A DNA stretch of 64,000 bases from the IMG/VR virus record IMGVR_UViG_3300035681_000001, positions 1 to 64,000 of that record. The stretch is one strand, 5' to 3'. The stretch is from a virus. The translations under genes and the position numbers were made by a program. The notes under the pieces are model-generated. The model did no database searches and was not told the DNA's origin. It was given only the letters and a program-made list of their open reading frames with translations. Positions 1-64,000 of this stretch are shown piece by piece. Within the stretch, counting starts at the first letter, position 1, and every line of letters begins with the position of its first letter.

Positions 1-174
1 AGTAACTAACGCAGTTTCTTCAGGGAAAAGATCATTAAGTGTATTAAGGCCTCCCTGCAAAGACTGTACAGTAGACTGTAGTTGTAACAAAAGCCGCTGG
101 GTCTGGTAGTATTCCGCTAGCGTAAGCTTAAGCTGCCTACTAAGCTGTTCTTTTTTCTCTTGAATGCTTTGCAT
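1..174 (-). CDS. coiled-coil protein, partial at left edge
   Basis: An open frame starts at ATG 174-172 and runs off the left edge (58 codons visible). The visible part is rich in Q, L, K and E with heptad-like spacing (MQSIQEKKEQLSRQLKL at the start), so a coiled coil is likely. It is the last minus-strand gene downstream of the virion block but is separated from it by a terminator at 261-291, so it is probably a separate transcript. I do not recognise the family. A small virion or chaperone-like role is possible, but nothing in the sequence proves it. Confidence 0.6.
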   Translation of the reverse strand, partial: MQSIQEKKEQLSRQLKLTLAEYYQTQRLLLQLQSTVQSLQGGLNTLNDLFPEETALVT

Positions 175-260
175 AATTAATATAGAGGCTAGTTAATAGT
201 AACACCTGTCTAAAGCCTAAAAAACTTAGGGCTAAAAACAAATTAACCTTTTTAAATTAA

Positions 261-291
261 AAGCCCCAACCTGGACTTCAGGTTGAGGCTT
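261..291 (-). terminator. rho-independent terminator after virion block
   Basis: An inverted repeat pairs AAGCC-CAACCTG with CAGGTT-GGCTT around a GACTT loop with one mismatch. On the minus strand it is followed by TTAATTT. It lies about 65 bp past the stop of the minus-strand gene at 357-635, so it probably ends the virion transcript. Confidence 0.7.
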
Positions 292-356
292 GTTTAACTT
301 AGTACGTTGAGACTAGCATTACGTTTTTTAGCCACTAACGTAGTGACGTTGACGTA

Positions 357-635
357 TCAACCTTCAATTGGTTCAGGTTCTGGTTGGGGTTCTGGTTGGG
401 GTTCTGGTTGAGGTTCACTGTAAAAAGCCTCAGGCTCAGCACGGGAAGCAAGTAGCGCAGCAACCCTAGCATCATGGCTAGTAGTAGTACCAAACTCGCT
501 GGTGTAGATTTCACCAATTCCACTAGCGATCAGGCCATCAGCCTGGTCATCGTTATCGAAGACAACCAACTGAGTGGCCGCGTATTCAATTTCGTCAATA
601 GAACCACCAACAAGAATTTTCAGAGTTTTGGTCAT
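357..635 (-). CDS. small acidic protein with C-terminal Pro-Glu-Gln repeats
   Basis: This is a 92-aa acidic protein. The first ~70 residues are a mixed alpha/beta segment (start MTKTLKILVGG) and the C-terminus is a run of EPQP repeats encoded by a 12-bp tandem repeat. It is the last gene of the minus-strand virion block, 7 bp after the 796-aa virion protein, and is followed by a terminator. Position suggests a virion-associated or assembly protein. The flexible Pro/Glu tail could be an exposed decoration or spacer. No family recognised. Confidence 0.7.
   Translation of the reverse strand: MTKTLKILVGGSIDEIEYAATQLVVFDNDDQADGLIASGIGEIYTSEFGTTTSHDARVAALLASRAEPEAFYSEPQPEPQPEPQPEPEPIEG
370..415. 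repeat. 12-bp tandem repeat encoding the EPQP tail
   Basis: Roughly three and a half copies of the unit GGTTCTGGTTGG occur in tandem. On the minus strand they encode Pro-Gln-Pro-Glu units at the C-terminus of the 92-aa protein. Unit number could change by slippage without breaking the frame. Confidence 0.75.
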
Positions 636-642
636 GGGTTCA

Positions 643-3033
643 TCAAGTAAACAAAACCATACCTACTATAGCACCATCAGCTGCAGCTGTGTTGCTGGAG
701 TCAGCGGCGCCTGTTACGGTGGTCAACGTAAGACCAGTAGCAAAACCCGTTAGTCCCCCTTCACTAAAATGACGATTGGTCCCATTAGGAGGGATTGCAA
801 TTGGGATAGCAACCCCTGCGGTACCGGCTGTGGCCGTTGTTGAATTATACAACTTGGCATATACCCATGAAGTCGTAGTATTTGTCAAGTTCCAGCCAAG
901 TGGTCGCGTAACTCCACTTTTTATTACTGAAACGGGACTTGCTACTGCCGATATTACCTTGGCAGCCGTGGCACCACCTATGACGCTAGCGCGGTATTGA
1001 ACACCAATGTCATTAGATAGCGTGGTACCAGCTAATACCGAAACAGCACCTGTCATTGCTACTGGGGATCCAACCCCCGACTGCTTCATACCCGCTAGGT
1101 ATAAAGGGATGTTGGCATTCTCTTCCAGCGATAAAGATAATATAGTCCACGTTGTTGCAGAAGCTGGTGCTGTAGAGCCATTGTAAGCCCACAGATACAA
1201 AAATAAATCCCTGCTTTCATCTGGTACAATATCTGATCTTGATGCCGATAAAGTAAGTGCATCCCCTATTGTTCGACATGCTGCAGCGGTTCTGCCGTCT
1301 AGCTGAATAGATGCAGAATGAATAGCTGCGTAGGTACTGGTGGTCATCGTTACAGAACCAGTATTCCAACCCCTACGCTGGGCGTCAAGCGTAGCGTTTG
1401 CAGTACCAGAGTAAAGTTGTTGCACGTAACTGTGCCCAAACAGGTCAAGCGTACCGCTACCACTAGCTGGCCACGCAGTTACTGTAAAAGTAATAGTATT
1501 TGCACCAACACTGGCGATAGCGTATCGCCCAGGAATGCCAGCCGCACCAGTAATAGCTCCTAGCATCATAGACTGGCCAACGTTGGCTGACGTGTATGAA
1601 TGATCAGGAAACGTTACAACTACGTTTGTAGTTGTGCATGTGTAAGCAAGGTTTTCACCAATTCTGTCAGCAAGCAAAACCATTAGGTTACTGTTTGCTA
1701 TCCTTTGTGACGGTAGCAAGCGCCACCTTAAAGCCACCATTCCCCTAAATGAAGCAGCAGACCTGCAGAGGAATTCAGCATTTGTCGCAGTACCTGTGTT
1801 GACAAGCAAGTTACCGCTAGCTTGTGATACTACTAATGAAGACGATGATCGTAACACCAACTCTGGTGCCAGTAAACCAGACCCAATGCTAGAAAAATCT
1901 GCTTTCCACTGAGAGCAAGGTGCATGTCGAACCACTGAACCACGATCGGATGATGTGGCTAACGTAGTTCGCACATCTGGCTGACTACTGGCTATCGCAG
2001 CCAGCGATATTACTGCCGGGCTGTCACTAGCTAGTGTCACTCGCTGAGTGTTGCCATCTGCGTTACCAACACCAAGGGTAACGTTTGGAGCAACCGGTAG
2101 GACGGTTCCACTGGAAGCCCCTTGCACCGTCAACACATTCAAACTAGGCGCACCGGCAGTACCAAACGCCGGCAGCTTCAGCAGGATCGAGCTGAGATGT
2201 TGCGCGACCCGCTGCATCCGCCCATTTAGGCCAGCGCTGGCGGTGTCGCTACCTGGAGCGGTTTCATCAGTAGTGCCCAGGCAATTGTTAGTGGTTTGCT
2301 GATTTGTGGCAGTGGCGGCATTAACGGCCAGAGACGGCGCCACCTGCAGCCGGCCGCCGCTCAGTGTCGCTGGCAGCCTATCCAGCAGCGCCTGATAAAA
2401 CACTTGCACCAACCCTGCCAAACCGCTGGCGCCACTAGGCAAAGTAGGAGCACCGGTGCCGGTGGTGCCCAGTCTAGATTGAGTAGACCCTGTGTAGCTG
2501 CTAACAAACGGCAAATAAGAATTAGATTCTGTTAGTAGCTGATTGGCTGCCTGTTGATTATTGGCAGTGGCTGGATCTTGAGGAAGCAAACTCGCCAAAT
2601 AACGCAACCAGCCACGAATGCCAGTTGAAGACCCCGGTAGCGTCGGCGGGCTAGTGCCATCTGAGCCTAATGCTGTTGCGATTGAGTCATCTGTTGCCAG
2701 CGTAAATCGTTGTGTTTTGGCAGTAATTGCACCACTGCCCGAGTCCACATCCGGCGCGACAGGTTGAGGTGTTAATACATCATAAATAATTACTAGATTG
2801 TCACTACTTTGTTGACCGGTAGTATTAGCAGCCAACGTAAGCGTGGTGCCTGAAACTTGGGTGTAGCCTAGAGAAGCTACGCCGGTTGCAAAAATCGTTG
2901 CTTCTCGGGTTTGGTTAATAATCGCAGCTAGTCGTCTTACATCAAACGATGAGATACCAGACAAATTAACTGTACCTACACCTGAAGCACCAGGCGTAAA
3001 AGTGTAAGTAGGTGTGATAAAGTCTCTAGACAT
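643..3033 (-). CDS. virion structural / tail-fibre-like protein (796 aa)
   Basis: A 796-aa protein dominated by Ser, Thr, Ala, Gly and beta-forming residues, with no signal peptide or membrane segment. This composition is typical of phage fibres and adhesins. The N-terminus (MSRDFITPTYTFTPGASG) begins a beta-rich domain. Residues ~95-390 contain several segments of the type TQRFTLATDDS and TQRVTLASDS separated by Ala-rich stretches, a pattern of repeated fibre modules. The C-terminal ~200 residues look like a receptor-binding or decoration domain. It lies in a tight minus-strand run (4 bp after the next gene upstream). Virion role is inferred from composition and neighbours. The middle part is visibly more GC-rich than the ends, suggesting mosaic origin. 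Confidence 0.75.
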   Translation of the reverse strand: MSRDFITPTYTFTPGASGVGTVNLSGISSFDVRRLAAIINQTREATIFATGVASLGYTQVSGTTLTLAANTTGQQSSDNLVIIYDVLTPQPVAPDVDSGSGAITAKTQRFTLATDDSIATALGSDGTSPPTLPGSSTGIRGWLRYLASLLPQDPATANNQQAANQLLTESNSYLPFVSSYTGSTQSRLGTTGTGAPTLPSGASGLAGLVQVFYQALLDRLPATLSGGRLQVAPSLAVNAATATNQQTTNNCLGTTDETAPGSDTASAGLNGRMQRVAQHLSSILLKLPAFGTAGAPSLNVLTVQGASSGTVLPVAPNVTLGVGNADGNTQRVTLASDSPAVISLAAIASSQPDVRTTLATSSDRGSVVRHAPCSQWKADFSSIGSGLLAPELVLRSSSSLVVSQASGNLLVNTGTATNAEFLCRSAASFRGMVALRWRLLPSQRIANSNLMVLLADRIGENLAYTCTTTNVVVTFPDHSYTSANVGQSMMLGAITGAAGIPGRYAIASVGANTITFTVTAWPASGSGTLDLFGHSYVQQLYSGTANATLDAQRRGWNTGSVTMTTSTYAAIHSASIQLDGRTAAACRTIGDALTLSASRSDIVPDESRDLFLYLWAYNGSTAPASATTWTILSLSLEENANIPLYLAGMKQSGVGSPVAMTGAVSVLAGTTLSNDIGVQYRASVIGGATAAKVISAVASPVSVIKSGVTRPLGWNLTNTTTSWVYAKLYNSTTATAGTAGVAIPIAIPPNGTNRHFSEGGLTGFATGLTLTTVTGAADSSNTAAADGAIVGMVLFT

Positions 3034-3036
3034 TGC

Positions 3037-3378
3037 TCAACCAAAGATAAGGGCGTTGACTATAGAAGTTGTATTAATAGCTGATTGTAGACCAGAAACT
3101 TGTGTAGTACTAATGCCTATAAGCTGACCGGTACCACCATTATAGACCCACAAATTAGGTGGAGAACCTGAAGTATCCAGCCACAAATATTGAGTTATAC
3201 CACCTAACTGGCCTGCAGTAGGAGCAGTAGGTTGTATAAAAGTAGGTAAATAAGGCGGACCTGAAACTGGTGTGTTGTTGGGACCACCAGACAACACAGG
3301 CCGCCCAGCTGCAGGAGTAGTACCTGCTAGGCTAAGTTCACCTACTAAATTTAAGCCATTAAGTATGTCGTGGGCCAT
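3037..3378 (-). CDS. small virion protein (113 aa)
   Basis: A 113-aa protein rich in Gly, Pro, Thr and Ser (start MAHDILNGLNLVGELSLAG). It contains LWLDTSGSPPNLWVYNGGTG, a pattern common in phage fibre proteins that display short Trp-containing beta repeats. It overlaps the upstream gene by one base (ATG/stop overlap at 3378), so the two are translationally coupled. Probably a fibre or baseplate accessory protein; exact role unknown. Confidence 0.7.
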   Translation of the reverse strand: MAHDILNGLNLVGELSLAGTTPAAGRPVLSGGPNNTPVSGPPYLPTFIQPTAPTAGQLGGITQYLWLDTSGSPPNLWVYNGGTGQLIGISTTQVSGLQSAINTTSIVNALIFG

Positions 3379-4169
3379 TATCCAGTCACCACCACTCGAT
3401 AGGAATTAGAAGCCGGGGCTGCTGAAAAACCAACTGTCACAGCATTAACCGAGTTCCTGCCTACATCAGTCGTCACCTTACCCCCAGTAGCCAAAGCATA
3501 AACTTCTGTAGTTACGTCGTAAGTATTAAGGTTGTGCGTAACCACAAAAGAATTAGCCGACCCGTTACCAATAGTACCTGAAACTTTCCTATTAAATCCA
3601 GTGTAAGCTGCCAGCTTTTGAGGGGTAACAATAGTGGTATTATCAGTACCTGTGTTTACTTGAATCTGCGTAGCTATTGCAGCAATACCTGCGGTTGACT
3701 CACTAGCTGTTGGAGCAACAGTACCAAAAGCAGTCCAAACTACCGAGCCAGTATCCAATACAAACCCTACTTGGGTTTGCCTCCAACTAGTATTAGCCGA
3801 AGTAGAACCTTGCTGTACACTAACTACTGCTTGAGTAAGTTCTAGAACAGTATTGGCATCCAGTGCTCTACTAGCTGGTGTAGCAGACCCATTCCAAACG
3901 TAAATACCATTTTGTGAACTATTAGTTTGACCCCTTAGTAAAAACCGATTACCTGACGACATCGTAACGCCGTCCACGGTACTACCAGGTGCCGAAATAT
4001 TAACGTCAGCTTCAGTAGAAGCTACTACGTCAGCTTTCCACTTCAGGCCTTCAATTAATGTATTAACTTGCTCAAACGTTACTGGGTGACCAGCAGCCGT
4101 ACCTTGGGGTAAGTTAAGGACCCTAGAAACTGACCCAAAGTCAAAATCAGAAAGTATGGGAGTAGGCAT
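3378..4169 (-). CDS. tail-fibre protein with 'GxxxLLxxQTxxxxNGIYV' module
   Basis: A 263-aa protein whose middle (~residues 40-130) carries the well-known fibre module: a DGV...GNRFLLRGQT segment, then SSQNGIYVW, then an SRALDANT segment. This module is common in tail fibres of cyanophages and other T4-like phages. The C-terminal ~80 residues are another beta-rich domain (VTHNLNTYDVTTEVYA). A one-base overlap with each neighbour indicates coupled translation within the virion operon. Likely a short or side tail fibre; host-receptor contact is inferred. Confidence 0.85.
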   Translation of the reverse strand: MPTPILSDFDFGSVSRVLNLPQGTAAGHPVTFEQVNTLIEGLKWKADVVASTEADVNISAPGSTVDGVTMSSGNRFLLRGQTNSSQNGIYVWNGSATPASRALDANTVLELTQAVVSVQQGSTSANTSWRQTQVGFVLDTGSVVWTAFGTVAPTASESTAGIAAIATQIQVNTGTDNTTIVTPQKLAAYTGFNRKVSGTIGNGSANSFVVTHNLNTYDVTTEVYALATGGKVTTDVGRNSVNAVTVGFSAAPASNSYRVVVTG

Positions 4170-4561
4170 TAGATTACTTTAGCAAAGCCTGCTGTAGCTA
4201 TCGTAAAGGATATTCGGGTTTGATTGATAGTCGGTTGTGTTACCTCAGGCCACACGCGTTGTGAACCTGAATTGTAGACATCTACTGAAGTCGGGTAATA
4301 ACCAAAGTTGTGGTTGATAATCCAAAGTGTACTAGGCGTGCTTTGTGTAAAAGTAAAACCAGTAGCACTAAGTTCGATACGGTTCAGCGAATCGTTATAA
4401 ACAGGCGTAATACCTTTATGACCACCTACAGTAAATAAAGCAGCAGCCGCATCTTGAACTGCTTCTACATCAGTACCTGCAGCACCTTGAGGGCCTGCAG
4501 TAGTAATTTCAACCACTACTTGGGCAGAGTCTACCGTTTCAAGTACTTCTACAGTAGCCAT
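4169..4561 (-). CDS. virion fibre-associated protein (130 aa)
   Basis: I prefer the ATG at 4561 (MATVEVLETVDSAQVV) over the TTG one codon earlier. The ATG overlaps the stop of the upstream gene as ATGA. The C-terminal half has WIINHNFGYYPTSVDVYN, a 'HxLG..P.V.V.' segment typical of phage fibre C-termini, matching the HNLNTYDVTTEVYA stretch in the next gene and implying a shared small beta domain. The N-terminal half has a collagen-like PQGAAGTD triplet. Part of the coupled minus-strand virion operon. Confidence 0.75.
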   Translation of the reverse strand: MATVEVLETVDSAQVVVEITTAGPQGAAGTDVEAVQDAAAALFTVGGHKGITPVYNDSLNRIELSATGFTFTQSTPSTLWIINHNFGYYPTSVDVYNSGSQRVWPEVTQPTINQTRISFTIATAGFAKVI

Positions 4562-4902
4562 CAATCGTCTGTCAGTCCTTCTTTGATAGTGTAGCGCCCT
4601 TTAAGGTAGTAGTACTCTTTACCTGAAGGTTCCACTAACTTTAAGTCATACTTACCACCAGAATACAACGCTGCAGTTTGAGCAGAACTCAAGTACAACG
4701 TAATCTCCCCTATCTCAGCTGAGTCTGTATCTACTTGAAAAGAATCTACCGCATAAGTACCTGCTGCATCCCACAACTGAGCCAATATGTTGTAGCCACC
4801 TAGATTCATAGGCACTTTCAAAGGTCCTGACTTAAAACGCAGCAATAAATCAAAAGAAGACTTTCGGTATATAACCAGGTTGTAAGTACCAGGGTAGATC
4901 AT
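4561..4902 (-). CDS. virion protein, BppU-N / baseplate-like (113 aa)
   Basis: A 113-aa beta-rich protein beginning MIYPGTYNLVIYRKSSFDL. It has the pattern of small phage proteins in which 'xYN..I.rGdtf.l...' is followed by a membrane-free immunoglobulin-like or BppU-N-like fold, ending in a Y-rich strand (KEYYYLKGRYTIKEGLT). It is the first gene of the minus-strand virion operon, reading away from the divergent gene at 5006. Baseplate or neck attachment is plausible from the family resemblance; this is memory-based. Confidence 0.7.
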   Translation of the reverse strand: MIYPGTYNLVIYRKSSFDLLLRFKSGPLKVPMNLGGYNILAQLWDAAGTYAVDSFQVDTDSAEIGEITLYLSSAQTAALYSGGKYDLKLVEPSGKEYYYLKGRYTIKEGLTDD

Positions 4903-4963
4903 TCTAACGCTAGCTTTAGTCAGCTCCCTACAGTCTACTGTTTAATCCAACCCTAATTAAACC

Positions 4964-4985
4964 AAAAAAAAGAAAAGCGCATAGG
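4964..4985 (+). promoter_or_regulatory. candidate copy of the recurring AAAG-x-AAAGCG motif
   Basis: The sequence AAAAAAAAGAAAAGCGCATAGG lies 20 bp before the start at 5006 in the divergent intergenic gap. It resembles the clearer copies at 6757, 24193, 30141, 43331 and 51913, but it is the weakest match. Treated as a possible phage control site. Confidence 0.35.
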
Positions 4986-5005
4986 CCCTGCACACAGCAG
5001 GCTAC

Positions 5006-5596
5006 ATGCTTAAAATGTCACTGACTGTAACTATCCAAGGCGACGTAAACATTATTTCGGGCGTCTCCCGGACTAAAAACACTGTCGCAAAACCTTACAA
5101 CAGTCCAGTTAAGACTAAGAAAACTAAAACAGCTATTGATACACCACCTGTTCAACTAAGTTGGTATCAAAACGCTGTACGTCTTAACCGAGCCGCACGT
5201 AAGAAAACCACACCAGTAACACTACAACGGGCTGTACCTTATACAATCTCAAAACTAGCCCCCACCGGAATTGCTACCACTAAAGAACTATCGGACTCTC
5301 AGGGTAACGTTTTTCCTAGTGTTCAGGCAGCTGCTAACTTTTACGGTTACACACGCCATAAAATCTATAAAGCCCTAGCTTGTAGGGGTGGTAGGTTGTC
5401 ACCTAGTGTAGTAGTTCAGTACACAGGTAACCACATCCCACGTTGGTATTATTACTCCCGCCGGACCCAACGCACTTACGCAAACATCTACTTGGCATCA
5501 GTAGGGGAAAACGTGCCCCAAGATAAAATCCGAGCTGGTATCCGACTGCCTGAAGACCAGCTAAACTGGGAAGTACTAGTACCAACTGTACGATGA
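5006..5596 (+). CDS. hypothetical protein with NUMOD1/HTH-like segment
   Basis: A 196-aa basic protein. The start may be ATG 5006 or the in-frame ATG 5015. Residues ~97-130 read SDSQGNVFPSVQAAANFYGY, then TRHKIYKALA, which resembles NUMOD1-like DNA-binding modules (GxxF.S...AA...G.s...I..al). Such modules are common in phage homing nucleases and in small DNA-binding proteins. No nuclease motif (GIY-YIG, HNH, LAGLIDADG) is visible. It overlaps the next gene by the ATGA junction at 5593. A DNA-binding regulator is the best guess, low certainty. Confidence 0.65.
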   Translation: MLKMSLTVTIQGDVNIISGVSRTKNTVAKPYNSPVKTKKTKTAIDTPPVQLSWYQNAVRLNRAARKKTTPVTLQRAVPYTISKLAPTGIATTKELSDSQGNVFPSVQAAANFYGYTRHKIYKALACRGGRLSPSVVVQYTGNHIPRWYYYSRRTQRTYANIYLASVGENVPQDKIRAGIRLPEDQLNWEVLVPTVR

Positions 5597-6081
5597 TTGA
5601 AGTGTACGCTTTTTCTCAACTCAAAAAAATAAAGGAAAAAGCGTGCACCGAGCATGACTTTACCACCCACGTTTTTGACACACATAACGTTTGTCATGCT
5701 GAGTGGATAAAACCATGCCAACCTAATCAGCACTACCGAGCTATGATTGGTTACGAATTCATAGTCGGTAGTGACCATCAGTTTGAAGTATGGAGATCAC
5801 AACTTTGTAAAATAGTCCACGGTTGTGAGCTTAGAGAATATCTAAGCATTTGTGCGCCTAACAATTATTTCTACGCACTGCTTACATGTTCTCCTGCAGA
5901 AACTTTTCTGGGATCTACTATTTGTAGGTCGCTGTACGAAGACTTCGTAAAGTTCTGGCCTAAGTTAGTTAATCTCCATCAAACAGACATCCAACTAACT
6001 GAGCACTTTATAACTCGTTACGTGCAGTGGCAACACCTTACCTGGATAGCTTCCCAAAGGGGCTGCTTAGAATTTGGTTAA
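5593..6081 (+). CDS. hypothetical protein, coupled to upstream gene
   Basis: A 162-aa protein starting at an ATG that overlaps the upstream stop (ATGATTGA). It is rich in aromatic residues, His and Cys (TEHDFTTHVFDTHNVCHAEW, then two later Cys clusters), so metal binding is possible. No recognised family. The coupling suggests it works with the DNA-binding-like protein just upstream. Confidence 0.65.
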   Translation: MIEVYAFSQLKKIKEKACTEHDFTTHVFDTHNVCHAEWIKPCQPNQHYRAMIGYEFIVGSDHQFEVWRSQLCKIVHGCELREYLSICAPNNYFYALLTCSPAETFLGSTICRSLYEDFVKFWPKLVNLHQTDIQLTEHFITRYVQWQHLTWIASQRGCLEFG

Positions 6082-6111
6082 TGTGTTATCCTTTAAGGGT
6101 AGCTACACCTG

Positions 6112-6143
6112 CTTCTAGTGAAGGGCCCGTCCCGAATTAGAAG
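6112..6143 (+). promoter_or_regulatory. stem-loop in the leader of the RlpA-like gene
   Basis: CTTCTA pairs with TAGAAG, enclosing a second short stem GGG/CCC with loop CCCGT. No T-run follows, so it is not a classic terminator. It could be a structured 5' leader element or mRNA-stability element for the gene at 6165. Confidence 0.3.
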
Positions 6144-6164
6144 AGTTGAATTCTGTATTTATTG

Positions 6165-6497
6165 ATGCTCAAAAAACTAATCATTGGTTTAGCGTTGTCT
6201 TTGAGTGTTGCGCAACCAGCTAAAGCCTCAACAGCTGAAGCTAGTGTTTACGACGAATGGTATGATGGCCGACCTACTGCTTCAGGTGAAGCCTTTCGTT
6301 ACCACGGTTTATCAGCAGCACACCCTTGGTTGCGATTCGGTCGATATCGAGTTAGTTACCGAAACCGCTCAGTAACAGTACGGCTTAACGATCGACTCAA
6401 CCTGCCTAGGCTAGACCTGTCTTGTGGAGCAGCCTATCATTTATTTAAGTCTTGCTACACATTAAAAACAGTTACTTATCAGTGGATTGGTCCGTAG
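6165..6497 (+). CDS. secreted RlpA-like double-psi beta-barrel protein, possible endolysin
   Basis: Start is ATG 6165 (a TTG sits directly before it). The first ~21 residues form a signal peptide (MLKKLIIGLALSLSVAQPAKA). The mature part matches the RlpA double-psi beta-barrel pattern: ASVYDEWYDGRPTASGEAF, then GLSAAHPWLRFGRYRV, then VRLNDR and LDLSCGAA. RlpA proteins bind denuded peptidoglycan and some cleave it as lytic transglycosylases. At 110 aa it is essentially the bare domain, without SPOR repeats. The canonical pattern S-x-Y...G..TA.GE.. is intact; the Asp of the NDR segment is present. It converges on a two-helix membrane protein with a 26-bp overlap, so a role in lysis or cell-wall remodelling is likely. 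Confidence 0.8.
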   Translation: MLKKLIIGLALSLSVAQPAKASTAEASVYDEWYDGRPTASGEAFRYHGLSAAHPWLRFGRYRVSYRNRSVTVRLNDRLNLPRLDLSCGAAYHLFKSCYTLKTVTYQWIGP

Positions 6498-6699
6498 GTA
6501 AGCGAGGGTCTGGCCTTTTTAAAGCAGTGTACACTGCACCCCCACCAGCAACCGCACCTAGTATCCCTGATACTAGGTTTTCTACTATACGGCCGTACTG
6601 GGGTCTGAACTCCTTGTTTTGTTGGGCTATTACAGTAGCTCCTGAAATCCCTATCACTAAAGCTGCAGCCAAACCAGTCTGCAAAATATTAGACCCCAT
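6472..6699 (-). CDS. small two-helix membrane protein, holin candidate
   Basis: A 75-aa protein with two hydrophobic segments: ~residues 8-25 (LAAALVIGISGATVIA) and ~44-60 (LVSGILGAVAGGGAVYTAL). A short charged loop lies between them and the tail is charged and Pro-rich. Size and topology fit a small holin. Its 3' end overlaps the 3' end of the RlpA-like gene on the other strand by 26 bp. No sequence family recognised. The opposite-strand frame here lacks these features. Confidence 0.65.
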   Translation of the reverse strand: MGSNILQTGLAAALVIGISGATVIAQQNKEFRPQYGRIVENLVSGILGAVAGGGAVYTALKRPDPRLPTDQSTDK

Positions 6700-6756
6700 T
6701 TTACGGTCGCAACTAAAATCAGTTTAGCTGCCTTACAGTAAACTAAAAATCCGTAC

Positions 6757-6777
6757 AAAACAAAGTAAAGCGTTCGG
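6757..6777 (+). promoter_or_regulatory. recurring phage motif upstream of 6828 gene
   Basis: AAAACAAAGTAAAGCGTTCGG lies in the divergent gap between the membrane-protein gene and the gene at 6828, about 50 bp before that start. It shares the core AAAGTA-A-GCGT..GG with copies at 24193, 30141, 43331 and 51913. Confidence 0.5.
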
Positions 6778-6827
6778 CAAAGCAGCACCTCCAGTGTTAG
6801 ACTTTGTCTATTCTCTACTCCAGATTT

Positions 6828-7289
6828 ATGTCTGACGCCTACGTTCCTGAAGAAGAAATGGTATCTCCACAAGTAGCGAAGCTAACTCGGTTCGCAGCAC
6901 AACTCCTACAAGCTAGTTACGAAAAAGTAGTCATTGGATTTAAAGGTAGCTCTGGTGAAGCTCAATTTGATGAACCACTGTTTTACCGAGTTGGTATTCC
7001 CGAAACGCAACCTTCTAAAGTAGATGAAGTTGCAGAGCTGATCGAATTTAGTGCTGAAGAAATTAGCAGTATCCTTAGTGATACTGCACAACGAGTACTA
7101 AACAACAGATTCTCGTACTGGTCTGACATGAATGGTGCTTACGGTATTGTTAGTTTCCACCCTGCAGATATGGGAGTCTATGTTAAAATTTATCGTTTGG
7201 TCCCTAAAGGTGATGAAGCAAATGTGACCCGCACCAGCCTCGAAGCTTTGTATCCTAAAGCTCGTCGGGTAGCTACTGCTCAAGACTGA
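6828..7289 (+). CDS. DUF6878-like hypothetical protein
   Basis: I place the start at ATG 6828 (MSDAYVPEEEMV) rather than the TTG at 6804, because homology-like content begins there. The 153-aa acidic protein has a GFKGSSGEAQFDEP segment and later MNGAYGIVSFHPAD followed by VKIYRLV. This resembles DUF6878-type proteins (FxGSGDSG...NDGGYGxxxF pattern). That is a memory-based match, not a search. It sits directly before the candidate ubiquitin-fold gene at 7333 and is followed by a strong terminator at 7311-7329. Function unknown. Confidence 0.75.
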   Translation: MSDAYVPEEEMVSPQVAKLTRFAAQLLQASYEKVVIGFKGSSGEAQFDEPLFYRVGIPETQPSKVDEVAELIEFSAEEISSILSDTAQRVLNNRFSYWSDMNGAYGIVSFHPADMGVYVKIYRLVPKGDEANVTRTSLEALYPKARRVATAQD

Positions 7290-7310
7290 ACCCTACCAAT
7301 TAACCTTATA

Positions 7311-7329
7311 GGGGGGTAACCCCCTTTTT
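7311..7329 (+). terminator. strong rho-independent terminator just before the 7333 start
   Basis: GGGGG pairs with CCCCC around a TAA-containing loop, followed by TTTTT. It lies 22 bp after the stop of the gene at 6828 and only 3 bp before the ATG at 7333, so no Shine-Dalgarno fits between them. It may attenuate read-through into the downstream gene or hide and expose its start. Confidence 0.85.
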
Positions 7330-7332
7330 CCT

Positions 7333-7668
7333 ATGCCAAATATCTTTGAGACTCGAAATAACAGAATCGACGAAGAAGATTTCACCGACGAACCGGTACA
7401 GTCTACCTTTGATGGTGAACGACAAGTCACCTTGCAATATGGAACGGAAAAAGTTGCAGTAGACGTTACTAGCCCTAGTTACATGGGTAAAAACCTAGGT
7501 CAGATTGCTGCTATGCGAGCTGACGAACTAGGCTTTAGTCGTGAGGCTACGCGTTTGAACTATCGTCTGGCAGGCAGCTACGTAGAATCTACATTTATCC
7601 CTAAACCAGGCCAAGTCTTTGTGCTCAGTACCAGCGCTGACACTAAAGGCGACCCTAAAGCTCAGTAA
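7333..7668 (+). CDS. candidate ubiquitin-like (beta-grasp) protein
   Basis: A 111-aa protein. After an acidic ~30-residue tail, the core reads RQVTLQYGTEKVAVDV (a beta hairpin), a helix (GQIAAMRADELGFS), YRLAGSYV, and a last strand FIPKPGQVFVLST. This order (two strands, helix, two strands) fits a ubiquitin or ThiS-like beta-grasp fold. The C-terminus is SADTKGDPKAQ, so no exposed Gly-Gly. A protease would have to trim after the Gly to give a conjugatable end. The genome encodes an E1-like and a JAMM protein (24231-28854), which makes this worth testing. Fold call is inference. Confidence 0.65.
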   Translation: MPNIFETRNNRIDEEDFTDEPVQSTFDGERQVTLQYGTEKVAVDVTSPSYMGKNLGQIAAMRADELGFSREATRLNYRLAGSYVESTFIPKPGQVFVLSTSADTKGDPKAQ

Positions 7669-7684
7669 AAACTAAGGGCATACG

Positions 7685-7710
7685 TAGCACTTTACGTGAG
7701 TAAAGTGCTA
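7685..7710. terminator. perfect 11-bp hairpin with GTGA tetraloop before the sigma gene
   Basis: TAGCACTTTAC (7685-7695) and GTAAAGTGCTA (7700-7710) are perfect complements around GTGA, a GNRA-type loop. It sits 17 bp after the stop of the 7333 gene and 25 bp before the ATG at 7735. No proper T-run follows on either strand. It may be a factor-dependent or processing hairpin, or an operator. Confidence 0.5.
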
Positions 7711-7734
7711 TTGTATGTCTATTCGTTTAGTGTT

Positions 7735-9618
7735 ATGTCAGGATTCAGCCGGGACAGTTTTGGAGCCTACCTCAAAGAAATAGGTAGATTTGACCTTTTA
7801 AACAAAAAAGACGAACAAGAACTAGGCGCGTTAGTGCAACAGGGTGAAGTCCTTTTAAAGCTAAAAAAGGAAAACCCTAACCACAGCCTAGAACAGTGGG
7901 CGGTCCAAGCCGGCATGACAGTAAAAGAACTACAGCGTGTCTTAACGCGTGCTAAAAGAGCTAAGGATAAACTCATCAAACACAACCTACGCCTAGTGGT
8001 TTCTATAGCCAAAAGATACACTAATCGTGGGCTGTCTATGGTTGACTTAGTACAAGAAGGTACTATCGGACTCAACCGAGCAGCTGAAAAGTTTGATCCT
8101 ACTAAAGGATTTAAGTTTTCTACTTACTCTTGCGTACCCTTAACCACTGAGATCTTCACCCAACGCGGCTGGTTAAAGTACCACGAACTTGAACCCGGAG
8201 ACCAAACCATTGGATACGACCAAGGTGTCAGTAAGTGGACCCCTATTTTAGGTAGCAAAGTTTACGACACAGCTCCACTAGTAAGTTTTGGAGACTCTAG
8301 GTGGTCTGTTCAATGCACTGACCAACACAAATGGTTAGTCAACGACCAAGGTACTACTAAACTCATACCTTTAAAAGAAATTGATCTTAATAAAAAAGCT
8401 CGTTTAGTAACTTCTGCTCCTTTTGTAGGAGGTAACAGCCCTTTAACTGAAACTGAAGCCGCCGCACTAGCTTGGATTCTTTACGGTATCGTTGACTACG
8501 AAGAACTCAAGTCTGAAAGAATTCAAATCCGATGCCCAGTAGAGTTCACCGAAGAGGTACTAAACCTATTCCAACAGTATTCTTCAGTAGTTTCTGCGCA
8601 GCCAGGTAGTGTTGTAATAAATAACAAAGCACTAGCAAAAATTTGGGAAAAATCAGGCCTAGTAAAACAGGACCTATTAGCTTTAGTAGTAGGCCTAAAA
8701 CCTGAGGCACGCAAAGCGTGGTTTGAAGTTTTTGCTAAAACCCAAACAGTAGCACTTAGATCCAAAGAAAAAGTAGCTGCGCTAGCACTTTGTGCTTTCT
8801 TGGAGGGTTACAGCGAGGTTCAGGTAGAGGGAAGATGGGTCCAATACAAGATTAAAGACTACAACGTCCAAAAAACCTACGCTGAAATCTTTAATCTTCC
8901 ATTTACAGTAGAACCCGCTGGTACTGCTGCAGTTTGGTGCCCTAATACTGAATTAGGTACTTGGACTGCTCGCACTGCTGAAGGTCAAGTGTTCTTGACA
9001 GGTAATACTTGGTGGATACGTCAGGGCATTACACGTGCAGTAGCAGTTCACTCACGAACCATTAGGTTACCAGTACACATATTTGAACGACTAAATAAGA
9101 TCAAAAAGGCTACTAGAGAGCTCTACCAGCAAACAGGCAAACAACCCAGCATATTTCAGATCGCCACTCAATTAAAAGAAAAACCCAAAAAGATTTTACA
9201 ACTAATGGAGTATGCAAAAACAACAAAGTCAATTGACACGTTGTTGAGTGACACCAATGGTACCAGTTGCTTGGCTGATTTCTTAGTAGACGATGTAACC
9301 CTCAGCCCAGAACAGCAAGTAGAAAAAGAACTAAATGCAGCTTACACACAAAAGCTACTGAAAGGTCTCACCGAACAAGAAACTAAGATTATCAAAGACC
9401 GTTATGGTATTGGACTAGAAGAACCTATTCCCCTAAAAGATATTGGTGTAGCGTTGGGCATCACTACTGAAAGAGTAAGACAAATAGAACGTCGAGCTTT
9501 GGAAAAACTAAGAGAAACTCATCTATTCCATGAAAAGCACCGCCCGAAACTCAAAAGCTCTAAGCAAATTAAAACGCAAAGTAAACCACTAGAACCTAAA
9601 GCTGAACTAGACTCGTAA
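7735..9618 (+). CDS. sigma-70 family RNA polymerase sigma factor, intein-containing
   Basis: Start taken at ATG 7735 (MSGFSRDSFGAYLKEIG). The GTG 39 bp upstream lies inside a perfect hairpin. The 627-aa precursor holds region 1.2 (~1-40), region 2 (HNLRLVVSIAKRYTNRGLSM, then DLVQEGTIGL and FKFSTYS), a 292-aa intein, then the rest of region 2 (TWWIRQGITRAV), region 3 and region 4 with its HTH (ALGITTERVRQIERRALEKL). After splicing the factor is about 335 aa and matches cyanobacterial group-2 RpoD-like sigma factors. Region 1.1 is missing. It should redirect host RNA polymerase to phage promoters. A Lys-rich tail follows region 4. Confidence 0.95.
   Translation: MSGFSRDSFGAYLKEIGRFDLLNKKDEQELGALVQQGEVLLKLKKENPNHSLEQWAVQAGMTVKELQRVLTRAKRAKDKLIKHNLRLVVSIAKRYTNRGLSMVDLVQEGTIGLNRAAEKFDPTKGFKFSTYSCVPLTTEIFTQRGWLKYHELEPGDQTIGYDQGVSKWTPILGSKVYDTAPLVSFGDSRWSVQCTDQHKWLVNDQGTTKLIPLKEIDLNKKARLVTSAPFVGGNSPLTETEAAALAWILYGIVDYEELKSERIQIRCPVEFTEEVLNLFQQYSSVVSAQPGSVVINNKALAKIWEKSGLVKQDLLALVVGLKPEARKAWFEVFAKTQTVALRSKEKVAALALCAFLEGYSEVQVEGRWVQYKIKDYNVQKTYAEIFNLPFTVEPAGTAAVWCPNTELGTWTARTAEGQVFLTGNTWWIRQGITRAVAVHSRTIRLPVHIFERLNKIKKATRELYQQTGKQPSIFQIATQLKEKPKKILQLMEYAKTTKSIDTLLSDTNGTSCLADFLVDDVTLSPEQQVEKELNAAYTQKLLKGLTEQETKIIKDRYGIGLEEPIPLKDIGVALGITTERVRQIERRALEKLRETHLFHEKHRPKLKSSKQIKTQSKPLEPKAELDS
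8131..9006 (+). other. intein within the sigma factor (region 2)
   Basis: Residues 133-424 of the precursor. It starts with Cys (block A CVPLTTEIFTQRGWLKYHEL), has block B as CTDQHKWLV (the TxxH pair), and ends FLTGN followed by Thr. Thus it is a class 1 intein with Cys+1, a terminal Asn and Thr as the +1 extein residue. Gly replaces the usual penultimate His. Removal joins FSTYS to TWWIRQ, a perfect sigma region 2.3-2.4. The ~180-residue centre has remnants of LAGLIDADG helices (AALAWILYGIVDYEE, LALCAFLEGYSEV) that lack the proper Gly-Asp endings, so the homing endonuclease looks decayed. Confidence 0.93.
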
Positions 9619-9631
9619 GTAGTGAGGTTGT

Positions 9632-9952
9632 ATGTACGATCATCCACTAGCTACTTACGAGTCTGAAGAAGACGGTATCACTGAGTGTAATGCTTGGGGG
9701 TATGTATCCGGGCTAACTCACTCTTATTTTGAGAACCAGGATTCTGCTGCTGGTGGGGTTATTAAAGAATATTTAAGTTTATGTGGCGCACCAGCACCAT
9801 ATTGCCGAGCTCTGATTCGCTCGTACAAAAAGTTTAAAAACACTGCAATACTAAGAGAAATACAATGTTTAGCAGCTACAGCCTTAGAACAAGAAGACGA
9901 AAATCTTGAAGACTTAGAAGTAGGTCCGCAAAATCCATACAACCCGCAATAA
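9632..9952 (+). CDS. hypothetical acidic protein (106 aa)
   Basis: A 106-aa acidic protein starting 13 bp after the sigma stop. It begins MYDHPLATYESEEDGITE and ends in a highly acidic tail (EQEDENLEDLEVG). No known motif. Same strand and spacing as the sigma gene suggest co-transcription. A sigma-associated regulator is possible but unsupported. Confidence 0.65.
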   Translation: MYDHPLATYESEEDGITECNAWGYVSGLTHSYFENQDSAAGGVIKEYLSLCGAPAPYCRALIRSYKKFKNTAILREIQCLAATALEQEDENLEDLEVGPQNPYNPQ

Positions 9953-10011
9953 GTGTTAAAGGCTACCTTAATACAGATAGACTGGTGAGGTAGACCACCT
10001 GCGGTAATAAA

Positions 10012-10266
10012 ATGACTGTAGATCCTCAAGATATACCCACCCCTGGAGGGTGGAAATACCTTGTTTATGGCATTGGAATTATCGTGGGGTCCACCGCACT
10101 AATGGGACTATTTTCGTTTGCTTGGCAGGTTTCTTTGCAACTTAACTCCTCATCCCAAACACTCAGTGAACTCAAAAAAGACTATGAGGCTAATAAAATA
10201 GAGACTAACACCCGTCTTCGAGATTTAGAAACCAATCGGTACTCAACTAAAGAGGGTACAAATTAA
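10012..10266 (+). CDS. small membrane protein with coiled-coil tail
   Basis: An 84-aa protein. Residues ~15-38 form one transmembrane helix (YLVYGIGIIVGSTALMGLFS). Residues ~45-78 form a charged coiled coil (LSELKKDYEANKIETNTRL). This topology, a short N-terminus, one helix and a coiled-coil tail, is seen in i-spanins and some small phage membrane proteins. No lipoprotein partner is seen nearby. It is the last plus-strand gene before the convergent adhesin block. Confidence 0.65.
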   Translation: MTVDPQDIPTPGGWKYLVYGIGIIVGSTALMGLFSFAWQVSLQLNSSSQTLSELKKDYEANKIETNTRLRDLETNRYSTKEGTN

Positions 10267-10271
10267 ATAGC

Positions 10272-10299
10272 AAGTCATGCTACGTAAGTAGCATGACTT
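10272..10299. terminator. perfect 12-bp hairpin with GTAA tetraloop between convergent genes
   Basis: AAGTCATGCTAC (10272-10283) and GTAGCATGACTT (10288-10299) are perfect complements around GTAA, a GNRA loop. It lies between the plus-strand gene ending at 10266 and the minus-strand gene ending at 10315, the right place for a bidirectional terminator. T-runs are poor on both sides. Confidence 0.65.
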
Positions 10300-10314
10300 A
10301 AGCCCTCAGTAATT

Positions 10315-10764
10315 TTAACTTTCTTCTAAATCAGGCAGCTGATAGGTGTCCGCCAGGCCATTAGCTGCCAGCAACCCCCCGATCTCGGCCCAGTGGGCTG
10401 CGGTTAGGTTGGTGGCTGCAACGGCTACGTCTGTCAGCGACTGCTGCAGGGCGGCGACATTAGCAAAGCCCAGCTTTGCATCGGTTAGGTTGGCAATTAG
10501 CTCCAGGTTGGCCGTCATCAGCTGCGGCGAGGCTGCTGTTTGAGTTTTAATTGTTTGATAGGCGGCAGTTGTTATCAATCCGTTGTAGAACGCTCGATAG
10601 CGAGCGCCGGAATCTGTGATGCGCGGGCCGGTAGTCCACGCCTGGCGCATCATCCCATCTTCGCCGCGAACGGGGTTGAGGGGGATGAGGACTTCCGTTT
10701 CGGGGTCGTACTCGGGGGGAGTGGTGCGGAAGATGTGAATAGCGGGCGCAGGGAAGGTGTTCAT
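10315..10764 (-). CDS. virion-associated protein, possible fibre chaperone (149 aa)
   Basis: A 149-aa protein overlapping the giant adhesin gene by one base. The N-terminus (MNTFPAPAIHIFRTTPPEY) is followed by a helical, Ala-rich C-terminal half. Small genes directly after fibre genes often encode assembly chaperones or cap proteins, which is the best guess here. Its DNA is clearly GC-richer than most of the window, like the 3' part of the adhesin gene next to it, so the two probably moved together. Confidence 0.7.
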   Translation of the reverse strand: MNTFPAPAIHIFRTTPPEYDPETEVLIPLNPVRGEDGMMRQAWTTGPRITDSGARYRAFYNGLITTAAYQTIKTQTAASPQLMTANLELIANLTDAKLGFANVAALQQSLTDVAVAATNLTAAHWAEIGGLLAANGLADTYQLPDLEES

Positions 10765-13700
10765 TAGGTGAAGTAGCGATTGGTGGTCATTGATCCAGTC
10801 ACTGTAGTTGCTGTTGTCACATCGACACCCCTATAGAACGCTTGAACTACCAGGTTAAGGGGGTTGTCCGAAGAGTTGGTGTAAGAAACTTGGGACTGGC
10901 CCGCTGCGTAGGTGAGGGTTGCGTTGCTAGTCAACTCTGTCCCGCTGGTGGCCATTTGCCATACGCTGTCAGTGTAGGAAGCATCGCGCATGTATTTAGT
11001 GCCTGTAAAATACAATACTCCAATGGGGCCGGATGTGGTTGCGTCTACGTTTCCAAAGGTGCCCGCCATTCCGTAGTGTTTGTTGGTATTAGTATAACCA
11101 AAATGCCAACTAGAATAGCCTCCAGTGCGTACACTAGAACCTTGATTAAGTAGCGCAACAAGGTTGTTAAGTGATGCGCCACGGCTGCCGTCAGTCGCGG
11201 CACGATTTGACATAAGGCCATAGTTACCGTTGTCGTCAAGAATATGGATACAGTTAGTGTCAAAATTGCGATCAATAGATCCGTTTGAGCTCATGTTAGC
11301 ACCGGCATAGGCGGTAAAGAACACGCCTACATCCAAACCCCTACCTTGGCCGTAGCTTCCAACGTAGGTCTGCGTATTTTTGGTGCCGTAATTACTATCT
11401 GCAATTATCGAAACACCTTTTGCTACTGCCTTTGGCAAGTTTGTAAGCCTTGAATTGCCGAGGAAATATATGCCGCCAGAGTAAATATCTACATGACCAT
11501 TTACCGAAATAACGGCTCCAGGGCCACCACCGCCGCCCAGACTTCCCGCGCCGGTGCCTTTTGCCCCCAGTATTATATCGCGTAAGTAAAAAGACCCTTC
11601 GCTTACAAAGATATTTGAACCGCTGTAAAATCCATACAGTGTCAAACCTGTTGGCACAACGGCGTCGATGTAGTCATCCAGTATACTTTGAATTGTAGCC
11701 GAGTCAGATCTATACGGGGCTAGGTCGCCGAAAAGGAATGATGGATAATTAGCCGTGTCCCTAATGGTAGAAAGCAGCGATGCCCAACCGACTCCTTGCG
11801 TAATTCCGCCATACAAGAATGTAAGCGGGACAGGGTTTGCGTTAAAAATTACATAAGGATTACTTTGGAGCTGAGATAGTCCAGTGGCAAAAAGGGGTAT
11901 TACAAAAGGACCGCGAGCATCGTGTAGTGCTTTGACATCAGTAGTGGGTTTTGTGGCGGCTGTTGTATAGCTAGCCACAACATTAGTGGCGGGAAATCTA
12001 GCTGTTGCTCCGACGACCTCGGCGATGTGGCGGAATGCGGGAGGCCCTGCCCAATACGGCCCATTGGCGAGCTGGTATCTGACAGTCTCAAACTGGGTGA
12101 AAACTTCGTTTGCATAGGCGACGGCAGCCCTAAATGTAACTGCAGTCGCTCCCGTCAGAGGTGGAGCATCGAATACTTCTGTGGTTGACCTAGCTGGGTT
12201 GAGCGTCAGCGTAGCCGAAGTCCCGTCAAAGTTAAAAGTCTGTCCTGCTGCTGTTGCGCTATCAGGCACAACATAGAGAGTGGTAATTCCGGTTTTGCGG
12301 GTAAGCACTCCTGCGTTTCGCGCCCAGTAGTTCAAGCCTTTAAGACTTACAATTTCAGGCGAGTTGTCCAAACTTGAGTTTAGCTCTGCGTCATTTGCGC
12401 CGCTCAGAGTATTGCTAGAACGCAGTGCAGCAGCATTGGCTAGCCTAACCGTCCCTAGGCTTGTAGTCTTGCCGGCACTGGAGCTTGGGAATAGCAAGCT
12501 AGCTAAAGAGCTTAGGTTCCATACTCCAGAGCCAGTTAATCCATTAATTGAGATATTGGAAAAACTCTCTTGCTGGGTATTTTCCGTTCCAGCCTGGTCG
12601 CCAGCCAACACTGTTTCGCCTGTTTCAGTATCAGTAAGGCCTCTATTTGTTACAACTTGCCCGTTTTCGTTGACACCATTTACTATTACTCGCCCGCCAC
12701 CGCCATTGGTAAAATACAGCGAAAATAGGTTGGACGCTGACATTGGCTTCTGCGCTGCCGGCAAAGCAGTGGAGTAATTGCCATGGCCAGCTCCTTGGTC
12801 GTAGGTGAAGTTTGAAAGCGTGATCGTGGTCGGCCGACGGAACTCCACTGCCCAACGAGCGAGGCCAGACGCGGCGCCACCAGATGGCGCTGAGGGAAAA
12901 TCCGCTGTGCTAGATGGATTGAGTCTACGAGTAGCTGCGGTGCGTGGTATAAGTGCTGTCCAAACAGCAGCATCCGAAAAACCAAGGGCCCGCAGCAGTG
13001 CGTACAGACCTAGTAAGTCGGTACCAGTGCGATATTGATCCCGGACAGGACCAGCATTATTAAAAATTGTAGACCAGTTTATGCCGCAGCTTGTGGTTAT
13101 GTCGTTTGGGTCGGTATCGGTATCAAAAACAATTTGAGGCGCTTCATTGGTATTAGGCTCTTCCGGATTATAAGCTTCTGGCATATGCACGTAAGCTTCG
13201 TCCCAATCGGCTGATGGAGGAGTTGATGCGATGGCATAATTGTTCCTAGTAGCCTTAAAGTGTTTGTTAAGAGCCTTAACTACTACACCCTTTCGATAGA
13301 ACGTGCCAACTGTGTACGTGGTACTGGGGCAGCTGCGCCGTAGCGTTACTCGTGCACCAAAGTCTGTTTTACTAGTGCTGGTAACAGCTAGTACTTCTTC
13401 CCCATCTGGGATCAAATTTCGCGTAATACCTCCACCCAATACGTTTAGCGATGTTTGTAAAATTGCTGATCTACTTGGCGTGCGACTACCAATTGATGTT
13501 GTCAATTCCAGAGATGCTGAACGTTCTGCCAAAGTGCGGCTATCTACTACACGGCGAATGTAAACAGATTTCCCGATAGCGTTGCTAATACCGAAGCTGC
13601 TGGGCACAGCTGCATTGGTTCCGCTTTGGCTCAATGCCGCTGTGATGTTGATTCGAGCAGGGGTGCCAGGCGTCCAGGCTGTAGTAGTAAGCAAAGCCCG

Positions 13701-15902
13701 CCAATCGTCGCCTTCAGGGTTTTCAACCCATACGTAAGTACCGCCCGGCAAAGAATAACCGTCTGCGGCCACTAACTGAGGGATTGTACCTGTGCTATCA
13801 GCGGCCAAAGCCTGCAACAGGGTGATGTTAGATGCGCTATGGCTTGCCACCACCCCCAACGTGATTCGCCTGATTGCAGGTGTTTTTTCGGATGGGTGAA
13901 GTGGGACTCTAATGCCATCTATCAACCAGCCTTTGTCCAGCGGAACAGCGGTTCGGCCGTAGCCTGTGGCAAGCGCAGCGCAACTGCCAAATGTAAAATT
14001 TCCGTTCGATGAGACAATTTCCCCCCCCAGGTCTGCTCGCGCCCTTGCAGTGTGACCAACACCAAAAACAGAAACCTCGCTACAGAAAGCATCTCTGATT
14101 ACCAGTAGATGGCAGTGAGCACGTTGGGGCTTGATCCGTCTATTATCAGGGATTGTATCTATATAAGCCTGAAGGCTGGTAGGGGTAATCCAGCTACCAC
14201 CAAAATAAATTTGCAGGCTATTTACGTCTTTTTGGAGGGAAATTCCAGTAAACTGGGCTGTAATTGTAGATTTTAGACCACCTAAGTTGTCTCCATTGAT
14301 GAACAGACCACCCATACCCCACTCACTACGCACGCTGATGCGTTCGGGGTAGGCAGATGCGCCCTGTACTGTATCCCAAGCAGAACTTGGGGTGCCAGTA
14401 AATGCGCCAACTACTTGGTACTCACTTCCTCGTGCTACGCTCAACGCAGCAGAAAGATTAGCTCCAGAGCCCAGTGCGGTATAAGCCTTGGTGTAAAACG
14501 AATTTAGATGTGACTGAGATGGGTAACCTAATGCGTAGAGCAAGTGTAATGATTGATTTTGACCGATAGGATCACGAAAGGTAAAATCAAGCGCATGTAC
14601 GTCGGGTGTCTGATATAAAACACAACGAATATTGCTGTAATCGCTAGCGATATCTGCAGGGGCTGGTGCCCACATTGGTATCAATACGGTCTTACGTAAG
14701 TCTTCACCGTCAAAAGCAGCACCTCGTGGTAAAAGCACCCCTCCAAGGGTATTGTCGTTAAATGCAATTAGCTCCTGCCAAGTAGGAACCTTACCATTAG
14801 TCCAAGTGCTGATAGGAACAGCGCTTGAATGAGATCCTGGGTGGTTGTAAATAAACTGCGGACCTGATGCCATGTGAATAATCACACAGTCACGGTGAGC
14901 CCGAGGATCAGTAAATGTGTACCAGCTTAAGGATGTAATTATGTAAGCTTCTAGTACTGCTCTGTTAAGAGTTTTGAAAGGGGTAATTCTTGTATAACCA
15001 CACTCCAAACGTTGGTTGCGAATACGCTTGAGTTTTTGGGCAATTTTCTCTTCGTCGGTGCCGCTTGACTCAAAGCTATTAAAATCTCCAGTTACAAATG
15101 TGTCTCGGCCAAGAATATCATCAACGTAAAGATGAAACGGAGCCGTAAGCGGATCACTAGGTTCTGCTGAGCCGCCAGCAACATTAACATTGCCTACCAG
15201 TTGACGCAGGGTAGAAGCCATCACTGAGGATTGGACAGCAGTGTTACTAATTTCACCAGCTGCAACAATTACCCACGTAGCGTTAGATGTAGCTCGATAA
15301 TGTACGAAGCCTCTTGTTTTATTAGGAAAAGTATAATTAGCACCGCTTAAAATGTCTACTACAGACAGAGTAAATGCTCCACCAGCTTGCCTTATAATTT
15401 GAAATTCAGTGCCATCTTTTATGCCTGAAGTAGGCAGAGTAATGGTTCTATTTGCAGTCAGCGTTGTATTAAATACCTGTACAAGGTAATCGTTACTGAT
15501 TAGAGTAACATTTACATCACCACGGTTTTGTGTCTGATTAACAGGAATTACTGACTCCCACCCTGTAGGAGTACCATCTGTATTTATCAAGAAAGTTTTA
15601 GTATCAGGTTGCCACCAAAGCTCACCTGTATAGTCTAGTGACTGTCCATTAACTTGGAATTGGTCAGGTCTTACACCTGAATTACCTACATATGCATTGC
15701 CGATACGTATGACTTTATCTGTAGATGAAGTAGTAGCAGTCCTACCTATTCGTAAAAAGAATCCTAATGAAGTACGAATCAAACTGGTGCTAGTAGTACC
15801 TGCTGAACGATGGTTAACTACAGGTTCAGCCCGAGCAAACTCATTTAACTTTGGTACTCGATTAAGAGTACTAGTTTCTTTAACAACAACAATGTCGGAC
15901 AT
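10764..15902 (-). CDS. giant virion adhesin / tail-fibre protein (1712 aa)
   Basis: A 1712-aa protein built of beta-rich modules. The N-terminus (~1-110) has LIRTSLGFFLRIGRTATTSS, matching the N-terminus of the 2261-aa paralogue (LIASSVGLFLRVGTESNESV), so both probably attach to the virion in the same way. A parallel-beta-helix-like module follows (GGVLLPRGA...DLRKT..., GLKSTITAQFTGISLQ), then the segment EFRRPTTITLSNFTYDQGAG, and a long C-terminal receptor-binding part. The same module order occurs twice in the paralogue. The N-terminal ~350 residues use the genome's usual AT-rich codons, but most of the rest is GC-rich, a sign of exchanged receptor-binding domains. Confidence 0.85.
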   Translation of the reverse strand: MSDIVVVKETSTLNRVPKLNEFARAEPVVNHRSAGTTSTSLIRTSLGFFLRIGRTATTSSTDKVIRIGNAYVGNSGVRPDQFQVNGQSLDYTGELWWQPDTKTFLINTDGTPTGWESVIPVNQTQNRGDVNVTLISNDYLVQVFNTTLTANRTITLPTSGIKDGTEFQIIRQAGGAFTLSVVDILSGANYTFPNKTRGFVHYRATSNATWVIVAAGEISNTAVQSSVMASTLRQLVGNVNVAGGSAEPSDPLTAPFHLYVDDILGRDTFVTGDFNSFESSGTDEEKIAQKLKRIRNQRLECGYTRITPFKTLNRAVLEAYIITSLSWYTFTDPRAHRDCVIIHMASGPQFIYNHPGSHSSAVPISTWTNGKVPTWQELIAFNDNTLGGVLLPRGAAFDGEDLRKTVLIPMWAPAPADIASDYSNIRCVLYQTPDVHALDFTFRDPIGQNQSLHLLYALGYPSQSHLNSFYTKAYTALGSGANLSAALSVARGSEYQVVGAFTGTPSSAWDTVQGASAYPERISVRSEWGMGGLFINGDNLGGLKSTITAQFTGISLQKDVNSLQIYFGGSWITPTSLQAYIDTIPDNRRIKPQRAHCHLLVIRDAFCSEVSVFGVGHTARARADLGGEIVSSNGNFTFGSCAALATGYGRTAVPLDKGWLIDGIRVPLHPSEKTPAIRRITLGVVASHSASNITLLQALAADSTGTIPQLVAADGYSLPGGTYVWVENPEGDDWRALLTTTAWTPGTPARINITAALSQSGTNAAVPSSFGISNAIGKSVYIRRVVDSRTLAERSASLELTTSIGSRTPSRSAILQTSLNVLGGGITRNLIPDGEEVLAVTSTSKTDFGARVTLRRSCPSTTYTVGTFYRKGVVVKALNKHFKATRNNYAIASTPPSADWDEAYVHMPEAYNPEEPNTNEAPQIVFDTDTDPNDITTSCGINWSTIFNNAGPVRDQYRTGTDLLGLYALLRALGFSDAAVWTALIPRTAATRRLNPSSTADFPSAPSGGAASGLARWAVEFRRPTTITLSNFTYDQGAGHGNYSTALPAAQKPMSASNLFSLYFTNGGGGRVIVNGVNENGQVVTNRGLTDTETGETVLAGDQAGTENTQQESFSNISINGLTGSGVWNLSSLASLLFPSSSAGKTTSLGTVRLANAAALRSSNTLSGANDAELNSSLDNSPEIVSLKGLNYWARNAGVLTRKTGITTLYVVPDSATAAGQTFNFDGTSATLTLNPARSTTEVFDAPPLTGATAVTFRAAVAYANEVFTQFETVRYQLANGPYWAGPPAFRHIAEVVGATARFPATNVVASYTTAATKPTTDVKALHDARGPFVIPLFATGLSQLQSNPYVIFNANPVPLTFLYGGITQGVGWASLLSTIRDTANYPSFLFGDLAPYRSDSATIQSILDDYIDAVVPTGLTLYGFYSGSNIFVSEGSFYLRDIILGAKGTGAGSLGGGGGPGAVISVNGHVDIYSGGIYFLGNSRLTNLPKAVAKGVSIIADSNYGTKNTQTYVGSYGQGRGLDVGVFFTAYAGANMSSNGSIDRNFDTNCIHILDDNGNYGLMSNRAATDGSRGASLNNLVALLNQGSSVRTGGYSSWHFGYTNTNKHYGMAGTFGNVDATTSGPIGVLYFTGTKYMRDASYTDSVWQMATSGTELTSNATLTYAAGQSQVSYTNSSDNPLNLVVQAFYRGVDVTTATTVTGSMTTNRYFT

Positions 15903-15922
15903 ACAACCTCAAAGTTAATGAA

Positions 15923-16603
15923 TTAAAAATCAGGGGCCGAAGGCCAGTTTAAATATTCAGGACTGTTTACATAAGTCTTTAAACTGGCTAGATTGGTCTT
16001 TGTGGACACTTCGGTCCGTTTGTTGCTAGCTTCTGTGCGAACAGACTCTCTCCAATTACTCCAATCAGTAGGTATGTCTACGTTAATTTCTGATTTTCTA
16101 GTAACCATCCAGTCAGAAGGCTCTAGTAAATTATAAGCCTTAGAACTCACCGCTGCAATCAAATACTTTTTTGCTGCACTCAAAGTCGTAGGTAAGGGAA
16201 AAGCAGACCAAACCCAATTCTCATTAAACCAGTACATTTTAGTGCCTAAAATTACCTGAGCCGGAGGTGCTAATTCAGTAGTATCTGCAGGCTGGGACCA
16301 ACCTAAAGTGTTAACTACTACTGCTTGACCTAAATGCAAGGTTTCAGTGGGTGTAGTAACATAATAAACTTTAGGGTTTTCATAAGCATAGATTATTTCC
16401 TGAGCTTGGTCTAGTTCTGTTTGCCAAGCATCTAAGCTACTAATAGATTCAGGCTGGGCGTTAACATAGTGTACTAGCCCCCTACCTAAAGTATCTGAGA
16501 ACTCTACTAGATCTATAGCAGGATTCATACCACTAAGGTCAACACCTCTAGCTGTGCCTTGTGGTAAGACTATTAGGTTTTCTCTAGGTCTGATTTCAGT
16601 CAC
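15923..16603 (-). CDS. tail-fibre assembly-like / virion accessory protein (226 aa)
   Basis: A 226-aa protein between the two adhesin genes. The C-terminal region reads DWSNWRESVRTEASNKRTEV, close to the 'W..WR..VR.......' pattern found at the end of phage tail-fibre assembly or tail-associated proteins of the DUF4376 kind. It overlaps the next gene by an ATGA junction at 16600-16603. Likely an adhesin chaperone or baseplate accessory; the assignment is by pattern and position. Confidence 0.7.
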   Translation of the reverse strand: MTEIRPRENLIVLPQGTARGVDLSGMNPAIDLVEFSDTLGRGLVHYVNAQPESISSLDAWQTELDQAQEIIYAYENPKVYYVTTPTETLHLGQAVVVNTLGWSQPADTTELAPPAQVILGTKMYWFNENWVWSAFPLPTTLSAAKKYLIAAVSSKAYNLLEPSDWMVTRKSEINVDIPTDWSNWRESVRTEASNKRTEVSTKTNLASLKTYVNSPEYLNWPSAPDF

Positions 16604-16929
16604 TGCAAGTTACCTGGTGCAATTGCTTGTATTTCTACACCTTCTATTGTAGGTTCTTTACCTAAAGCAGTGTTGAATAAAATATGATTGGTCACGTCAG
16701 CCCGTTTTACTGATTCGTTGCGATGACTTTCAACTGCTGCTGCAGTGTGGCGCTGTTGGTTGGAATTTTCTATTAGTAAAGCAGGTAGCCACTTAAAAGA
16801 ACAATCCCATTCATCCACTTGTTTACCAGTATTAGAATCCCAACCTGTAACATGAGTAAAGAAAACACACTTAGTACCTACGCAGTCTTCGCGGATCAGA
16901 GGGCACCAAGTACCTGTCTGTAGTTGCAT
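16600..16929 (-). CDS. small Cys-rich virion accessory protein (109 aa)
   Basis: A 109-aa protein whose N-terminal half has four Cys residues (CPLIREDCVGTKCVFF and DEWDCSFKW), enough for one metal site or for disulfides. The second half (ENSNQQRHTAAAVESHRNE) is helical. It overlaps both neighbours by one or a few bases, so it is coupled to the adhesin genes. Similar small Cys-containing proteins are found next to structural genes in other phages, from memory. Confidence 0.7.
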   Translation of the reverse strand: MQLQTGTWCPLIREDCVGTKCVFFTHVTGWDSNTGKQVDEWDCSFKWLPALLIENSNQQRHTAAAVESHRNESVKRADVTNHILFNTALGKEPTIEGVEIQAIAPGNLQ

Positions 16930-19900
16930 TAAGTTTTAGTGCAAAGGATCATGTCTATGTATCTTACCGCAAAGTTCATAGTGTTGCCAGTTGTTTGGCT
17001 TACACTAGCAGAATTAACAGTAACGCCCGTTCCAGACCCAGTAACACTATAAGGGCCACCTGGCACTTGGTTACCACCTCCGCTAAAAGCAGTAGGTCCA
17101 AAATCCATACCATCTTGGACAGTTGATCCCCCTGAACTTACACCCTCATCGTTCCTTAACGAATAAAATGAGTGTGAGTGTGACGGGTCAGTAATACCAT
17201 GGTTGTGGTCTACTAGAGGTACTGTTCTATTAGTAAAAGCTGCGGTAAAAGCAACTGAGCCACCAGCCCCACCACCGGCTCCGCTAACAACTCTCAAAGC
17301 GTAGTCGTCAACGTTAGTTTCTTGTACCCACCCTAAAGGAGCAGTTGCATTATGAAAAACAAGCCTAACACCCGGCTCAAAAACTCCCAAACCTACAAAT
17401 TTATTAGCAAACACCACACCTAGTACTTCTAGGTGTCTAAATTTACCTGAATCAGCTTCGACTACTTCGGCTTGTAAAGTACCTAATACACGAGCTGTTT
17501 TGAGTAAAACCTCCGAGGCCTGGGTAAGATCTACTAAGCCTCCAGCAACTACTAAGTTAGCAGTAATTAAGTGACCGGTAGCTACTAGGTTTTCTAAACG
17601 GAATGCATTTAATAGCTCAGGACGTTGCTTAGGTGTGTTAAACACACGTGAGTTTGAATCAGACCAATCAATCAACCGGCCCTCAGCAGAAAACATCAAC
17701 CGAGGAGCGGCTAACGTAATTTCAGTGGTACTGCCCACTACGTATACGTTGCCACCTATGTGGTAGTTACCTGTAGTATCTAATCCAGTAACTCTTACTA
17801 CACCTCCATTTTGTTCAGTAGCTCTAGAGTTATACAGTTGTTGTGCACTAAGTACGTTGGCAACCGTTTCATTAATAGCAACTGAGTAATTACCAGAAGC
17901 GTAACCTGTACGATCCCAAAAATGAGCCGTTAAACAAACTTTAGAAGGCTGACGGAATTCTACTGGAGCAGCACTAACATAAACCTTACGTTGGCTAGGA
18001 GGTAGGTCTTTACCATAACGATTAAAAAGCTGAGCCAGAGCTGAGTCATTAGTATCAGCTGCATCACTAGGAAAATAAGGCGTCCCTAAGTTAGGAGCTA
18101 CTGACTGCCCACTATACAACAGCCCAAAAGCTGATACAAAACGCTCTACAGCCTCACGAGTAGTTGAATATTGACTGATACGATCATAAGTACTAGCAGC
18201 ACACTCACACCCAGGAAAAATTGAGGGTGTAATACTACTAGAACTAGGTGTTACCACCCCAGCTATAGAATCATAAATAGACAGCGAAGCATCAGGGTTC
18301 CAATTAGGGCTGTCTAGGTCTAACTCCGGGAATAAGTAATTCAGGTTTTGTTTGTAGCCTGTTGTACCCCCACTAGGTGGCAATACCCCACCTAGCAACA
18401 CGGTTAGGTAGTAAACACCATCTTGGTTTCCAGGTTGGTATTCGGTAAGAGTCTCAACGTCATATACCCAAAAAGTTTCTAACGTATCGCTATTACTAAT
18501 AGGAGTCTGTATTACTGAAAAGCGTTCCGGAGGTTCAGCTTGAGCTACAGTTTTGGGTATAGTAAGTTCTAGTCGCCACAACAAGTCATTAGCATCTACC
18601 GTTTGGCCTGTCGCTAGAGTACTTCCGGGTCGAAAGTCTACCTTACGTTGTACATAAACAGCGCCAAACAAATCTGGTACTAGAGCAGAACTATCCCAGT
18701 CTCTCATGGTACGCTCTAAAAACTCAAAGCTACCACTTTGAGCTTTAACAAAAAGCCGATATAACAAATTACGCCCGTTCGCTACATCATTCCAATCGTT
18801 GGTGCCTTCTGTAGCAGCTTTAGCAACCCTTAGATAAATCAAACCTAAAGGTTGACCTGTAGTTGGGTCAGTAGTACCAGTAGGTTCCCAAACGTAATAT
18901 TGTCGTTTAGGATTGTTACCTGAGGTGTCATCACTTAAAGGTTCCCTTAATAAAACATAAAAGGGTACTGCTAGGTAGTTAGCTTTAGGTGAAGGGTACG
19001 TGTAAACGCAGCTCCATACTCTCTCAGCAGCTCCACCTGCTTTACCTAGCAAATACAAACCGTCTAGAACCAACCACCTTTTTTCGTAACCAGTACCTGG
19101 AGACTCTATATATTCCGGTACTGCAGATTCAATAATAGGTGCACCTAAGTACAATCTCCTAAAATTAGCAGTTTGGTTAGCAGCAGTTTGAGCACCACCT
19201 AAGGTCCCACTTACCGTACCTAAGGTCTTAGCTAAGTTAATACGGTTGAACGAAATATTGACTACTTGATCGGTAGCAAAACCCGTTAGAGGAGCATCAT
19301 AAGCAGTTATTACAGAAGGATCGTTTCCAGTAAAATTCTCACCATAAGGTATAGCAGTACTACCTTGATTAGTAATACCGGGAGTAGTAGTAAAGTCAAC
19401 CCTTTTAGCTAAACCACGAAGCACTCCTTTAGGTGGTACTAAAGCAGTGACTTTACCTTTGGTTTGCAGCAACTTAGCTGTAGCAGCATAACCAGTAGCC
19501 TTTAAGCTAATAGCCCCGTATTGACTACGATTACCTGCACCAGTAATTACACCCCCACCACTAGACCAAAACTCATCTGCAAAACCTTCTACTAGGTTGT
19601 CGTGAGCTCTAATTTCAGCGCCGTTAGTAGCGTGCAAAAAGTAGTGCCGGTAGTCAGCTTTGTACTGAGCACTAACGCTAGAACCAGTACCACTACTAAA
19701 AGCAATATCCAAAATCTGAGTGGACTGTGCATGACAATTACGGACGATTACTGAAGCTTCACCTTCCATCAATAAGCCGTCAGCTAAAATACCACACAGC
19801 CCAGTTTCAGACCTTAAACGACAATCTCTAAACTCAGTAGGTAATTTAGGTGTAGGATCAGTACTGCTCAACACACCTGGTGTTTGGTAACCATATTTAG

Positions 19901-22900
19901 CACCGTTAGCCCAATAAGCTGCGTTGTTAGTAAATACAGGTCTAGTTGCAGCGGGAAATTCAGACCAATCTTGAATGCTTACTAAATTAGTAAAAACTTT
20001 CAGTAACTTGGCGGAATACAAAGCTAGTTCAGCGGTACTTAAAGGTGCAGCTGCTAAAACAGCATGGTGACTAGAACTACTAGTAGTACCAAAACAAACA
20101 CGCTCTACTAAAGTCTCAGCCGAATATCTTAAAATACTACTTTTGAAAGCTTGACTAGTAGGTACGTACAACGGGCTAAAAACAGTAGCTGCAGGGTCCT
20201 TTACGTAAATGTGAACTTGAGGGCCCAATACCACACCACCGTAGACACCACTGCCTACACCAGTAGGATTGAATAAATCATAAGAACCAGCGGCTGCCTC
20301 AAACTCTAAGTTCTTAGCACTTACAGCTAAAGTATTAACTGCTCCAGCACTAGTAGCACCAGCTTGGTTCTTTACGTTATAGGTACCAGGCTCTACGTAA
20401 ATGGTTACGGGCCCTAGCAACGAACTAATCAAGTTAGCCTGTAGCGCCGCTCGCTCTAAAGTCTTAAAGGGGCTAGTACTAGAAGTACCTTTGTTGCTTA
20501 CTAGATCACTAGCATCAGGGTGCCTAGCATTCAAATAAACACTAGTAGCACTAACCACACTAGACTGAGCTGCTAACAGCCCTTTAGCTGTGTAAGGGCT
20601 AAGAGCTACTTTGGTATCCAAACCAGCAATAGCTTGAGCTACTGTAGCTAGCTGTATAAAACCCGCTCGCTCAGTAGTGGAATACAACTTCCACTCACTA
20701 GAAGCGAGAATAGGAGTCTCAAAGTCAGTAAGAGAGTTAAACGCTAAACGAGCAGACCGGAGGTCCAAAGTAGCGTTGGGGAAAAGCAGCAAGCTTTCAG
20801 TGATCGTTAGACGCTTGAAGACCTTAGTATCAGAAGTAGTATTACTGGTTAAGTCAGTTTGTTTACCTGTCTTTAAGTCAATGACTTGCTGACCAATAAT
20901 GAAGTTACCATCTTGGTCCATTCCAGTATTGTAGACCCGACCACCAAAAGACTCTTTTTTGATCCGGGCTATAGATTGCTGAAAAGTAAAGACCTTGTCT
21001 TGGAACAACGGTAACGCAGAAGAATAATTCAAGTAACCCTGCCATTCCCAAGTGTGCCCAGCACACCTGATAGTAGAAGGGCGGTGTAGGTTGGTACGTA
21101 TAGTAGTAGGTACGTTTACTGTTCTGGTACTAGCTTGTAGTAAAGCTACCCTATCAGACAACGGCAACCCGAGTTCAGACAACAGCGTGTCTACGGCTTT
21201 ATAGGTAGCCGAAGTAGTAGGGTTAGCTACAGGGTTGTTAATATCAATTTCTGGATAAAGTGTAGACAATGACTCGTTAGTGGCTCCAGCCAACATCAAA
21301 GCTACGTAATAAGTACCTGTAGGCAAGTCAGCCCCGTTGAAGTCAGTAGTCTTTACATCTGCTACAAATAACGGTGTAGTAAGCTGCAATCCCATCAATT
21401 GCTGGTTAAGCCTTAATACAAAGTTTTCTACAGGTCGCCGCTTGCTGGAATCACCTAGACCTTCAAGCTTAAGCCACAGAATACGGTCGTCTGATTGTCT
21501 TTGATCAGGGTTGCGTTTAATCAGTATAGGAAACCCCTCAACCAAAGTACGGTTGTTGTAGATACCGTTGTTGGTCGTTGAAGTATTAAAAAACCACCCG
21601 TTGGAATCCTGAGAATAAAAAGGAGCTGTGTCTACCAAACGAGCTGTATATTCAGTACCGTCTACACCAGTAACGTAAAGTAGTTCCCCAGGTTGGTAAG
21701 TAAAAGGAGCTACACGATCTTCACTAGGTTGGGCATCTACGTAAAGCTTTGCAGGAGTATTGATGTCTGCGTTGGCAGGTGTCTTTAGTTTGTAGCTAAG
21801 AATCGGAATATTGAAAACAGTCGGGTCTATAGGTTTAGGTAAGATAATCGTATTGATAAAAGAGCCCGAGTCTTGCGGCAGAGCCGTAGCCGCAAAACCC
21901 TTAGCTACTAAGGATAGGTCGCCAAAGTTAGAGCAGCTGTTAGTAATAGAAAGCTCACCGCCGTCTTCTGCTTCGTAATGAACAGCAGAACAAATCACAA
22001 AACAACTAACGATCTGGATGTAACCACCGTTAACTGCTCGGAAAGCCCGGTGTCTCCATTCTGGTTTGTACCTTTTGTTTCCTGGCAGTGTGGTGTCTGT
22101 AACAAAAGCACGTGGATCAGCTTGCAAGCTTACGTTAGTAAACTGAGCAGTAACCATAGACTTAAGGCCACTGACCTTAGCGCCGTCTACCAACAAGCCA
22201 TTAAGGCCAAACCGGGAACGAACCGAACAATTAAAAACATAAGGTGATGCTGAAACAGTAGTATCAACAGCTAAGAAACCAGTAGCATCTAAAGCCTGAT
22301 TACTGGTAACCGGCGCTACTATCTCAGTTTCTGGTATCGAAGCTTGAAAGTCTGCTAGTACCACGTTAGGGTTACGCCGCAGCCCTAACACTTGGTATAC
22401 CTTAGAGTAATAACTAGAATCCGAACCGGTTAACTCATCAGCGGTAGCAAATTCAGCACACCCACAAAGGTGGTGACTACTGTAGTTAAACGCGTTGTCA
22501 GTAAAAGTAAAACCATAAAGGTACGAACCACCAGTAAGCTTAAAAATACTGGTACGACCGGTACCAAAACATTCTGGGTCGGCCAACCAATCATTAAAGT
22601 TCCCTACGTACCTAGGGCGAAGCTTGGTCTTCCTAAGATCTAAAGCTACTATCGAAACACCCCTAGGTGCAACCACCCCACCTTTAATGGGATTAAAGAC
22701 AGAATAGTTAGGGTAACTAACAGTATCTCCTACAGCCCAAACGCCTTTCATTCGACGAACTGTAATACGTGCGTTGTCAACCGCAACAACTATTGCTGAA
22801 CCACCAGAAGAACTAAAAACTTGTTGGCGTGGGTACAAACCTTCAGCCCAAGCGTTGGTAACACTCAACACACCAGTAGTTAAGTTGATAGCTGTAACTA

Positions 22901-23714
22901 ACCCACTTAGGAGCTGTGGGTTAATAGGGCCAGTATCAGTAGCCGTTAGTCGAGGTAAAGCTGAATAAGATACTACCCCTGGACGGTTATCTAAATGATA
23001 ATCTCCTGAGTGAATGTAAATAGTATCCTGGTCATACAAGTCATTGTTAGCTCCAGCTTGATAAGACCTTAAAGCAGAAGCTATTAACGCTCGTTCTGGG
23101 GTAAGAAAAGGTCTACTAGGATCTAGACCGTCATTTTCAACCGAATCATCACCTATAGTTTGGTCTACATGAATCTCATTTGACTCAGTACGACGCGTAA
23201 TAAAACCAGACTCTTCTGCCCAATTAGCCAACCCAGCCGGGTTAATGGCAGTAGTTTCTGAAACACCATCTTGAATTTCTTGTAAAGTTGCTAACCTCAC
23301 CAAACCAGCTTGGGTCTGAGTAGCATCTACTGGACTAACCCTAAACCAAGAGTCACCATTATTAACAAAAAAAGCACCGTCTGTTTTACGTAACCACAGC
23401 TGCCCTATTTGATTTAGCTTGGCAGCGTTATTACTAAAAGTAATTCCTGGAGCAGTAGTTTCTGCTGCATCCGTAGTAACATATGCTGGACCTACACGTA
23501 CTACTTGATCAGCTACACTCTCATTAGACTCAGTACCAACTCGTAAGAACAAGCCTACCGAGCTAGCAATCAAATTAGCATTTGTAGAACCGTAATTAAC
23601 TGATACTTCACCTAAGTAAAGATCTTCAGGTGTATTAGTACTAGGTACCCGATGAGGTACACCACTAGATCGAGATACGTGACGCAGAATATCAAAATCC
23701 CGAGGGGTGCTCAT
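16929..23714 (-). CDS. giant virion adhesin with gp12-like metal-binding tip (2261 aa)
   Basis: A 2261-aa protein. N-terminal ~170 residues resemble cyanomyovirus virion proteins (FLRVGTESNES, then FFVNNGDSWFRVSPVDATQT). Two tandem beta-helix modules follow, each with paired landmarks: YKPEWRHRAFRAVNGG and YKADYRHYFLHATNGA, then SLVAKGFAATAL and SLKATGYAATAK. Two copies of the 'YNTGMD..GNFIIG' or 'RVTGLDTTGNYHIGG' segment come after. The C-terminus is a collar-like domain (LVFHNATAPLGWVQ) with a His cluster, VDHNHGITDPSHSHSF, like the iron-binding tip of T4 gp12. It is the largest gene in the window and probably the main receptor-binding or baseplate fibre. Confidence 0.87.
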   Translation of the reverse strand: MSTPRDFDILRHVSRSSGVPHRVPSTNTPEDLYLGEVSVNYGSTNANLIASSVGLFLRVGTESNESVADQVVRVGPAYVTTDAAETTAPGITFSNNAAKLNQIGQLWLRKTDGAFFVNNGDSWFRVSPVDATQTQAGLVRLATLQEIQDGVSETTAINPAGLANWAEESGFITRRTESNEIHVDQTIGDDSVENDGLDPSRPFLTPERALIASALRSYQAGANNDLYDQDTIYIHSGDYHLDNRPGVVSYSALPRLTATDTGPINPQLLSGLVTAINLTTGVLSVTNAWAEGLYPRQQVFSSSGGSAIVVAVDNARITVRRMKGVWAVGDTVSYPNYSVFNPIKGGVVAPRGVSIVALDLRKTKLRPRYVGNFNDWLADPECFGTGRTSIFKLTGGSYLYGFTFTDNAFNYSSHHLCGCAEFATADELTGSDSSYYSKVYQVLGLRRNPNVVLADFQASIPETEIVAPVTSNQALDATGFLAVDTTVSASPYVFNCSVRSRFGLNGLLVDGAKVSGLKSMVTAQFTNVSLQADPRAFVTDTTLPGNKRYKPEWRHRAFRAVNGGYIQIVSCFVICSAVHYEAEDGGELSITNSCSNFGDLSLVAKGFAATALPQDSGSFINTIILPKPIDPTVFNIPILSYKLKTPANADINTPAKLYVDAQPSEDRVAPFTYQPGELLYVTGVDGTEYTARLVDTAPFYSQDSNGWFFNTSTTNNGIYNNRTLVEGFPILIKRNPDQRQSDDRILWLKLEGLGDSSKRRPVENFVLRLNQQLMGLQLTTPLFVADVKTTDFNGADLPTGTYYVALMLAGATNESLSTLYPEIDINNPVANPTTSATYKAVDTLLSELGLPLSDRVALLQASTRTVNVPTTIRTNLHRPSTIRCAGHTWEWQGYLNYSSALPLFQDKVFTFQQSIARIKKESFGGRVYNTGMDQDGNFIIGQQVIDLKTGKQTDLTSNTTSDTKVFKRLTITESLLLFPNATLDLRSARLAFNSLTDFETPILASSEWKLYSTTERAGFIQLATVAQAIAGLDTKVALSPYTAKGLLAAQSSVVSATSVYLNARHPDASDLVSNKGTSSTSPFKTLERAALQANLISSLLGPVTIYVEPGTYNVKNQAGATSAGAVNTLAVSAKNLEFEAAAGSYDLFNPTGVGSGVYGGVVLGPQVHIYVKDPAATVFSPLYVPTSQAFKSSILRYSAETLVERVCFGTTSSSSHHAVLAAAPLSTAELALYSAKLLKVFTNLVSIQDWSEFPAATRPVFTNNAAYWANGAKYGYQTPGVLSSTDPTPKLPTEFRDCRLRSETGLCGILADGLLMEGEASVIVRNCHAQSTQILDIAFSSGTGSSVSAQYKADYRHYFLHATNGAEIRAHDNLVEGFADEFWSSGGGVITGAGNRSQYGAISLKATGYAATAKLLQTKGKVTALVPPKGVLRGLAKRVDFTTTPGITNQGSTAIPYGENFTGNDPSVITAYDAPLTGFATDQVVNISFNRINLAKTLGTVSGTLGGAQTAANQTANFRRLYLGAPIIESAVPEYIESPGTGYEKRWLVLDGLYLLGKAGGAAERVWSCVYTYPSPKANYLAVPFYVLLREPLSDDTSGNNPKRQYYVWEPTGTTDPTTGQPLGLIYLRVAKAATEGTNDWNDVANGRNLLYRLFVKAQSGSFEFLERTMRDWDSSALVPDLFGAVYVQRKVDFRPGSTLATGQTVDANDLLWRLELTIPKTVAQAEPPERFSVIQTPISNSDTLETFWVYDVETLTEYQPGNQDGVYYLTVLLGGVLPPSGGTTGYKQNLNYLFPELDLDSPNWNPDASLSIYDSIAGVVTPSSSSITPSIFPGCECAASTYDRISQYSTTREAVERFVSAFGLLYSGQSVAPNLGTPYFPSDAADTNDSALAQLFNRYGKDLPPSQRKVYVSAAPVEFRQPSKVCLTAHFWDRTGYASGNYSVAINETVANVLSAQQLYNSRATEQNGGVVRVTGLDTTGNYHIGGNVYVVGSTTEITLAAPRLMFSAEGRLIDWSDSNSRVFNTPKQRPELLNAFRLENLVATGHLITANLVVAGGLVDLTQASEVLLKTARVLGTLQAEVVEADSGKFRHLEVLGVVFANKFVGLGVFEPGVRLVFHNATAPLGWVQETNVDDYALRVVSGAGGGAGGSVAFTAAFTNRTVPLVDHNHGITDPSHSHSFYSLRNDEGVSSGGSTVQDGMDFGPTAFSGGGNQVPGGPYSVTGSGTGVTVNSASVSQTTGNTMNFAVRYIDMILCTKT

Positions 23715-23806
23715 CTAACCTTAAGTGTCTTAACAGAGACTAGCAGGCCAAGTAAGTCACTGACAAGTACTATATGAGCTAGCCTAGTGGTATACGTCAA
23801 CCACGT

Positions 23807-24193
23807 ATGGACGGTGCAGAATGCCTAACTCTTTCAGACTACGTCAACAAGAAAAAGGTCAGGCAACTACATCGACAAGCTATTTTCAGAGCTTTTGACC
23901 ATAAGTGCGCTTATTGTGGCAGTCCAGCTCAAAGCTTAGATCACGTTAAACCACGTCACAAAGGAGGTCAAAACCTTAGTTCTAACTTAGTACCTGCTTG
24001 TTTAGAGTGTAATCAAACCAAAGGTAGCTCTGACTTATGGGACTTCTACCACAAAGGTCAGGCTTTTTATTCAGCTAGTAGAGCTGAATTTTTAAAACAG
24101 TGGGTTTCAGGTGAAATCTTAGCGTTAAGGGCACTAAGTGTTGAAGAACTCGGCAAAGACAACGTGCACATATTCTTAGTAGGTTTCAACTAA
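23807..24193 (+). CDS. HNH endonuclease
   Basis: A 128-aa protein with a complete HNH module: CAYCGSPAQSLDHVKPRHKG, then GGQNLSSNLVPACLECNQTKG. Both zinc CxxC pairs, the catalytic His of LDHV and the Asn of the N/L-N-L-V-P strand are present. Free-standing HNH nucleases in phages act as homing enzymes or assist terminase cutting. It is the first plus-strand gene after the adhesin block, just before the intron-containing JAB gene. The end of the gene abuts a copy of the recurring motif (24193). Confidence 0.88.
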   Translation: MDGAECLTLSDYVNKKKVRQLHRQAIFRAFDHKCAYCGSPAQSLDHVKPRHKGGQNLSSNLVPACLECNQTKGSSDLWDFYHKGQAFYSASRAEFLKQWVSGEILALRALSVEELGKDNVHIFLVGFN

Positions 24194-24213
24194 AAACAAA
24201 GTACAGCGTACGG
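24193..24213 (+). promoter_or_regulatory. recurring phage motif upstream of the JAB cassette
   Basis: AAAACAAAGTACAGCGTACGG begins right at the HNH stop and ends 17 bp before the ATG at 24231. It is nearly identical to the copies at 43331 and 6757. TAATAA follows and could be a -10-like element. Likely controls the JAB/E2-like/ThiF operon. Confidence 0.5.
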
Positions 24214-24230
24214 TGTAATAACACTTAAGT

Positions 24231-26977
24231 ATGTCTGAAGGTGCTGAAGCGCCAACCTTAGAACCTTTTGTAAGAGGTAAAAAGGGCTGCCTTAAACTCG
24301 TTACTTCTCCATATTGGGGTAGTTGGTATAAACAAGTAGACGATCCTAAAGGTAAAGACGTAGACGCAAAAGAACTGCTAGAGCAATTTTGGATTAAAGA
24401 GTCGTTTGATAAAGTACCACTACAGCAGCTACGTAGGGTGGTTACCTTTTATAGACGTTATGTGTCTAACGTAGCAGCCAACTCGACAGTAGATACTAAT
24501 GAAGTACAAGTTTTGCTGCTGCGATCAGAAACTGATATTACAGCATGGAAAATCCTAGTTCCTAAACAAATCATTACACCCGGAACAGTCGAAGCAGTAA
24601 CTCATCCGTCTTGTGATTTAGAAACTGGTGAAGATCACTTGGTGTTTCCGCCTGAAGGGTGGGCTCATGCTGGTAGTAGCCACTCCCATAACACTATGGG
24701 TAAAAGATCCTGAAGTCTGAGTAGAATAAGGCTAATTTGTAGTCTTACTTTGCTTACTTACGCAAATCCCCGCGACGTACACGTGCGCCAAAAAGTGGTT
24801 GAACTTTTTAATAAAGGGTTTACACCACAAGAGATTCAACAAGAACTAGGTCTCCGCTACTGGCAACCTGTTTATAACGTGCTTAAAAAAGCTGGAATCT
24901 ACGAAAAGAGATCTACTAGGTACCATCGTAAGTATTTTTTTAACGAAAACTACTTCGATAATATCAATACAGAAGACAAAGCTTATTTCTTTGGTTTTCT
25001 TGCAGCAGATGGATGTATTGATTCTGATGCACAAAGGGTAAAAATAGCCCTTCAAGAAAAGGACTCAGATATCTTGTATAAGATGGTTTCTTACTTAAAC
25101 GCAAACTTTGAGCCAAAGTTTGTAAAACACCATTCTTATAATCAAGTTCATCTGTGTTTAAACTCAAAGGTTTTTAGGCACGCTCTTATACAAAAAGGTA
25201 TGAAACCCAGAAAATCTTTAACCATGAGTGCAGAGTTAACCGACTCAATCCCTGAACACCTAATAAGGCACTTTCTTAGAGGGTACTGTGATGGAGACGG
25301 TAATATATTCCTAGGAAAAAGATATAAGTCTGGGGTTAAATTCTCTGTATCAGTCATAGGGACTAAAGAATTTCTTAAATCGTCTTTTCTTAAGCACTGT
25401 TCTAGTAACTCTCCTCTCTCAAAGTATAACTCTTGTGAGATGTGGTGCTGGAAAACAGCCAAGATAGATCACGTATTTGAGTTCCTTAAATACATCTATC
25501 AAGATGCAACAGTCTACTTAGATCGTAAGTACAAATACGTAGGGGATTACGTAACTTCAGAATGTGCCCATATAAAATCAGGTGAATTGCTGGAAATCTT
25601 CCTGCCTAAGGCAAAAGACAATCAGCAGCCAAGTCTACTTGCTCAAAGTAAGTAGAAAGGTTCAGAGACTATCCCGAAAGGGAGTACGCTCAAGCGAGCG
25701 GAAGCGCCTGAATACCTATAGTTTAACTATAGGTATAAGATATAGTCCCATCCCGCATGACCGCGTTAGAGTCATAATACCGAAAGGGCGGATGTCTGTG
25801 TAGCGAACAGACACGTAAGTAATTGGCATTCTTTTCAGGTAAAGACGACCGAGGCGAACTAACCGTACCGGGCTTGCACTTTGTAATTGGTAGGATTACT
25901 ACTTCTAGCTTTGAGATTAAAGCTTCAATCGTAATGAACCGTATGCGATTTCTAGTACCTCCTGATTGGGTACTAGAAATCGGAGAAATTCCTTATAAAG
26001 TACAAGATTCAATGGTAGGAGTCTTTACTGACTCTATAGCCGTACCCTACGCTGAAAAAGTAGAAACTTACGTTAAGCGAGCTAACGAAGCTGTACCTAA
26101 ACGTACCCCTTTACCTGGTAGTTATGGACCTAGGTGGACTCGTAATAATACAAACCATGCTTATAGCTGGACACCTAAAGGTAAAAGTCCAAACGCACTG
26201 GGAGACTTTTCAGACCTACTAGGAGACGTAAACGAAATTGGTTTGTACTCTAATAAAACCGTACAAATAAACGCGCGGTCTAAACCACTAAGTATGGTTG
26301 TCAAACAGCTTAATTTGCTGTTGGACGGACTTAAGTATCAACACTCTGCAGTAGTCTTTGAAGCTCTGGTAAATAAAGGATTCATCAGTGAGCAAGCTGC
26401 ACTGATAGCTGCAGGTGAAGCTACAGAAGTCGCACAGCAAGCTGAAGTGTGGAGTTTTAAAAAGCCTAGCGGACTAGCAGACCTAGTTGATAACTTCAAT
26501 GAATCAGAAACTGAACCCCCACAAGATCAGTTAGACGCTACCTTTAGTCTTTTAGCTTCGTTGCTAGGTGACTTATACGATGGTTACAACGAATCAGACG
26601 CAGTGTACGGTTTACTCTACACACTAACTCTTATTGATAAGAAAACAGTACAGCTGTATACAATTGAGTATAAAAAAGCACTTAACTGGGGAGTTTGTCT
26701 AGCTAAGCGCCTACCCAGTACGTTTGACGGTGATTGGACAAGCGTAGAAAAACTAGCTGTGGTGCTGAAATCTTTAATAAAAGATGACCACTACCGTAAA
26801 ATAGTTTACGGAATTCTGTTGAACGTAGGGTACCTAGAAGCCGAAAACCTACCAGTTGACAGCACCACGGCTGAACTTTGGCGGCGTAGCGCTGCTGAAT
26901 TTACCGATACCAATACTGATACTGACTTAGGTTTGGCAGCCACTCACTACGAACCTGATTGGACTGATCGTATTTAA
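24231..26977 (+). CDS. JAB/JAMM (PRTRC-A-like) isopeptidase, gene split by a group I intron
   Basis: Exon 1 is 24231-24701 (157 codons) and exon 2 is 25826-26977, giving a 540-aa product after splicing. Exon 1 ends HSHNTMG and exon 2 starts AFFSGKDD. Joined, they make the JAMM signature H-x-H-x7-S-x-x-D (H151, H153, S161, D164), so the metalloprotease site exists only in the spliced message. The rest of exon 1 and the first ~60 residues of exon 2 form the JAB fold; the C-terminal ~300 residues are helical and unassigned. It is followed with no gap by an E2/PRTRC-B-like gene and a ThiF-like gene. It likely removes or matures a ubiquitin-like protein. Splice sites are inferred from frame, motif, T at the exon end and G at the intron end. 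Confidence 0.88.
24702..25825 (+). mobile_element. group I intron in the JAB gene
   Basis: About 1124 bp. Core landmarks: GAATTGCTGGAAATC (25583-25597, P3/P4 side), AATCAGCAGCCAAG (25620-25633, P4-P6 region), TTCAGAGACTA (about 25661-25671) and AAGATATAGTCC (25737-25748), the last two forming P7. A perfect stem ATACCTATAGTT/AACTATAGGTAT (25712-25735) fits P8. The preceding exon ends in T and the intron ends in G, as group I introns require. It carries a homing nuclease gene. Exact ends could shift slightly. Confidence 0.88.
24750..25655 (+). CDS. LAGLIDADG homing endonuclease (intron-encoded)
   Basis: A 301-aa protein. An N-terminal HTH (~residues 10-55, GFTPQEIQQELGLRYWQPVY) precedes two LAGLIDADG helices: AYFFGFLAADGCIDSD at ~80 and LIRHFLRGYCDGDGNIF at ~180. 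Both retain the acidic residue, so it is probably active and cuts intronless alleles at the JAMM site. The last ~24 codons run through the intron core (GELLEIF..., KDNQQPSLL), so the same bases serve the protein and the ribozyme. Confidence 0.88.
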   Translation: MLTYANPRDVHVRQKVVELFNKGFTPQEIQQELGLRYWQPVYNVLKKAGIYEKRSTRYHRKYFFNENYFDNINTEDKAYFFGFLAADGCIDSDAQRVKIALQEKDSDILYKMVSYLNANFEPKFVKHHSYNQVHLCLNSKVFRHALIQKGMKPRKSLTMSAELTDSIPEHLIRHFLRGYCDGDGNIFLGKRYKSGVKFSVSVIGTKEFLKSSFLKHCSSNSPLSKYNSCEMWCWKTAKIDHVFEFLKYIYQDATVYLDRKYKYVGDYVTSECAHIKSGELLEIFLPKAKDNQQPSLLAQSK

Positions 26978-28066
26978 ATGAGCACTTTCACTCTAGCTAC
27001 AGAGCAACCTACACCTACCAGAAAGACTATTGCCAGAGGTCGCCATAAATTTATTGCTTTCCCTGGCGAAACCCAAAAGGCACTGTTTTCATACACACTT
27101 GGTGGTTCATCACACCAATGCTTAGACGTTAATGGTAGTACTAGAAGAATACCACAAAATTATCATTCTGTAAGAATTTTCACTATCACAGCACCTAGAA
27201 CTGCTCTGGTACCTTTACCAGAATCTGGAGATCAAAAGAAATGGTTAAATATTTTTACTGAAAGAACTTGCAAAAACTGCTCGCACTTAGCGCAACCAGC
27301 TCTAGCTGTACAGTCTGCTTTTCTAGCAGACCGCAACATAATAAACCTTAAAATAGACGCACTAGAACGAGTAGTAGCTAGGTATCAAACTGGAACTTGT
27401 AAAGGTGTACAAGCACATCAAACAGGTATTTGTCCTGCCTCACACAACATAGCTGAGGGCTTGTCCTCATTGGACACTGCAGTTATGCAAGTTCCTGCTT
27501 TGTGTCTAATGTCTACTTATACTAGTCAAACAGACCTACTAGCCTTTAGCGAAAGGGAGTACAACCTTTTTGCTTATCGAGAAACTGATCAAAAAGTAGG
27601 CCCTTACTGCCCAGCTAATGTGCACTCATCAGGAAAAATCTGTTGGGGTAGAGAAATGCAAAACAGCAACGTTAAACCTCGCACACCTAAAGAAGCGTTG
27701 TCTATGTACTGGGGGTCTGGTTTTAACCAAGACTTAGCGTCTCAACGGGGCTCAAGTCTAAAAACTACTTTAGAAAACTATCGACAAACTGAAACTAGTT
27801 ACGGAAAACTACAAAATTATTTGCACGAGCATAAATACGGTACCAGCCAACCGTGTGTCGGCATCTATTTAAGCTCTTACAGAAACTTGTTGCAAAAAGT
27901 TCCTGCTGAGCACCACATAAAATTAGGAGAAGAGACAATGGTACTAGCTTGGGTCTTATACGCTGAACCAGAAAGGTACGTACTAGATTGCAACGGCTTT
28001 CTGGTAGAAATGAGTAAATTAAATGGCTCCTCCACAGTAAACATCCATAACCTTACTGAATCCTGA
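26978..28066 (+). CDS. PRTRC-B / E2-like protein of the ubiquitin-like cassette
   Basis: A 362-aa Cys-rich protein starting directly after the JAB stop. The segment YCPANVHSSGKICWG (~residues 210-224), followed ~30 residues on by MYWGSGFNQD, matches the 'PNV..dG.iCwG...fw.S.Fn' pattern of PRTRC system protein B and the prokaryotic E2-like family (from memory). C211 and C222 are candidate active-site Cys; C98, C101, C141 and C152 could bind metal. Probable role: receive a ubiquitin-like protein from the ThiF-like partner and pass it on. Its stop overlaps the ThiF start as TGATG. Family call is by pattern only. Confidence 0.72.
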   Translation: MSTFTLATEQPTPTRKTIARGRHKFIAFPGETQKALFSYTLGGSSHQCLDVNGSTRRIPQNYHSVRIFTITAPRTALVPLPESGDQKKWLNIFTERTCKNCSHLAQPALAVQSAFLADRNIINLKIDALERVVARYQTGTCKGVQAHQTGICPASHNIAEGLSSLDTAVMQVPALCLMSTYTSQTDLLAFSEREYNLFAYRETDQKVGPYCPANVHSSGKICWGREMQNSNVKPRTPKEALSMYWGSGFNQDLASQRGSSLKTTLENYRQTETSYGKLQNYLHEHKYGTSQPCVGIYLSSYRNLLQKVPAEHHIKLGEETMVLAWVLYAEPERYVLDCNGFLVEMSKLNGSSTVNIHNLTES

Positions 28067-28854
28067 TGAAATTCGACCAAGTTCACCTAGTAGGTCTGGG
28101 TGGTACCGGTTCGTACTTAGCTAAACCTCTTACTAGGTTGCTTAAATACCACAACCAAGGTACGACTAACTTACACTTCTGGGATAAAGACCTAGTAGAA
28201 CCACACAACCTGATCCGCCAAGACTTTGGTGCTGAAGCTGTAGACCAAAATAAAGCTGAAATCATGGCCTCAGAACTAAAGTCTATCAACCCTTACATCC
28301 GAGTACACACTGGTTGGTTTGTACCTGATACCCTAAACGAATGGTTGACTCAACAGCCAGCTAACAATTTGTTAATAGTACTGGCTGTTGATAACGACGC
28401 CACGCGTAATGCAATCATCGTAGAACTAGATGCAATGCCCAACCAAGACTTTGTGCTAGTACTGCCAGGTAATGGCTATGACACCGGCAATACTTATTGG
28501 TACGGTAGGCAAGGTAGCGAAACAGCTCCTGTACACCCGTTCGACGTAGCGGATAACTGGGCTTTTCCGCAAGACGGTTTGCCTGGAGATTGTGCAGAAG
28601 AAGCTAAGTCTACACCTCAACTTATAACCAGTAACTTTTCCCAAGCACTATGTTCGTTGGAGATCGTACTAGGGCTATTGAACGACACACCTATGCCATT
28701 CAAAATGGATTACTCGGGTCCTAATTTCAGTATTCGAGCAGAAGGTAAACCTACGTACTTTCCTAGCTTGATTAAACCTGAACCCGTGGTAGTGGCGGCT
28801 CCTGCAGCCCCAGTAGTAGAGCCCGAACTCCCAGTAGTTGACTTGTTCTGTTAA
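28066..28854 (+). CDS. ThiF/E1-like activating enzyme
   Basis: A 262-aa protein with a Rossmann fold typical of ThiF/MoeB/E1: GLGGTGS at residues 10-16, FWDKDLVEPHNLIRQDF at 38-54 and Q61-x-K63. These supply the adenylation residues (D42, N48, R51, Q52, K63). Candidate thiol residues are C176 (in DCAEEA) and C196. A Pro/Val/Ala-rich tail ends in FC. It is closest in layout to the PRTRC ThiF protein: short, single domain, no rhodanese or MoeZ part. Expected reaction: adenylate the C-terminus of a ubiquitin-like protein. It is coupled to the upstream E2-like gene and converges on virion genes with 1 bp between stops. Confidence 0.9.
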   Translation: MKFDQVHLVGLGGTGSYLAKPLTRLLKYHNQGTTNLHFWDKDLVEPHNLIRQDFGAEAVDQNKAEIMASELKSINPYIRVHTGWFVPDTLNEWLTQQPANNLLIVLAVDNDATRNAIIVELDAMPNQDFVLVLPGNGYDTGNTYWYGRQGSETAPVHPFDVADNWAFPQDGLPGDCAEEAKSTPQLITSNFSQALCSLEIVLGLLNDTPMPFKMDYSGPNFSIRAEGKPTYFPSLIKPEPVVVAAPAAPVVEPELPVVDLFC

Positions 28855-28855
28855 G

Positions 28856-29338
28856 TCAGTAACTACCTCCATAGGTCCTGCCTACTATAAGCCCTCTAGC
28901 AGCCATACTTAACACATCAGACTGCAAAGAAGAGGTAACGTGTAGAGCAGGATCTATCAAACCCATATTGTAGTTAAACTTCTGACCAAAAGTAACTAAG
29001 TCATCAGCGGTAGGGTCTTCTTCAAAGGCCCCTAGTTCAGCTCTCAATAAACCGTAAACTACTGGAGCACTAGAAACAACAGTACCGCTACCAGCAAACA
29101 ACGCAATTATGAAACAACCTAACCCACTAGTAGGAGCAGCAGTAAAAGTTATTGAATCACCTGAAACACTAAAGTTTGCTGCTGGAGACTGCGGTACACC
29201 ACCGATAACTACGTTTAACTGAGCTGCGTTTACTGGAACAAAAGCACCACCGGACAACCTTAGAGGAAAAGTGGTACGAGAACCATTAAAGAAGGTAGAA
29301 ATGTCATCTAATACTACGTTGCTCGCTGCATTAGACAT
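28856..29338 (-). CDS. virion structural protein (160 aa)
   Basis: A 160-aa Ser/Thr/Gly/Val-rich beta protein ending in GGSY. It begins MSNAASNVVLDDISTFFNGS and has the pattern 'NV.LDDIS..FNG..T.F.L', typical of small phage structural proteins. Coupled to the next virion gene upstream: the start overlaps its stop as TGATG with a GGAGG Shine-Dalgarno 8 nt before the ATG. Confidence 0.75.
   Translation of the reverse strand: MSNAASNVVLDDISTFFNGSRTTFPLRLSGGAFVPVNAAQLNVVIGGVPQSPAANFSVSGDSITFTAAPTSGLGCFIIALFAGSGTVVSSAPVVYGLLRAELGAFEEDPTADDLVTFGQKFNYNMGLIDPALHVTSSLQSDVLSMAARGLIVGRTYGGSY
28857..28872 (-). repeat. 16-bp direct repeat, copy 1 (GGSY terminus)
   Basis: CAGTAACTACCTCCAT is repeated exactly at 29339-29354. 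On the minus strand it encodes Gly-Gly-Ser-Tyr-stop and contains GGAGG. At this copy no gene follows, so the Shine-Dalgarno is unused. Confidence 0.8.
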
Positions 29339-29754
29339 CAGTAACTACCTCCATCCCAGCTAGTACCCGTTAAACCTACAGTACCATCCATAGCTTCTAA
29401 AGAACCACCATAAACCAAACCTGTACTCTGTTTTCCATCTAACACCGTAATAGAATCAACTACTAGCTTATCTAAAGTGATTACACCAGCAGCGTTAATA
29501 TAAGGTATTTTGAGATTCTCAGCTGTAGCAGTAAGGTTGTCTGAACTGAGCAGTTGATCTAAGTTAAAATTATAAGCTTCAATATGAGTACGCAAAGTAT
29601 CAGCAGTCTCATCATTATCTGATAAGCCAGTAGAAGTCCGACGCAAACCGTTGTACGTAATACGGTAAGGTCCAGCTGGAGGCGCTAAAGTGTCGTTATA
29701 AGCAGGATGTGCTAAAACATCCCCGAGGTCCGTTCCTTGAGTAAAGTTAGGCAT
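29338..29754 (-). CDS. virion structural protein (138 aa)
   Basis: A 138-aa protein ending, like its downstream neighbour, in GGSY. It carries a long helix-rich middle and a Gly/Ser/Asp-rich C-terminus. Fibre or baseplate accessory protein by composition and pairing. Its start lies only 24 bp from the divergent plus-strand start at 29779, so promoters for the two must overlap the genes. Confidence 0.72.
   Translation of the reverse strand: MPNFTQGTDLGDVLAHPAYNDTLAPPAGPYRITYNGLRRTSTGLSDNDETADTLRTHIEAYNFNLDQLLSSDNLTATAENLKIPYINAAGVITLDKLVVDSITVLDGKQSTGLVYGGSLEAMDGTVGLTGTSWDGGSY
29339..29354 (-). repeat. 16-bp direct repeat, copy 2 (working ribosome-binding site)
   Basis: Same 16 bases as 28857-28872. 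Here the GGAGG lies 8 nt before the ATG at 29338, so the last codons of one gene are the ribosome-binding site of the next. Confidence 0.8.
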
Positions 29755-29778
29755 TAAAGAGAAACACTTCCTAGTAGA

Positions 29779-30138
29779 ATGATAACTGACCTGTATACAC
29801 CAGCAATGACTCTTTTCTCAACCGCTTGCACCCTGCAAGAACTACACGAACAACTAGCAGCAGTAGAGCTGCGCATAGTCAACAATCAAAAGCTAAAAGC
29901 TCAATACGAATTACGCAAACTAGAAATTGAAGGGGAATTCCAATACGCCGTTGCTTTTGACAGTACTCTCAAAAACGATACCCAACGATCAGCTGTTTTA
30001 ATAAAAGAAAAACTAAGCTCTAAGGAATGGATTCAGCTCATGAAAGTGGATCTTCCTAACGTAGAAGCAGAACTAACTGCTGACCACTTTAAGGAAAAAA
30101 CACTCAGAGAAATCGTGAGCTGGCTAATTAAATCGTAA
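29779..30138 (+). CDS. small coiled-coil protein (119 aa)
   Basis: A 119-aa charged, helical protein. ATG 29779 is used here; ATG 29806 (MTLFSTACTLQELHEQ) is an alternative. The middle (LHEQLAAVELRIVNNQKLKA) is heptad-like. Such proteins before recombination genes may act as accessory factors, but no family is recognised. It starts the plus-strand replication block. Confidence 0.65.
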   Translation: MITDLYTPAMTLFSTACTLQELHEQLAAVELRIVNNQKLKAQYELRKLEIEGEFQYAVAFDSTLKNDTQRSAVLIKEKLSSKEWIQLMKVDLPNVEAELTADHFKEKTLREIVSWLIKS

Positions 30139-30140
30139 GT

Positions 30141-30158
30141 AAACAGTACAACGTTTGG
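30141..30158 (+). promoter_or_regulatory. recurring phage motif upstream of 30175 gene
   Basis: AAACAGTACAACGTTTGG lies 16 bp before the GTG at 30175. It keeps the AGTACAACGT..GG core of the copies at 24193 and 43331 but lacks one AA before the AGTA. Confidence 0.45.
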
Positions 30159-30174
30159 TCTGTAGTACTATTGT

Positions 30175-30795
30175 GTGCGTTTTGTGGCTTCATCAGGTCT
30201 AATTAAACCCAGATATATTAACTATTCTTCGTTACACTTAAGAGACTGGTTAGCATCAAAAGTAAGGTTGCTACTGAAACAACAACCAGTTAACCAGACA
30301 CCTAATAATCCTTTAGAGTCGTACGTATATTACCTAGAACGTTTTAGGTTTACTCACTTGATGCTTAGTGAACTAAAAACCTATTACCCTAAACAAGCTG
30401 CTGTACAAGACGGCAGTGTATATCACCCGGTGCTATTTGACATAACGTCAATTGATACTGCTCGACTTCGTCTAGAAGCAGCGTGCTGTGCATGGCTAAG
30501 TTGGGATGGTAAAACCCTAAAAGACGTAGGGGTACCTGTAGACCAGATACCTGACGGGTTGTCTTATGGTTTAGTGTTACGGTACCCTGAGCCAATAATG
30601 AGAGCTGCCTGCTATTTAGCAGAAGAAACTAAAGAAGAAGAACTGCTATATCGAATCACCCCAGAAAAACACTACCAAGCAGAACAATTCGCGCTGCAAG
30701 AACTAAGACGTAGTTTTGACTTAACTGAAACTCAAATAGATAACATCCTTTCGGGACACCGGCAGCATTCTTTAGCTGTTAGGCCCTTACCTTAA
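30175..30795 (+). CDS. hypothetical protein (206 aa)
   Basis: A 206-aa protein with a GTG start 16 bp after a recurring control motif. Mostly helical, with Leu-rich and Tyr-rich segments (ESYVYYLERFRFTHLML). No recognised domain. It ends one base before the convergent minus-strand gene at 30796. Its place before RecA suggests a DNA metabolism role, but this is position only. Confidence 0.65.
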   Translation: MRFVASSGLIKPRYINYSSLHLRDWLASKVRLLLKQQPVNQTPNNPLESYVYYLERFRFTHLMLSELKTYYPKQAAVQDGSVYHPVLFDITSIDTARLRLEAACCAWLSWDGKTLKDVGVPVDQIPDGLSYGLVLRYPEPIMRAACYLAEETKEEELLYRITPEKHYQAEQFALQELRRSFDLTETQIDNILSGHRQHSLAVRPLP

Positions 30796-31236
30796 TTACG
30801 AATCACCAGCAGCTACAAATAGTTCAACCAAAGCAGCCGGATAACCTTCAGGCGGTTGCCCAGCAGGCAGCGACAAAGGTTGAGCCGGAACTTGCACTCT
30901 TATTGAAGTAACTACATCCAATGGAGTTTCGCTGGTATCCACTACGTGCATAGTAAAAGTACTCAACAGACTAGTGTAACTAGTACTAGCAGTAGTAAAG
31001 GTTACTCGTACCGGTCTAGTGGACTTTACCAGCAAAACTCTAGGGGCTGTAAAACCTTGAGCTGCTAAGTTAAAGTCTTCATAAGACGCAGCTGGAATCC
31101 TACTAGTGATGTTGTAAGCGTAGATAGGAGCTTGCCGAGTGCCAAAAGATGCCTCGGGTAACTTCAAGAAATGCTTGACGTTATTAAGCGAGCTGCTGAC
31201 AGACACACTAGCTGTAGCAATTACGTTATAAGCCAT
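30796..31236 (-). CDS. virion structural protein (146 aa)
   Basis: I choose ATG 31236 (MAYNVIATASVSVSSSLNN); the frame extends four codons further to a TTG. The product is Ser/Thr/Val-rich and beta-predicted (TFTMHVVDTSETPLDVVTSI), like head-decoration or fibre proteins. It is a lone minus-strand gene inside the plus-strand replication block, converging on 30175-30795 and divergent from 31259. Confidence 0.65.
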   Translation of the reverse strand: MAYNVIATASVSVSSSLNNVKHFLKLPEASFGTRQAPIYAYNITSRIPAASYEDFNLAAQGFTAPRVLLVKSTRPVRVTFTTASTSYTSLLSTFTMHVVDTSETPLDVVTSIRVQVPAQPLSLPAGQPPEGYPAALVELFVAAGDS

Positions 31237-31258
31237 CAAAAAAACCAATACTAACTCT

Positions 31259-31771
31259 ATGTTACGAAACTGTCCATTAGAGTACTACAACAATTGTGCT
31301 GGAGCAGGAAAAGATTGTCGGGTCTGTAGTGCAGGTTCAGGTCTTAAAAACAAGTGCTTATACCAACCACTAGTACCGCCTGAACACCACTGTTACTACC
31401 ACCCGTTACAACAACCTGATAATCCCTTAGTAATAGAAAAAGAAAAGCGAAAAAAAATACTTAAAAGAGCGCAAGCTACAGAACGTACCGTAGAGCAAGA
31501 AATCATAAAAGGTACTTTGAGGTCGGGAGCAGCTTTAGGGGATGGTGACCACTTGCTGTTAGATAGTATCCGCCAAGAAGTCAAAGACCGAGGCGCCCGA
31601 AGTTCATGGAACCTGAGTTGGAGCGAGTATACTAAAGGCTGCCGGCAGGGCATCCAAGTTTACGCTGTTTCCATACAGCCTCCGAGCGGCCCTCGTAAAA
31701 CAATGTATATGATGGAAGAACACGTATTCACCGCCTTGCTAGCTAGTATTCAAGCATCTCAACATGAGTGA
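31259..31771 (+). CDS. Cys-rich hypothetical protein (170 aa), upstream of RecA
   Basis: A 170-aa protein with six Cys in the first ~50 residues (NCPLEYYNNCAGAGKDCRVC, then C and HHCYYHP), likely one or two zinc sites. The rest is basic and helical with a C-terminal strand pair (VYAVSIQPPSGPRKTMYMM). This looks like a small nuclease or nucleic-acid-binding protein, but no catalytic motif is evident. It overlaps the RecA gene by 8 bp. Confidence 0.65.
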   Translation: MLRNCPLEYYNNCAGAGKDCRVCSAGSGLKNKCLYQPLVPPEHHCYYHPLQQPDNPLVIEKEKRKKILKRAQATERTVEQEIIKGTLRSGAALGDGDHLLLDSIRQEVKDRGARSSWNLSWSEYTKGCRQGIQVYAVSIQPPSGPRKTMYMMEEHVFTALLASIQASQHE

Positions 31772-32780
31772 CTTAAGTGATTATCTAAAGAAGAAATATA
31801 AAGACACCGTCAAAGTCGGAGATGACTTTCCTCCTATTAAGAGAATTTCTACCGGCATTTTAGGACTAGACATCATCTTAGGAGGTGGGCTACCGTTAGG
31901 TCGAATAGGTGAAATATTCGGTATTGAGTCAGGGGGTAAAACAGCTACCTCGTTGGCTTTGATCAAAGCAGCTCAACTACAAGGTATCGAGCCTGTTTTT
32001 ATAGATATGGAAAGAACCTTAGACCCAGACCAAGTAAACAGAACGGGTATTGATAACGAGTTGTTCCACCGAGCTTTTCCTAACTACGGAGAAGAAGCTA
32101 TTGATCTAGGTCTAGAAGCAGCTACTGCAGGCTCTAAGTTAATCATTATTGATTCTGTACCAGGCTTAACCCCTAAGTCCACAGAAGAAAAAGTCGAAAA
32201 AGACTCGGAAGCTAGGTCTATGGGAGCCGTAGCCGGGCTGCTTACTAGACTAATGGGAAAAATCATCAAAGGTGTTGAAACCTCAGAATGCTCTTGGATA
32301 TTCCTAAACCAAGTTAGAGACAAAATGAACTCTCCTTATGGAGGGGTCCACACACCAGGTGGTCACGCTAAAGATCATATGTGTTCTTGGCGTTTACAAA
32401 TCACACACGCTATTCAAGAAAAAGATAAAGAAGGCGTAATTACCTCGTACATCAAAGGCCTAAAAAACAAGACTGCCCCAGCAGGTCTTACTGGGGAACT
32501 AGTAATAGAAAAAGGTATCGTAAACGCAGCGGCTTCCTTAGTAGATGGTGCTATTCGAGCTGGGCTCTTAGAAAAGGCGGGCAGTTGGATCAAGTTCTCT
32601 AATGAAGTAGTAGAAGAATTCAGCCTACCCAAAGCCAACCTAGCTCAAGGTAGTGTAAAGGCCGGCGCTGAACTGCTAGCTAACCCTGAGTTGTACAAGA
32701 TCCTATACAACCGCTCTTTGATAGCTAGCGGTGTACTGCCTGACCGAATTCCTAATTATTGGAAACTGACTAATGAGTGA
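31764..32780 (+). CDS. RecA/UvsX-like recombinase
   Basis: A 338-aa RecA-family ATPase. Walker A is GIESGGKT (residues 53-60). Walker B is LIIIDSVPGL (~125-134). Loop L2 and the MSW stretch are represented by IFLNQVRDKMNSPYGGV followed by TPGGHA. RecA-like N-terminal phrase RISTGILGLDIILGGGLPLG is clear. Length fits bacterial RecA and its close phage forms; the C-terminal domain is short. It should pair homologous strands during recombination-dependent replication. The start overlaps the upstream Cys-rich gene, and the stop overlaps the next start by 8 bp. Confidence 0.95.
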   Translation: MSDLSDYLKKKYKDTVKVGDDFPPIKRISTGILGLDIILGGGLPLGRIGEIFGIESGGKTATSLALIKAAQLQGIEPVFIDMERTLDPDQVNRTGIDNELFHRAFPNYGEEAIDLGLEAATAGSKLIIIDSVPGLTPKSTEEKVEKDSEARSMGAVAGLLTRLMGKIIKGVETSECSWIFLNQVRDKMNSPYGGVHTPGGHAKDHMCSWRLQITHAIQEKDKEGVITSYIKGLKNKTAPAGLTGELVIEKGIVNAAASLVDGAIRAGLLEKAGSWIKFSNEVVEEFSLPKANLAQGSVKAGAELLANPELYKILYNRSLIASGVLPDRIPNYWKLTNE

Positions 32781-33027
32781 CTATAGCTCGCTAGAAACAC
32801 CAAAACTAGAACCAGCCGACCAGCAGTTTTTCACTTACGCAGCCCGAGAAGCTGACCTAGCCACAGCTGAATGTCGACAAGCTAAAGCGCTATTTGAGGA
32901 AGCAGCTGAAAAGCAAAGAACCAAAGTAAACGCTATACAAGAATTTTCTACTTACTTAACTAAAAAATACCAACTAACAGACGATCAAGACATCGACCTA
33001 GACGGCAACATCATTAATCGAACTTAA
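32773..33027 (+). CDS. small helical protein between RecA and DNA polymerase
   Basis: An 84-aa acidic, helical protein (coiled coil around READLATAECRQAKALFEE), coupled to both neighbours: it overlaps RecA by 8 bp and its stop abuts the next start. Probably an accessory recombination factor; family unknown. Confidence 0.65.
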   Translation: MSDYSSLETPKLEPADQQFFTYAAREADLATAECRQAKALFEEAAEKQRTKVNAIQEFSTYLTKKYQLTDDQDIDLDGNIINRT

Positions 33028-34380
33028 GTGGACTTTCTGTATTGTAACGACCTCGGTACTTATCGTACTGGGGTTTTATCTTTGGGGTGTGAGCCTTTAG
33101 CGTTAGACACAGAAACTATGGTCCGACCTGAATATGAAGGTCGAGGCGGCAGTGCTCTGGACCCTCATACCGGTAGGATATCTCTAGTTATAGTCCAGCA
33201 CTTAAATCAAATACCGATCATCTTTGATCTGGTTTGTTTAGAAGCTCTAGGTTATGACCCAGAACCGCTAGTTAAAGCTTTAGACACAGCCGAGTACTTA
33301 CTAGGAGCCAACATCAAGTTTGATGCCAAACAACTCCGAGGAACTTTAGGTTACACACCTAAGAAACTTAGAGATGTGATGCTGCTAGGTAAACTAATCA
33401 GCAACGCTACTGGATCTAAAGCTGGTAAAGCAGTAGGGCACTCGCTAGGAGACCTAACGCGTGAATACCTAAACGTCCACTTGGCAGGTAAAGGCACTTT
33501 ACAAAAGTCTACCTGGGCTACCGGAGTAGAATCTCGTACGTTAACTAACGAGTGGTGGTTAGAAAAACTAACTTACGCAGCCAACGACGTAGCTTACCTA
33601 TTTCCCTTACAAGCTGTAATGCTACCGATACTACAAACACCACTACCCGATTCTCCACTTACTCAAACAGGTAACACTGGAGCATGGGGGTTTGGTATGA
33701 CCATAGCAGTACAACGAGAGTTTAGGTTGTTACCAGTAACAGCCGAGATGGAATACAACGGGCTGCCTGTTTCTAAAGACTTTATGACTGCTTTTCAAGA
33801 AGCAGTCAAAGACTCTCTGGATTCTTTAGGGGTATATCTGTCCATAGAACTAAAACTAGACACTCCTCAAAAAGACTGGTCCGGGCGGTTAGTGCCTTCT
33901 TTAAAAGCCTTAAAAGTACTGCGCTCAGCTAGTGGGTTACTAGACCTCATACGTAAAGCTCTAGACTTCCAGAAAATAGACAACGTTCAAGCAGCCGTGC
34001 TGCAACGTATGCTGTCCATCCTAGACGCACTGGCTGCCGCTAGCACTGCAGACGATAGCACACCCACTACAGGTGAGCTGTTTATTAACGAAGACGAAGA
34101 AACCTTATACTCAGAATTAACCGAACTAGAACACTGTAAGTTAATAGCAGCCTCTCCTATAGTCCAGGCTATTTTGGACTTTAAACGGCTGACTAAACAA
34201 GATGGAATGGATTTGCGTAAATACATAAACCCAGCTACTGGTAGGATCCATCCTAGTTACAGTCAAATAGGTGCTGCTACCGGACGGTTTGCTAGTTCCG
34301 GGCCTAATGCCCAACAAATCTCCAACAAAACCAAGGTATTACTAGATGGGTTCCAAACCCTTGGATTGGCCTCTACGTAA
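33028..34380 (+). CDS. polA: DNA polymerase A, N-terminal piece (3'-5' exonuclease and start of polymerase domain)
   Basis: GTG start; 450 aa as read. Exonuclease motifs are intact: Exo I LALDTET (D27, E29), Exo II ANIKFDAKQL and Exo III YAANDVAYL. The polymerase part runs through the thumb to PATGRIHPSYSQIGAATGRF and SGPNAQQIS, the conserved stretch before motif A. After codon ~433 (near 34326) similarity to PolA ends and the frame closes at 34380. The next polymerase part resumes in another frame at about 34657. So the enzyme is either made as two chains or joined after removal of about 330 bp. Confidence 0.88.
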   Translation: MDFLYCNDLGTYRTGVLSLGCEPLALDTETMVRPEYEGRGGSALDPHTGRISLVIVQHLNQIPIIFDLVCLEALGYDPEPLVKALDTAEYLLGANIKFDAKQLRGTLGYTPKKLRDVMLLGKLISNATGSKAGKAVGHSLGDLTREYLNVHLAGKGTLQKSTWATGVESRTLTNEWWLEKLTYAANDVAYLFPLQAVMLPILQTPLPDSPLTQTGNTGAWGFGMTIAVQREFRLLPVTAEMEYNGLPVSKDFMTAFQEAVKDSLDSLGVYLSIELKLDTPQKDWSGRLVPSLKALKVLRSASGLLDLIRKALDFQKIDNVQAAVLQRMLSILDALAAASTADDSTPTTGELFINEDEETLYSELTELEHCKLIAASPIVQAILDFKRLTKQDGMDLRKYINPATGRIHPSYSQIGAATGRFASSGPNAQQISNKTKVLLDGFQTLGLAST

Positions 34381-34702
34381 AAGGTCAATAGGCTTTGAAA
34401 ACAACCTCATATTAAAAGAGCTGCTACTGCTAGGGGCCTTTAAAGAAAAAAACGCTATAGCTTGGCCCTCAGACACTGGCTTGACAGAATCAGAAACTAA
34501 AACACTACTAGAGTCCTTACGTAAGAAGAACCTTATTCGCGGCCGAGCACCTTATAAGCTAACCACTAAAGGAAAGAAAATAGTAGCCGATCACTACCAC
34601 CGTTTGTTAGCTGAGTATGAATCTAGTAGAACCCAACTACCAGTTTCTGGCAACACCCAGACAATCATTCGTAACGAAGGGGAAAGTTTGGATTTCAGTT
34701 GA
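34346..34702 (+). CDS. winged-helix-like ORF in the insert between the polymerase pieces
   Basis: An open frame of 118 codons overlapping the end of the N-terminal polymerase frame and the start of the C-terminal one. Residues ~18-75 look like a MarR-like winged helix: KELLLLGAFKEKNAIAWPSD, then TESETKTLLESLRKKNLIRG and YKLTTKGKKIVADHYH. The last ~25 codons lie over polymerase sequence and are probably not functional there. It could be a small regulator carried by the insert, or part of a recoding element. Start uncertain. Confidence 0.5.
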   Translation: MGSKPLDWPLRKRSIGFENNLILKELLLLGAFKEKNAIAWPSDTGLTESETKTLLESLRKKNLIRGRAPYKLTTKGKKIVADHYHRLLAEYESSRTQLPVSGNTQTIIRNEGESLDFS

Positions 34703-36476
34703 CTTTTCAGGTCAAGAGCTAATGGTAGCTACAGCCTGGTCAAAAGATCCGGCTATGGAGCGAGCTTTTACAGAACCTGAAGTCTTAACCTTACCTGATG
34801 GTACTACTTACAAAAACCCATACGCTGACCTGCACACACTAACGGCAGTTAAGTGCTGTGCCCCAGCATTATTCCAGGGAGTCCCAGAACACGAGTGGGT
34901 AAGTAACGCTAAAGAAAACGGATCTAGACACAACGGTAAAACTACAAACTTTGGGATTATCTTTGATCAAACAGCAGAATCTCTATCACTACTCAACCAC
35001 GTTAAACTGACTGAAACTGAGCAATGGGTAAAAGGCCACAAGCAAACCTACGCAGGTTATCACCACTGGGCTGAAGAATACGGAGCTATAGCTGCCGCTC
35101 GCGGCTTTGCTGTTAGCCCGGTGTCTAAAGCTATTCGCTGGGTAGATGAAGAAAACTCCAAAGGTGGTGGGGAATCGCCAGCTAGAGCTGCGGTTAATTA
35201 TGCCATCCAAGGGGAATCTAGTATGATAACCAAGGAATGTTTGATCAGGTTATATGAAACTTTGCCACCAGAAATAAGAATACTAAATACAGTCCACGAT
35301 AGATTTTGTCGTGGTTAAATAACTTTAATTGCTGGAAACTCCTTAGAGCTTAACTCACCACAACGTAGTCGGCAACGACAAGCGTGACGGTTCAAAAAGA
35401 GTTATGATTGGGTCTAGTACTTTGTCTGACTAGCAGTGTAAGACTGAAAGCTCCACTTGTATTGGTAACAGCTAATGGGACAGGGACCAATCCACTCAAG
35501 AAAAGCAGGAATGCTCTTTTTAGAGAGGAATATTTTACCTTTACCGTCAGTTCGTGAGCGAAAACCCAACGACTTGAGTTGAATCACAAGTCGTTGTCGT
35601 TCAGCCAATGTAAAAGAATGGGCTGCAAATGCAATTTGTCTTAGGTATCCGTTGCAGGAGTCAAAGCCTCCATCACCGATGTACCACATAGATGCAGCTA
35701 AAGGGGTTAGTTGTAAATCCCGAGGAAGAATCTTTTTCTTCTCCGGATACCAGCGATGCCAAAAAGGTATGAGAAAATCCGATCTCAATGAGTCTACTTG
35801 GTAGGTTACACCTGTTGAGTAACCATTAGGTTTAGACTGGAGGTTAGGAGAAAAAGGAACGGATTTGCCTAGCTGGGCTCTAACCCAAATAGAAAAGTCC
35901 TTTTCTTTACAGTTATAACCAAATCTCGGGCGCCCTAAAGGTGTTTTCGAGTAGTTGGTTAAATAACCATCTCCTAACAGCAGACCATCCAGTAAGCTTC
36001 TCATTAAGCTAGCAACATTTGCTTAAGTTTAGCACTATCGGTTATACAGAAGAAAAATCCTGATGGACAATCAGCAGCCAAGGGTCTAGGCTGTAACCAG
36101 CTTAGATCAAGGTTCATCGGCTATCGCGGAAGCGAGTAGGACTCAAGAGAGTTCGAAACGGGTTACTAGTGAAAACTAGAAGATATAGTCAGAACTTTTG
36201 CGAAAGCAAAAGAAGCCTTACGGAATCGGTAAGGCTGCAACACTAACGGAGATCAATTTTGAGGCGCCAGGCCGATGTTGGCTAGACTTAGATCGCTCTA
36301 AATTTGATAATAACTTACTAATAAACCCTGTGTTTGCTTACGATGAACAAGCTCTAGCTACAGCAGAACGCATTACGCAATTAATGGTAAACACTGAAAC
36401 CGAGTTCTTTCAGGCTGCCGGCTCACCTATTCAAGGTCGAGCCGAATACGCTATAGCCCCTTATTGGAAACACTAG
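34617..36476 (+). CDS. polA: DNA polymerase A, C-terminal piece, split by a group I intron
   Basis: Exon 1 is 34617-35300 (228 codons) and exon 2 is 36249-36476, giving about 303 aa. PolA similarity starts near PRQSFVTKGKVW. Motif A is ISVDFSGQELM; motif B is RHNGKTTNFGIIF (Arg, Lys and NFG in place); motif C is TVHD^EINFE, split between D and E by the intron. Joined to the N-terminal piece it gives a complete family A polymerase (exo plus pol, no 5' nuclease). Start codon of this chain is uncertain, because the upstream join is not understood. Confidence 0.85.
35301..36248 (+). mobile_element. group I intron in DNA polymerase motif C
   Basis: About 948 bp. The 5' part has AATTGCTGGAAACTC (35328-35342 region, P3/P4). 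The 3' part has AATCAGCAGCCAAG (36069-36082) and AAGATATAGTCAG (36180-36192), which match the JAB-gene intron nearly base for base. Exon 1 ends in T, the intron ends in G, and splicing restores TVHDEINF. The endonuclease gene inside lies on the opposite strand. Confidence 0.9.
35414..36004 (-). CDS. LAGLIDADG homing endonuclease encoded antisense within the intron
   Basis: A 196-aa protein starting at ATG 36004. Two LAGLIDADG helices are visible: SLLDGLLLGDGYL at residues 3-15 and LAASMWYIGDGGFD at ~103-116, both with Gly-Asp. The layout (LLDGLLLGDG, then MWYxGDG, then LK.LGF.) matches the LAGLIDADG type used by chloroplast and phage introns. It is read against the direction of the polymerase gene, so it cannot be translated from the intron-bearing transcript and must have its own promoter. 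Confidence 0.88.
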   Translation of the reverse strand: MRSLLDGLLLGDGYLTNYSKTPLGRPRFGYNCKEKDFSIWVRAQLGKSVPFSPNLQSKPNGYSTGVTYQVDSLRSDFLIPFWHRWYPEKKKILPRDLQLTPLAASMWYIGDGGFDSCNGYLRQIAFAAHSFTLAERQRLVIQLKSLGFRSRTDGKGKIFLSKKSIPAFLEWIGPCPISCYQYKWSFQSYTASQTKY

Positions 36477-36494
36477 TACTCACGCACCTAAGCA

Positions 36495-36830
36495 ATGGTA
36501 GAAATCCAATTCAAAGCTCTAACCACCGTAACAGTGGCCATTACGGAACCTGTTTACTCTAAAATAAGCAGTGTACGCTCTAAATATAACAAACTAGAAT
36601 CGTTCCGTAGGTGGGATGGTGAGCAGTTTTTAATAATAGAAAAGAAAACCACTTCTAAAGGAGTGGTGTCTGTAACCCTTACAAAAGAGATTTATAAAGC
36701 CTCACTAATAAAAAGCGAAGAAGCCTCAGAGCAAATTCTAGGTAAAGGTAAGTACGCACTCACTAAAGAAGAATTCTATACAGAACTAAAGGCAGCCATC
36801 GGACCTTTCTTAGCTACTATGGAAGGCTAA
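36495..36830 (+). CDS. hypothetical protein (111 aa)
   Basis: A 111-aa basic protein, 18 bp after the polymerase exon 2 stop. The pattern is beta-rich N-terminal half and helical C-terminal half; no known motif. Its stop overlaps the next start as TAATG. Part of the replication operon. Confidence 0.65.
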   Translation: MVEIQFKALTTVTVAITEPVYSKISSVRSKYNKLESFRRWDGEQFLIIEKKTTSKGVVSVTLTKEIYKASLIKSEEASEQILGKGKYALTKEEFYTELKAAIGPFLATMEG

Positions 36831-37030
36831 TGCCGCTACACCTGGTAACCTATGAACTTACCGATACTACAATAAGTTATTATCCGAAGACTAAATTAGT
36901 GTTAGTTGATTGTGCTGACGAAGAAGAAGCGCTGGCCTTACTAGAAACCAAACACCCTATTACTTATTGTGGCGTTGAAATTCTAGAGTTCGAGCCAGTA
37001 TTAAGTAACCAAAACACAAAGAAAACCTAA
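36830..37030 (+). CDS. hypothetical protein (66 aa)
   Basis: A 66-aa acidic protein coupled to the preceding gene by TAATG. It has a short helix of acidic residues (DCADEEEALALLETK) between strands, a small alpha/beta fold. No family recognised. Confidence 0.55.
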   Translation: MPLHLVTYELTDTTISYYPKTKLVLVDCADEEEALALLETKHPITYCGVEILEFEPVLSNQNTKKT

Positions 37031-37066
37031 AAATATATAAAACCAAAATCCAAAAAACCAAAACCA

Positions 37067-38401
37067 ATGAGTGCCTCACGAATTGATTTAGCTCAAGTTA
37101 CAGACTTAACTGAAGCTACTAGGTGGGTGTATGACCCCGACAAAGAACTATCTGTAGGTGCTGCTTTAAGGCATGTACACCTAGAGCAAGTTAGTAATGA
37201 AAAAGTAGCCCTGACGGCTTACGCTACAGGTCAAGCTTGGTTGCGCCGGCTAGCACCAGCTAGTGGTGTAATAGGTACCCAGTACCTCTATGATGGAGAA
37301 GACTTGATCTCCCGAGTAGCAAACCAACAGATCTGGCGTAAGTCTTCTTTACGTATAAGTCAGAACCGTAACGGATCACTAAAACTAGAATGCGTACAAC
37401 GTATTGAAGCTGACGGAACTGTAGTTTCTGCAGGAAATATCAACCTCAATACGTACTCAGGTGACTTAGATGATTTCTCAATACCCGACGCCAGTGATTA
37501 CGTATTAGTAGCTCACACTGATTTAGGGTACGACTTTAAGAGTCTAGCTAGGGTAGCTGGAGAATATTCCGCTCTAAGGGGAGATTCAGCTAACCGAGCA
37601 GTATGGTTGTGCCTAGAACAAAACCTACGTCTAAGCGTAACCGAGCGGGCTTCTGACCGAGGTATTGGGCTGTTAACTCACACCTTACCTACTACTGTCG
37701 TACACCCTATACGTCTAGGCTTTCAAGGCCGGCACCTTAATAAAATAGCAGACGTAGTAGAAGAAAGCCCAGTACTTACTATCCACGTTGATTCTTTAGA
37801 CAACCCTACACGAGTAAGGTTTAGTGGTTTTGGTGGGTGGGTAGACCTACCGGTAGTAGCCGAATACCACTGTAGAGCTCTTTCTAGGGGAGCTATGGGT
37901 GTGTTTCTAGGTGAAAACTACACACGTACTGAATCTGAATCCGTAATTTTCAACGTAGAAGACCTACAAGACGGCATAGCTATCCAAGCTCCTAAGAAAG
38001 GAGCCACTCGCAATGACGTAGTATTAGAACTACAAGACCAAAAACTGTTGGTATCAAAGCGTTCTGACATACGTAGGTCTGAGCTTTCTACCATCCCGTT
38101 ACATGAAGCTAGCACCGTAGAGTGGACAGACGTAGTAGTAGATCACACTTACTTAACAGATGGTGTAACTGCTTTAGATTCTTTCTTAAAAGCAGCTGAC
38201 AAAAGAGCACGGTTACCTGAACTAACTGACGAACCTACTACACCTATAAACGTAAGGTTGGTCTCAGTAACACAATCAGTGTCTAGTAGTAACGTGCATT
38301 TGTTGCTAATCCGACCCGCTATCGACCAAGACTACGAGTGTCAAGTAGCACTTATAGTAAACACCAAAGCCCAAACTAATGACTACAACGAAGCGGACTA
38401 A
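37067..38401 (+). CDS. possible sliding clamp (DnaN/beta-clamp-like), 444 aa
   Basis: A 444-aa protein with no signal peptide, alternating strand and helix segments (VLVAHTDLGYDFKSLARVAG; LGFQGRHLNKIADVVEESPV; FSGFGGWVDLPVVAEYH), which fits the three-domain DnaN fold: 'fl.al......v.i' followed by 'P.....Y'. It lies between the polymerase and clamp-loader genes, the right context for a clamp. The assignment is fold-level and uncertain; other replisome proteins are possible. Its stop overlaps the next gene by ~20 bp. Confidence 0.55.
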   Translation: MSASRIDLAQVTDLTEATRWVYDPDKELSVGAALRHVHLEQVSNEKVALTAYATGQAWLRRLAPASGVIGTQYLYDGEDLISRVANQQIWRKSSLRISQNRNGSLKLECVQRIEADGTVVSAGNINLNTYSGDLDDFSIPDASDYVLVAHTDLGYDFKSLARVAGEYSALRGDSANRAVWLCLEQNLRLSVTERASDRGIGLLTHTLPTTVVHPIRLGFQGRHLNKIADVVEESPVLTIHVDSLDNPTRVRFSGFGGWVDLPVVAEYHCRALSRGAMGVFLGENYTRTESESVIFNVEDLQDGIAIQAPKKGATRNDVVLELQDQKLLVSKRSDIRRSELSTIPLHEASTVEWTDVVVDHTYLTDGVTALDSFLKAADKRARLPELTDEPTTPINVRLVSVTQSVSSSNVHLLLIRPAIDQDYECQVALIVNTKAQTNDYNEAD

Positions 38402-38756
38402 AGAGCGTACTGCATATCAATGCCAGTACCCATCAGTACTACCTTGGTCCAAAAGGCTGTGGGTACTGCAACCCGGAGATCTAGTACAACGAGAAAACGT
38501 AGTTTACCGAGTGTCTCAAGTTATTCGCTCTCAAATACCAGGAGCAAAACCACGAATAGTCTTAGTACCCAATGAAGACCCCCTACGGGACACAAACGAC
38601 TCTGATAAATCAAGACTACAACTGCCAGCTTTGCGCACTGGGCAAAGCACGAGCACACGCAAACACTCAACTGAAAGCGGGACAACCACTCAAACAGTGC
38701 ATACCTGGGGCGGGACCTCGGGACCTCAAGACCTTAAAACTGATAGTGATTTCTGA
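38379..38756 (+). CDS. hypothetical protein (125 aa), overlaps UDG-like gene
   Basis: It starts inside the end of the previous gene at an ATG (MTTTKRTKERTAYQCQYPSV). The first ~65 residues look like a genuine small beta domain (LWVLQPGDLVQRENVVYRVS). The last ~60 codons lie under the UDG-like frame and are Ser/Thr-rich and low in structure, so a shorter product is possible. Family unknown. Confidence 0.5.
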   Translation: MTTTKRTKERTAYQCQYPSVLPWSKRLWVLQPGDLVQRENVVYRVSQVIRSQIPGAKPRIVLVPNEDPLRDTNDSDKSRLQLPALRTGQSTSTRKHSTESGTTTQTVHTWGGTSGPQDLKTDSDF

Positions 38757-39360
38757 TTACCCAGGACACTATGAAGAACTCTACGGGTGGCCACAAGTTG
38801 ACATCAATTCCATAAAAGGAGAGCGTAAAAACGGGGTGCTGCTACCTAGAAACTCAGGAGCGTTCTTACGAATGGTCATAAGTGGATTGTTAGGGTTGGA
38901 CTCCTACAAAGACGTTTGGATGACTAACGCAGTAAAATGCAACCCTACAAAAACTAAAGTCATAGAATCTGCACACCTTAAACCTTGTGTGCGGCAGTGG
39001 TTAGGACCTGAGTTACTAATACTAGATCAAGAGTGCCCTAAAGTACCTTTACTGGTGGCTGGTTTACAAGCATTCCGAGCAGTTAAAATGCTGTACCGGC
39101 AGCACACTACTCAACTAGAAACTTTAGGGTTCAATGGGTGTCGGCGTCGGAATGACCTTACGCTAAACGGCAGGCCGGTAGTGTTTGCACCTAACCCAGC
39201 CAGATCAGCTAGGTCTGAACCCCGCATAGAATCAACCGTGCTATTTAATGGTGGGAAGTGGGTAGTAGGTGAAAACGAGTGGTTATATCCACCACCACTA
39301 GGCTCACCAGTACGCAGTTTTATTGAAGACCTAAAGTTCTTGGCTCCGCTTTTAAGATGA
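38572..39360 (+). CDS. uracil-DNA glycosylase superfamily protein
   Basis: A 262-aa protein. N-terminal Cys pair CQLCALGKARA and IPGAGPRDLKTLKLIVISDY, then GAFLRMVISGLLGLDSYKDV, WMTNAVKCNP and the closing VVFAPNPARS give the layout of family 4/5 uracil-DNA glycosylases, including the Cys-containing Fe-S-like sites (CQLC, NAVKC, LKPC). The strongest water-activating residue is not obvious, so activity is not assured. It overlaps the previous gene by 185 bp. Role would be DNA repair at uracil, or protection of the phage DNA. Confidence 0.75.
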   Translation: MKTPYGTQTTLINQDYNCQLCALGKARAHANTQLKAGQPLKQCIPGAGPRDLKTLKLIVISDYPGHYEELYGWPQVDINSIKGERKNGVLLPRNSGAFLRMVISGLLGLDSYKDVWMTNAVKCNPTKTKVIESAHLKPCVRQWLGPELLILDQECPKVPLLVAGLQAFRAVKMLYRQHTTQLETLGFNGCRRRNDLTLNGRPVVFAPNPARSARSEPRIESTVLFNGGKWVVGENEWLYPPPLGSPVRSFIEDLKFLAPLLR

Positions 39361-41054
39361 CTGAAACCCTAGTCTTTGAATCCTATGAATCCTTAGAGCC
39401 CTTCAGTCCAGTAGAACCTAAACTACTTTCTGAGAAAATCAGCGGGTACCCTCAAGCACTAGCTAAGGCCCAAAAAGCCTACCGCAGCTACCGCAGCAGT
39501 TTTACAGGAGCTGACAACCGACCTTACCAAGCTGAATATGCAGCTTTGATGGCCCTGCGGCGATACAACATAATGGGGTACTCAATGGGTGTGGGTAAAA
39601 CCAGTATTACTCTGCTCACTATCCAGACCCTATACGAGCGGCTGAGTAAAGAAGCAACACCTTACCGAGCAGGTCTAGTACACATCTGTGTACCTTCGTT
39701 GTTAGCTGTAGCTAGGTGGGTAGAAGAACTAGAACGTATGCCGGCACTAAGGCATAAATATCGTGTGATTACTAAAGAAAAAGACCTACTAACTGCACCA
39801 CCTCAAGGTAAAAGCAGTGAAATCTTGTTGTATACACACGACTTTCCTAAAGGGAAAAGCAAAAGACTAACTCGTGGTACCAAAAACAGCCTGGCTCATT
39901 ACTTAAGTAAGTACTACCGACCTGCTTTCTTAATCATTGATGAAGTACACGGTCTACGAGGTGGCACGCAGCGTACTGGAGCCTTAAGTTACTTACGTGG
40001 CAGAGCGCGTAGGGTATTGGTGTTGTCTGGTACTCTTTCAGACGGCAACCTAGCTCAGATACATTCGTTGTGTAAATTCGTTTACCGTGAGCACTGGCCT
40101 TACCGCTCACCTCAGGCTTTTTCTGCACTGTTCGGGCAAAAACAACGCCTGGACACTAACTACCTCTACGGATCAGCTAGGCACACTGAAGTCCCAGAAA
40201 AGTACTTACAAAAACTAGATCCTAGTAAACTAGGGACCTACTACGCATTAATGCGTCACTTTATACATCGAGTAAAAATAGATGAACCTCAAGTAGCTCC
40301 TTATCTAACGCTGCCTGCTCAAACAGTAGAACTACATGAAATAGAACCTACTACAGAACAAAAAGCTGCCACTGCAACCTTCATTACTACACACCGGTCC
40401 GCTTTAGCTGCAGCGGCTCAAGCAGTCACCGTTACACAAAAAGCCGCAGTGCTGCGGCTCATACACCCTTTAATTGAACTAGCTAACTTTCCTACAATTC
40501 CCAGTAATAAACCTAGCCGCTTACTAGAAATAGTCCAAGCAGCCACAGGTAAAGTAGTAGTGTTTTGCAGCTACGTAGGGTCAGCTCGTTACGTGCACGA
40601 GTTTTTGATAAACCAACTGGGTACGGGCACTGCAGTTAGACTTTACGCTAATGACCCTGAACTAACACCTAGTACTTTAACCACTAAAGCTAGACAAGAA
40701 GTGCTCGACTCTTTTCGTTACAACGATCAAGTTCGAGTAGCAGTGCTGTCTATCAACCTAGCGTCTGAGGCCATTGAATTCCCTACAGCATCAGACACTG
40801 TTTTTTATTGTATGCCTTGGTCCAGCTACAAATTAGAACAATCAGTGCACCGAGTTGTTAGACCGGGAAACCGTCATACACAGGTCGGTACCCACTACTT
40901 ATACCAAAAAGGCATGATAGATGAGCATCAGGTAGCTTTAGCTATAGAGAAGATTAAAGCTAGTCGACTCTTACTAGACTATGAGCTAGACGCTAATGTG
41001 GAAGAAGTAGACCTAAGTCCTGCTGAAGCCCTCAGGCAACTACTAGCTGGTTAA
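39357..41054 (+). CDS. SNF2-like superfamily 2 helicase
   Basis: A 565-aa DNA-dependent ATPase. Walker A is MGVGKTSI, motif II is DEVH (LIIDEVHGL), motif III is LVLSGTL, and the helicase C-lobe has VVVFCSYVGSAR, VAVLSINLASEAIEF and the arginine-finger motif VHRVVRPGNRH. The C-lobe order and SNF2-type linker mark it as an Swi2/Snf2-like translocase. Likely remodels replication or recombination intermediates. Starts within the ATGA overlap of the UDG-like gene. Confidence 0.9.
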   Translation: MTETLVFESYESLEPFSPVEPKLLSEKISGYPQALAKAQKAYRSYRSSFTGADNRPYQAEYAALMALRRYNIMGYSMGVGKTSITLLTIQTLYERLSKEATPYRAGLVHICVPSLLAVARWVEELERMPALRHKYRVITKEKDLLTAPPQGKSSEILLYTHDFPKGKSKRLTRGTKNSLAHYLSKYYRPAFLIIDEVHGLRGGTQRTGALSYLRGRARRVLVLSGTLSDGNLAQIHSLCKFVYREHWPYRSPQAFSALFGQKQRLDTNYLYGSARHTEVPEKYLQKLDPSKLGTYYALMRHFIHRVKIDEPQVAPYLTLPAQTVELHEIEPTTEQKAATATFITTHRSALAAAAQAVTVTQKAAVLRLIHPLIELANFPTIPSNKPSRLLEIVQAATGKVVVFCSYVGSARYVHEFLINQLGTGTAVRLYANDPELTPSTLTTKARQEVLDSFRYNDQVRVAVLSINLASEAIEFPTASDTVFYCMPWSSYKLEQSVHRVVRPGNRHTQVGTHYLYQKGMIDEHQVALAIEKIKASRLLLDYELDANVEEVDLSPAEALRQLLAG

Positions 41055-41070
41055 CCTCGCACTTACCTTA

Positions 41071-41352
41071 ATGTTTAACGTTAGTCCTGAAATTGCCAAG
41101 TTTATTAAGGAACGTCGTCCTTACGGTTCGTTATACAACGACGTAGGTCTCAAACTGGAGACCATAACCACCTACCAAAAAAACGCACTTAGTCTGCTGT
41201 GTTCAGCAGAAGACTGTTCTGACCTTAGGGGTGTAGTGGAACAACTCCAAAGAGCTCGTGACAAGTCCACCGTAATGATTCAAGCCATCTTAGAAAAAAT
41301 CAATCAAGAAGAGAACAAAGAAAACCACGAGGACGAGCTGCACCAATTTTAG
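41071..41352 (+). CDS. small helical protein between helicase and clamp loader
   Basis: A 93-aa helical protein (start MFNVSPEIAKFIKERRPY) ending in a Glu/Asn-rich acidic tail. Its stop immediately precedes the clamp-loader ATG. Unknown family; part of the same operon. Confidence 0.6.
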   Translation: MFNVSPEIAKFIKERRPYGSLYNDVGLKLETITTYQKNALSLLCSAEDCSDLRGVVEQLQRARDKSTVMIQAILEKINQEENKENHEDELHQF

Positions 41353-42450
41353 ATGCATAATTTTGCATACGCTTCAGCTCCTAAAGTGTGGGGTGACTAC
41401 TTTGGGCATGTAGAAGCTACTGCCCTTTGTAAAAAATACGTGTTGAACGGGGCTAGGTCACTACCCCGTTCTCTTTTTGTTTCTGGGCCATCAGGAGTCG
41501 GCAAGACAGCTTTAATTAGGCTGCTAATTCGTTCTTTTAGGTGTCAAGGTCGATTACCTACCGACCCAGATCCTTGCGGGCAATGTCCAGCTTGTTTAGA
41601 TCAAGATGAACGTCTAGGAGACAAAACCTTCACGGACGTATATTGGAACCAACCTGGTGGCGGCGAAGACGAAACGTTGTACGCCCAAGTAAAAGCTTCT
41701 TTGCAGTCAGCAGCTCGGGGTCAACTACGTACTAACCGTCCGGAACTAGACGTAAAGTGGGTAGTATTTGATGAATGGCAAGCTTTTCCTAGTAACATTC
41801 AATCCGAAGTGCTACTACGCACAGAACTTGAAGTACCAGGAAACAACGTTTGCTATGTCTTTTTGACTATGCAGGAAGACCGTTTATCAGAGCAAAACAA
41901 AATTGCTCTGATGCGCCGGGGTTCTTTTTTCAGGCTACTGCCTTTTAGTAACGTAGAAATCCAAAGGTTTATAGCTGAACGGTGGCCTGAAGTCTCACCT
42001 GAAGTAGGAGCCATGATAGCCAATAAGTCCCGTGGTTCAACCGGACTAGCTGTGGCTTACTACGATAACATTCGTCAACTAGACCTTAATCTAGGTCTGG
42101 AAGTAGCTGCTTACACTCTAGGTCAAGCTCGCAACGACCATCGGTGGGCATTGTGGCAAATCTTGGCTAATCGAGAGCGAATCACCAAACTACAAGAAGG
42201 TCTGGAGTTCTTGCAAAAAAGGGTAGAGCCTTTAGAGCTCTCTAGGCAACTACATCAAGACCTACTAAGAGCTATGGTCGTACCTACTGAACAGCAACTG
42301 TACGCTTCCAGTATGCTGCTGCAGTACCAAGCTCACTACCACAACACTTCGTTGTTAACCTATTTGGTAGCTTTGATGGGTATGGAACTAGTAAACGAAG
42401 CTGCGGTCTTTGCTACCTCAGGGGGTTCACTTGGATATACCTCTATCTAA
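41353..42450 (+). CDS. clamp-loader AAA+ ATPase (DnaX-like)
   Basis: A 365-aa protein with a DnaX-like AAA+ core. Walker A is GPSGVGKT (residues 45-52). A four-Cys zinc module follows (C64, then CGQCPAC at C75, C78, C81), exactly where DnaX has its zinc site. Walker B reads WVVFDEWQAF, and LMRRGSFFRLLPFS corresponds to the sensor 1 region. Beyond ~residue 230 the lid and C-terminal helices follow. It should load the sliding clamp. Confidence 0.9.
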   Translation: MHNFAYASAPKVWGDYFGHVEATALCKKYVLNGARSLPRSLFVSGPSGVGKTALIRLLIRSFRCQGRLPTDPDPCGQCPACLDQDERLGDKTFTDVYWNQPGGGEDETLYAQVKASLQSAARGQLRTNRPELDVKWVVFDEWQAFPSNIQSEVLLRTELEVPGNNVCYVFLTMQEDRLSEQNKIALMRRGSFFRLLPFSNVEIQRFIAERWPEVSPEVGAMIANKSRGSTGLAVAYYDNIRQLDLNLGLEVAAYTLGQARNDHRWALWQILANRERITKLQEGLEFLQKRVEPLELSRQLHQDLLRAMVVPTEQQLYASSMLLQYQAHYHNTSLLTYLVALMGMELVNEAAVFATSGGSLGYTSI

Positions 42451-43393
42451 AGTTTACCTAACTCTAGGAAACGTTGAGCAGCTCTACTACACACTACAAA
42501 AACCCATCCGGTGTAAATACCACCCTACAACCTTAGAACTAGCTAAAGAAATAGAAACCCCAGTGTTGTTTGAAGACCCAGATGTTTTAATCTGGCCTTT
42601 GAGCCAAACTGGTAGCGGTCTGATAAAAACTAAAGCTAGTAGCACACCTAAAGGTGCTATTCCTAGCGACCAATTTGTAAAAGTAGCTAAAGGTAAAAGG
42701 GTCTTTATTATGTTCTGTGGGGTAGACGGTATAGTCAGCAAAAGTGACGTTACAGCAGCCAAAAAACTAGCTGGCGGTTGTTTTGAAATACTAGACCTGC
42801 GAGGGCAGTCTTTTAAGACTCACCAACCAGAACTAGATTCCGTACTAAGTAACTACCCCCTAACAGCTAAACACGCTGCCGCACAATTAACTAAACTGCA
42901 GGCACCACTGCAGTACCTAGTAGGTGAACTCTACCCTAAAGTAGAACACTCACTAATACAAGACCTAGCAACTCCTGAGGGGTTAGTTAGATGGGGTTCT
43001 TTTAACAGCACTGAGATCTATAAGTACTTTTTGCTACCTAACTACAAGCTGCCTCCTATTTTAGCTACAGCTAGGGCATGGGGGTTAGAACCTTACCTGA
43101 CACCTTTTGTAACACTAGTAAAACAGGACTTAACCGTAGCCTCACCAGGAGCACATTTAGCCAACTTTGCAGCTTGGGTTTACTACGCTACAAATTATTG
43201 GGCCACCGCTAACGCCACTGGTTTAAGCTACTACGAACCACCTAAAGGCTTAGGGTATTTTAGGTTCACGCCTTCATTGACAGCTAAGCGGTATTGGCAC
43301 GCTATAATAAAAGGGGATCTTACCTGCCCCAAACAAAGTACAACGTCAGGTAATACAGTAAACACTTCACTATTACCACTCAAAAATGTCTGA
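42410..43393 (+). CDS. possible delta-like clamp-loader subunit (327 aa)
   Basis: The frame opens at a TTG inside the end of the clamp-loader gene, so the true start could be a later in-frame codon. The sequence has the order helix-strand of a degenerate AAA+ N-domain (FIMFCGVDGIVSKSDVTAAK, then FEILDLRGQSFK) without Walker motifs, followed by helical bundles (LQYLVGELYPKVEHSLIQ). This is how delta subunits look, and it lies directly after the DnaX-like gene. Weak call; family not confirmed. Confidence 0.5.
   Translation: MLPQGVHLDIPLSKVYLTLGNVEQLYYTLQKPIRCKYHPTTLELAKEIETPVLFEDPDVLIWPLSQTGSGLIKTKASSTPKGAIPSDQFVKVAKGKRVFIMFCGVDGIVSKSDVTAAKKLAGGCFEILDLRGQSFKTHQPELDSVLSNYPLTAKHAAAQLTKLQAPLQYLVGELYPKVEHSLIQDLATPEGLVRWGSFNSTEIYKYFLLPNYKLPPILATARAWGLEPYLTPFVTLVKQDLTVASPGAHLANFAAWVYYATNYWATANATGLSYYEPPKGLGYFRFTPSLTAKRYWHAIIKGDLTCPKQSTTSGNTVNTSLLPLKNV
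43331..43350 (+). promoter_or_regulatory. recurring phage motif within the 3' end of the delta-like gene
   Basis: AAACAAAGTACAACGTCAGG lies inside the preceding coding frame and 35 bp before the ATG at 43386. It matches the copy at 24193 in 15 of the first 20 positions by eye. Followed by TAATAC, a plausible -10-like element. Likely drives the 43386 gene as a separate, strongly expressed unit. Confidence 0.5.
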
Positions 43394-44768
43394 CTTGACC
43401 GTAACTACCGAACCACAATTCCAAGGTCTGTACGACCTCAACTTACAAAATACAGAAGACCTATTCGTAGACAACACACCTGGATATATCCCACTTGCAC
43501 AGCAAGCAGTACCTAAGGCTTACGATCAAACTTGGAAAGCTCACCGTATCGTAAAATTCAACTCCGAAAAACTTGAATGGCGTCTGCCCGTTAGTGCAGC
43601 AGAACGAGCTGAAGGAAAAAAAGCACCTCAAGAAATTCTCCCTACTCCTGATCACCAATTTGTAGCAGTGCGTGGTATCCCGTTGGGGTTCCATTATGGA
43701 TTTAGTCTGACTGAAGGTAGCGGCACTGACTTTAAAGTACATTGCACTACTACACGAGTTGATGAACTCTTGGGACAAAATTCTCGTACCATTGAAGATC
43801 GCCACCCTCTGGAATTCCCTTTGGGTCGAGTAAACCAAAAAAGAACAGAGCCGCACACACCTAATAGGTGGTTTGCTAATAACCCTCACGTAAAACTTTA
43901 CGGTTCTAGGGGACCGGTAGGTCAACCTGCAGATGCACCTTTTGCGCTGCCTAGGTTGTGTGAAGATTGCGTAAAAGCTGGAGAGCACTACATTGGTAGT
44001 GAAGAAGCGTTCAAAGATCCTAAACAACAAATCCCCAGCTGCCGCATGTCTGGGTACTTGTTGTTTGCCGTATTCGAACTGGGTATCCAAGATCCTACAG
44101 ATCTTATGGAAGATCCAATCAACGGAACGGTCAAGGTCAAGTGGCGTAGTGTGGCCGAAGCTAAACTTCATACTGAAGTCAACGGTCAACGTGTACCTCT
44201 AGATCGACCGTTCATCTTGAAAATTGAAGGTCTAGGTAGCTCCCAGCAGTCTTCTATTGGTAAGGGGGAGTACGACTGGAAGGTCGAAACCCAAGCTGAT
44301 AGCAATACTTCTATCCTGCCTGCAGGTAAAAAACTGCTGTCAGCTGGAGATTTCTTTAACTACATCAATGACCGCAACTTTACTGGAATTCGTAACCGAA
44401 AACTAAAAGGCGGGAATATCGCCTATCCAGTAGTAACTGAGGTCTACACTGGTAAGCTGGCTGTAGCTAAAATGAACTCCACTTACATTCCGGTGTTCCT
44501 CCCAGTAACTGATCCAGAAGTAATTGCAGCTAACGAAGACTGGAAGCCACAAGATTGGCTGCTGGCTGCTCTAGCAGCTTTGCAATACGAGCGTTCGCTG
44601 GTATCTCCTAATGGAGCTGTGGCCGCACCTGCTCTCCCAACACCAGTCGCAACAGCAGCTTTGCCTGCTAAAACCACTCCAGCCAAAGCAACCAAAGCCA
44701 AAACCCCTGAAAGCTATCTAGCAGAACAAGGTTTTGAAGTATTTGGTATACCAACCACCGCAAACTAA
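43386..44768 (+). CDS. candidate single-stranded DNA-binding / replication protein (460 aa)
   Basis: A 460-aa protein with its own upstream motif and its own strong terminator, which suggests high, independent expression. It contains CEDCVKAGEHYIG and a later Cys (a likely zinc site), an OB-like core (PFILKIEGLGSS, YDWKVETQAD), and a Pro/Ala/Thr/Lys-rich low-complexity linker followed by a C-terminal tail (ESYLAEQGFEVFGIPTTAN). This layout of core, flexible linker and tail fits ssDNA-binding proteins. Inference from layout and position; no direct family match. Confidence 0.5.
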   Translation: MSDLTVTTEPQFQGLYDLNLQNTEDLFVDNTPGYIPLAQQAVPKAYDQTWKAHRIVKFNSEKLEWRLPVSAAERAEGKKAPQEILPTPDHQFVAVRGIPLGFHYGFSLTEGSGTDFKVHCTTTRVDELLGQNSRTIEDRHPLEFPLGRVNQKRTEPHTPNRWFANNPHVKLYGSRGPVGQPADAPFALPRLCEDCVKAGEHYIGSEEAFKDPKQQIPSCRMSGYLLFAVFELGIQDPTDLMEDPINGTVKVKWRSVAEAKLHTEVNGQRVPLDRPFILKIEGLGSSQQSSIGKGEYDWKVETQADSNTSILPAGKKLLSAGDFFNYINDRNFTGIRNRKLKGGNIAYPVVTEVYTGKLAVAKMNSTYIPVFLPVTDPEVIAANEDWKPQDWLLAALAALQYERSLVSPNGAVAAPALPTPVATAALPAKTTPAKATKAKTPESYLAEQGFEVFGIPTTAN

Positions 44769-44774
44769 TCTCTA

Positions 44775-44796
44775 GGGGGCTTCGGCCCCCTTTTTT
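44775..44796 (+). terminator. strong rho-independent terminator
   Basis: GGGGGC TTCG GCCCCC (stable tetraloop hairpin) followed by TTTTTT, 6 bp after the stop of the 43386 gene. The next gene's ATG (44798) is the first codon right after the T-run, leaving no room for its own leader unless transcription reads through. Confidence 0.95.
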
Positions 44797-44797
44797 A

Positions 44798-46270
44798 ATG
44801 AAACCCACCGTTACTTTTGATGGAGCCACAGCTACACTAACTGACGTGCCCACGTGGGTACACCAAAACCTCTATGAATTACTGTCTTGGCAAGACAGTA
44901 GTATAAGTCACCAAAACTACAGAAATAGAAACTCCAGGTGGTTTGAACCTCAAGACGCTACGCGCAGTGTCTATGACCTGAGGACTTACCGATTTCCTAC
45001 TGGACTAGTCCCTAGGGTTGTTGCTCGTTTACGAACACTTAAAATAGAACCTGAACAAATAAGGGACTACAAACCCACTACGGTAACCGAACCTGAAATC
45101 CCAGATTGGGCTTTTGATCACCAACGTGAAGCTGTAGCCACCGCACTAACTACTAAAAGGTGCTTAATACAAGCACCAGCAGGTTCTGGTAAAACTTACA
45201 CTTTAGCTTTTCTAGCTTCAGCTTTTCCTCAGGCACAAATCTTAGTAACGATTCACTCTTCTAGTATCTTCAAAGGGCTCTATCAAACTTTTAGTGAATA
45301 CTTTCAAGAGCCCATAGGTCGAATAGGCGGGAGTAAAAAAGAGTGGCAGCGCATCACTATAGGAATGCAAAAGTCACTGGCGTTGTATGCACACACTGAC
45401 TTTAAGGAAAGGCTGCAAAACATAAACGTACTGCTTACTGACGAGTGTCATCATTTCGGTTGTAGTGAGGGGTTGAAGATCTCACTAGCCTGCCCTAAAA
45501 CTTCTTATCGAGTGGGAGTAAGTGCTACTGTCAAGAGAACTGACGGGGCTGATTTTTTAGTAGAAGGAGCTTTTGGTCCTTTAGCGTTAGTAATACCAGA
45601 AAGCAAGATGGTGGCTTTAGGGGTCATACACGCACCTAAAGCATGTTTTGTACACGTAGCTGCTTTAGACCTAAAAACAACAGCTGATATAGAAAAAGTC
45701 TGGGGTTCTAATCCTAGGGAAGGATTCTACCAAGAAGGTATCGTACGTAACCTGCAGCGCAACCAACTAGTAATCGAGTTGTTGTTAGCTTTTTTAAGCT
45801 CCCCTACACGAGGTGGAAACGCTTTAGTACTAGTAGAAAGGATAGAACACGGCCAAGAACTTCAAAGGTTATTAGCTGCACGTGGGAAAAAAGTGGAGTT
45901 TATTGAAGGCACTAACACTAAGGACGCCGTACGCGATAAGTGGTTGGAAGCGCTTAAACGCCAAGAAATAGATGCTTTGATCTCCAGTGCTATCTTAGAT
46001 GAAGGAGTTGACATCCCTGGCTTAGAGATAATATTTAACGCTGCAGGTGGTAGCTGCGAGCGGGCTGTAGTACAACGAGCAGGTAGACCTGGAAGAATAG
46101 ATCGAGTAGGTAGTAAAACGCGGTGTTTGTATGTAGACTTTGATGACCAAGAACCTGCCTTCCTGAACAAAAACTCTAGGTTTAGGCAACTGCATATCAA
46201 TGCCCGTTTTCCAGATTGTGTACAAAAAGTTAGTGCGACTACCCTAAAGAAAATATTCAATGAACCCTGA
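44798..46270 (+). CDS. UvsW/XPB-like superfamily 2 DNA helicase
   Basis: A 490-aa helicase. Q-like N-motif FDHQREAV, Walker A APAGSGKTYTL, motif II TDECHHF, motif III VGVSATV, and C-lobe ALVLVERIEHGQ, SSAILDEGVDIPG and VQRAGRPGR. The FDHQ/DECHH/GxGR set matches XPB-type or phage UvsW-type helicases that unwind recombination and fork-regression intermediates. It directly follows the terminator of the 43386 gene, so it needs read-through or an upstream promoter. Stop overlaps the next small gene. Confidence 0.9.
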   Translation: MKPTVTFDGATATLTDVPTWVHQNLYELLSWQDSSISHQNYRNRNSRWFEPQDATRSVYDLRTYRFPTGLVPRVVARLRTLKIEPEQIRDYKPTTVTEPEIPDWAFDHQREAVATALTTKRCLIQAPAGSGKTYTLAFLASAFPQAQILVTIHSSSIFKGLYQTFSEYFQEPIGRIGGSKKEWQRITIGMQKSLALYAHTDFKERLQNINVLLTDECHHFGCSEGLKISLACPKTSYRVGVSATVKRTDGADFLVEGAFGPLALVIPESKMVALGVIHAPKACFVHVAALDLKTTADIEKVWGSNPREGFYQEGIVRNLQRNQLVIELLLAFLSSPTRGGNALVLVERIEHGQELQRLLAARGKKVEFIEGTNTKDAVRDKWLEALKRQEIDALISSAILDEGVDIPGLEIIFNAAGGSCERAVVQRAGRPGRIDRVGSKTRCLYVDFDDQEPAFLNKNSRFRQLHINARFPDCVQKVSATTLKKIFNEP

Positions 46271-46415
46271 TAAATTCCCAGGAGCTCTAGACACTCAAGC
46301 TGAAGTCCTAGCACTAGTAGGTAAACACGCTGTATCAGTAGGGTTACTAGATAACCCTACTGACTTAGAAACAGTACCTGCACCAGACTTAGTCTTACCT
46401 AAAGACATTCGGTAA
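46260..46415 (+). CDS. small acidic protein (51 aa), coupled to the helicase
   Basis: The ATG at 46260 lies 11 bp inside the helicase gene and opens a 51-residue frame (MNPDKFPGALDTQAEVLALV) ending TAA at 46413-46415. Acidic and Leu/Val-rich. No family recognised. Overlap with the helicase end supports a real gene, but it is short. Confidence 0.45.
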   Translation: MNPDKFPGALDTQAEVLALVGKHAVSVGLLDNPTDLETVPAPDLVLPKDIR

Positions 46416-46480
46416 CTAGGTCCCTAACTAACAACAACCTAAAAACAGTTAGTATTAGGTAGTATTTCTCCGTTAGTACT

Positions 46481-46735
46481 ATGTGGTTACCTAAGAAGCC
46501 TTATAACGGCAAAGACCCACAACAAGTAGCAGCTACTGCAGCTTCTGTTTGTGCCGGTCAAGTGCTACTAGCTTCATTGGTGCCACCCTTTCCACTACTA
46601 GTAATACCTACTAGTTTGTTGTTGGTTTTATGGTTAACTTATATGCCAGCTAAGAAAAAGAGTTTATCTACCACTTTAGTGGAACCTACGCCAACTATAA
46701 GATACGTTAATTCCTCCAGTAAGTTTCTTTTTTGA
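46481..46735 (+). CDS. small membrane protein (84 aa)
   Basis: An 84-aa protein with two adjacent hydrophobic stretches in residues ~22-53 (SVCAGQVLLASLVPPFPLLV, then LLLVLWLTYM). An N-terminal Lys/Pro-rich head and a basic C-terminal tail (AKKKS) suggest one or two transmembrane helices with both ends inside. Family unknown. Gaps of 65 and 54 bp flank it. Confidence 0.6.
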   Translation: MWLPKKPYNGKDPQQVAATAASVCAGQVLLASLVPPFPLLVIPTSLLLVLWLTYMPAKKKSLSTTLVEPTPTIRYVNSSSKFLF

Positions 46736-46789
46736 TTTAACTACTGTAGTACCACACCCACCAGTTAATTTTCAATTCCTTACGATCCA

Positions 46790-47410
46790 ATGCTTACTTA
46801 TTCAGGTTTAATTGACAAAGCTACTTTTGTAGCAGGAATGGAAGCTCACCGAGCAGCTAATCGTTTAGTTCAAGGGCAATATTGGGGGCCCGATCAACGA
46901 GGGTGTGCGGTTGGTTGTGGTCTACAAACTATCAATGAGAAGCTAGGTCGTAACGAATGGCGCGGTAACGAAAGAGTTTTAAGTACATACTTAGGGTGGC
47001 CAGTATGGTCCGTATACCTACAAGAAGAAATCTTTGAAACACTACCTAAAAGTGCTGCACTCGATTGGCCAGTTAAGTTAGCTGCAGCCATACCTACCGG
47101 AGTAGAGCTACAACCTGCAGCACGTAGAATTACATTGCGTGTGCTAGTAGAAATCTTAAAGACTAAAAACTGCCAAACAGGTTGGAGTTATGTAAAGTCT
47201 GCCCACGACGTTATTCACTGTTTTATTGACGCAATGATCGACCGGCACTTCTGGCGATCTAGTGATTATGCGTGGTATCCATTGATACACAACATGGTAG
47301 AAGTATTACACAAACCAAAACTAAAAGAAGAAGATTGGAATAAACTAAAACAAGAAGTTTGGGCTAAAATTGCCGAGATCACCCTTCAAGAAGTTTCCAA
47401 ATGTCGCTGA
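46790..47410 (+). CDS. GCAVGC-motif hypothetical protein (206 aa)
   Basis: A 206-aa protein with the phrase RGCAVGCGLQ near residue 45 and PVWSVYLQEEIFETLP further on. I recall a family found in phages and plasmids with the same GCAVGC and 'WP..L..AIP.G.dL' phrases, function unknown. The C-terminal half is helical and Trp-rich. It overlaps the thymidylate synthase gene by 10 bp. Confidence 0.7.
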   Translation: MLTYSGLIDKATFVAGMEAHRAANRLVQGQYWGPDQRGCAVGCGLQTINEKLGRNEWRGNERVLSTYLGWPVWSVYLQEEIFETLPKSAALDWPVKLAAAIPTGVELQPAARRITLRVLVEILKTKNCQTGWSYVKSAHDVIHCFIDAMIDRHFWRSSDYAWYPLIHNMVEVLHKPKLKEEDWNKLKQEVWAKIAEITLQEVSKCR

Positions 47411-48141
47411 CCACAGACCCCTTGTTTAGAGTTGAGCTGCTTACGTGTACGCCCAACCCACAAACTGCCTTCTACCAAGCACTGCATCAAGATTACAGTT
47501 CCAGTTTTGTTGCGGATGCAACCCCACCTTCAGAGTCTGAAGCGGGGGAAATTTGTGTAAAAAGGTTACTAAATGGTAAGCGTAATCATTGGGGGCCTCT
47601 AGAACATGCTATGATTACACTTAATGCAGGCTGGTTCCCGCATAGCGTAATGGTTCAAGCCCGTACTCATCGCATCGGGACCTCTATGGATTGTCAGTCG
47701 ATGAGATATACATCTGGTTCCATTATTAAGGCAGCAAATGCAGAATCACCCTACTTAGAAGTAGAACAAGCCTTTTACTTAAGGCAACCTGGAGATTATA
47801 CAGATCGTCAAGGAGCTAGGTATACTTATACTGCAGAACAACGAGCTGAAGACCTGCAGTATTGTTGGTTAGCAGCAAAACGTTATGCTTCTAAGATCAA
47901 CCAAGGTTGGGCAGAAGAACACGCTCGTGGGCTGTTACCTTCAGACTACCGTCAGCACTTTGTATTCAGTTTTAGCTTGCGAGCCATATTACACTTCTTT
48001 GATATGCGCTCAAAACTAGATGCACAATCAGAGATTAGGCAGCTGTGTGATTTAATGTGGCCTCACGTTGAATTATGGGTACCAGAGATTGCAGCTTTCT
48101 ACAGAAAAAACAATTGGGGCAAAGCCTTGTTGTCTCCTTAA
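47401..48141 (+). CDS. thyX: flavin-dependent thymidylate synthase
   Basis: A 246-aa ThyX. The signature RTHRIGTSMDCQSMRY (residues 88-103) is the cyanobacterial and phage form of the ThyX motif. The conserved RxxLP-type stretch appears as ARGLLPSDYRQHF, followed by SFSLRAILHFFDMRSKLDAQ. It makes dTMP from dUMP with FAD and methylenetetrahydrofolate. Together with NrdA/NrdB (58249-60653) it provides dNTPs for phage replication. Confidence 0.95.
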   Translation: MSLTTDPLFRVELLTCTPNPQTAFYQALHQDYSSSFVADATPPSESEAGEICVKRLLNGKRNHWGPLEHAMITLNAGWFPHSVMVQARTHRIGTSMDCQSMRYTSGSIIKAANAESPYLEVEQAFYLRQPGDYTDRQGARYTYTAEQRAEDLQYCWLAAKRYASKINQGWAEEHARGLLPSDYRQHFVFSFSLRAILHFFDMRSKLDAQSEIRQLCDLMWPHVELWVPEIAAFYRKNNWGKALLSP

Positions 48142-48282
48142 GCCACAAATCCTACGCACTTGCATGTTAGGTTTAAACATTGCGCTTACTAGCCAAGTTT
48201 ACGACCTTGCGATACAAGAGGACAGGGCGTAAATTACTTAAAGCCTGACCAATCCAACCCCTGTTCTTTTCCGCTCATTCAA

Positions 48283-48498
48283 ATGGAGTCTGACGACTTC
48301 CTCAAGCAGTACCAGCAGGAATGCCGGCCAACCGAGCAGGAGTTCAAAGCCGTTGAACTGGCCGAACGCTACGACCGCAAAACAGAAGCCTATGACCGCA
48401 CGATATGCACGGGCCCGATTCGTTACGGCTCGGTGATGCCGAGTTGCCTACACGAAATGGCGATGTCGAACCGCAACGCCATCGAGGTGCGCAGGTAG
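48283..48498 (+). CDS. small hypothetical protein in GC-rich islet (71 aa)
   Basis: A 71-aa charged protein at the start of an islet (about 48283-49483) whose codons are visibly more GC-rich than the flanks. It begins MESDDFLKQYQQECRPTEQE. Family unknown. About 140 bp upstream hold only a weak long-range stem (AGGACAGGG with CCCTGTTCT) and no gene. Confidence 0.55.
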   Translation: MESDDFLKQYQQECRPTEQEFKAVELAERYDRKTEAYDRTICTGPIRYGSVMPSCLHEMAMSNRNAIEVRR

Positions 48499-48501
48499 AT
48501 C

Positions 48502-48591
48502 ATGAGAAAGGCGGCGCAGCACGGCATTAGCCAGCAGGACATGACGCACGCCATCAAACGCCAGGATTTAGCTAATGGCGCAGCAAGTTAA
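48502..48591 (+). CDS. very small ORF in GC-rich islet (29 aa)
   Basis: ATG 48502 opens a 29-residue basic frame (MRKAAQHGISQQDMTHAIKR) ending at 48591. It overlaps the next ATG at 48575. Its helical, Gln/Lys-rich make-up and its place in a run of tightly packed small genes support a real product, weakly. Confidence 0.3.
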   Translation: MRKAAQHGISQQDMTHAIKRQDLANGAAS

Positions 48592-49054
48592 AACGCCACC
48601 AATTGCCGCCTGTGCAAGGTGTGGTGCAAAAGCAATGTGTATTGACTGGGATTTTGACGGTAAGCATCGAGTTTGGTGTGACAATAATCATGTATCAACC
48701 AAGGAATGCGGTTCACGGCATCGCGCAATATGTCTCTGGAATAACGCTCAGATAAAGCTTCAACCCTCCACTTCTGCTCACTCAAAAATGACCGACCCCA
48801 CCCCCAACGACCTCCCAGTGTCTACGCCGCTATCACCCGATGCTCAGTTCGTGCTAGATGCCGTCTTTGACCAATGGCCAGGTGGGCACAACCACCCCGG
48901 AAAGCCGCGATGCGTTGCCGCCGCCCTTCGTGCTGCCTCTGCTCGAATGATGCGCTTAGGTTACGACAGTGTTAATTCAAAGTACCTAGAAGGTATTGAA
49001 GCATCTTCAGATTTACTAGATCAAATCGCCACCGAACTGGAGAACCAACCATGA
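48575..49054 (+). CDS. Lar-like zinc-ribbon protein, fused C-terminal helical domain (159 aa)
   Basis: A 159-aa protein. Residues ~12-55 form a Cys-rich zinc module (CARCGAKAMC, then WCDNNHVSTKECGSRHRAI), close to Lar-type restriction-alleviation proteins and related small phage zinc ribbons (CxxCG...WCC..C...T..EAI..WN). The C-terminal ~80 residues are helical and rich in Ala and Arg. It could counter host restriction. Located in the GC-rich islet. Confidence 0.65.
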   Translation: MAQQVKTPPIAACARCGAKAMCIDWDFDGKHRVWCDNNHVSTKECGSRHRAICLWNNAQIKLQPSTSAHSKMTDPTPNDLPVSTPLSPDAQFVLDAVFDQWPGGHNHPGKPRCVAAALRAASARMMRLGYDSVNSKYLEGIEASSDLLDQIATELENQP

Positions 49055-49278
49055 CCCCCACCTTCCGCGAATTGTGCGCTGTTGTGGGCTGCACCGAAGA
49101 GCTTCGCGCCGCCCTGGCTCAGCCCGAGCCGGTGGCACCTACGGATCAGGAGATCATTGCCTTTTGGTCTGAGCACTGTGCAGGCGATGGAGACGCAGGC
49201 ATCCTGCGCCTTGCCCGTAGGGCACACCCGCCAACAATACTACAGGAACACACTAATGACCAAACAAGACATCATTGA
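49051..49278 (+). CDS. small PTDxEI-type accessory protein (75 aa)
   Basis: A 75-aa protein whose middle reads EPVAPTDQEIIAFWSEHCAG followed by GILRLARRA. This matches a phrase common in small proteins of tailed phages ('PTDEEL...W......i.fAR.vl'), function unknown. It overlaps the upstream gene by ATGA. The C-terminus overlaps the next gene by 23 bp. Confidence 0.6.
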   Translation: MTPTFRELCAVVGCTEELRAALAQPEPVAPTDQEIIAFWSEHCAGDGDAGILRLARRAHPPTILQEHTNDQTRHH

Positions 49279-49483
49279 AAAGCTGCAGAACGGTTGGGAC
49301 TTGGCTAATCGTGGCCGTGGCTGGTGGATCAGCGCTCCTCATATTGCTTACAAACACACAGAAACCTACGAGATCGAAGAGTCCATAGTGAAAGCCATGA
49401 AAAATGAAGGGATCATTGAGCTTGAATTGCCCTACACAACTTTGTGGGCACGACTTGTAAACCCCACTAGAGAGGAGAGCTAA
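49256..49483 (+). CDS. small hypothetical protein (75 aa)
   Basis: I place the start at ATG 49256 (MTKQDIIEKLQNGWDLANRG). The frame is open to 49082, but the upstream part only shadows the previous gene. It has a Trp/Gly-rich helix-turn segment and a C-terminal strand (IIELELPYTTLWARLV), possibly a winged-helix-like fold. Last gene of the GC-rich islet; codon use drifts back to the genome norm by its end. Confidence 0.6.
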   Translation: MTKQDIIEKLQNGWDLANRGRGWWISAPHIAYKHTETYEIEESIVKAMKNEGIIELELPYTTLWARLVNPTREES

Positions 49484-49486
49484 TTA

Positions 49487-49852
49487 ATGGCTGATTTATC
49501 TTTCGCCGCTCAGAAAGAGCGGCGAGCAGCTAATGACCTAAAAATGACTAAATCAACAACAGATAACCTACTTGGATCAGACGGCCCTTATGAAGAAGGA
49601 AGTATGTTTTTTGCATACCATCATTACGCAAGTCAAAAAACTAAAATGACCACAGATGCCCTAGGTAACACTCTAAGTGTTGGAGATACTGTAGTTCTGG
49701 TAGAACCCAAAGTCTACGGTAAGTACCACGGCCTCACTACAGGAATAATCAAAAAGATTACCAGCTGCTATTTTTTCGTAGAAATCACAGCCGATCACCC
49801 TCATAAAGGTCGCGTAGTACCTAAAAAGGGTGATCAGCTTGCTACATACTGA
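49487..49852 (+). CDS. small beta-barrel-like protein (121 aa)
   Basis: A 121-aa protein. The C-terminal half (LGNTLSVGDTVVLVEPKVYG, then IIKKITSCYFFVEI) is a likely SH3-like small beta barrel of the 'G..v.vGD.V' kind, often an RNA- or protein-binding element. Family unknown. Confidence 0.6.
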   Translation: MADLSFAAQKERRAANDLKMTKSTTDNLLGSDGPYEEGSMFFAYHHYASQKTKMTTDALGNTLSVGDTVVLVEPKVYGKYHGLTTGIIKKITSCYFFVEITADHPHKGRVVPKKGDQLATY

Positions 49853-49898
49853 AAGCTTTAGCACACTCAAATCAGACAAAATTACTTCCAACAGTACT

Positions 49899-50318
49899 AT
49901 GACATCCGACAGATACAACTCAATAACTCGTGCATCACAAGCAACTTATAAAACTCAACTAACAAAAGTCAAGATCAAAGCTGGACCTGATCCAGTTTAC
50001 CTAGTAGCCATAGTGGTAAACGACAATGACTACTACTTTACTTTCTATAACCTACTAGAAACTGTTGTTCGAGTTCTTAAGTGGAGACCTAAGGCCTCAA
50101 AGGAACACATAGAATACCTAATAAAACAAGGTATCAAATATCACTACCTAGCTTTTCAAGCTACTGAAGAATCCAATCTTGAAGCGCAGGAGAGTTACTT
50201 ACTGAAAAAAGTTCAAATACTTTTTAATGAAGAAGCTCAAAAAGATATTGAAACAAAAGATCATGACCACGGGGCATGGTACTTAGTGACACATTCAAGT
50301 CTAATCAACAGCTATTAA
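49899..50318 (+). CDS. hypothetical protein (139 aa)
   Basis: Start at ATG 49899 (MTSDRYNSITRASQATYKT); the frame extends to 49830 but overlaps the previous gene and is not needed. The alpha/beta layout (VYLVAIVVNDNDYYFTFYN) has no known match. Confidence 0.6.
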   Translation: MTSDRYNSITRASQATYKTQLTKVKIKAGPDPVYLVAIVVNDNDYYFTFYNLLETVVRVLKWRPKASKEHIEYLIKQGIKYHYLAFQATEESNLEAQESYLLKKVQILFNEEAQKDIETKDHDHGAWYLVTHSSLINSY

Positions 50319-50347
50319 CTCACACTTTTAGCTCCTTACAACCATAA

Positions 50348-50818
50348 ATGACAAACCCTCACACAACTCAACCTAAATCCTCACTAAAAAATACCAGAGG
50401 TTACGCAGCTGTAGGACTGTATAAACCTAAGACTCCTGAAAATGTAGGAGCTGCTATACGTGCAGCTTATTGTTATGGAGCTGTATTTGTAGCTCAAAGT
50501 GGTGTCCGTTATGAAGGTAGTGCTCTAGATACTGCCAAAGGTCACAGACACCTACCCCTACTTACAGTAGACAGTCTAATTAACACCATACCTCATGATT
50601 GTGTGGGGGTGGCCGTAGACCTACTGCCTAACGCTCGGAGCCTAGTAGACTACACACACCCAGAACGAGCTCTTTACGTGTTCGGTCCTGAAGACGGAAC
50701 GCTACCTGCAGAGCTCGTAGAACACTGCAAAGACGTAGTATACGTACCTACTAGGTACTGTATGAACCTGGCAGCTACGGTAAATGTTGTTTTGTACGAT
50801 CGTTTAGCCAAAACATGA
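50348..50818 (+). CDS. SpoU/TrmH-family RNA 2'-O-methyltransferase
   Basis: A 156-aa SPOUT methyltransferase. Family motifs: PENVGAAIRAAYCYGA (motif 1), ALYVFGPEDGTL (motif 2) and MNLAATVNVVLYDRL (motif 3, trefoil knot, binding AdoMet). Length matches the bare catalytic domain. It probably methylates tRNA ribose. It overlaps the next gene by ATGA. Phages use such enzymes to adjust or protect tRNAs, which fits with the tRNA genes here. Confidence 0.93.
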   Translation: MTNPHTTQPKSSLKNTRGYAAVGLYKPKTPENVGAAIRAAYCYGAVFVAQSGVRYEGSALDTAKGHRHLPLLTVDSLINTIPHDCVGVAVDLLPNARSLVDYTHPERALYVFGPEDGTLPAELVEHCKDVVYVPTRYCMNLAATVNVVLYDRLAKT

Positions 50819-51276
50819 TTCAGTTGCAAAAACTGTTTAAAAGAACTCGTAAAACTACACTTGACCTGCAGCACCCAACACCAAACCTACAACACGTCGG
50901 TTTAGCCACTGAAGAAGAACTTAAAAAGTTTGCTCTAAAACACGGTGGGGGCTACTACAACTGTGATTGTCAAGAAGAAGCTGATGCATTAACTAGAACA
51001 CACGTGGATTTTGCTAAAAAACTACTAGAGCAGTACGGTAGCTGCGTGGAAAATAATGAAGTGTCAGTGGAACGTGAGGTTTACCCTTTTATCATCAGCT
51101 TTGGTGAAAGTTACACTATCACCCTTCCTAACGGAGGTCAATATAACTTTAGTGTTGACAACCAAGGAACAATACGTGTTGCTTGTGTAGAAGGTGATTC
51201 ACATGCACTTTTCTACATACCTAAAAACTGCGTACAGTACTTCATAGACGGACTGCTGAAACTCAAACAAGATTGA
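50815..51276 (+). CDS. hypothetical protein (153 aa)
   Basis: A 153-aa protein coupled by ATGA to the methyltransferase gene. It has a short basic N-terminus, a middle with YYNCDCQEEADALTRTHVDF, and a beta-rich C-terminal half (YPFIISFGESYTITLPNGGQ). No recognised domain. Confidence 0.6.
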   Translation: MIQLQKLFKRTRKTTLDLQHPTPNLQHVGLATEEELKKFALKHGGGYYNCDCQEEADALTRTHVDFAKKLLEQYGSCVENNEVSVEREVYPFIISFGESYTITLPNGGQYNFSVDNQGTIRVACVEGDSHALFYIPKNCVQYFIDGLLKLKQD

Positions 51277-51298
51277 AGCAACTGACTTGACCAATTCA

Positions 51299-51473
51299 AT
51301 GAAAAAACTAAAAGGTCTAGTGACCAGTAGCCGCAGTTCTAATTTTGTCAGGCTGGGGTACAGGAATTATCTTAGCCGGCGGATTCTGGAATACAGTAGG
51401 AGCTACTGTATTCTTTCCTTATGGAGTTGCAGTAGCAACTCGTGTAGTACTCAAGCACTTTAACGTATTATGA
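51299..51473 (+). pseudogene. small membrane protein interrupted by an apparent +1 frameshift
   Basis: ATG 51299 opens MKKLKGLV in one frame. The next frame continues as PVAAVLILSGWGTGIILAGG then FWNTVGATVFFPYGVAVATR and ends at TGA 51471-51473, overlapping the next ATG as ATGA. The hydrophobic sequence looks like a real one-helix membrane protein and the ATGA coupling supports this reading. Joining the two requires dropping one base near 51323. Either a sequencing or real frameshift, or programmed recoding. Confidence 0.45.
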
Positions 51474-51679
51474 CTGCCGAGCCTTTGATAACAGCTCAAA
51501 AAATGACTGCCAAGGACGGTACCACCTTAGGCTGGTACTTTTGTCATCCAGAATTTTACTGTGACTTTGAGCTAGAAAACGGAGTTTGGAGCGTGTACTT
51601 CAGAGATAGAACAAATCAGGCTAAAAACAGCGAGGTTTATGCTGAGACAACAAGCAACAGAAAGGCTGCTCCTCCTTAA
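51470..51679 (+). CDS. small hypothetical protein (69 aa)
   Basis: A 69-aa protein with a beta-rich core (GTTLGWYFCHPEFYCDFELE). Coupled to the membrane protein gene by ATGA. The last ~10 residues overlap the frame of the next gene. No family recognised. Confidence 0.55.
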   Translation: MTAEPLITAQKMTAKDGTTLGWYFCHPEFYCDFELENGVWSVYFRDRTNQAKNSEVYAETTSNRKAAPP

Positions 51680-51692
51680 GGCAGTACTACCT

Positions 51693-51914
51693 ATGAAGGT
51701 AAACTTACGTTTACACGACGGTGTAACTAACCAAGAAATAAAACTCTTCCCAACCCCAAGTAGGATTACGTTCCAATGTTTAGCTGAAGCCGAGCCTGCT
51801 AAGATACGTGAACGTTATTTAAAATGGCTGGCCACTAAACTACCTGCAGAAATAGTAAGCCCACACGTATCAGAAGTGCTAGCTGTTAAAAAACCTAAGT
51901 TCTCAAAAGACTAA
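51693..51914 (+). CDS. small hypothetical protein (73 aa)
   Basis: Start at ATG 51693 (MKVNLRLHDGVTNQEIKLFP). The frame is open from 51639 but its upstream part shadows the previous gene. Basic C-terminus (VKKPKFSKD). Family unknown. Confidence 0.55.
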   Translation: MKVNLRLHDGVTNQEIKLFPTPSRITFQCLAEAEPAKIRERYLKWLATKLPAEIVSPHVSEVLAVKKPKFSKD

Positions 51915-51931
51915 AAAAAGTAAAGCGTAAG
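51913..51931 (+). promoter_or_regulatory. recurring phage motif before the nucleotidyltransferase
   Basis: AAAAAAAGTAAAGCGTAAG ends only 7 bp before ATG 51939. Close to the copy at 6757 (AAAGTAAAGCGT). The short distance to the start argues against a -35 role here and for a leader or RNA-level role, or a start further downstream. Confidence 0.4.
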
Positions 51932-51938
51932 AAAACCA

Positions 51939-52763
51939 ATGCTAACTACACACAGCCTAATTCTACAAAAACTAGAAACAGTAGCTACAGAACAAGCAAT
52001 AAGCATTATATATGCTACAGAATCTGGTTCTAGAGCTTGGGGATTTGAGTCTCCAGATTCAGACTGGGACGTAAGGTTTTTCTACTTGCGTCCTACTGAT
52101 TACTATTTACTTAACTTTGAGTCTGCAAAAAGAGACTGTATTGATGCAGTAGAGTATCCTGTTCAGTCAGACAACATAGACCTTTCAGGATGGGACTTAC
52201 ATAAAACGTGCAGGTTACTACTAAAATCAAATCCAGCGGCTTTAGAGTGGTTGAATTCTCCACTAGTCTACGTTAACCAGTGTCAACTACAGCAACAATT
52301 AAAAGCCCTAATACCTTTAGTGTACAACCGCCGGTCGGCAATGTACCACTACCAACACATGGCTCAAGTAAATTGGAGAAAGTACATATCAAAGAAGAAT
52401 CCGCTGTTACTCAAAAAGTACCTATACGTACTGAGACCTATATTTGCAATGCAGTGGATAGAAGCCTACGAGAGTCCAGTACCTATGCTGTTCGATGAAT
52501 TAGTAAGTGCTGTAAATTTACCCACAGCAGTAAAAACAGAACTGGACGATCTGCTAGCACTTAAACGAGCAAGCTCAGAAAAAGAATATGGTGCACCTCT
52601 GCCAGCTATACATTCTTACATAGCTGATCACATAGACTCACCCTCACGTATAGTGGCCACTCGTACGCCGCAAGCTACTGAAGCTGCTAAAGCAGCAATA
52701 AGACAAGTTTTCTTTGAAACCTTAAGACTAATAAATGGTAGGTACCTGCCACTACCTAACTAA
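51939..52763 (+). CDS. nucleotidyltransferase (YcgL / RNA-repair polymerase-beta-like)
   Basis: A 274-aa nucleotidyltransferase of the polymerase-beta superfamily. The signature is ATESGSRAWGFESPDSDWDV at ~residues 26-45, with the GS and D-x-D pattern (SDWD) of the catalytic site. The remainder resembles YcgL-like proteins annotated as 'RNA repair pathway' nucleotidyltransferases (memory). It ends 14 bp before a shortened tRNA-like element, so a tRNA end-repair or modification role is attractive, but this is inference. Confidence 0.8.
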   Translation: MLTTHSLILQKLETVATEQAISIIYATESGSRAWGFESPDSDWDVRFFYLRPTDYYLLNFESAKRDCIDAVEYPVQSDNIDLSGWDLHKTCRLLLKSNPAALEWLNSPLVYVNQCQLQQQLKALIPLVYNRRSAMYHYQHMAQVNWRKYISKKNPLLLKKYLYVLRPIFAMQWIEAYESPVPMLFDELVSAVNLPTAVKTELDDLLALKRASSEKEYGAPLPAIHSYIADHIDSPSRIVATRTPQATEAAKAAIRQVFFETLRLINGRYLPLPN

Positions 52764-52777
52764 CTAAAATAAACCCA

Positions 52778-52845
52778 GGGTCGTTAGCTCAGTAGATTAG
52801 AGCTGCCCTAAAACATTAGCCATTGGTTCGAATCCAATACGACCC
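52778..52845 (+). tRNA. shortened, degenerate tRNA-like element
   Basis: Acceptor arms GGGTCGT and ACGACCC pair perfectly. D-stem GCTC/GAGC and T-arm ATTGG-TTCGAAT-CCAAT are intact. Acceptor and D-stem start are identical to E. coli tRNA-Lys from memory. Between the D-stem and the T-arm only 18 nt remain, where about 23 are normal, and no good 5-bp anticodon stem can be drawn (best partial CTA/TAG). The D-loop also lacks the GG pair. Length 68 nt. Either a decayed tRNA, a processed remnant or a tRNA mimic. The anticodon cannot be named. Confidence 0.6.
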
Positions 52846-52880
52846 GTTAACCCAAGTTAAACCACCTAGTCTCAGTCCTA

Positions 52881-54071
52881 ATGAATGCCGCTGCACTTCA
52901 AGAAATTCTGACTCTGAGTCAAGTAGCTAAAAGTTACGGTATCGAACTAGGTGGTAATGAGTCTCAGACCTGCCCTTTTTGTGGCGGTGCTCGACAACTA
53001 CGTACTACCCGAAACCGTTGGTATAAGTGCTACAAATGCAACCGTAAAGGAGACATATACCAACTGCTACAAGACCTAAAAGTTACTAATAGCTTTAAAG
53101 AATCTTTCAACATACTAAAACGTCAAGCTGTTAATTCCCCTGAATACAAAGCTTATCGCTTTAGAGTTGACGTACTAACCAGAGCTTTTGAAGCTTACCG
53201 ACAGCGAGTTGTAGTAAAACCAGATGCCCCGCTAGGGTATTATGCTGGCCGGGGTTGGACTTTTAGGCACGGAGAAATAGGTTACGCAGATTCACACCAT
53301 ACCTTACGTAACGCAGGGTTCAGCGTGGAAGAACTAACTGCGGTAAGCTTAATAGCCTACGGTACTGAAGTATACTCAAACCACTTAATATTCCCCATAC
53401 ACAACTACGAAGGTGAAGTGGTTCACTTTTCAGCTCGTGCTCTAGACCCTACTGATGAGCTTAGATGGAAACATACTTCTGGTACACCACGTATTAACAA
53501 CTTTTTGTACGCAGCTAACAACTTAAAAGAGTCCAGCTACGCTGTAATATGCGAGGGTATTTCAGACACTCGCTCGCTAATAGAACTCGGTGAGCCTGCT
53601 GTAGGTGTACTCGGTGTCACTATACCCCTAGTACAACATGCTAACTTGTTTCGACATTGCAAGTGCCTAGTGGCTTTCTTTGATCGAGACCGTTACGCCA
53701 AAGGAACTGAAAAAGAAGGTCAATACAAATCCTGGTCTCAGGTCACACCACACCTAATAGATCTAGCTGTAGAACTCAAGATCCCAGTGTTGTGTTTGAT
53801 GACACCAGATTGGTCTGGCGTCAAAGATGCTAACGAATACCTCAGTGCTATAGACTATGACCTAAGCACTTATCAAAAGTGGGCATCCAAGTCTTACCAG
53901 CACTTACACGTACTAGCTGCAGAAATACACACTAACGACTTAAGTCAGCACCCTAATTTGTGGAGACTGCACGCTGCAGTACCTAACGCACCAGCCTTAG
54001 AACAATTACAAAACACGATACTACAACAGCACACCAGTTGGGCAGACTACCTTTTAGCACTACATGCCTAA
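52881..54071 (+). CDS. DnaG-like DNA primase
   Basis: A 396-aa primase. A zinc ribbon lies at C31, C34, C50 and C53 (CPFCGGARQL; YKCYKC). The catalytic TOPRIM region includes YAVICEGISDTRSLIE followed by GVLGVTIPL and LVAFFDRDRYAKG (the E and DxD residues). No helicase domain is fused. It would lay primers for the phage replisome. It begins 35 bp after the tRNA-like element. Confidence 0.9.
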   Translation: MNAAALQEILTLSQVAKSYGIELGGNESQTCPFCGGARQLRTTRNRWYKCYKCNRKGDIYQLLQDLKVTNSFKESFNILKRQAVNSPEYKAYRFRVDVLTRAFEAYRQRVVVKPDAPLGYYAGRGWTFRHGEIGYADSHHTLRNAGFSVEELTAVSLIAYGTEVYSNHLIFPIHNYEGEVVHFSARALDPTDELRWKHTSGTPRINNFLYAANNLKESSYAVICEGISDTRSLIELGEPAVGVLGVTIPLVQHANLFRHCKCLVAFFDRDRYAKGTEKEGQYKSWSQVTPHLIDLAVELKIPVLCLMTPDWSGVKDANEYLSAIDYDLSTYQKWASKSYQHLHVLAAEIHTNDLSQHPNLWRLHAAVPNAPALEQLQNTILQQHTSWADYLLALHA

Positions 54072-54864
54072 ATACTATTTGTATGTAGAGCCACAAACTC
54101 GCATACTAGCCGGCCCGGTGTCAGTATGCGGGTTGTACGCACCTGAGCTACTACCTACCACTCACCCTAAAAAGTGGGTAGACGAGGCTTTGGCTGATCA
54201 TAAGCTCTACTTTGTTCATTATTACGTATGGCCCGACGAGTTAAACTTTGATACCTTACAACGCAGAACAGAAGCTGTGTGCGCTCGGTTGTTCTTTCAG
54301 TCTCAAACCAGAGCCACATATCACCGTTTAGTTAAAGACGTACCATACTCCTACAACTACGCTATTTATTACGAGCACTGCCCGGCACACTACCGTGTAG
54401 CCGCTTATTTATGCCACCGGTACCGGGTAAACTTAGTCACCACACACTACGCACTAGTTTACCCAGAGTACTCTCTAACCAAACACTGGGGCTATCGCAG
54501 TAGCCTGCACCTAGAAGAAATACTGGTCCACGGACCTCGAACAGACTTTCACCACTTAGGGTTAAAAGAAACCCTAACTGAATATTGGTTAGGTCAAATA
54601 CTAAGCGGTAATCCTAAGTATTTAGCAAAACCATACCCACCTAAGTGGTGGGGATCCGAACCCTTTGGGGATACTGTAAGTCACTTAATGCAGCTTAGCG
54701 GTACTCCAGAACATCAAGCTTGGGTAAGGGACGAGACCACCCTACTTAAAAACAACAAAGCAAAGCTTAACGAAAAGAAAATCCGTCGTAGGTTGTTACT
54801 GCACCAATGGCAAAGTATTCAGAAAAACTTAATAGTTTGTGGGCCGCCCAACCTGCCTCACTAA
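54064..54864 (+). CDS. hypothetical protein (266 aa) downstream of primase
   Basis: A 266-aa protein rich in aromatic residues and His (MPKYYLYVEPQTRILAGPVS), overlapping the primase end by 8 bp. The C-terminus is basic and helical (NKAKLNEKKIRRRLLLHQW), compatible with nucleic-acid binding. No catalytic motif recognised. Probably a replication accessory factor. Confidence 0.65.
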   Translation: MPKYYLYVEPQTRILAGPVSVCGLYAPELLPTTHPKKWVDEALADHKLYFVHYYVWPDELNFDTLQRRTEAVCARLFFQSQTRATYHRLVKDVPYSYNYAIYYEHCPAHYRVAAYLCHRYRVNLVTTHYALVYPEYSLTKHWGYRSSLHLEEILVHGPRTDFHHLGLKETLTEYWLGQILSGNPKYLAKPYPPKWWGSEPFGDTVSHLMQLSGTPEHQAWVRDETTLLKNNKAKLNEKKIRRRLLLHQWQSIQKNLIVCGPPNLPH

Positions 54865-55253
54865 ACACCCTACAAAAACTATTAAGGATAGACCGATTAG
54901 CCTGTCTAGAACTAGAAGACGACGTAGCGTTTAATCACAACTTTAACGCTAACTGGTTTTTCGTCTTAATGATCCACTTGCTAGACACCTACTTAACACT
55001 AGGTTTAGATCCTACTGAACCACTAGTTAAAGAAATAACCACACACCACGTTTACCGTTTCCAGCGTGCGACAATCTTAAACACAGATCCTGAAGGTAAG
55101 TACCAACGTCTACTACACTATACTGTTCTCAGAGCAAAGCTTAGAGGACTAGTTGACAATTTACTTGGGTCTGGATCAGTCTCTAAACAACACCGGAATA
55201 GCAGTGAGCAACGGGAAGCAGACTGTAGTAACCCTGCAGAAATCTCCTGTTAA
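54807..55253 (+). CDS. hypothetical helical protein (148 aa)
   Basis: A 148-aa mostly helical protein that overlaps its neighbours by 58 bp upstream and 101 bp downstream. Its body (LLRIDRLACLELEDDVAFNH) looks real, whereas the last ~35 residues under the RuvC-like frame are Ser-rich and may be an incidental tail. Family unknown. Confidence 0.5.
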   Translation: MAKYSEKLNSLWAAQPASLNTLQKLLRIDRLACLELEDDVAFNHNFNANWFFVLMIHLLDTYLTLGLDPTEPLVKEITTHHVYRFQRATILNTDPEGKYQRLLHYTVLRAKLRGLVDNLLGSGSVSKQHRNSSEQREADCSNPAEISC

Positions 55254-55716
55254 ATTGACTGAACTGGAAAAGCTATATGAACTAGAGCTCCTACTGCAGA
55301 ACTTGATCCAAGTACTAAAGCCTAAAAGGATCTACTTAGAACAAGTCTATTACGTGCGCTTCAGGATCAAGTCAGCACTTTCTTTGCTACGGGTAGAGAC
55401 TACCTTGAAACTAGTGTGCTTACGAGAAAACGTGGAATGCACCAGTCTGTCAGCCAACCCCAAAGAAGCTGACTCATGGCCCAAGCTCATAGGAGCTACT
55501 AGCACTAAAGAAGCCACCGCAAAACTGTTCCTACCTAAGCTGAACGACGATTCCACCACAGACCACGAAACTGATGCTTTAGGTATCCTTTATGCAGGCA
55601 TAATAAAAGACACTACACGCACTAAAACTGGTATGATGAGGGCGCCAATCATAAGGATCAATGCCCGAGACTTTAGAAAAGACCCCGGATCAGTCACAAA
55701 CTGTTTCCTACAGTAG
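55153..55716 (+). CDS. RuvC-like / RNase H-fold endonuclease
   Basis: A 187-aa protein from a TTG start (MTIYLGLDQSLNNTGIAVSN). Catalytic acids of the RuvC fold are in place: D8 in GLDQSLNNTG, E63 in YLEQVYY, and DHETD (D137, H138, D141). Length and order match single-domain phage resolvases. Probably cuts branched DNA during recombination and packaging. It overlaps the upstream gene by 101 bp. Confidence 0.85.
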   Translation: MTIYLGLDQSLNNTGIAVSNGKQTVVTLQKSPVKLTELEKLYELELLLQNLIQVLKPKRIYLEQVYYVRFRIKSALSLLRVETTLKLVCLRENVECTSLSANPKEADSWPKLIGATSTKEATAKLFLPKLNDDSTTDHETDALGILYAGIIKDTTRTKTGMMRAPIIRINARDFRKDPGSVTNCFLQ

Positions 55717-56818
55717 ATTGTCTGCTTACCTAGAATGCCCTCAAAAATACCGTAACAAATACGTTGATCGACTGCCCGTCACACAACCTCTAGAAGACTA
55801 CTTTCTTAAGGGCACCTTAAGTCACCGGATCCTAGAAGAGTACCTACAAGGCGCCACTATCGAAGACGCTACTAATCTAATCCTCCCTGATTGGGTGGTA
55901 AATAACTGCCTGATCCCTTTGGGTGCAACTAACGATACTGAAGACCTATATGAGCTAGCTGACTCCAGCGGGTTAGATTTTGACTTACTGGAACGTTACG
56001 TACATCCCACAGCTGAACTGTTGTACAGGTGCTCAGCTAACTACTCAGGTGATGAGCCCATTCGGAAAAATGATGGTTCAGTACCAGCAGACCCACTAGC
56101 GTATCCACCTTCACAATTCAAAAGAGAGTACGAACGACAGCACCTACACTTACTAAAAGCAGAACTAGACACCCAAGCAGCTCAAGCTTCTGTTGCTTTC
56201 AGGCGCTTTTCACTGGCAGATACTGCAGCTATTGCACTGTCTTACGTAGTAGGCTTCAAAGTGCCTGAATACGTAGATCATACCGTAGCAGTAGAATTTG
56301 ATCTGTCAAAAGCCAAAACCGTTTGGGATGTAGACGAATACTGGAACGGGGCTATTGACTGGGTGTTTAAGATGAAAAACGGAGCTACGGTGATTTGTGA
56401 TCACAAATCAGAAAAAAGAAAACCGTTAGGAATCGAAGTACTATTCCACTCACAACTTAATCTTTACGCTCACCTTTACTACGAACAAACAGGAATACTA
56501 GCCGATTACCTAGCAATCAATCATCTGCCGTCAGGAGAACTCGTACTAGCCAAAGTAGACATAGACGTAGTTCAGCAGAACTATTTGTATTGGCTGTCAG
56601 TACGAGACAAAATCAAAAGCGACCGTAATAGCAACCAATGGACAAAGCAACTGCCTACCAAATACAACTCCCCATGTGTACGTAGACACTGGAAAAGCAA
56701 CGCCTTAACACAAGTTTGTCCTCACCTTACTAGCTGCTGGCCTCAGTATGCAGAATACCTAGGGGTAGAACTGGAGCCTTTCTTAAACGAACAATCCTTG
56801 CAAAATGCCGGTATCTAG
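55661..56818 (+). CDS. Cas4/RecB-like PD-(D/E)XK exonuclease
   Basis: A 385-aa nuclease. It starts with YSRLSAYLECPQKYRNKYVD (RecB-type motif with Cys-containing turn) and has GAIDWVFKMKNGATVICDHK (D, and D-x-K), the PD-(D/E)XK catalytic centre, followed by Q-x(2)-N-x-Y-A (HSQLNLYAHLYY). C-terminal Cys residues (SPCVRRHWKS, QVCPHLTSCW) could hold an Fe-S cluster like Cas4/AddB. Probably a 5'-3' exonuclease for recombination. It overlaps the upstream gene by 56 bp. Confidence 0.88.
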   Translation: MPETLEKTPDQSQTVSYSRLSAYLECPQKYRNKYVDRLPVTQPLEDYFLKGTLSHRILEEYLQGATIEDATNLILPDWVVNNCLIPLGATNDTEDLYELADSSGLDFDLLERYVHPTAELLYRCSANYSGDEPIRKNDGSVPADPLAYPPSQFKREYERQHLHLLKAELDTQAAQASVAFRRFSLADTAAIALSYVVGFKVPEYVDHTVAVEFDLSKAKTVWDVDEYWNGAIDWVFKMKNGATVICDHKSEKRKPLGIEVLFHSQLNLYAHLYYEQTGILADYLAINHLPSGELVLAKVDIDVVQQNYLYWLSVRDKIKSDRNSNQWTKQLPTKYNSPCVRRHWKSNALTQVCPHLTSCWPQYAEYLGVELEPFLNEQSLQNAGI

Positions 56819-57635
56819 AGGCGAGTTATATCAATACTTATCAAAGCGAGTGGGCATATCCAAAGCCACAGCTAAAGACTGCCTAACCGCTTTGAGTGAG
56901 TACACTGCTATCCAACTAGGTGAAGGCTTAAAAGTCACGTTACCTGGTATCGGTGTACTCAGCCGAACAAAAGTAAACCAGCGAGCCCGATTAAAAATAA
57001 CCACGGGCTCAGTGTTGTCTAAATACCTAAGCCTAGCTCGTCCGTTAAAACGAGAATACTTCTTAAAACACGGGTTAAAGCCACCTACCAGACTTACTCA
57101 ATTTGATCGCTGGATAAACCAAGCAGGTACTGCTTACTTAGCTCAGGTTTCTAAAAACCCCTTAAGTACGAAGTGGTTTAATACCGTCCACTTTAGTCTG
57201 TTGGCTTACTTGCAGTCCTCATTTATTTGGGGGCACGTTTGGGTGCACCCTATAAGCCATGAAACGTTTAGTGCGGACTTAATAAAAACCAAACTAGTAG
57301 CCTACCAACACATCGACTTAGACTCCTACCAAAAACTGTTCCTAGTATGGATTAACTTAAACGATCGGCACCGCACAGCTGAGTCTTTCGGCTGGTCTGA
57401 GCAGGTGTTGTACGAAGGGTGGAAAAAAGCTCTTAACGGCCTGTTACTACTGTTACTGTTCCCAGAGCTAGATCCTATACTTGGAGAAATCCTAATTCAA
57501 GATGTACGACCTAGACCAAGAGAAAGTGGCCCTGGAACGCGCTCAAAGCGCCATGGCCTTTATCGAACAACTGGAATTTATAACTCATTCTTTAGAAGCA
57601 ATCAAGAACAGCGCTCCACTGACACTACATGCTGA
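56805..57635 (+). CDS. HU/IHF-like N-domain fused to a long C-terminal region (276 aa)
   Basis: Residues ~1-90 match HU/IHF proteins: RGELYQYLSKRVGISKATAK (helices), then EGLKVTLPGIGVLSRTKVNQ (the beta arm with G-x-G) and KPLKREYFLKHG-like end. The C-terminal ~185 residues are not HU and have no family. The last ~42 codons lie under the HTH gene and look like a frame shadow (Arg/Ser-rich), so the true end of the fold is earlier. It may compact DNA or bend it for recombination. Confidence 0.65.
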   Translation: MPVSRGELYQYLSKRVGISKATAKDCLTALSEYTAIQLGEGLKVTLPGIGVLSRTKVNQRARLKITTGSVLSKYLSLARPLKREYFLKHGLKPPTRLTQFDRWINQAGTAYLAQVSKNPLSTKWFNTVHFSLLAYLQSSFIWGHVWVHPISHETFSADLIKTKLVAYQHIDLDSYQKLFLVWINLNDRHRTAESFGWSEQVLYEGWKKALNGLLLLLLFPELDPILGEILIQDVRPRPRESGPGTRSKRHGLYRTTGIYNSFFRSNQEQRSTDTTC

Positions 57636-58221
57636 GCTAGAAGCAGTAATAACTAGAAGCCGAGCGGTTTACGCTATGGTAAACGATTCAGAAGTAGAGT
57701 TCGATATAGTGGCTGAGCGTCGGAATTTATCAACTCAGTCTTTATCCAAGATAGAACGGCTCGGTCTAGGTAAAGAGATCGTACGTTTAAGACTGGAAAA
57801 CCGACTGAACATAAAAGAAATAGCCGAGAAGTTCAGCTTATCTACAGCTACCATCAGTCAGTTCCTGAAGGTCTACGATCAAGCTAAACCTGACGAACAA
57901 GCTAAAATGCGCCGTACTAGTATCTTTGATACAGGCGAGCAATACGAGCGGCTGGGTGTTAAGTTGGACCTTTTGTTCGCACAAGTCCAAAGCTCAGATC
58001 AGCAAGTTAGCGTACAAGTATTAGGAGAGATGCGTAAAACCATCGAGTCAGCCGAACGGTTCATGACTAAATACTCAGAAAGGGAAAAAATGGAGCGTGT
58101 GCTGTTGATTATTCAAGAAATACTACAAACAGAACTCCCAGAACGTAGGGTAGAAGTCATGAAAAGGTTCGCAGCTTTAGGTCTGAAAGGAGCCACACCA
58201 GCTTCTTCTTTAGCCGTTTAA
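57502..58221 (+). CDS. HTH protein, ParB/terS-like regulator (239 aa)
   Basis: A 239-aa protein that overlaps the previous gene by 134 bp in another frame. Residues ~90-120 carry a clear HTH: LRLENRLNIKEIAEKFSLST followed by ATISQFLKVY. The N-terminal third and the C-terminal half are long coiled coils. The fold (coiled coil, HTH, coiled coil) fits small DNA-binding proteins such as regulators or small-terminase-like subunits. The actual start may be a downstream ATG (e.g. 57553). Confidence 0.65.
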   Translation: MYDLDQEKVALERAQSAMAFIEQLEFITHSLEAIKNSAPLTLHAELEAVITRSRAVYAMVNDSEVEFDIVAERRNLSTQSLSKIERLGLGKEIVRLRLENRLNIKEIAEKFSLSTATISQFLKVYDQAKPDEQAKMRRTSIFDTGEQYERLGVKLDLLFAQVQSSDQQVSVQVLGEMRKTIESAERFMTKYSEREKMERVLLIIQEILQTELPERRVEVMKRFAALGLKGATPASSLAV

Positions 58222-58248
58222 AACGATAAATACAAGATTTTTGTTGCT

Positions 58249-59922
58249 GTGCAAAGCACGGTAGTCTATTCTTACGTCAAGGTTCAGCAGATGCCCAGCA
58301 AGTTGATTGCAATGACAGGTCGTGTTTCTTCTTGGTTAGAAGACCCACGTTTTACTCTACCTGTTAGCTGCACAGTATTTAAAGTAGAAGACAAAATGGC
58401 GGGTCGAGACGGCATTCGAGATTCGTGGGACTTTGCTTCTTACGCAATCGGTAACGCCGCTGGAGCAGCAATACACCTGAGTAGTATTAGGGAAAAAGGC
58501 AACGTAAATGCAGCTGGGTTAGTAGCCTCCGGCCCTATGTCTTTTGGAGAGATTTTCTCTACTATCAATAAAATCATTCGTAGGGGTGGTATCTACAAAA
58601 ACGGTGCTATCGTACTGCACCTAGACCTAACACACCCAGATCACCTACATTTCATTAAAGGTTACGATGAAACAGATGAAACCTTAAAGCAACTATCTAA
58701 GTCTCGTAAAGAATGTGATGAAATAAGCGCCATCCTTGAAAGCGTTCAAGGAGAAGAAGTAGAAATTGAGGGAGAAGTCTATACTCTAGAAGAAGCTCAA
58801 GAAGCATTTAAACTTCTTAAGGAAAATCTCAAACAACTAGAAAACCAAGCTCTGTCTGAATCACGCCGTACTTACGCTTGGGTTAAACGCTGTTTGAACG
58901 TAGAGCCTAATTGGTTGGAAACCACACCACCTGACACTATTACAGAAATCCTTAAAGCTATCGCTCGTGGTGACTTATGGCTTAATAAGATTCGTTATGA
59001 CGAATCAGGTGAGCGTCTTTACGCTAATGTTTGCCTAGAAGTGTACCTGAAGCACCGAGGTACTTGTTTGCTGATGCACGGTAACTTAGGTCAAGCTGAA
59101 GTAGGTGCACCTGATTCTCAAGGTAAGTTTGATCATAACCTAGTAGCTATGTATCGTGAAGGAGCCACGTTGCTGTGCGACTTGCACGCTAAAACTGGAG
59201 TGGGTAATTCTGGTTATTACCTGCCTGCTGAGACAGATCGTCAAGTAGGCTTCGGGCTCATTGGTTTGGCTAATTTTCTGAGCTATCATGAAGTCAGCTA
59301 TAAGGATTTCGGCCGGGCTCTCAAGAGAGTCAATGACGGCGAAACCGTGGACGTAGACTCAACAGCTAACAGACTTGCACTAGCCCTTAAGCAAGGTGTG
59401 GAAGCAGGTGCTGAAATCTTCCGAGCCAACCGTATGGAGCGTGGCTTTGCTATTGCTCCTACTGCTACTTGTTCTTACCGTTACCGAGACCTCAAAGGGT
59501 TTACTACTACACCTGAAATTGCTCCTCCAATCAACCGTCTAGTTGATCGAGATTCAGGTACTTTTGGTGTGGAAACTTATGATTACGGTAGCGTTGAAAC
59601 TGCGGCAGAAGTAGGCTGGGAAGATTATTTTGCTGTTGCTAATGAAGTAGTACGCTTACACCAAGCTACTGGACTATTCCACGGATACTCTTTCAACAGC
59701 TGGTCAGACGTAGTTACGTATGACCTGGATTTCTTAAAAGCCTGGAACGACTCACCACAAACGAGTTTGTACTATGCCCTACAAGTAAGCCCAGACACCT
59801 TACGTAAAGACGACGCCTTGGTCTCATTAGACGAAGACTTCCGGTCTCTGTTTGGCTTTGATGAAGAACCCGCCGCCTGCAGCCTAACTCCTGGTAGTAT
59901 TTGTAGTTCCTGCGGAGAATGA
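58249..59922 (+). CDS. nrdA: class I ribonucleotide reductase large subunit, compact
   Basis: GTG 58249 is possible; ATG 58291 or 58312 are alternatives. The 557-aa protein has all catalytic residues: Cys in LPVSCT, the N-x-C-x-E triplet in NVCLEV, the second redox Cys in GTCLLMHGNLG, the YY pair in TSLYYALQ, PTATCSYRY, and a C-terminal CSSCGE redox pair. The N-terminal ATP-cone is absent and the whole is ~200 residues shorter than typical NrdA, so allosteric activity control is probably missing. It overlaps the NrdB start by ATGATG. Confidence 0.93.
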   Translation: MQSTVVYSYVKVQQMPSKLIAMTGRVSSWLEDPRFTLPVSCTVFKVEDKMAGRDGIRDSWDFASYAIGNAAGAAIHLSSIREKGNVNAAGLVASGPMSFGEIFSTINKIIRRGGIYKNGAIVLHLDLTHPDHLHFIKGYDETDETLKQLSKSRKECDEISAILESVQGEEVEIEGEVYTLEEAQEAFKLLKENLKQLENQALSESRRTYAWVKRCLNVEPNWLETTPPDTITEILKAIARGDLWLNKIRYDESGERLYANVCLEVYLKHRGTCLLMHGNLGQAEVGAPDSQGKFDHNLVAMYREGATLLCDLHAKTGVGNSGYYLPAETDRQVGFGLIGLANFLSYHEVSYKDFGRALKRVNDGETVDVDSTANRLALALKQGVEAGAEIFRANRMERGFAIAPTATCSYRYRDLKGFTTTPEIAPPINRLVDRDSGTFGVETYDYGSVETAAEVGWEDYFAVANEVVRLHQATGLFHGYSFNSWSDVVTYDLDFLKAWNDSPQTSLYYALQVSPDTLRKDDALVSLDEDFRSLFGFDEEPAACSLTPGSICSSCGE

Positions 59923-60653
59923 TGTCTAACTCTAAGTCGCCTTATTTCCAAGTTCTGTCCCGCAAAAGGTCGTGGGCCCCCGTGGCTATCCAACGACAAG
60001 CACTCAAACCAGGTGCTGAAGAATCTATCTACCGAGCTCTGGCGCTAAGGTGCCTGGAGCTGCCGGTAAAAGAATTCTTAGCCCAAGGTCTTAAAGGTGA
60101 ATTGCCCAAAACACCAGGAGTAATAGAAATCCTAGAGTCCAATCAAGCCGATGAAGATCGGCACGACTTGGCTTTTGAGTACGCTATCCAAGCACATGGC
60201 ACAGACTTTAAGTCTGAAAAAGAAGCACAACACATCCTTAAGACTATGCTTGAGGATCCTTCACACCCAATCCTTAAGGCAGCTATTTTAGAGCGTTCAG
60301 TGTTCTTTGTGTTGCTGCCCTTTTACCGCTATAACGGTGACAAAGGATTACGCACTATTGCTAATGACATTTCTAGGGACGAACAAACACACGTAACCTC
60401 ACACCACATGATCTGTAAAGAACTAGGTGTGAAGCCATCCGCGTCTCTAAACCGTCTACGCCGTGCAATCGTAGCGTGGGTTATGGAACCTCTAGAATCC
60501 ACTGACAACAAGTGGCAGTCTAAAGACTTCTGGCTTAAGCAATCAGATGAGCTTTATTCTAAAGGTGTAGCTTCTGGCCTAGCAGCTACTAACGCCTCTG
60601 CAATGCCGGCGTTCTTTGAATCGTCAAATACTAATCTACCAAGCTACGCTTGA
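59919..60653 (+). CDS. nrdB: ribonucleotide reductase small subunit, short
   Basis: A 244-aa ferritin-like protein, about 100 residues shorter than usual NrdB. It keeps both ExxH pairs of a di-metal site (ADEDRHD and RDEQTH), and an upstream Glu in ESIYRALALRCLELP. The radical Tyr is not assigned. Coupled to nrdA by 4-bp overlap and followed by a strong terminator. It supplies the radical for NrdA. Confidence 0.85.
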   Translation: MMSNSKSPYFQVLSRKRSWAPVAIQRQALKPGAEESIYRALALRCLELPVKEFLAQGLKGELPKTPGVIEILESNQADEDRHDLAFEYAIQAHGTDFKSEKEAQHILKTMLEDPSHPILKAAILERSVFFVLLPFYRYNGDKGLRTIANDISRDEQTHVTSHHMICKELGVKPSASLNRLRRAIVAWVMEPLESTDNKWQSKDFWLKQSDELYSKGVASGLAATNASAMPAFFESSNTNLPSYA

Positions 60654-60659
60654 CAACAC

Positions 60660-60685
60660 CCCCTGGGTAGCCCCAGGGGTTTTTT
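60660..60685 (+). terminator. strong rho-independent terminator after nrdB
   Basis: CCCCTGGG pairs with CCCAGGGG around a TAGC loop, followed by TTTTTT. It ends the nrdA-nrdB transcript 6 bp after the nrdB stop. Confidence 0.95.
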
Positions 60686-60697
60686 AATGCTCGAACC

Positions 60698-61225
60698 ATG
60701 CAAGTCAAAGTCTTAAACGACGCCCAACTGGCTACACAAGTCTTTACCGAAGACTCACTAGTAATTTGTATAGTAGATCCAGAAGAAGCAATCCCTGATG
60801 CTATAGGGTCAGACGACTCTACTGCAACTAACGTACTGTTTTTAGACTTTAAAGATCAAAATCCAGAAACCCAAGAACAGTTTGATGACTACGAGTCACA
60901 CTTTAATTTAGAAGAAGTTACTGAAGTCCTACAAAGTCTAGAGGACCCTTCAATAGATGTAACTTACGTCTATTCCACGCAAACTACAGCTAGGGCTCTA
61001 GCAGTAGCTGCCGGGTTACTAAGTGCTACAGAAAAAGACTGTAAAGAAGTAATGTACCAGATCGTCAGTCAAGATCCTACTACTCATCCTAACTACTGGG
61101 TAGTAGCAATGTTTGACTACATGCTAGGGTTATCCGGTAAACTCACCACCGCTGCTGATGACTACCTAGCTACTGGACAAGTAATCAGTAAAACTGGACA
61201 AGTCATTAGTGGTGTAAGTCAGTAG
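60698..61225 (+). CDS. tyrosine/dual-specificity phosphatase-like protein lacking the catalytic Cys
   Basis: A 175-aa acidic protein. The loop VYSTQTTARALAVAAGL aligns with the phosphatase signature V-H-C-x5-R-S-A-A-V-A-A of small phage and bacterial DSP-like proteins, except that the Cys is Ser (S93) while R99 stays. This is the typical change of a pseudophosphatase that binds but does not cleave phosphate. The N-terminal half and the closing 'NYWVVAMFDYMLGL' helix also fit. A TGQVIS repeat occurs at the end. It ends at a stop that overlaps the next GTG. Confidence 0.6.
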   Translation: MQVKVLNDAQLATQVFTEDSLVICIVDPEEAIPDAIGSDDSTATNVLFLDFKDQNPETQEQFDDYESHFNLEEVTEVLQSLEDPSIDVTYVYSTQTTARALAVAAGLLSATEKDCKEVMYQIVSQDPTTHPNYWVVAMFDYMLGLSGKLTTAADDYLATGQVISKTGQVISGVSQ

Positions 61226-61401
61226 TGTACTCACTAAATCGGTACGCTTACACGTGCCACCACTGGTTAGCTCACCAACTAGGTACCAACCAAGGTGAAG
61301 TAGTTACTTGGTGGGTCAACGACCATTTAATGGTAGGGTTTAAGTGTGAATGCGGTAAAGTATTGGGTACCCACGAATGCACTTCAGTCCCTAAACCTTA
61401 A
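61225..61401 (+). CDS. small zinc-ribbon-like protein (58 aa)
   Basis: GTG at 61225 overlaps the upstream TAG and opens a 58-residue frame with two Cys/His groups (TCHHWLAHQ; KCECG, then THEC), enough to bind one zinc. Its stop overlaps the next ATG as TAATG. Coupled small gene; the family is unknown. Confidence 0.5.
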   Translation: MYSLNRYAYTCHHWLAHQLGTNQGEVVTWWVNDHLMVGFKCECGKVLGTHECTSVPKP

Positions 61402-61562
61402 TGAGATTCCGTACCCCCACCAAACTAGAACTTTTCATTGATGGGTTTCATTACATTTGTTCAGCTCTAGAGCATCGTAACCAAACCAACAACTGGAGCC
61501 GTAACGTGGCTTTTTGGCAAGACTTAAATGTCGGGTGGTACGATATGTATATTTTAGATTAA
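61401..61562 (+). CDS. small hypothetical protein (53 aa)
   Basis: ATG 61401, coupled to the zinc-ribbon-like gene by TAATG, with a 53-residue aromatic-rich frame (MRFRTPTKLELFIDGFHYIC). The stop lies 33 bp before the next gene. No family recognised. Confidence 0.45.
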   Translation: MRFRTPTKLELFIDGFHYICSALEHRNQTNNWSRNVAFWQDLNVGWYDMYILD

Positions 61563-61595
61563 CGGACACACTACGTAGTAACCTTTGGGATTTGT

Positions 61596-62075
61596 ATGAC
61601 TAACAGCTCAGTTGATGGCCAGTATTCAGACCCTCTTTTTTCAGTTCCTTTTGTTACTCTAGGACTAGTACAAGACGTAAGTGAATTGCGAGTTATTGTA
61701 CATAGTAAGACTGGGTTCAAATATACCTACACAGCTGAATATAACTTCAAAGTAGGAAGAGAGCTGGTTATAGCTAGTGTGAATCTAAGGTCTAAAAGTC
61801 CATTTACCGGATCGCAACAGTTTTTGGCAGAGCGGCGCATTAGTGAGTCTCGTGCGAACCTACTAAACGCAGTAAAAGCATACCAAAACCCTAAAGTAAC
61901 ACCTCAAGATAGCTTTGATGAGATGGTAAGTAGGCTTGCAGTGAAAACTCAACTTAGTAGGACCGAAGTTCTCCAGAGTGCTGTAAATTTGTACTCCTCA
62001 TGGAGCACTAAAAGGTGGGATCAATGGTGTGCAGAAAATCCAGGTGCTCAAGAATGTAAAATGTATGACGTATGA
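61596..62075 (+). CDS. hypothetical protein (159 aa)
   Basis: A 159-aa protein with a beta-rich N-terminal half (YTYTAEYNFKVGRELVIASV) and a helical C-terminal half. The end overlaps the next gene by 11 bp. No family recognised. Confidence 0.6.
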   Translation: MTNSSVDGQYSDPLFSVPFVTLGLVQDVSELRVIVHSKTGFKYTYTAEYNFKVGRELVIASVNLRSKSPFTGSQQFLAERRISESRANLLNAVKAYQNPKVTPQDSFDEMVSRLAVKTQLSRTEVLQSAVNLYSSWSTKRWDQWCAENPGAQECKMYDV

Positions 62076-62268
62076 TACTGGTTACCTAAAAGAACGTATA
62101 GGCGGTGGAAATCCTTACTGCCGCTGTGCATACTGTAAAGTATCAGATCCACAAATTAACGGAGAACTAGAAAACCATGCTGATTGGTGTGAATATAAAC
62201 AACGAAAGCTACTTGAGCAAAAAGTAGAACTCCTAAAACTTGATTACCAAGTAGAAAGAAAAAAGTAG
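62065..62268 (+). CDS. small zinc-finger-like protein (67 aa)
   Basis: Start at ATG 62065 (MTYDTGYLKERIGGG); an upstream in-frame start at 62029 only shadows the previous gene. The segment YCRCAYCKVS, then H-x-x-W-C, has three Cys and one His plus a fourth Cys, fitting a small zinc site. Coiled-coil C-terminus with basic tail. Probable DNA- or RNA-binding helper. Confidence 0.55.
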   Translation: MTYDTGYLKERIGGGNPYCRCAYCKVSDPQINGELENHADWCEYKQRKLLEQKVELLKLDYQVERKK

Positions 62269-62325
62269 TAAAGAATAATATAAAGTACACATAGTAGAAA
62301 AACTAGTTACCCAAACCCAAACCTC

Positions 62326-62724
62326 ATGCATCTAGATGGTATTGCCTCAGTTCCTAAAACCCCTACAAACCTTGATTTAACAGCTAATAACAGATTTACT
62401 GTTCCTGTAACAGTAGTACTGTCGGCTGTTGACGAGCTGAAATTACACAAGTTCTTAAACCTACACTACTTAGGTGATGAAGAAGCAAATGAGCTGATAA
62501 CCTGCGATAACCAACCATATGGTTTGTACCCTAAATACCCTGAAAAAGAGACAGACGACTTTAAAGCCGCCGTTAACCGTATTTGCCAGGAGCACACAGT
62601 TAACCTAGTAGTAACGTATGACGTACTAGGAAAGGCCACTTTTGAACTTGAAAACCCTAACCTAAAGGAGTATCACACGAAATGCTCACTAAAAGAAATC
62701 AAACCCGCTACAAAAAAAGTGTAA
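62326..62724 (+). CDS. hypothetical protein (132 aa)
   Basis: A 132-aa alpha/beta protein (FTVPVTVVLSAVDELKLHKF) with an acidic region and a Lys-rich end. No recognised domain. Upstream gap of 57 bp has a weak AAAGTACACATAG stretch. Confidence 0.55.
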   Translation: MHLDGIASVPKTPTNLDLTANNRFTVPVTVVLSAVDELKLHKFLNLHYLGDEEANELITCDNQPYGLYPKYPEKETDDFKAAVNRICQEHTVNLVVTYDVLGKATFELENPNLKEYHTKCSLKEIKPATKKV

Positions 62725-62750
62725 ACTACCACTAGTTTGTACTTACCTCT

Positions 62751-62945
62751 ATGACCTCAGAGTTCCCCGGCGTCTACGAGTTGCTAATCCGCGAGCCTAA
62801 AGGTTCCGCACCTAAAACACTAGTAATAACCTACGTCAATAACTCCAATCCTGGTTCAGTAATTACCTACAAAGGAATAGATTACACAGTAATAAACCGT
62901 TCTGGTTTGCCGCCTACTGGTCAGCTGCTGTTGCGCCGGATTTAA
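62751..62945 (+). CDS. small hypothetical protein (64 aa)
   Basis: A 64-aa protein, all-beta by pattern (YELLIREPKGSAPKTLVITY), of unknown role. Its size and pattern resemble small SH3-like phage proteins. Confidence 0.5.
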   Translation: MTSEFPGVYELLIREPKGSAPKTLVITYVNNSNPGSVITYKGIDYTVINRSGLPPTGQLLLRRI

Positions 62946-62986
62946 TCCGTAGGTTACCTTAGACAACCTAACTATTTACCACCCTA

Positions 62987-63232
62987 ATGTTAAACTACTG
63001 TCTAAGCTACTTAGTGCTTACGTGGGCTGTAGCTTATGGTTTTTGGATCGCTATAGGCCGCACTAGTTTAGTATATGCAAACGACAGAAAAGCACTACGG
63101 GCATTAATATGCTTGGTTGGAAGTTTAATGTGGCCACTAGGTGCTTTGTGGGCTACAACATACGGAACAACTAAAGTCTTAAGCTGCGGATGTGATAAAT
63201 TATTTGAGTTAACAGTCAAACTCTTAGACTAA
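62987..63232 (+). CDS. small membrane protein (81 aa)
   Basis: An 81-aa protein with two hydrophobic segments: residues ~3-23 (NYCLSYLVLTWAVAYGFWIA) and ~41-60 (LICLVGSLMWPLGALWATTY). Two-helix topology with a Cys-rich end. Could be a holin-like or accessory membrane protein; unassigned. It ends 6 bp before the tRNA-Thr gene on the other strand. Confidence 0.6.
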   Translation: MLNYCLSYLVLTWAVAYGFWIAIGRTSLVYANDRKALRALICLVGSLMWPLGALWATTYGTTKVLSCGCDKLFELTVKLLD

Positions 63233-63238
63233 AGCTAA

Positions 63239-63309
63239 GCCCCCTACGAGGAATCGAACCCGCAACGGTATCTTACAAGGATACTGTTTTACCTTTAAAC
63301 TAAGAGGGC
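63239..63309 (-). tRNA. tRNA-Thr(TGT)
   Basis: On the minus strand: acceptor GCCCTCT/AGGGGGC, D-stem GTTT/AAAC with loop AAAGGTA, anticodon stem GTATC/GATAC with loop CTTGTAA (anticodon TGT), T-loop TTCGATT. The T-arm is imperfect: CGGG pairs with CTCG only with a G-T pair and a shifted loop. The acceptor also has one G-T pair. No encoded CCA. Read by standard rules it is tRNA-Thr(UGU), 71 nt. Confidence 0.85.
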
Positions 63310-63327
63310 AGCTTTATATTATACCAG

Positions 63328-64000
63328 CTACCCTAGTTGATTGCCCATACGCGGGCCAGTAGGCGTCCAATGCCCTGAGCCCCGATGACCTAAAGGCATA
63401 GGTTCGTGTGCAGCTGCTGCAGATTGTCGGTGGCTACCAGCAGGGTCATGCCCTATGCTTTCCACTAGAGTAGTGTATTTCTGAACCAAGCTGATACGTG
63501 CCACTTCTCCCTTTACTTCAGTTTCTTTAGTAGCTACTAGCTGCTTATCATCCCGAACTACCTTAAGCATGGGCTCTGCGTGTTGACTTGCTTTAGGATT
63601 TTGGTTTTCTACCACCACTTGGTGGTTTACTGGTGCTTTAGGTGTAGTTACTAAAGCTGCTGCACCTGCAGCCACTAAAGCTAATACCGCTGCCTGGCGT
63701 TCAGGAGCTACAGCTGAAGCTATCTCAACCTGAGTTTGTCTGATACTAGACTCGTAACTAACTTCAGGTAAGACAACACGTTGTACTGGATGTCTGGTCT
63801 TAACAGGATTTATGGGTATAACTACAGCAGGTTTAGGTACTAAACCACCACCTTTAGCACCTACACCTCGAAGTGCATTTTGAGGCGTAGGTAATACTGG
63901 AGCTTTAGGTAAGGTAGTGTTAATTACATCTCTAGCATGTACTACAGAAACACCGGATTGAGTTTCAAAATAACCAGACAAGCCTGTCCCACCCTGCTTA
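63328..64000 (-). CDS. virion-like protein, partial at right edge
   Basis: The frame is open from the window edge down to its stop at 63328, so the gene begins outside; a TTG at 63981 is an internal codon. The visible ~224 residues start KQGGTGLSGYFETQSGV and have Ala/Pro/Val-rich low complexity (APERQAAVLALVAAGAAALV) followed by a His/Gly-rich C-terminus (GHRGSGHWTPTGPRMGNQLG). Composition and minus-strand direction fit a virion or scaffold protein. Family unknown. Confidence 0.65.
   Translation of the reverse strand, partial: KQGGTGLSGYFETQSGVSVVHARDVINTTLPKAPVLPTPQNALRGVGAKGGGLVPKPAVVIPINPVKTRHPVQRVVLPEVSYESSIRQTQVEIASAVAPERQAAVLALVAAGAAALVTTPKAPVNHQVVVENQNPKASQHAEPMLKVVRDDKQLVATKETEVKGEVARISLVQKYTTLVESIGHDPAGSHRQSAAAAHEPMPLGHRGSGHWTPTGPRMGNQLG

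Follow-up and report, generated by a model that had tools for sequence, protein, structure and literature searches.

A putative phage-encoded cassette for ubiquitin-like protein activation, conjugation and removal, with a group I intron in its peptidase gene

The DNA analyzed here (the window) comprises bases 1–64000 of a virus record 189,763 bases long, and probably encodes a working system for the activation, conjugation and removal of a ubiquitin-like protein (Ubl); no activity has been shown, and every chemical step is inferred from the anatomy of the genes and their conserved residues. What is established is that the four components are present in one genome, that their linkage is conserved, that the catalytic residues are intact and that the Ubl models as a beta-grasp; the intron is established at the level of sequence. 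As dozens of other viral contigs contain the same four genes, gene content indicates that the set is a conserved viral system. The genes for a JAB/JAMM peptidase, an E2-like protein and a ThiF/E1-like enzyme lie head to tail on the plus strand (24231–28854), as described in the first-pass annotation, whose reading of them as a ubiquitin-pathway-like phage cassette is supported by gene content, linkage and catalytic residues.

The major head protein, head maturation protease and tail sheath are encoded elsewhere in the same record, which makes it a contractile-tailed phage; with these head and tail genes present, no terminase (PF03237) scored above the cut-off in the record. The phage sequences that best match its polymerase-like gene are from cyanophages (Microcystis phages, 27% identity), making a cyanobacterial host likely, though not shown. 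Within the window, the cassette sits amid tail-fibre genes. A 125-kb relative, contig IMGVR_UViG_3300007177_000055, has the same gene order, with near-complete synteny across most of the shared part.

Components and catalytic residues

The ThiF/E1-like enzyme (262 aa; 28066–28854, plus strand) matches Pfam ThiF with an E-value of 2.9e-14 and contains a G10xGGTG motif, D40, N48, R51, K63, D109 and C176. All 54 sequences compared, a plasmid PRTRC set among them, have Gly10, Gly12, Asp40, Asn48, Arg51, Lys63, Asp109 and Cys176, and the same holds for Glu91, His151, His153, Ser161 and Asp164 of the JAB peptidase. By motif, Arg51, Lys63 and Asp109 of the E1 can be equated with Arg73, Lys86 and Asp130 of MoeB, which are known adenylation residues (PMC12355090). 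The window JAB comprises an N-terminal domain and a long C-terminal extension in addition to its catalytic motif; the matches of its counterpart in the 125-kb relative to Prok-JAB (E 0.0028) and to PRTRC_A (E 0.001) stayed below the cut-off.

The middle gene (26978–28066, plus strand) encodes an E2-like protein of 362 aa, in which a four-cysteine module is followed by a UBC signature. The pattern previously pointed out in this protein is present as N214-x(4)-G219-x-I-C222-W-G, and Pfam Prok-E2_D is matched with an E-value of 8.4e-4 by the window protein (below the cut-off) and of 9.1e-6 by the E2 of the 125-kb relative (above the cut-off). Asn214 and Cys222 are identical in 52 of 52 sequences, and their Asn-x7-Cys spacing is that of eukaryotic UBC enzymes. 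No His precedes the P-A-N, and Asn250 and Asp252 are invariant in the 20 aligned E2s. The UBC fold rests on the Pfam match and the motif, as the AlphaFold model reached a pLDDT of only 37; the E2 profile gave no sequence match in the PDB, and the E2 gave no match by tblastn against phages and plasmids. The outcome that would have refuted the cassette, a middle protein without E2 likeness next to a ThiF without a pocket, did not occur, the middle protein having a conserved E2 signature and the ThiF intact pocket residues.

The fourth component is the 111-aa product of 7333–7668 (plus strand), encoded 17 kb from the enzyme genes. It had been proposed as a candidate Ub-like partner, a proposal borne out by its beta-grasp model, its structural matches in the PDB and its homologs just upstream of the enzymes in other viral contigs. 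The protein consists of an acidic N-terminal extension, a beta-grasp core (approximately residues 30–100) and a C-terminal ...STSADTKG followed by a 5-aa tail. The AlphaFold model has the beta-grasp order, with a core pLDDT of mostly 74–88, and the top Foldseek matches in the PDB were mostly ubiquitin, SUMO, NEDD8 and bacterial Ubls, at TM-scores (normalized by target) of mostly ~0.55–0.65 and a best E-value of only 1.8e-3. The sequence matched no Pfam family and had no tblastn match among phages. Prok_Ub (PF14454) found no match in this genome, leaving fold and context as the basis for identifying the Ubl. A homolog in the 216-kb viral contig L030 (BLASTP E 3e-17, a single pairwise comparison) is encoded just upstream of E2-JAB-E2-E1, and 18 further loci of the same class (class A, see below) have such homologs just upstream of the enzymes, making 19 viral contigs besides the window. 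A three-sequence Ubl profile detected Ubls in 15 of the 18 contigs searched, typically just upstream of JAB. For the gene preceding the Ubl gene (6804–7289), a hint of DUF6878 (E 0.03) was dropped, with no homolog found in the other loci.

Distribution of the gene set and its bearing on function

Scanning viral contigs with the ThiF, E2, Ubl and JAB exon 1 sequences returned only one relative, and a four-sequence JAB profile was needed, with which 48 contigs were retrieved from IMG/VR, some of them near-identical to each other. The E1 gene is found beside JAB in every one of these, an E2 gene in 45, and a Ubl gene within the fetched locus in 40. The check for co-occurrence in related phages that had been suggested is thereby met, and since JAB, E1 and E2 recur together in 45 of the 48 viral contigs, which were found independently, and their catalytic residues are invariant, the set is beyond chance. 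The cassette had also been called unusual for a tailed phage, which is partly right: each of three different cassette proteins gave at most 8 matches in the 50,697 phage records searched by tblastn, but 48 IMG/VR contigs carry the set. Not all 48 contigs need be phages, a few of them grouping with plasmids or bacterial genomes; a terminase (PF03237) scored above the cut-off in 13 of 20 records tested. The genome collection yielded 20 relatives, mostly clostridial. The wide distribution, the intron and the four-cysteine module of the E2 were all absent from the first-pass annotation.

Two gene orders dominate: Ubl-JAB-E2-E1 (class A, including the window) and Ubl-x-E2-JAB-E1 (class B, including Salmonella phage Arash and Vibrio phages D69, D181 and D148). 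Several class-B cassettes adjoin the gene for the terminase large subunit, in divergent orientation. In a tree of E1 sequences, all 18 class-A rows formed one clade (SH-aLRT 96) and 16 class-B rows a separate one (SH-aLRT 99), with the plasmid PRTRC and clostridial rows outside both, although several branches of the tree are long. The window E1 is found within a well-supported, all-phage clade.

The Ubls of both classes terminate in Lys-Gly rather than Gly-Gly, and these two residues and one internal Gly are the only positions invariant in 15 Ubls. Such a C-terminus is found in just 1 of the 406 ORFs of this genome. In class A the Lys-Gly is followed by 0–2 residues, with 5 in the window and 11 in the 125-kb relative, while class-B Ubls mostly end in GTKG and can be encoded in tandem (2, 3 or 5 copies); as the tandem copies are joined at GTKG, an endopeptidase would be needed. 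The E2 proteins also differ between groups, with four cysteines N-terminal to the core (C98, C101, C141 and C152 in the window) present in 14 of 15 class-A E2s and in 0 of 5 others. We infer from this pattern of residues that they form a zinc module, which may help choose targets, and a stand-alone E2 equipped in this manner may reveal how targets are chosen without an E3.

As an unbiased check of what else accompanies the cassette, all ORFs were compared against each other across 16 class-A loci. The only same-strand families common to essentially all loci were JAB (16), E2 (16), E1 (16) and Ubl (15), the locus lacking the Ubl family being that of the 125-kb relative, where the Ubl gene is located ~8 kb away. 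The next same-strand family occurred in 8 of the 16 loci, and no further family, biosynthetic genes included, was conserved beside the cassettes in this comparison. The result bears on a sulfur-carrier pathway of the ThiS/MoaD type, where the E1 and JAB would produce a thiocarboxylate of the Ubl that serves a metabolite or tRNA, while the middle protein would not conjugate. Such a role would suit the single-domain ThiF architecture of the E1 and its top hits in NCBIfam, which are ThiF/MoeB enzymes scoring below cut-off throughout, as well as the weak matches of single members of the Ubl set to ThiS and Ub-Mut7C. It is nevertheless given only a slim chance, as nearly all cassettes retain an E2 whose Cys is intact and no biosynthetic gene is conserved alongside.

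Conjugation of Ubls in bacteria has so far mainly been associated with host defence (Bil, CBASS) or with uncharacterized plasmid and chromosomal operons. The present cassette resembles Bil and type II CBASS Cap2/Cap3 in its prokaryotic Ubl-type activation, E2 and JAB chemistry, but those are bacterial anti-phage defence operons whereas here the carrier is a phage, and Cap2 unites E1 and E2 in one protein that acts on a CD-NTase whereas the window genes are separate. Bil-type systems attach a Ubl to the central tail fibre of phages (PMC12948488, PMC11364771), and the phage JAB could conceivably strip such host tags (Bil, CBASS), with the E1, E2 and Ubl serving as decoys or competitors. This seems improbable to us: JAB alone would suffice for the purpose, yet the complete set is conserved with intact active sites, and the PADLOC models for Bil, Cap2 and Cap3 gave no match to JAB, E2 or Ubl and only partial matches of the E1 to E1-E2 proteins. 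The single match to BilD was weak (E 0.0026) and came from the E1 of a relative.

A group I intron within the JAMM motif

The JAB gene reported in the first-pass annotation is present, but not as a single uninterrupted ORF, being split in two by a predicted group I intron of 1,124 nt (24702–25825, plus strand). Alignment with the uninterrupted relative delimits exon 1 (24231–24701, plus strand; residues 1–157 with Glu91, His151 and His153) and exon 2 (25826–26977, plus strand; residues 158–540 with Ser161 and Asp164), which when joined in frame at ATGGGT|GCATTC would give a protein of 540 aa, collinear with the unbroken 541-aa JAB of the 125-kb contig. The insertion separates HSHNTMG from AFFSGKD, leaving both metal-binding His of the motif on one side and its Ser/Asp on the other. 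The unspliced ORF (24231–24713, 160 aa) holds the Glu and HxH, with the Ser and Asp in the separate stretch starting at 25826, and an unspliced message would yield a JAB without the latter two.

The insert scored 83.1 bits against Rfam RF00028 (gathering threshold 50, E 1.9e-20) and its terminal base is a G (G25825). Its guide sequence GCCCAUA (25566–25572) and the exon end UAUGGGU form a 7-bp pairing (P1) that includes the U.G expected at the 5' splice site, which gives independent support to the splice point. An ORF for a LAGLIDADG homing endonuclease within the intron (24750–25655, plus strand; Pfam LAGLIDADG_3 E 1.5e-8, PHROG 4645 endonuclease E 3.1e-44) overlaps the intron core at its 3' end; given this P1, most of the ORF would be located in the P1 loop. 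Splicing in vivo is inferred, in the absence of RNA data. An intein was rejected and a broken pseudogene judged unlikely, the insert not being a single open frame and matching RF00028. That the insertion killed the JAB gene and left the cassette decaying in this phage might be argued from the unspliced frame, which stops 3 codons past the insertion without Ser and Asp; we consider this very unlikely in view of the full-length intron score, the 7-bp P1, the terminal G, the in-frame junction, the intact endonuclease ORF and an exon 2 whose 383 codons remain open.

The JAMM motif of contig L048 is interrupted by a different group I intron, one without an ORF (RF00028, E 2.4e-15), located 12 bases upstream of the window's site and directly after HSH, as read from the sequence, and the motif is thus a repeated intron target. 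The intron of the window has the look of a selfish element riding in the part of the JAB gene that is most conserved, and the two independent insertions make a clear case of mobile introns exploiting the invariant residues of a viral metalloprotease.

Relation to known systems and proposed cycle

Type-6d operons with this set of enzymes have been described in bacteria by Iyer, Burroughs and Aravind (2006), and from phages only the lambda-type I/K pair (PMC1779556). In common with type-6d and PRTRC systems, the cassette combines a small Ubl with a conserved C-terminal Gly (here Lys-Gly and a short tail), a JAB encoded together with a stand-alone E1, and a stand-alone Prok-E2_D protein with the Cys but without the classical His, and the systems share JAMM, E1 and E2 residues. 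Two type-6d features are missing, as Asn250/Asp252 take the place of the His that follows the E2 Cys with absolute conservation in those operons, and no conserved alpha-helical protein family is encoded adjacently in the 16 class-A loci. The four-cysteine module of class-A E2s, the long C-terminal extension of JAB and the tailed-phage carriers further set the cassette apart from both type-6d and PRTRC. The NCBIfam PRTRC models (TIGR03735/03736/03737) reached at best 18.7 bits for A (cut-off 101.8), 17.9 for B (131.45) and 40 for ThiF (144.75). The cassette thus appears related to plasmid PRTRC and Iyer type-6d operons, but with the PRTRC cut-offs failed by far and the two 6d features lacking, it was not filed as PRTRC.

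Plasmid cassettes of cyanobacteria (Chondrocystis AP018282 and Nostoc CP026684) likewise encode a Ubl, Prok-E2_D, JAB and ThiF in one run. Their Ubl ends in G[TK]KG and is fused to a C-terminal extension, and they differ from the window in the order E2-JAB-ThiF, in an E1 from another branch of the tree and in lacking the four-cysteine module. Phages Arash, D69, D181 and D148 share phage-borne E2, JAB and E1 genes with the window, but have the order E2-JAB-E1, belong to the separate E1 clade and lack the module. D69-type phages encode one or more Ubls ending in GTKG; in D69 itself the Ubls are in tandem and the E1 is annotated only as a fragment.

To our knowledge, phage lambda encodes neither an E1 nor an E2. 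The pairing of a phage Ubl with a JAB near tail genes recalls its tail proteins I and K (PMC1779556), and the location amid tail-fibre genes would agree with a tail-assembly module resembling that of lambda I (TAPI) and K, in which the Ubl is only cleaved by JAB and never conjugated, but an E1 and an E2 with intact catalytic residues accompany the pair here, unlike in lambda, and leave this reading next to no support. No description of a phage E1-E2-JAB-Ubl set was found among the open-access papers covered by the search, which is weak evidence given that preprints were not covered and few subscription papers were, and overviews of jumbo phages (PMC7824862, PMC13282480) do not mention such systems.

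Returning to a conjugation and removal system as the preferred reading, the Ubl precursor (7333) would be trimmed by JAB after Lys105-Gly106, its conserved Lys-Gly, and the new C-terminal Gly adenylated by the E1 with ATP and possibly held on Cys176. The Ubl would then be handed to Cys222 of the E2 for attachment to target proteins; the E2 is perhaps aimed by its own cysteine module, as no E3 is evident (no genome-wide search for an E3 was carried out). JAB would also remove the Ubl from its targets. Points that weigh against this reading are the 17 kb between the Ubl gene and the enzyme genes, the Ubl's lack of a Pfam match and modest Foldseek E-value, its Lys-Gly end in place of Gly-Gly, and an E2 with neither a confident structural model nor a PDB sequence match.

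As to the identity of the targets, our first choice is a guess, tentatively favoring virion or morphogenesis proteins, of the phage itself or of its competitors, which fits the position of the cassette among tail-fibre genes in the window and beside the terminase in class B, as well as the Bil analogy. Targets that serve host takeover are ranked behind these as a rather doubtful option, though both host takeover and counter-defence remain possible roles. A more far-reaching model, in which large tailed phages run a complete Ubl pathway to regulate virion assembly or disable rivals, with the E2 zinc module providing E3-like targeting and the intron making deconjugation dependent on splicing, is speculative and on balance unlikely to hold in full.

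The conserved, full set in many large phages implies that bacterial viruses may themselves write and erase ubiquitin-like tags. The old question of what PRTRC/6d-type Ubl systems modify becomes testable, since related versions are carried by the cultured phages Arash, D69, D181 and D148. In these four phages, the cassette genes are currently unannotated or called hypothetical or structural.

Group I intron, HNH endonuclease and a split gene region

The JAMM motif of the related JAB gene in contig L048 was found to be split by an ORF-less group I intron (L048:6193-6477), inserted immediately 3' of HSH, and this intron is the second in a JAB JAMM motif and independent of that in the window. Just upstream of the window JAB gene lies a free-standing HNH endonuclease (23807-24193), which is conserved in the relative contig (IMGVR_UViG_3300007177_000055); in both L048 and a further locus, L052, the cassette is preceded by weaker homologues of it. 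The polymerase-like gene region of the window (33028-38401) is broken into several ORFs, likewise in the relative, which suggests further introns or inteins; an Rfam search of this region gave no intron match.

Ubl genes and the adjacent sigma factor

Immediately 3' of the window Ubl gene, a sigma-70-type factor is encoded (7696-9618). It carries an intein-like insert (junctions FSTYS|CVPLTTEIF and VFLTGN|TWWIRQG), also found in the relative contig. Tandem Ubl proteins occur elsewhere, with three copies in Vibrio phage D69 (L025:394-1185) and five matched domains in contig L053 (L053:2979-4088). In both, the repeats end in GTKG, and the proteins resemble a polyubiquitin precursor.

Related gene sets elsewhere

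A related JAB-ThiF pair was present in mostly clostridial genomes (L093-L109), many of which encode an E2 approximately 2-4 kb downstream of the pair; this arrangement perhaps represents an integrative element. The record of Salmonella phage Arash labels both its E2 and its E1 gene (L028:1519-4539) as "structural protein", an annotation that may or may not rest on virion proteomics. A gut contig catalogued as phage (MT835544.1, L027:2140-5630) encodes in succession a small ORF that is possibly Ubl-like, an ORF with a JAMM motif, a ThiF and an ORF resembling a reverse transcriptase.

Follow-up and report, generated by a model that had tools for sequence, protein, structure and literature searches.

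The gene for a JAMM (JAB-fold) protein in the window studied here, i.e., the first 64 kb (64,000 nucleotides) of a 189,763-base virus record, is split within its active-site motif by a group I intron. The intron (1124 nt, plus strand; Table 1) is inserted between codons 157 and 158 of the gene, between the sequences HSHNTMG and AFFSGKD. Exon 1 ends with CAT AAC ACT ATG GGT, its last base (24701) being a T, exon 2 starts at 25826 with GCA TTC TTT TCA (AFFSGKDD), and the last base of the intron (25825) is a G. The joined exons encode 540 residues, with HSHNTMGAFFSGKD at residues 151-164. An earlier note on this DNA had described a group I intron splitting the JAMM motif, with a T at the exon end, a G at the intron end and a restored frame, and had claimed that H-x-H-x7-S-x-x-D arises only at the exon junction. 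These observations are confirmed: the Rfam core, the junction and the motif of the family agree, and the two halves of the motif lie in separate exons. The span that the note gave, 24691-25836, is correct for the motif, although the intron proper is confined to 24702-25825. Unspliced RNA would add only KRS to exon 1 before a stop, which is the fourth codon of the intron. As a whole, the data are best explained by a mobile group IA2 intron with a LAGLIDADG endonuclease that was inserted in a phage JAMM (MPN+) isopeptidase gene, an explanation that we consider very probable.

Table 1. Positions in the window of the split JAMM gene, its intron and the two genes downstream.
Feature	Position	Strand	Remarks
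JAMM gene, exon 1	24231-24701	+	157 aa
Putative catalytic Glu E91	24501-24503	+	exon 1
Predicted zinc ligand H151	24681-24683	+	exon 1
Predicted zinc ligand H153	24687-24689	+	exon 1
Group I intron, subgroup IA2	24702-25825	+	P7.1/P7.2 joined by GUA; 3' G at 25825
TGA stopping the exon 1 frame in unspliced RNA	24711-24713	+	product ...TMGKRS, 160 aa
Best U.G-anchored guide (GUCUG) for P1	24715-24719	+	pairs with exon UGGGU (24697-24701); weak
P2 hairpin (predicted)	24719-24755	+	
LAGLIDADG homing endonuclease ORF	24750-25655	+	TTG start, 301 aa, inside intron
Catalytic core P3-P8	25578-25748	+	
P3, 5' strand	25578-25584	+	
P7, 5' strand (R)	25660-25671	+	
P7.1	25672-25683	+	followed by GUA linker
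P7.2	25687-25700	+	
P8	25714-25734	+	
P7, 3' strand (S)	25737-25748	+	
P9.2-type hairpin	25793-25813	+	
JAMM gene, exon 2	25826-26977	+	383 aa + stop
S161	25835-25837	+	exon 2
Predicted zinc ligand D164	25844-25846	+	exon 2
E2-like gene	26978-28066	+	Prok-E2_D PF14460, E=8.4e-4 (L003 orthologue 9.1e-6)
ThiF/E1-like gene	28066-28854	+	PF00899, 2.9e-14

The position of the junction was examined by shifting it over 17 positions (-8 to +8). Since all 17 shifts preserve, by construction, both the reading frame and the H.H.{7}S..D spacing, the frame alone cannot fix the junction. Only shift 0 combines a T before the 5' splice site, a G before the 3' splice site and the family-invariant residues. Among the rejected positions, shifts -8 to -6 produce an in-frame stop inside the motif, shifts -4 and +1 to +3 alter a family-invariant residue (M157 or A159 of the relative L003, see below), and shifts -3 to -1 have neither a U ahead of the 5' site nor a G at the intron end. 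A 3' site ahead of a UUCAGG match in exon 2 (see below) was also rejected, the frame then being broken.

An uninterrupted copy of the gene is present on IMG/VR contig IMGVR_UViG_3300007177_000055 (locus L003), where it encodes a protein of 541 aa (HSHNTMSAFFSPKD) with the motif in a single 541-codon frame (HSHNTMSAFFSPKDDRGEL). The joined DNA of the window aligns with L003 with no base lost or gained, exon 1 shows 73% identity to it, and all catalytic residues are kept in both phages. The gene order is also the same, i.e., HNH endonuclease, JAMM gene, E2-like gene and ThiF gene. No Rfam intron was found in L003 and no copy of the JAMM-intron endonuclease in the 125-kb record to which it belongs. 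The earlier note had proposed a comparison with intronless relatives and had stated that a different sequence at their junction would speak against its reading; L003 is continuous across the site with the same motif, and Salmonella phage Arash, whose motif (HSHNTMGAFFSG) is equal to that of the spliced window over 12 residues, agrees as well. In scans of IMG/VR, exon 1 (the L003 contig) and the ThiF protein each retrieved one relative and exon 2 retrieved none, and scans with three two-row alignments returned the L003 contig again each time; tblastn of the phage collection gave no relative with either exon 2 or the E2 protein of L003. According to these scans, the close family consists here of two phages.

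The identity of the split gene becomes apparent only from the joined exons. Neither exon alone matched the JAB families at E<=1, while the joined 215-residue stretch matched Prok-JAB (PF14464) at E=2.3e-4, below the Pfam cut-off, and PRTRC_A (TIGR03735) at E=3.3e-4 and 20.3 bits, far below the cut-off of 101.8. Both the window and L003 thus match these two families weakly. Uninterrupted distant relatives were found in nine records, namely Salmonella phage Arash, Vibrio phages D69, D181 and D148, a faecal phage scaffold and four plasmids (of Brevibacillus, Peribacillus, Rossellomorea and Subdoligranulum). Arash (77 bits) and D69 (72 bits) stay below the PRTRC_A cut-off (102) and pass the Pfam cut-off for Prok-JAB. 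When L003 was aligned with six of the nine distant records, from phages and plasmids, E, P, Q, HSHN.M.A.FS..D, V and G were invariant in all seven rows. A profile scan of bacterial genomes yielded 61 loci, 45 of which were aligned; the other 16 were dropped by eye (near-duplicates, short or truncated rows and one locus, L024, with unread bases). The sequence HSHNxMxA[FY]FSxxD is common to the six distant relatives and the 45 bacterial rows, and the Ser and Asp occur in 46 of 46 rows (L003 and the 45 bacterial ones) though the search pattern did not demand them. That pattern did demand an unbroken motif, and the 61 loci are, therefore, no evidence that bacteria lack introns at this site. The JAMM/MPN+ motif E...H-x-H-x7-S-x2-D is present, and its H, H, S and D are invariant in the alignments. 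The Glu is less certain than these four residues: the seven-row alignment assigns it to E91, but in the 48-row MAFFT alignment it lies two columns off E92 of L003. The catalytic Glu is probably E91.

The predicted structure points in the same direction. An AlphaFold model of residues 1-215 of the intronless orthologue L003, based on 48 rows (pLDDT 76, pTM 0.71), adopts a JAB/MPN fold; a model of the full 541-aa protein from three rows (pLDDT 34) was set aside in favour of this domain. All 50 matches listed by VIA-align are, by title, JAMM/MPN proteins or complexes with them (Z 9.4-11.6), the best being JAMM1 of P. furiosus (5lda; Z 11.6, 2.8 A over 123 residues), and AMSH and Rpn11 homologues also occur among them. 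Foldseek also led to this family, though its scores were modest (lowest E, 3.8e-4), and a comparison of the sequence profile with the PDB gave weak matches (best AMSH, E=0.11) with the motif in register. The call of a JAMM motif in the earlier note is, consequently, upheld by both the family-invariant motif and the predicted fold. With these residues intact and this fold, the spliced product would be expected to be an active peptidase.

Active-site codons are frequently part of the sites recognised by homing endonucleases, and the insertion points of many phage group I introns are functionally critical sequences, where the gene is restored by precise deletion only (PMC2988022). The earlier note had supposed that the intron occupies the most conserved codons. 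At the protein level this holds, as the best stretch of 14 residues in the domain is the one starting with H152 of L003 (its majority fraction averages 0.78, against 0.44 for the median stretch), a conservation to which the search pattern itself contributes in part. It does not hold at the DNA level: the 40 nt around the junction are 65% identical between the window and L003 against a mean of 70%, and 73% of such stretches are equal or better. Variation is high at the amino acid that immediately precedes the insertion point, where the majority fraction is 0.20.

The intervening RNA possesses a group I core. It matches Rfam RF00028 at 25496-25769 (83.1 bits, E=1.2e-19), the region 25576-25825 folds at -84 kcal/mol (z=-5.66; 0 of 200 shuffles equal that fold), and P3-P8 as well as the R and S elements are present in the Rfam alignment. 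P7.1 and P7.2 are linked by GUA (25672-25700), the feature by which subgroup IA2 is recognised in PMC3428280. The intron also carries the gene of a LAGLIDADG homing endonuclease, which matches PF14528 (LAGLIDADG_3; 1.5e-8, 35.2 bits vs. a cut-off of 22.5) and phrog_4645 (3.1e-44) and in which both acidic motifs, FLAADG and FLRGYCDGDG, seem intact by eye. There is no ATG near the start of this ORF, and its 3' part overlaps P3-P6 of the intron core, an arrangement for which PMC3984707 provides a precedent. Relatives of the endonuclease in named phages amount to 160 records, all with <60% identity (33% for the best-ranked), and a scan of IMG/VR gave none. Rfam detected an intron at the gathering threshold in none of four loci with endonuclease relatives (L074-L077), which, therefore, offer no comparison for P1.

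We propose that the JAMM gene of a JAMM/E2-like/E1-like cassette was invaded by a mobile group IA2 intron that encodes a homing endonuclease. Unspliced RNA would then give a 160-residue protein that has the Glu and both His but is devoid of Ser161, Asp164 and the remainder. Self-splicing initiated by guanosine would bring HSHNTMG and AFFSGKD together and so complete the motif E91...H151-x-H153-x7-S161-x2-D164 in a protein of 540 residues. Alleles without the intron would be cut at the JAMM site by the endonuclease, and repair from an intron-bearing copy would spread the element. Loss of the intron would be disfavoured, since nothing short of its exact excision gives back the active site.

The pairings of the intron with its exons suggest that it may be poorly fitted to the JAMM site. 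The best P1, UGGGU/GUCUG, consists of four wobbles and one G-C pair (+4.5 kcal/mol as a hairpin, vs. -10.3 kcal/mol for P1 of an intron in the DNA polymerase gene of the same phage), and 4.5% of the 426 U positions in the spliced gene pair as well as this. No P10 pairing was found at exon 2 position +1. A P10-like match of 6 bp between CCUGAA (24709-24714, just 5' of the guide) and UUCAGG (25834-25839, exon 2 +9 to +14) is perfect but lies 8 nt too far downstream, and a match as good is reached by 3.2% of 20-mers drawn at random from the region. Some known group I introns lack a clear P10. The intron could be maladapted to the site, through recent ectopic arrival or decay of its guide, so that splicing would be inefficient and the JAMM protein scarce or absent; the weak P1 and displaced P10-like match, set against the strong P1 of the polymerase intron, and the lack of the intron in the sole known close relative are in line with this. 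However, the endonuclease ORF and intron core appear intact, and the long open exon frames and intact E2 and E1 genes are as expected with a spliced protein in use, which makes such maladaptation unlikely. It is far less likely that the split gene is non-functional, with the intron marking lost use of a JAMM site free of selection: the E2 neighbour is just 49% identical to that of the relative, but the identity of exon 1 to L003 is much higher, the catalytic residues persist in both phages and in all seven rows of the alignment, and a 383-codon open frame is kept in exon 2. A speculative possibility, to which we attach very little credence, is that the deconjugase alone is held back by the intron, whose poor P1 would cause slow or conditional splicing and thereby tune removal against conjugation, with the adjacent tail fibre proteins as perhaps the targets; E1 and E2 would then be made from any transcript and the JAMM peptidase from spliced RNA only. 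It is hardly conceivable, and in the main refuted, that the insert is an intein or that it holds a free-standing endonuclease gene flanked by two distinct genes: inteins also carry LAGLIDADG ORFs, but a TGA interrupts the frame of the insert, its group I core is complete, exon 2 begins with the second half of the invariant motif and its only plausible start of its own is a TTG at 25823.

The polymerase intron mentioned above (window 35301-36248) lies in a family A DNA polymerase gene (PF00476, 2.9e-23), where it separates VHD from EINFEAP in a catalytic motif. It scores 27.1 bits with Rfam, under the gathering score, has a strong P1 (CCACGAU/GUCGUGG) and contains a LAGLIDADG_2 endonuclease gene (PF03161, 4.1e-17) on the opposite strand (35414-36004). 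The relative whose JAMM gene is uninterrupted also carries an intron at this position of its polymerase gene (L079; G001:C1 ~53292-53485), with a LAGLIDADG_2 ORF at L079 1172-1657, and a further intron-like match upstream near QTAESL (L081; ~51623-51697). In PMC3428280 the W31 and PhiI introns are assigned to polymerase site 881; the VHD/E position is, therefore, probably already known too.

In both phages the JAMM gene is part of a cassette with the E2-like and ThiF/E1-like genes (window 24231-28854; L003 7986-11473), which adjoins the gene of a 2261-residue tail fibre protein, and a free-standing HNH endonuclease gene lies directly 5' of it (window 23807-24193; L003 7537-7947). In sequence the cassette resembles PRTRC-A/B/ThiF, with scores below the cut-offs for the other two proteins as well (ThiF of the window vs. 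PRTRC_ThiF 40 bits, cut-off 144.75; E2 of L003 vs. PRTRC_B 17.9 bits, cut-off 131.45). A search for the ubiquitin-like protein C (PF14454) was negative in both records but also in all 14 control genomes and is, therefore, uninformative.

Compared with the phage IA2 introns of T4 (td, nrdB and nrdD) and of the polymerase genes of SPO1, SP82, Bastille, Pf-WMP3, W31 and phiL7, the JAMM intron has the same GUA-linked P7.1/P7.2 (PMC3428280), U before the 5' site and terminal G, as well as a homing endonuclease ORF and an insertion point in functionally critical codons (PMC2988022). It differs from them in its weak P1, in its endonuclease, which is of the LAGLIDADG instead of the GIY-YIG or HNH type, and in its host gene, a JAMM peptidase gene of a ubiquitin-like cassette rather than one of nucleotide or DNA metabolism. 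The host protein is akin to PRTRC_A and Prok-JAB in its JAMM residues, local sequence and neighbours (resembling PRTRC_B/Prok-E2_D and PRTRC_ThiF), but is distinct from PRTRC_A in its score (20 vs. 102 bits), its length (540 aa, including an extended additional C-terminal region) and its occurrence in a phage. With the JAMM/MPN+ deubiquitinases (Pyrococcus JAMM1, AMSH, Rpn11 and the Caldiarchaeum Rpn11 homologue) it shares H-x-H-x7-S-x2-D and the predicted fold; identity in the structural alignments is below about 20%.

No JAMM-splitting intron is reported in the literature surveyed on group I introns in phages and DNA polymerases, on PRTRC and on phage ubiquitin-like/JAB systems; the papers retrieved for group I introns together with JAMM deal with other matters, judging by title and abstract, and among the PRTRC papers listed none concerns phages by title. 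JAMM is, thus, a type of host gene not met in the portion of the phage-intron literature covered, and it adds a putative ubiquitin-type deconjugase to the genes known to house phage introns. The intron itself is a new, clean example of an established pattern, i.e., introns in active-site codons, and its mechanism is ordinary; with two cases in one phage, the rule that phage introns occupy active sites is strengthened. For annotation, two seemingly unrelated hypothetical ORFs, neither recognisable alone, turn out to be one putative JAMM enzyme. The phage E1-E2-JAMM cassette beside a tail fibre gene merits study in its own right. In Salmonella phage Arash (L007 2261-4539) a ThiF-like gene that bears the annotation 'structural protein' (gp246c) comes after the JAMM relative. 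In the Peribacillus and Rossellomorea plasmids, group II intron reverse transcriptase genes are located just 3' of the JAMM gene (L011 5608-7503; L012 5511-7415), the one in L012 sitting between the JAMM and ThiF genes.
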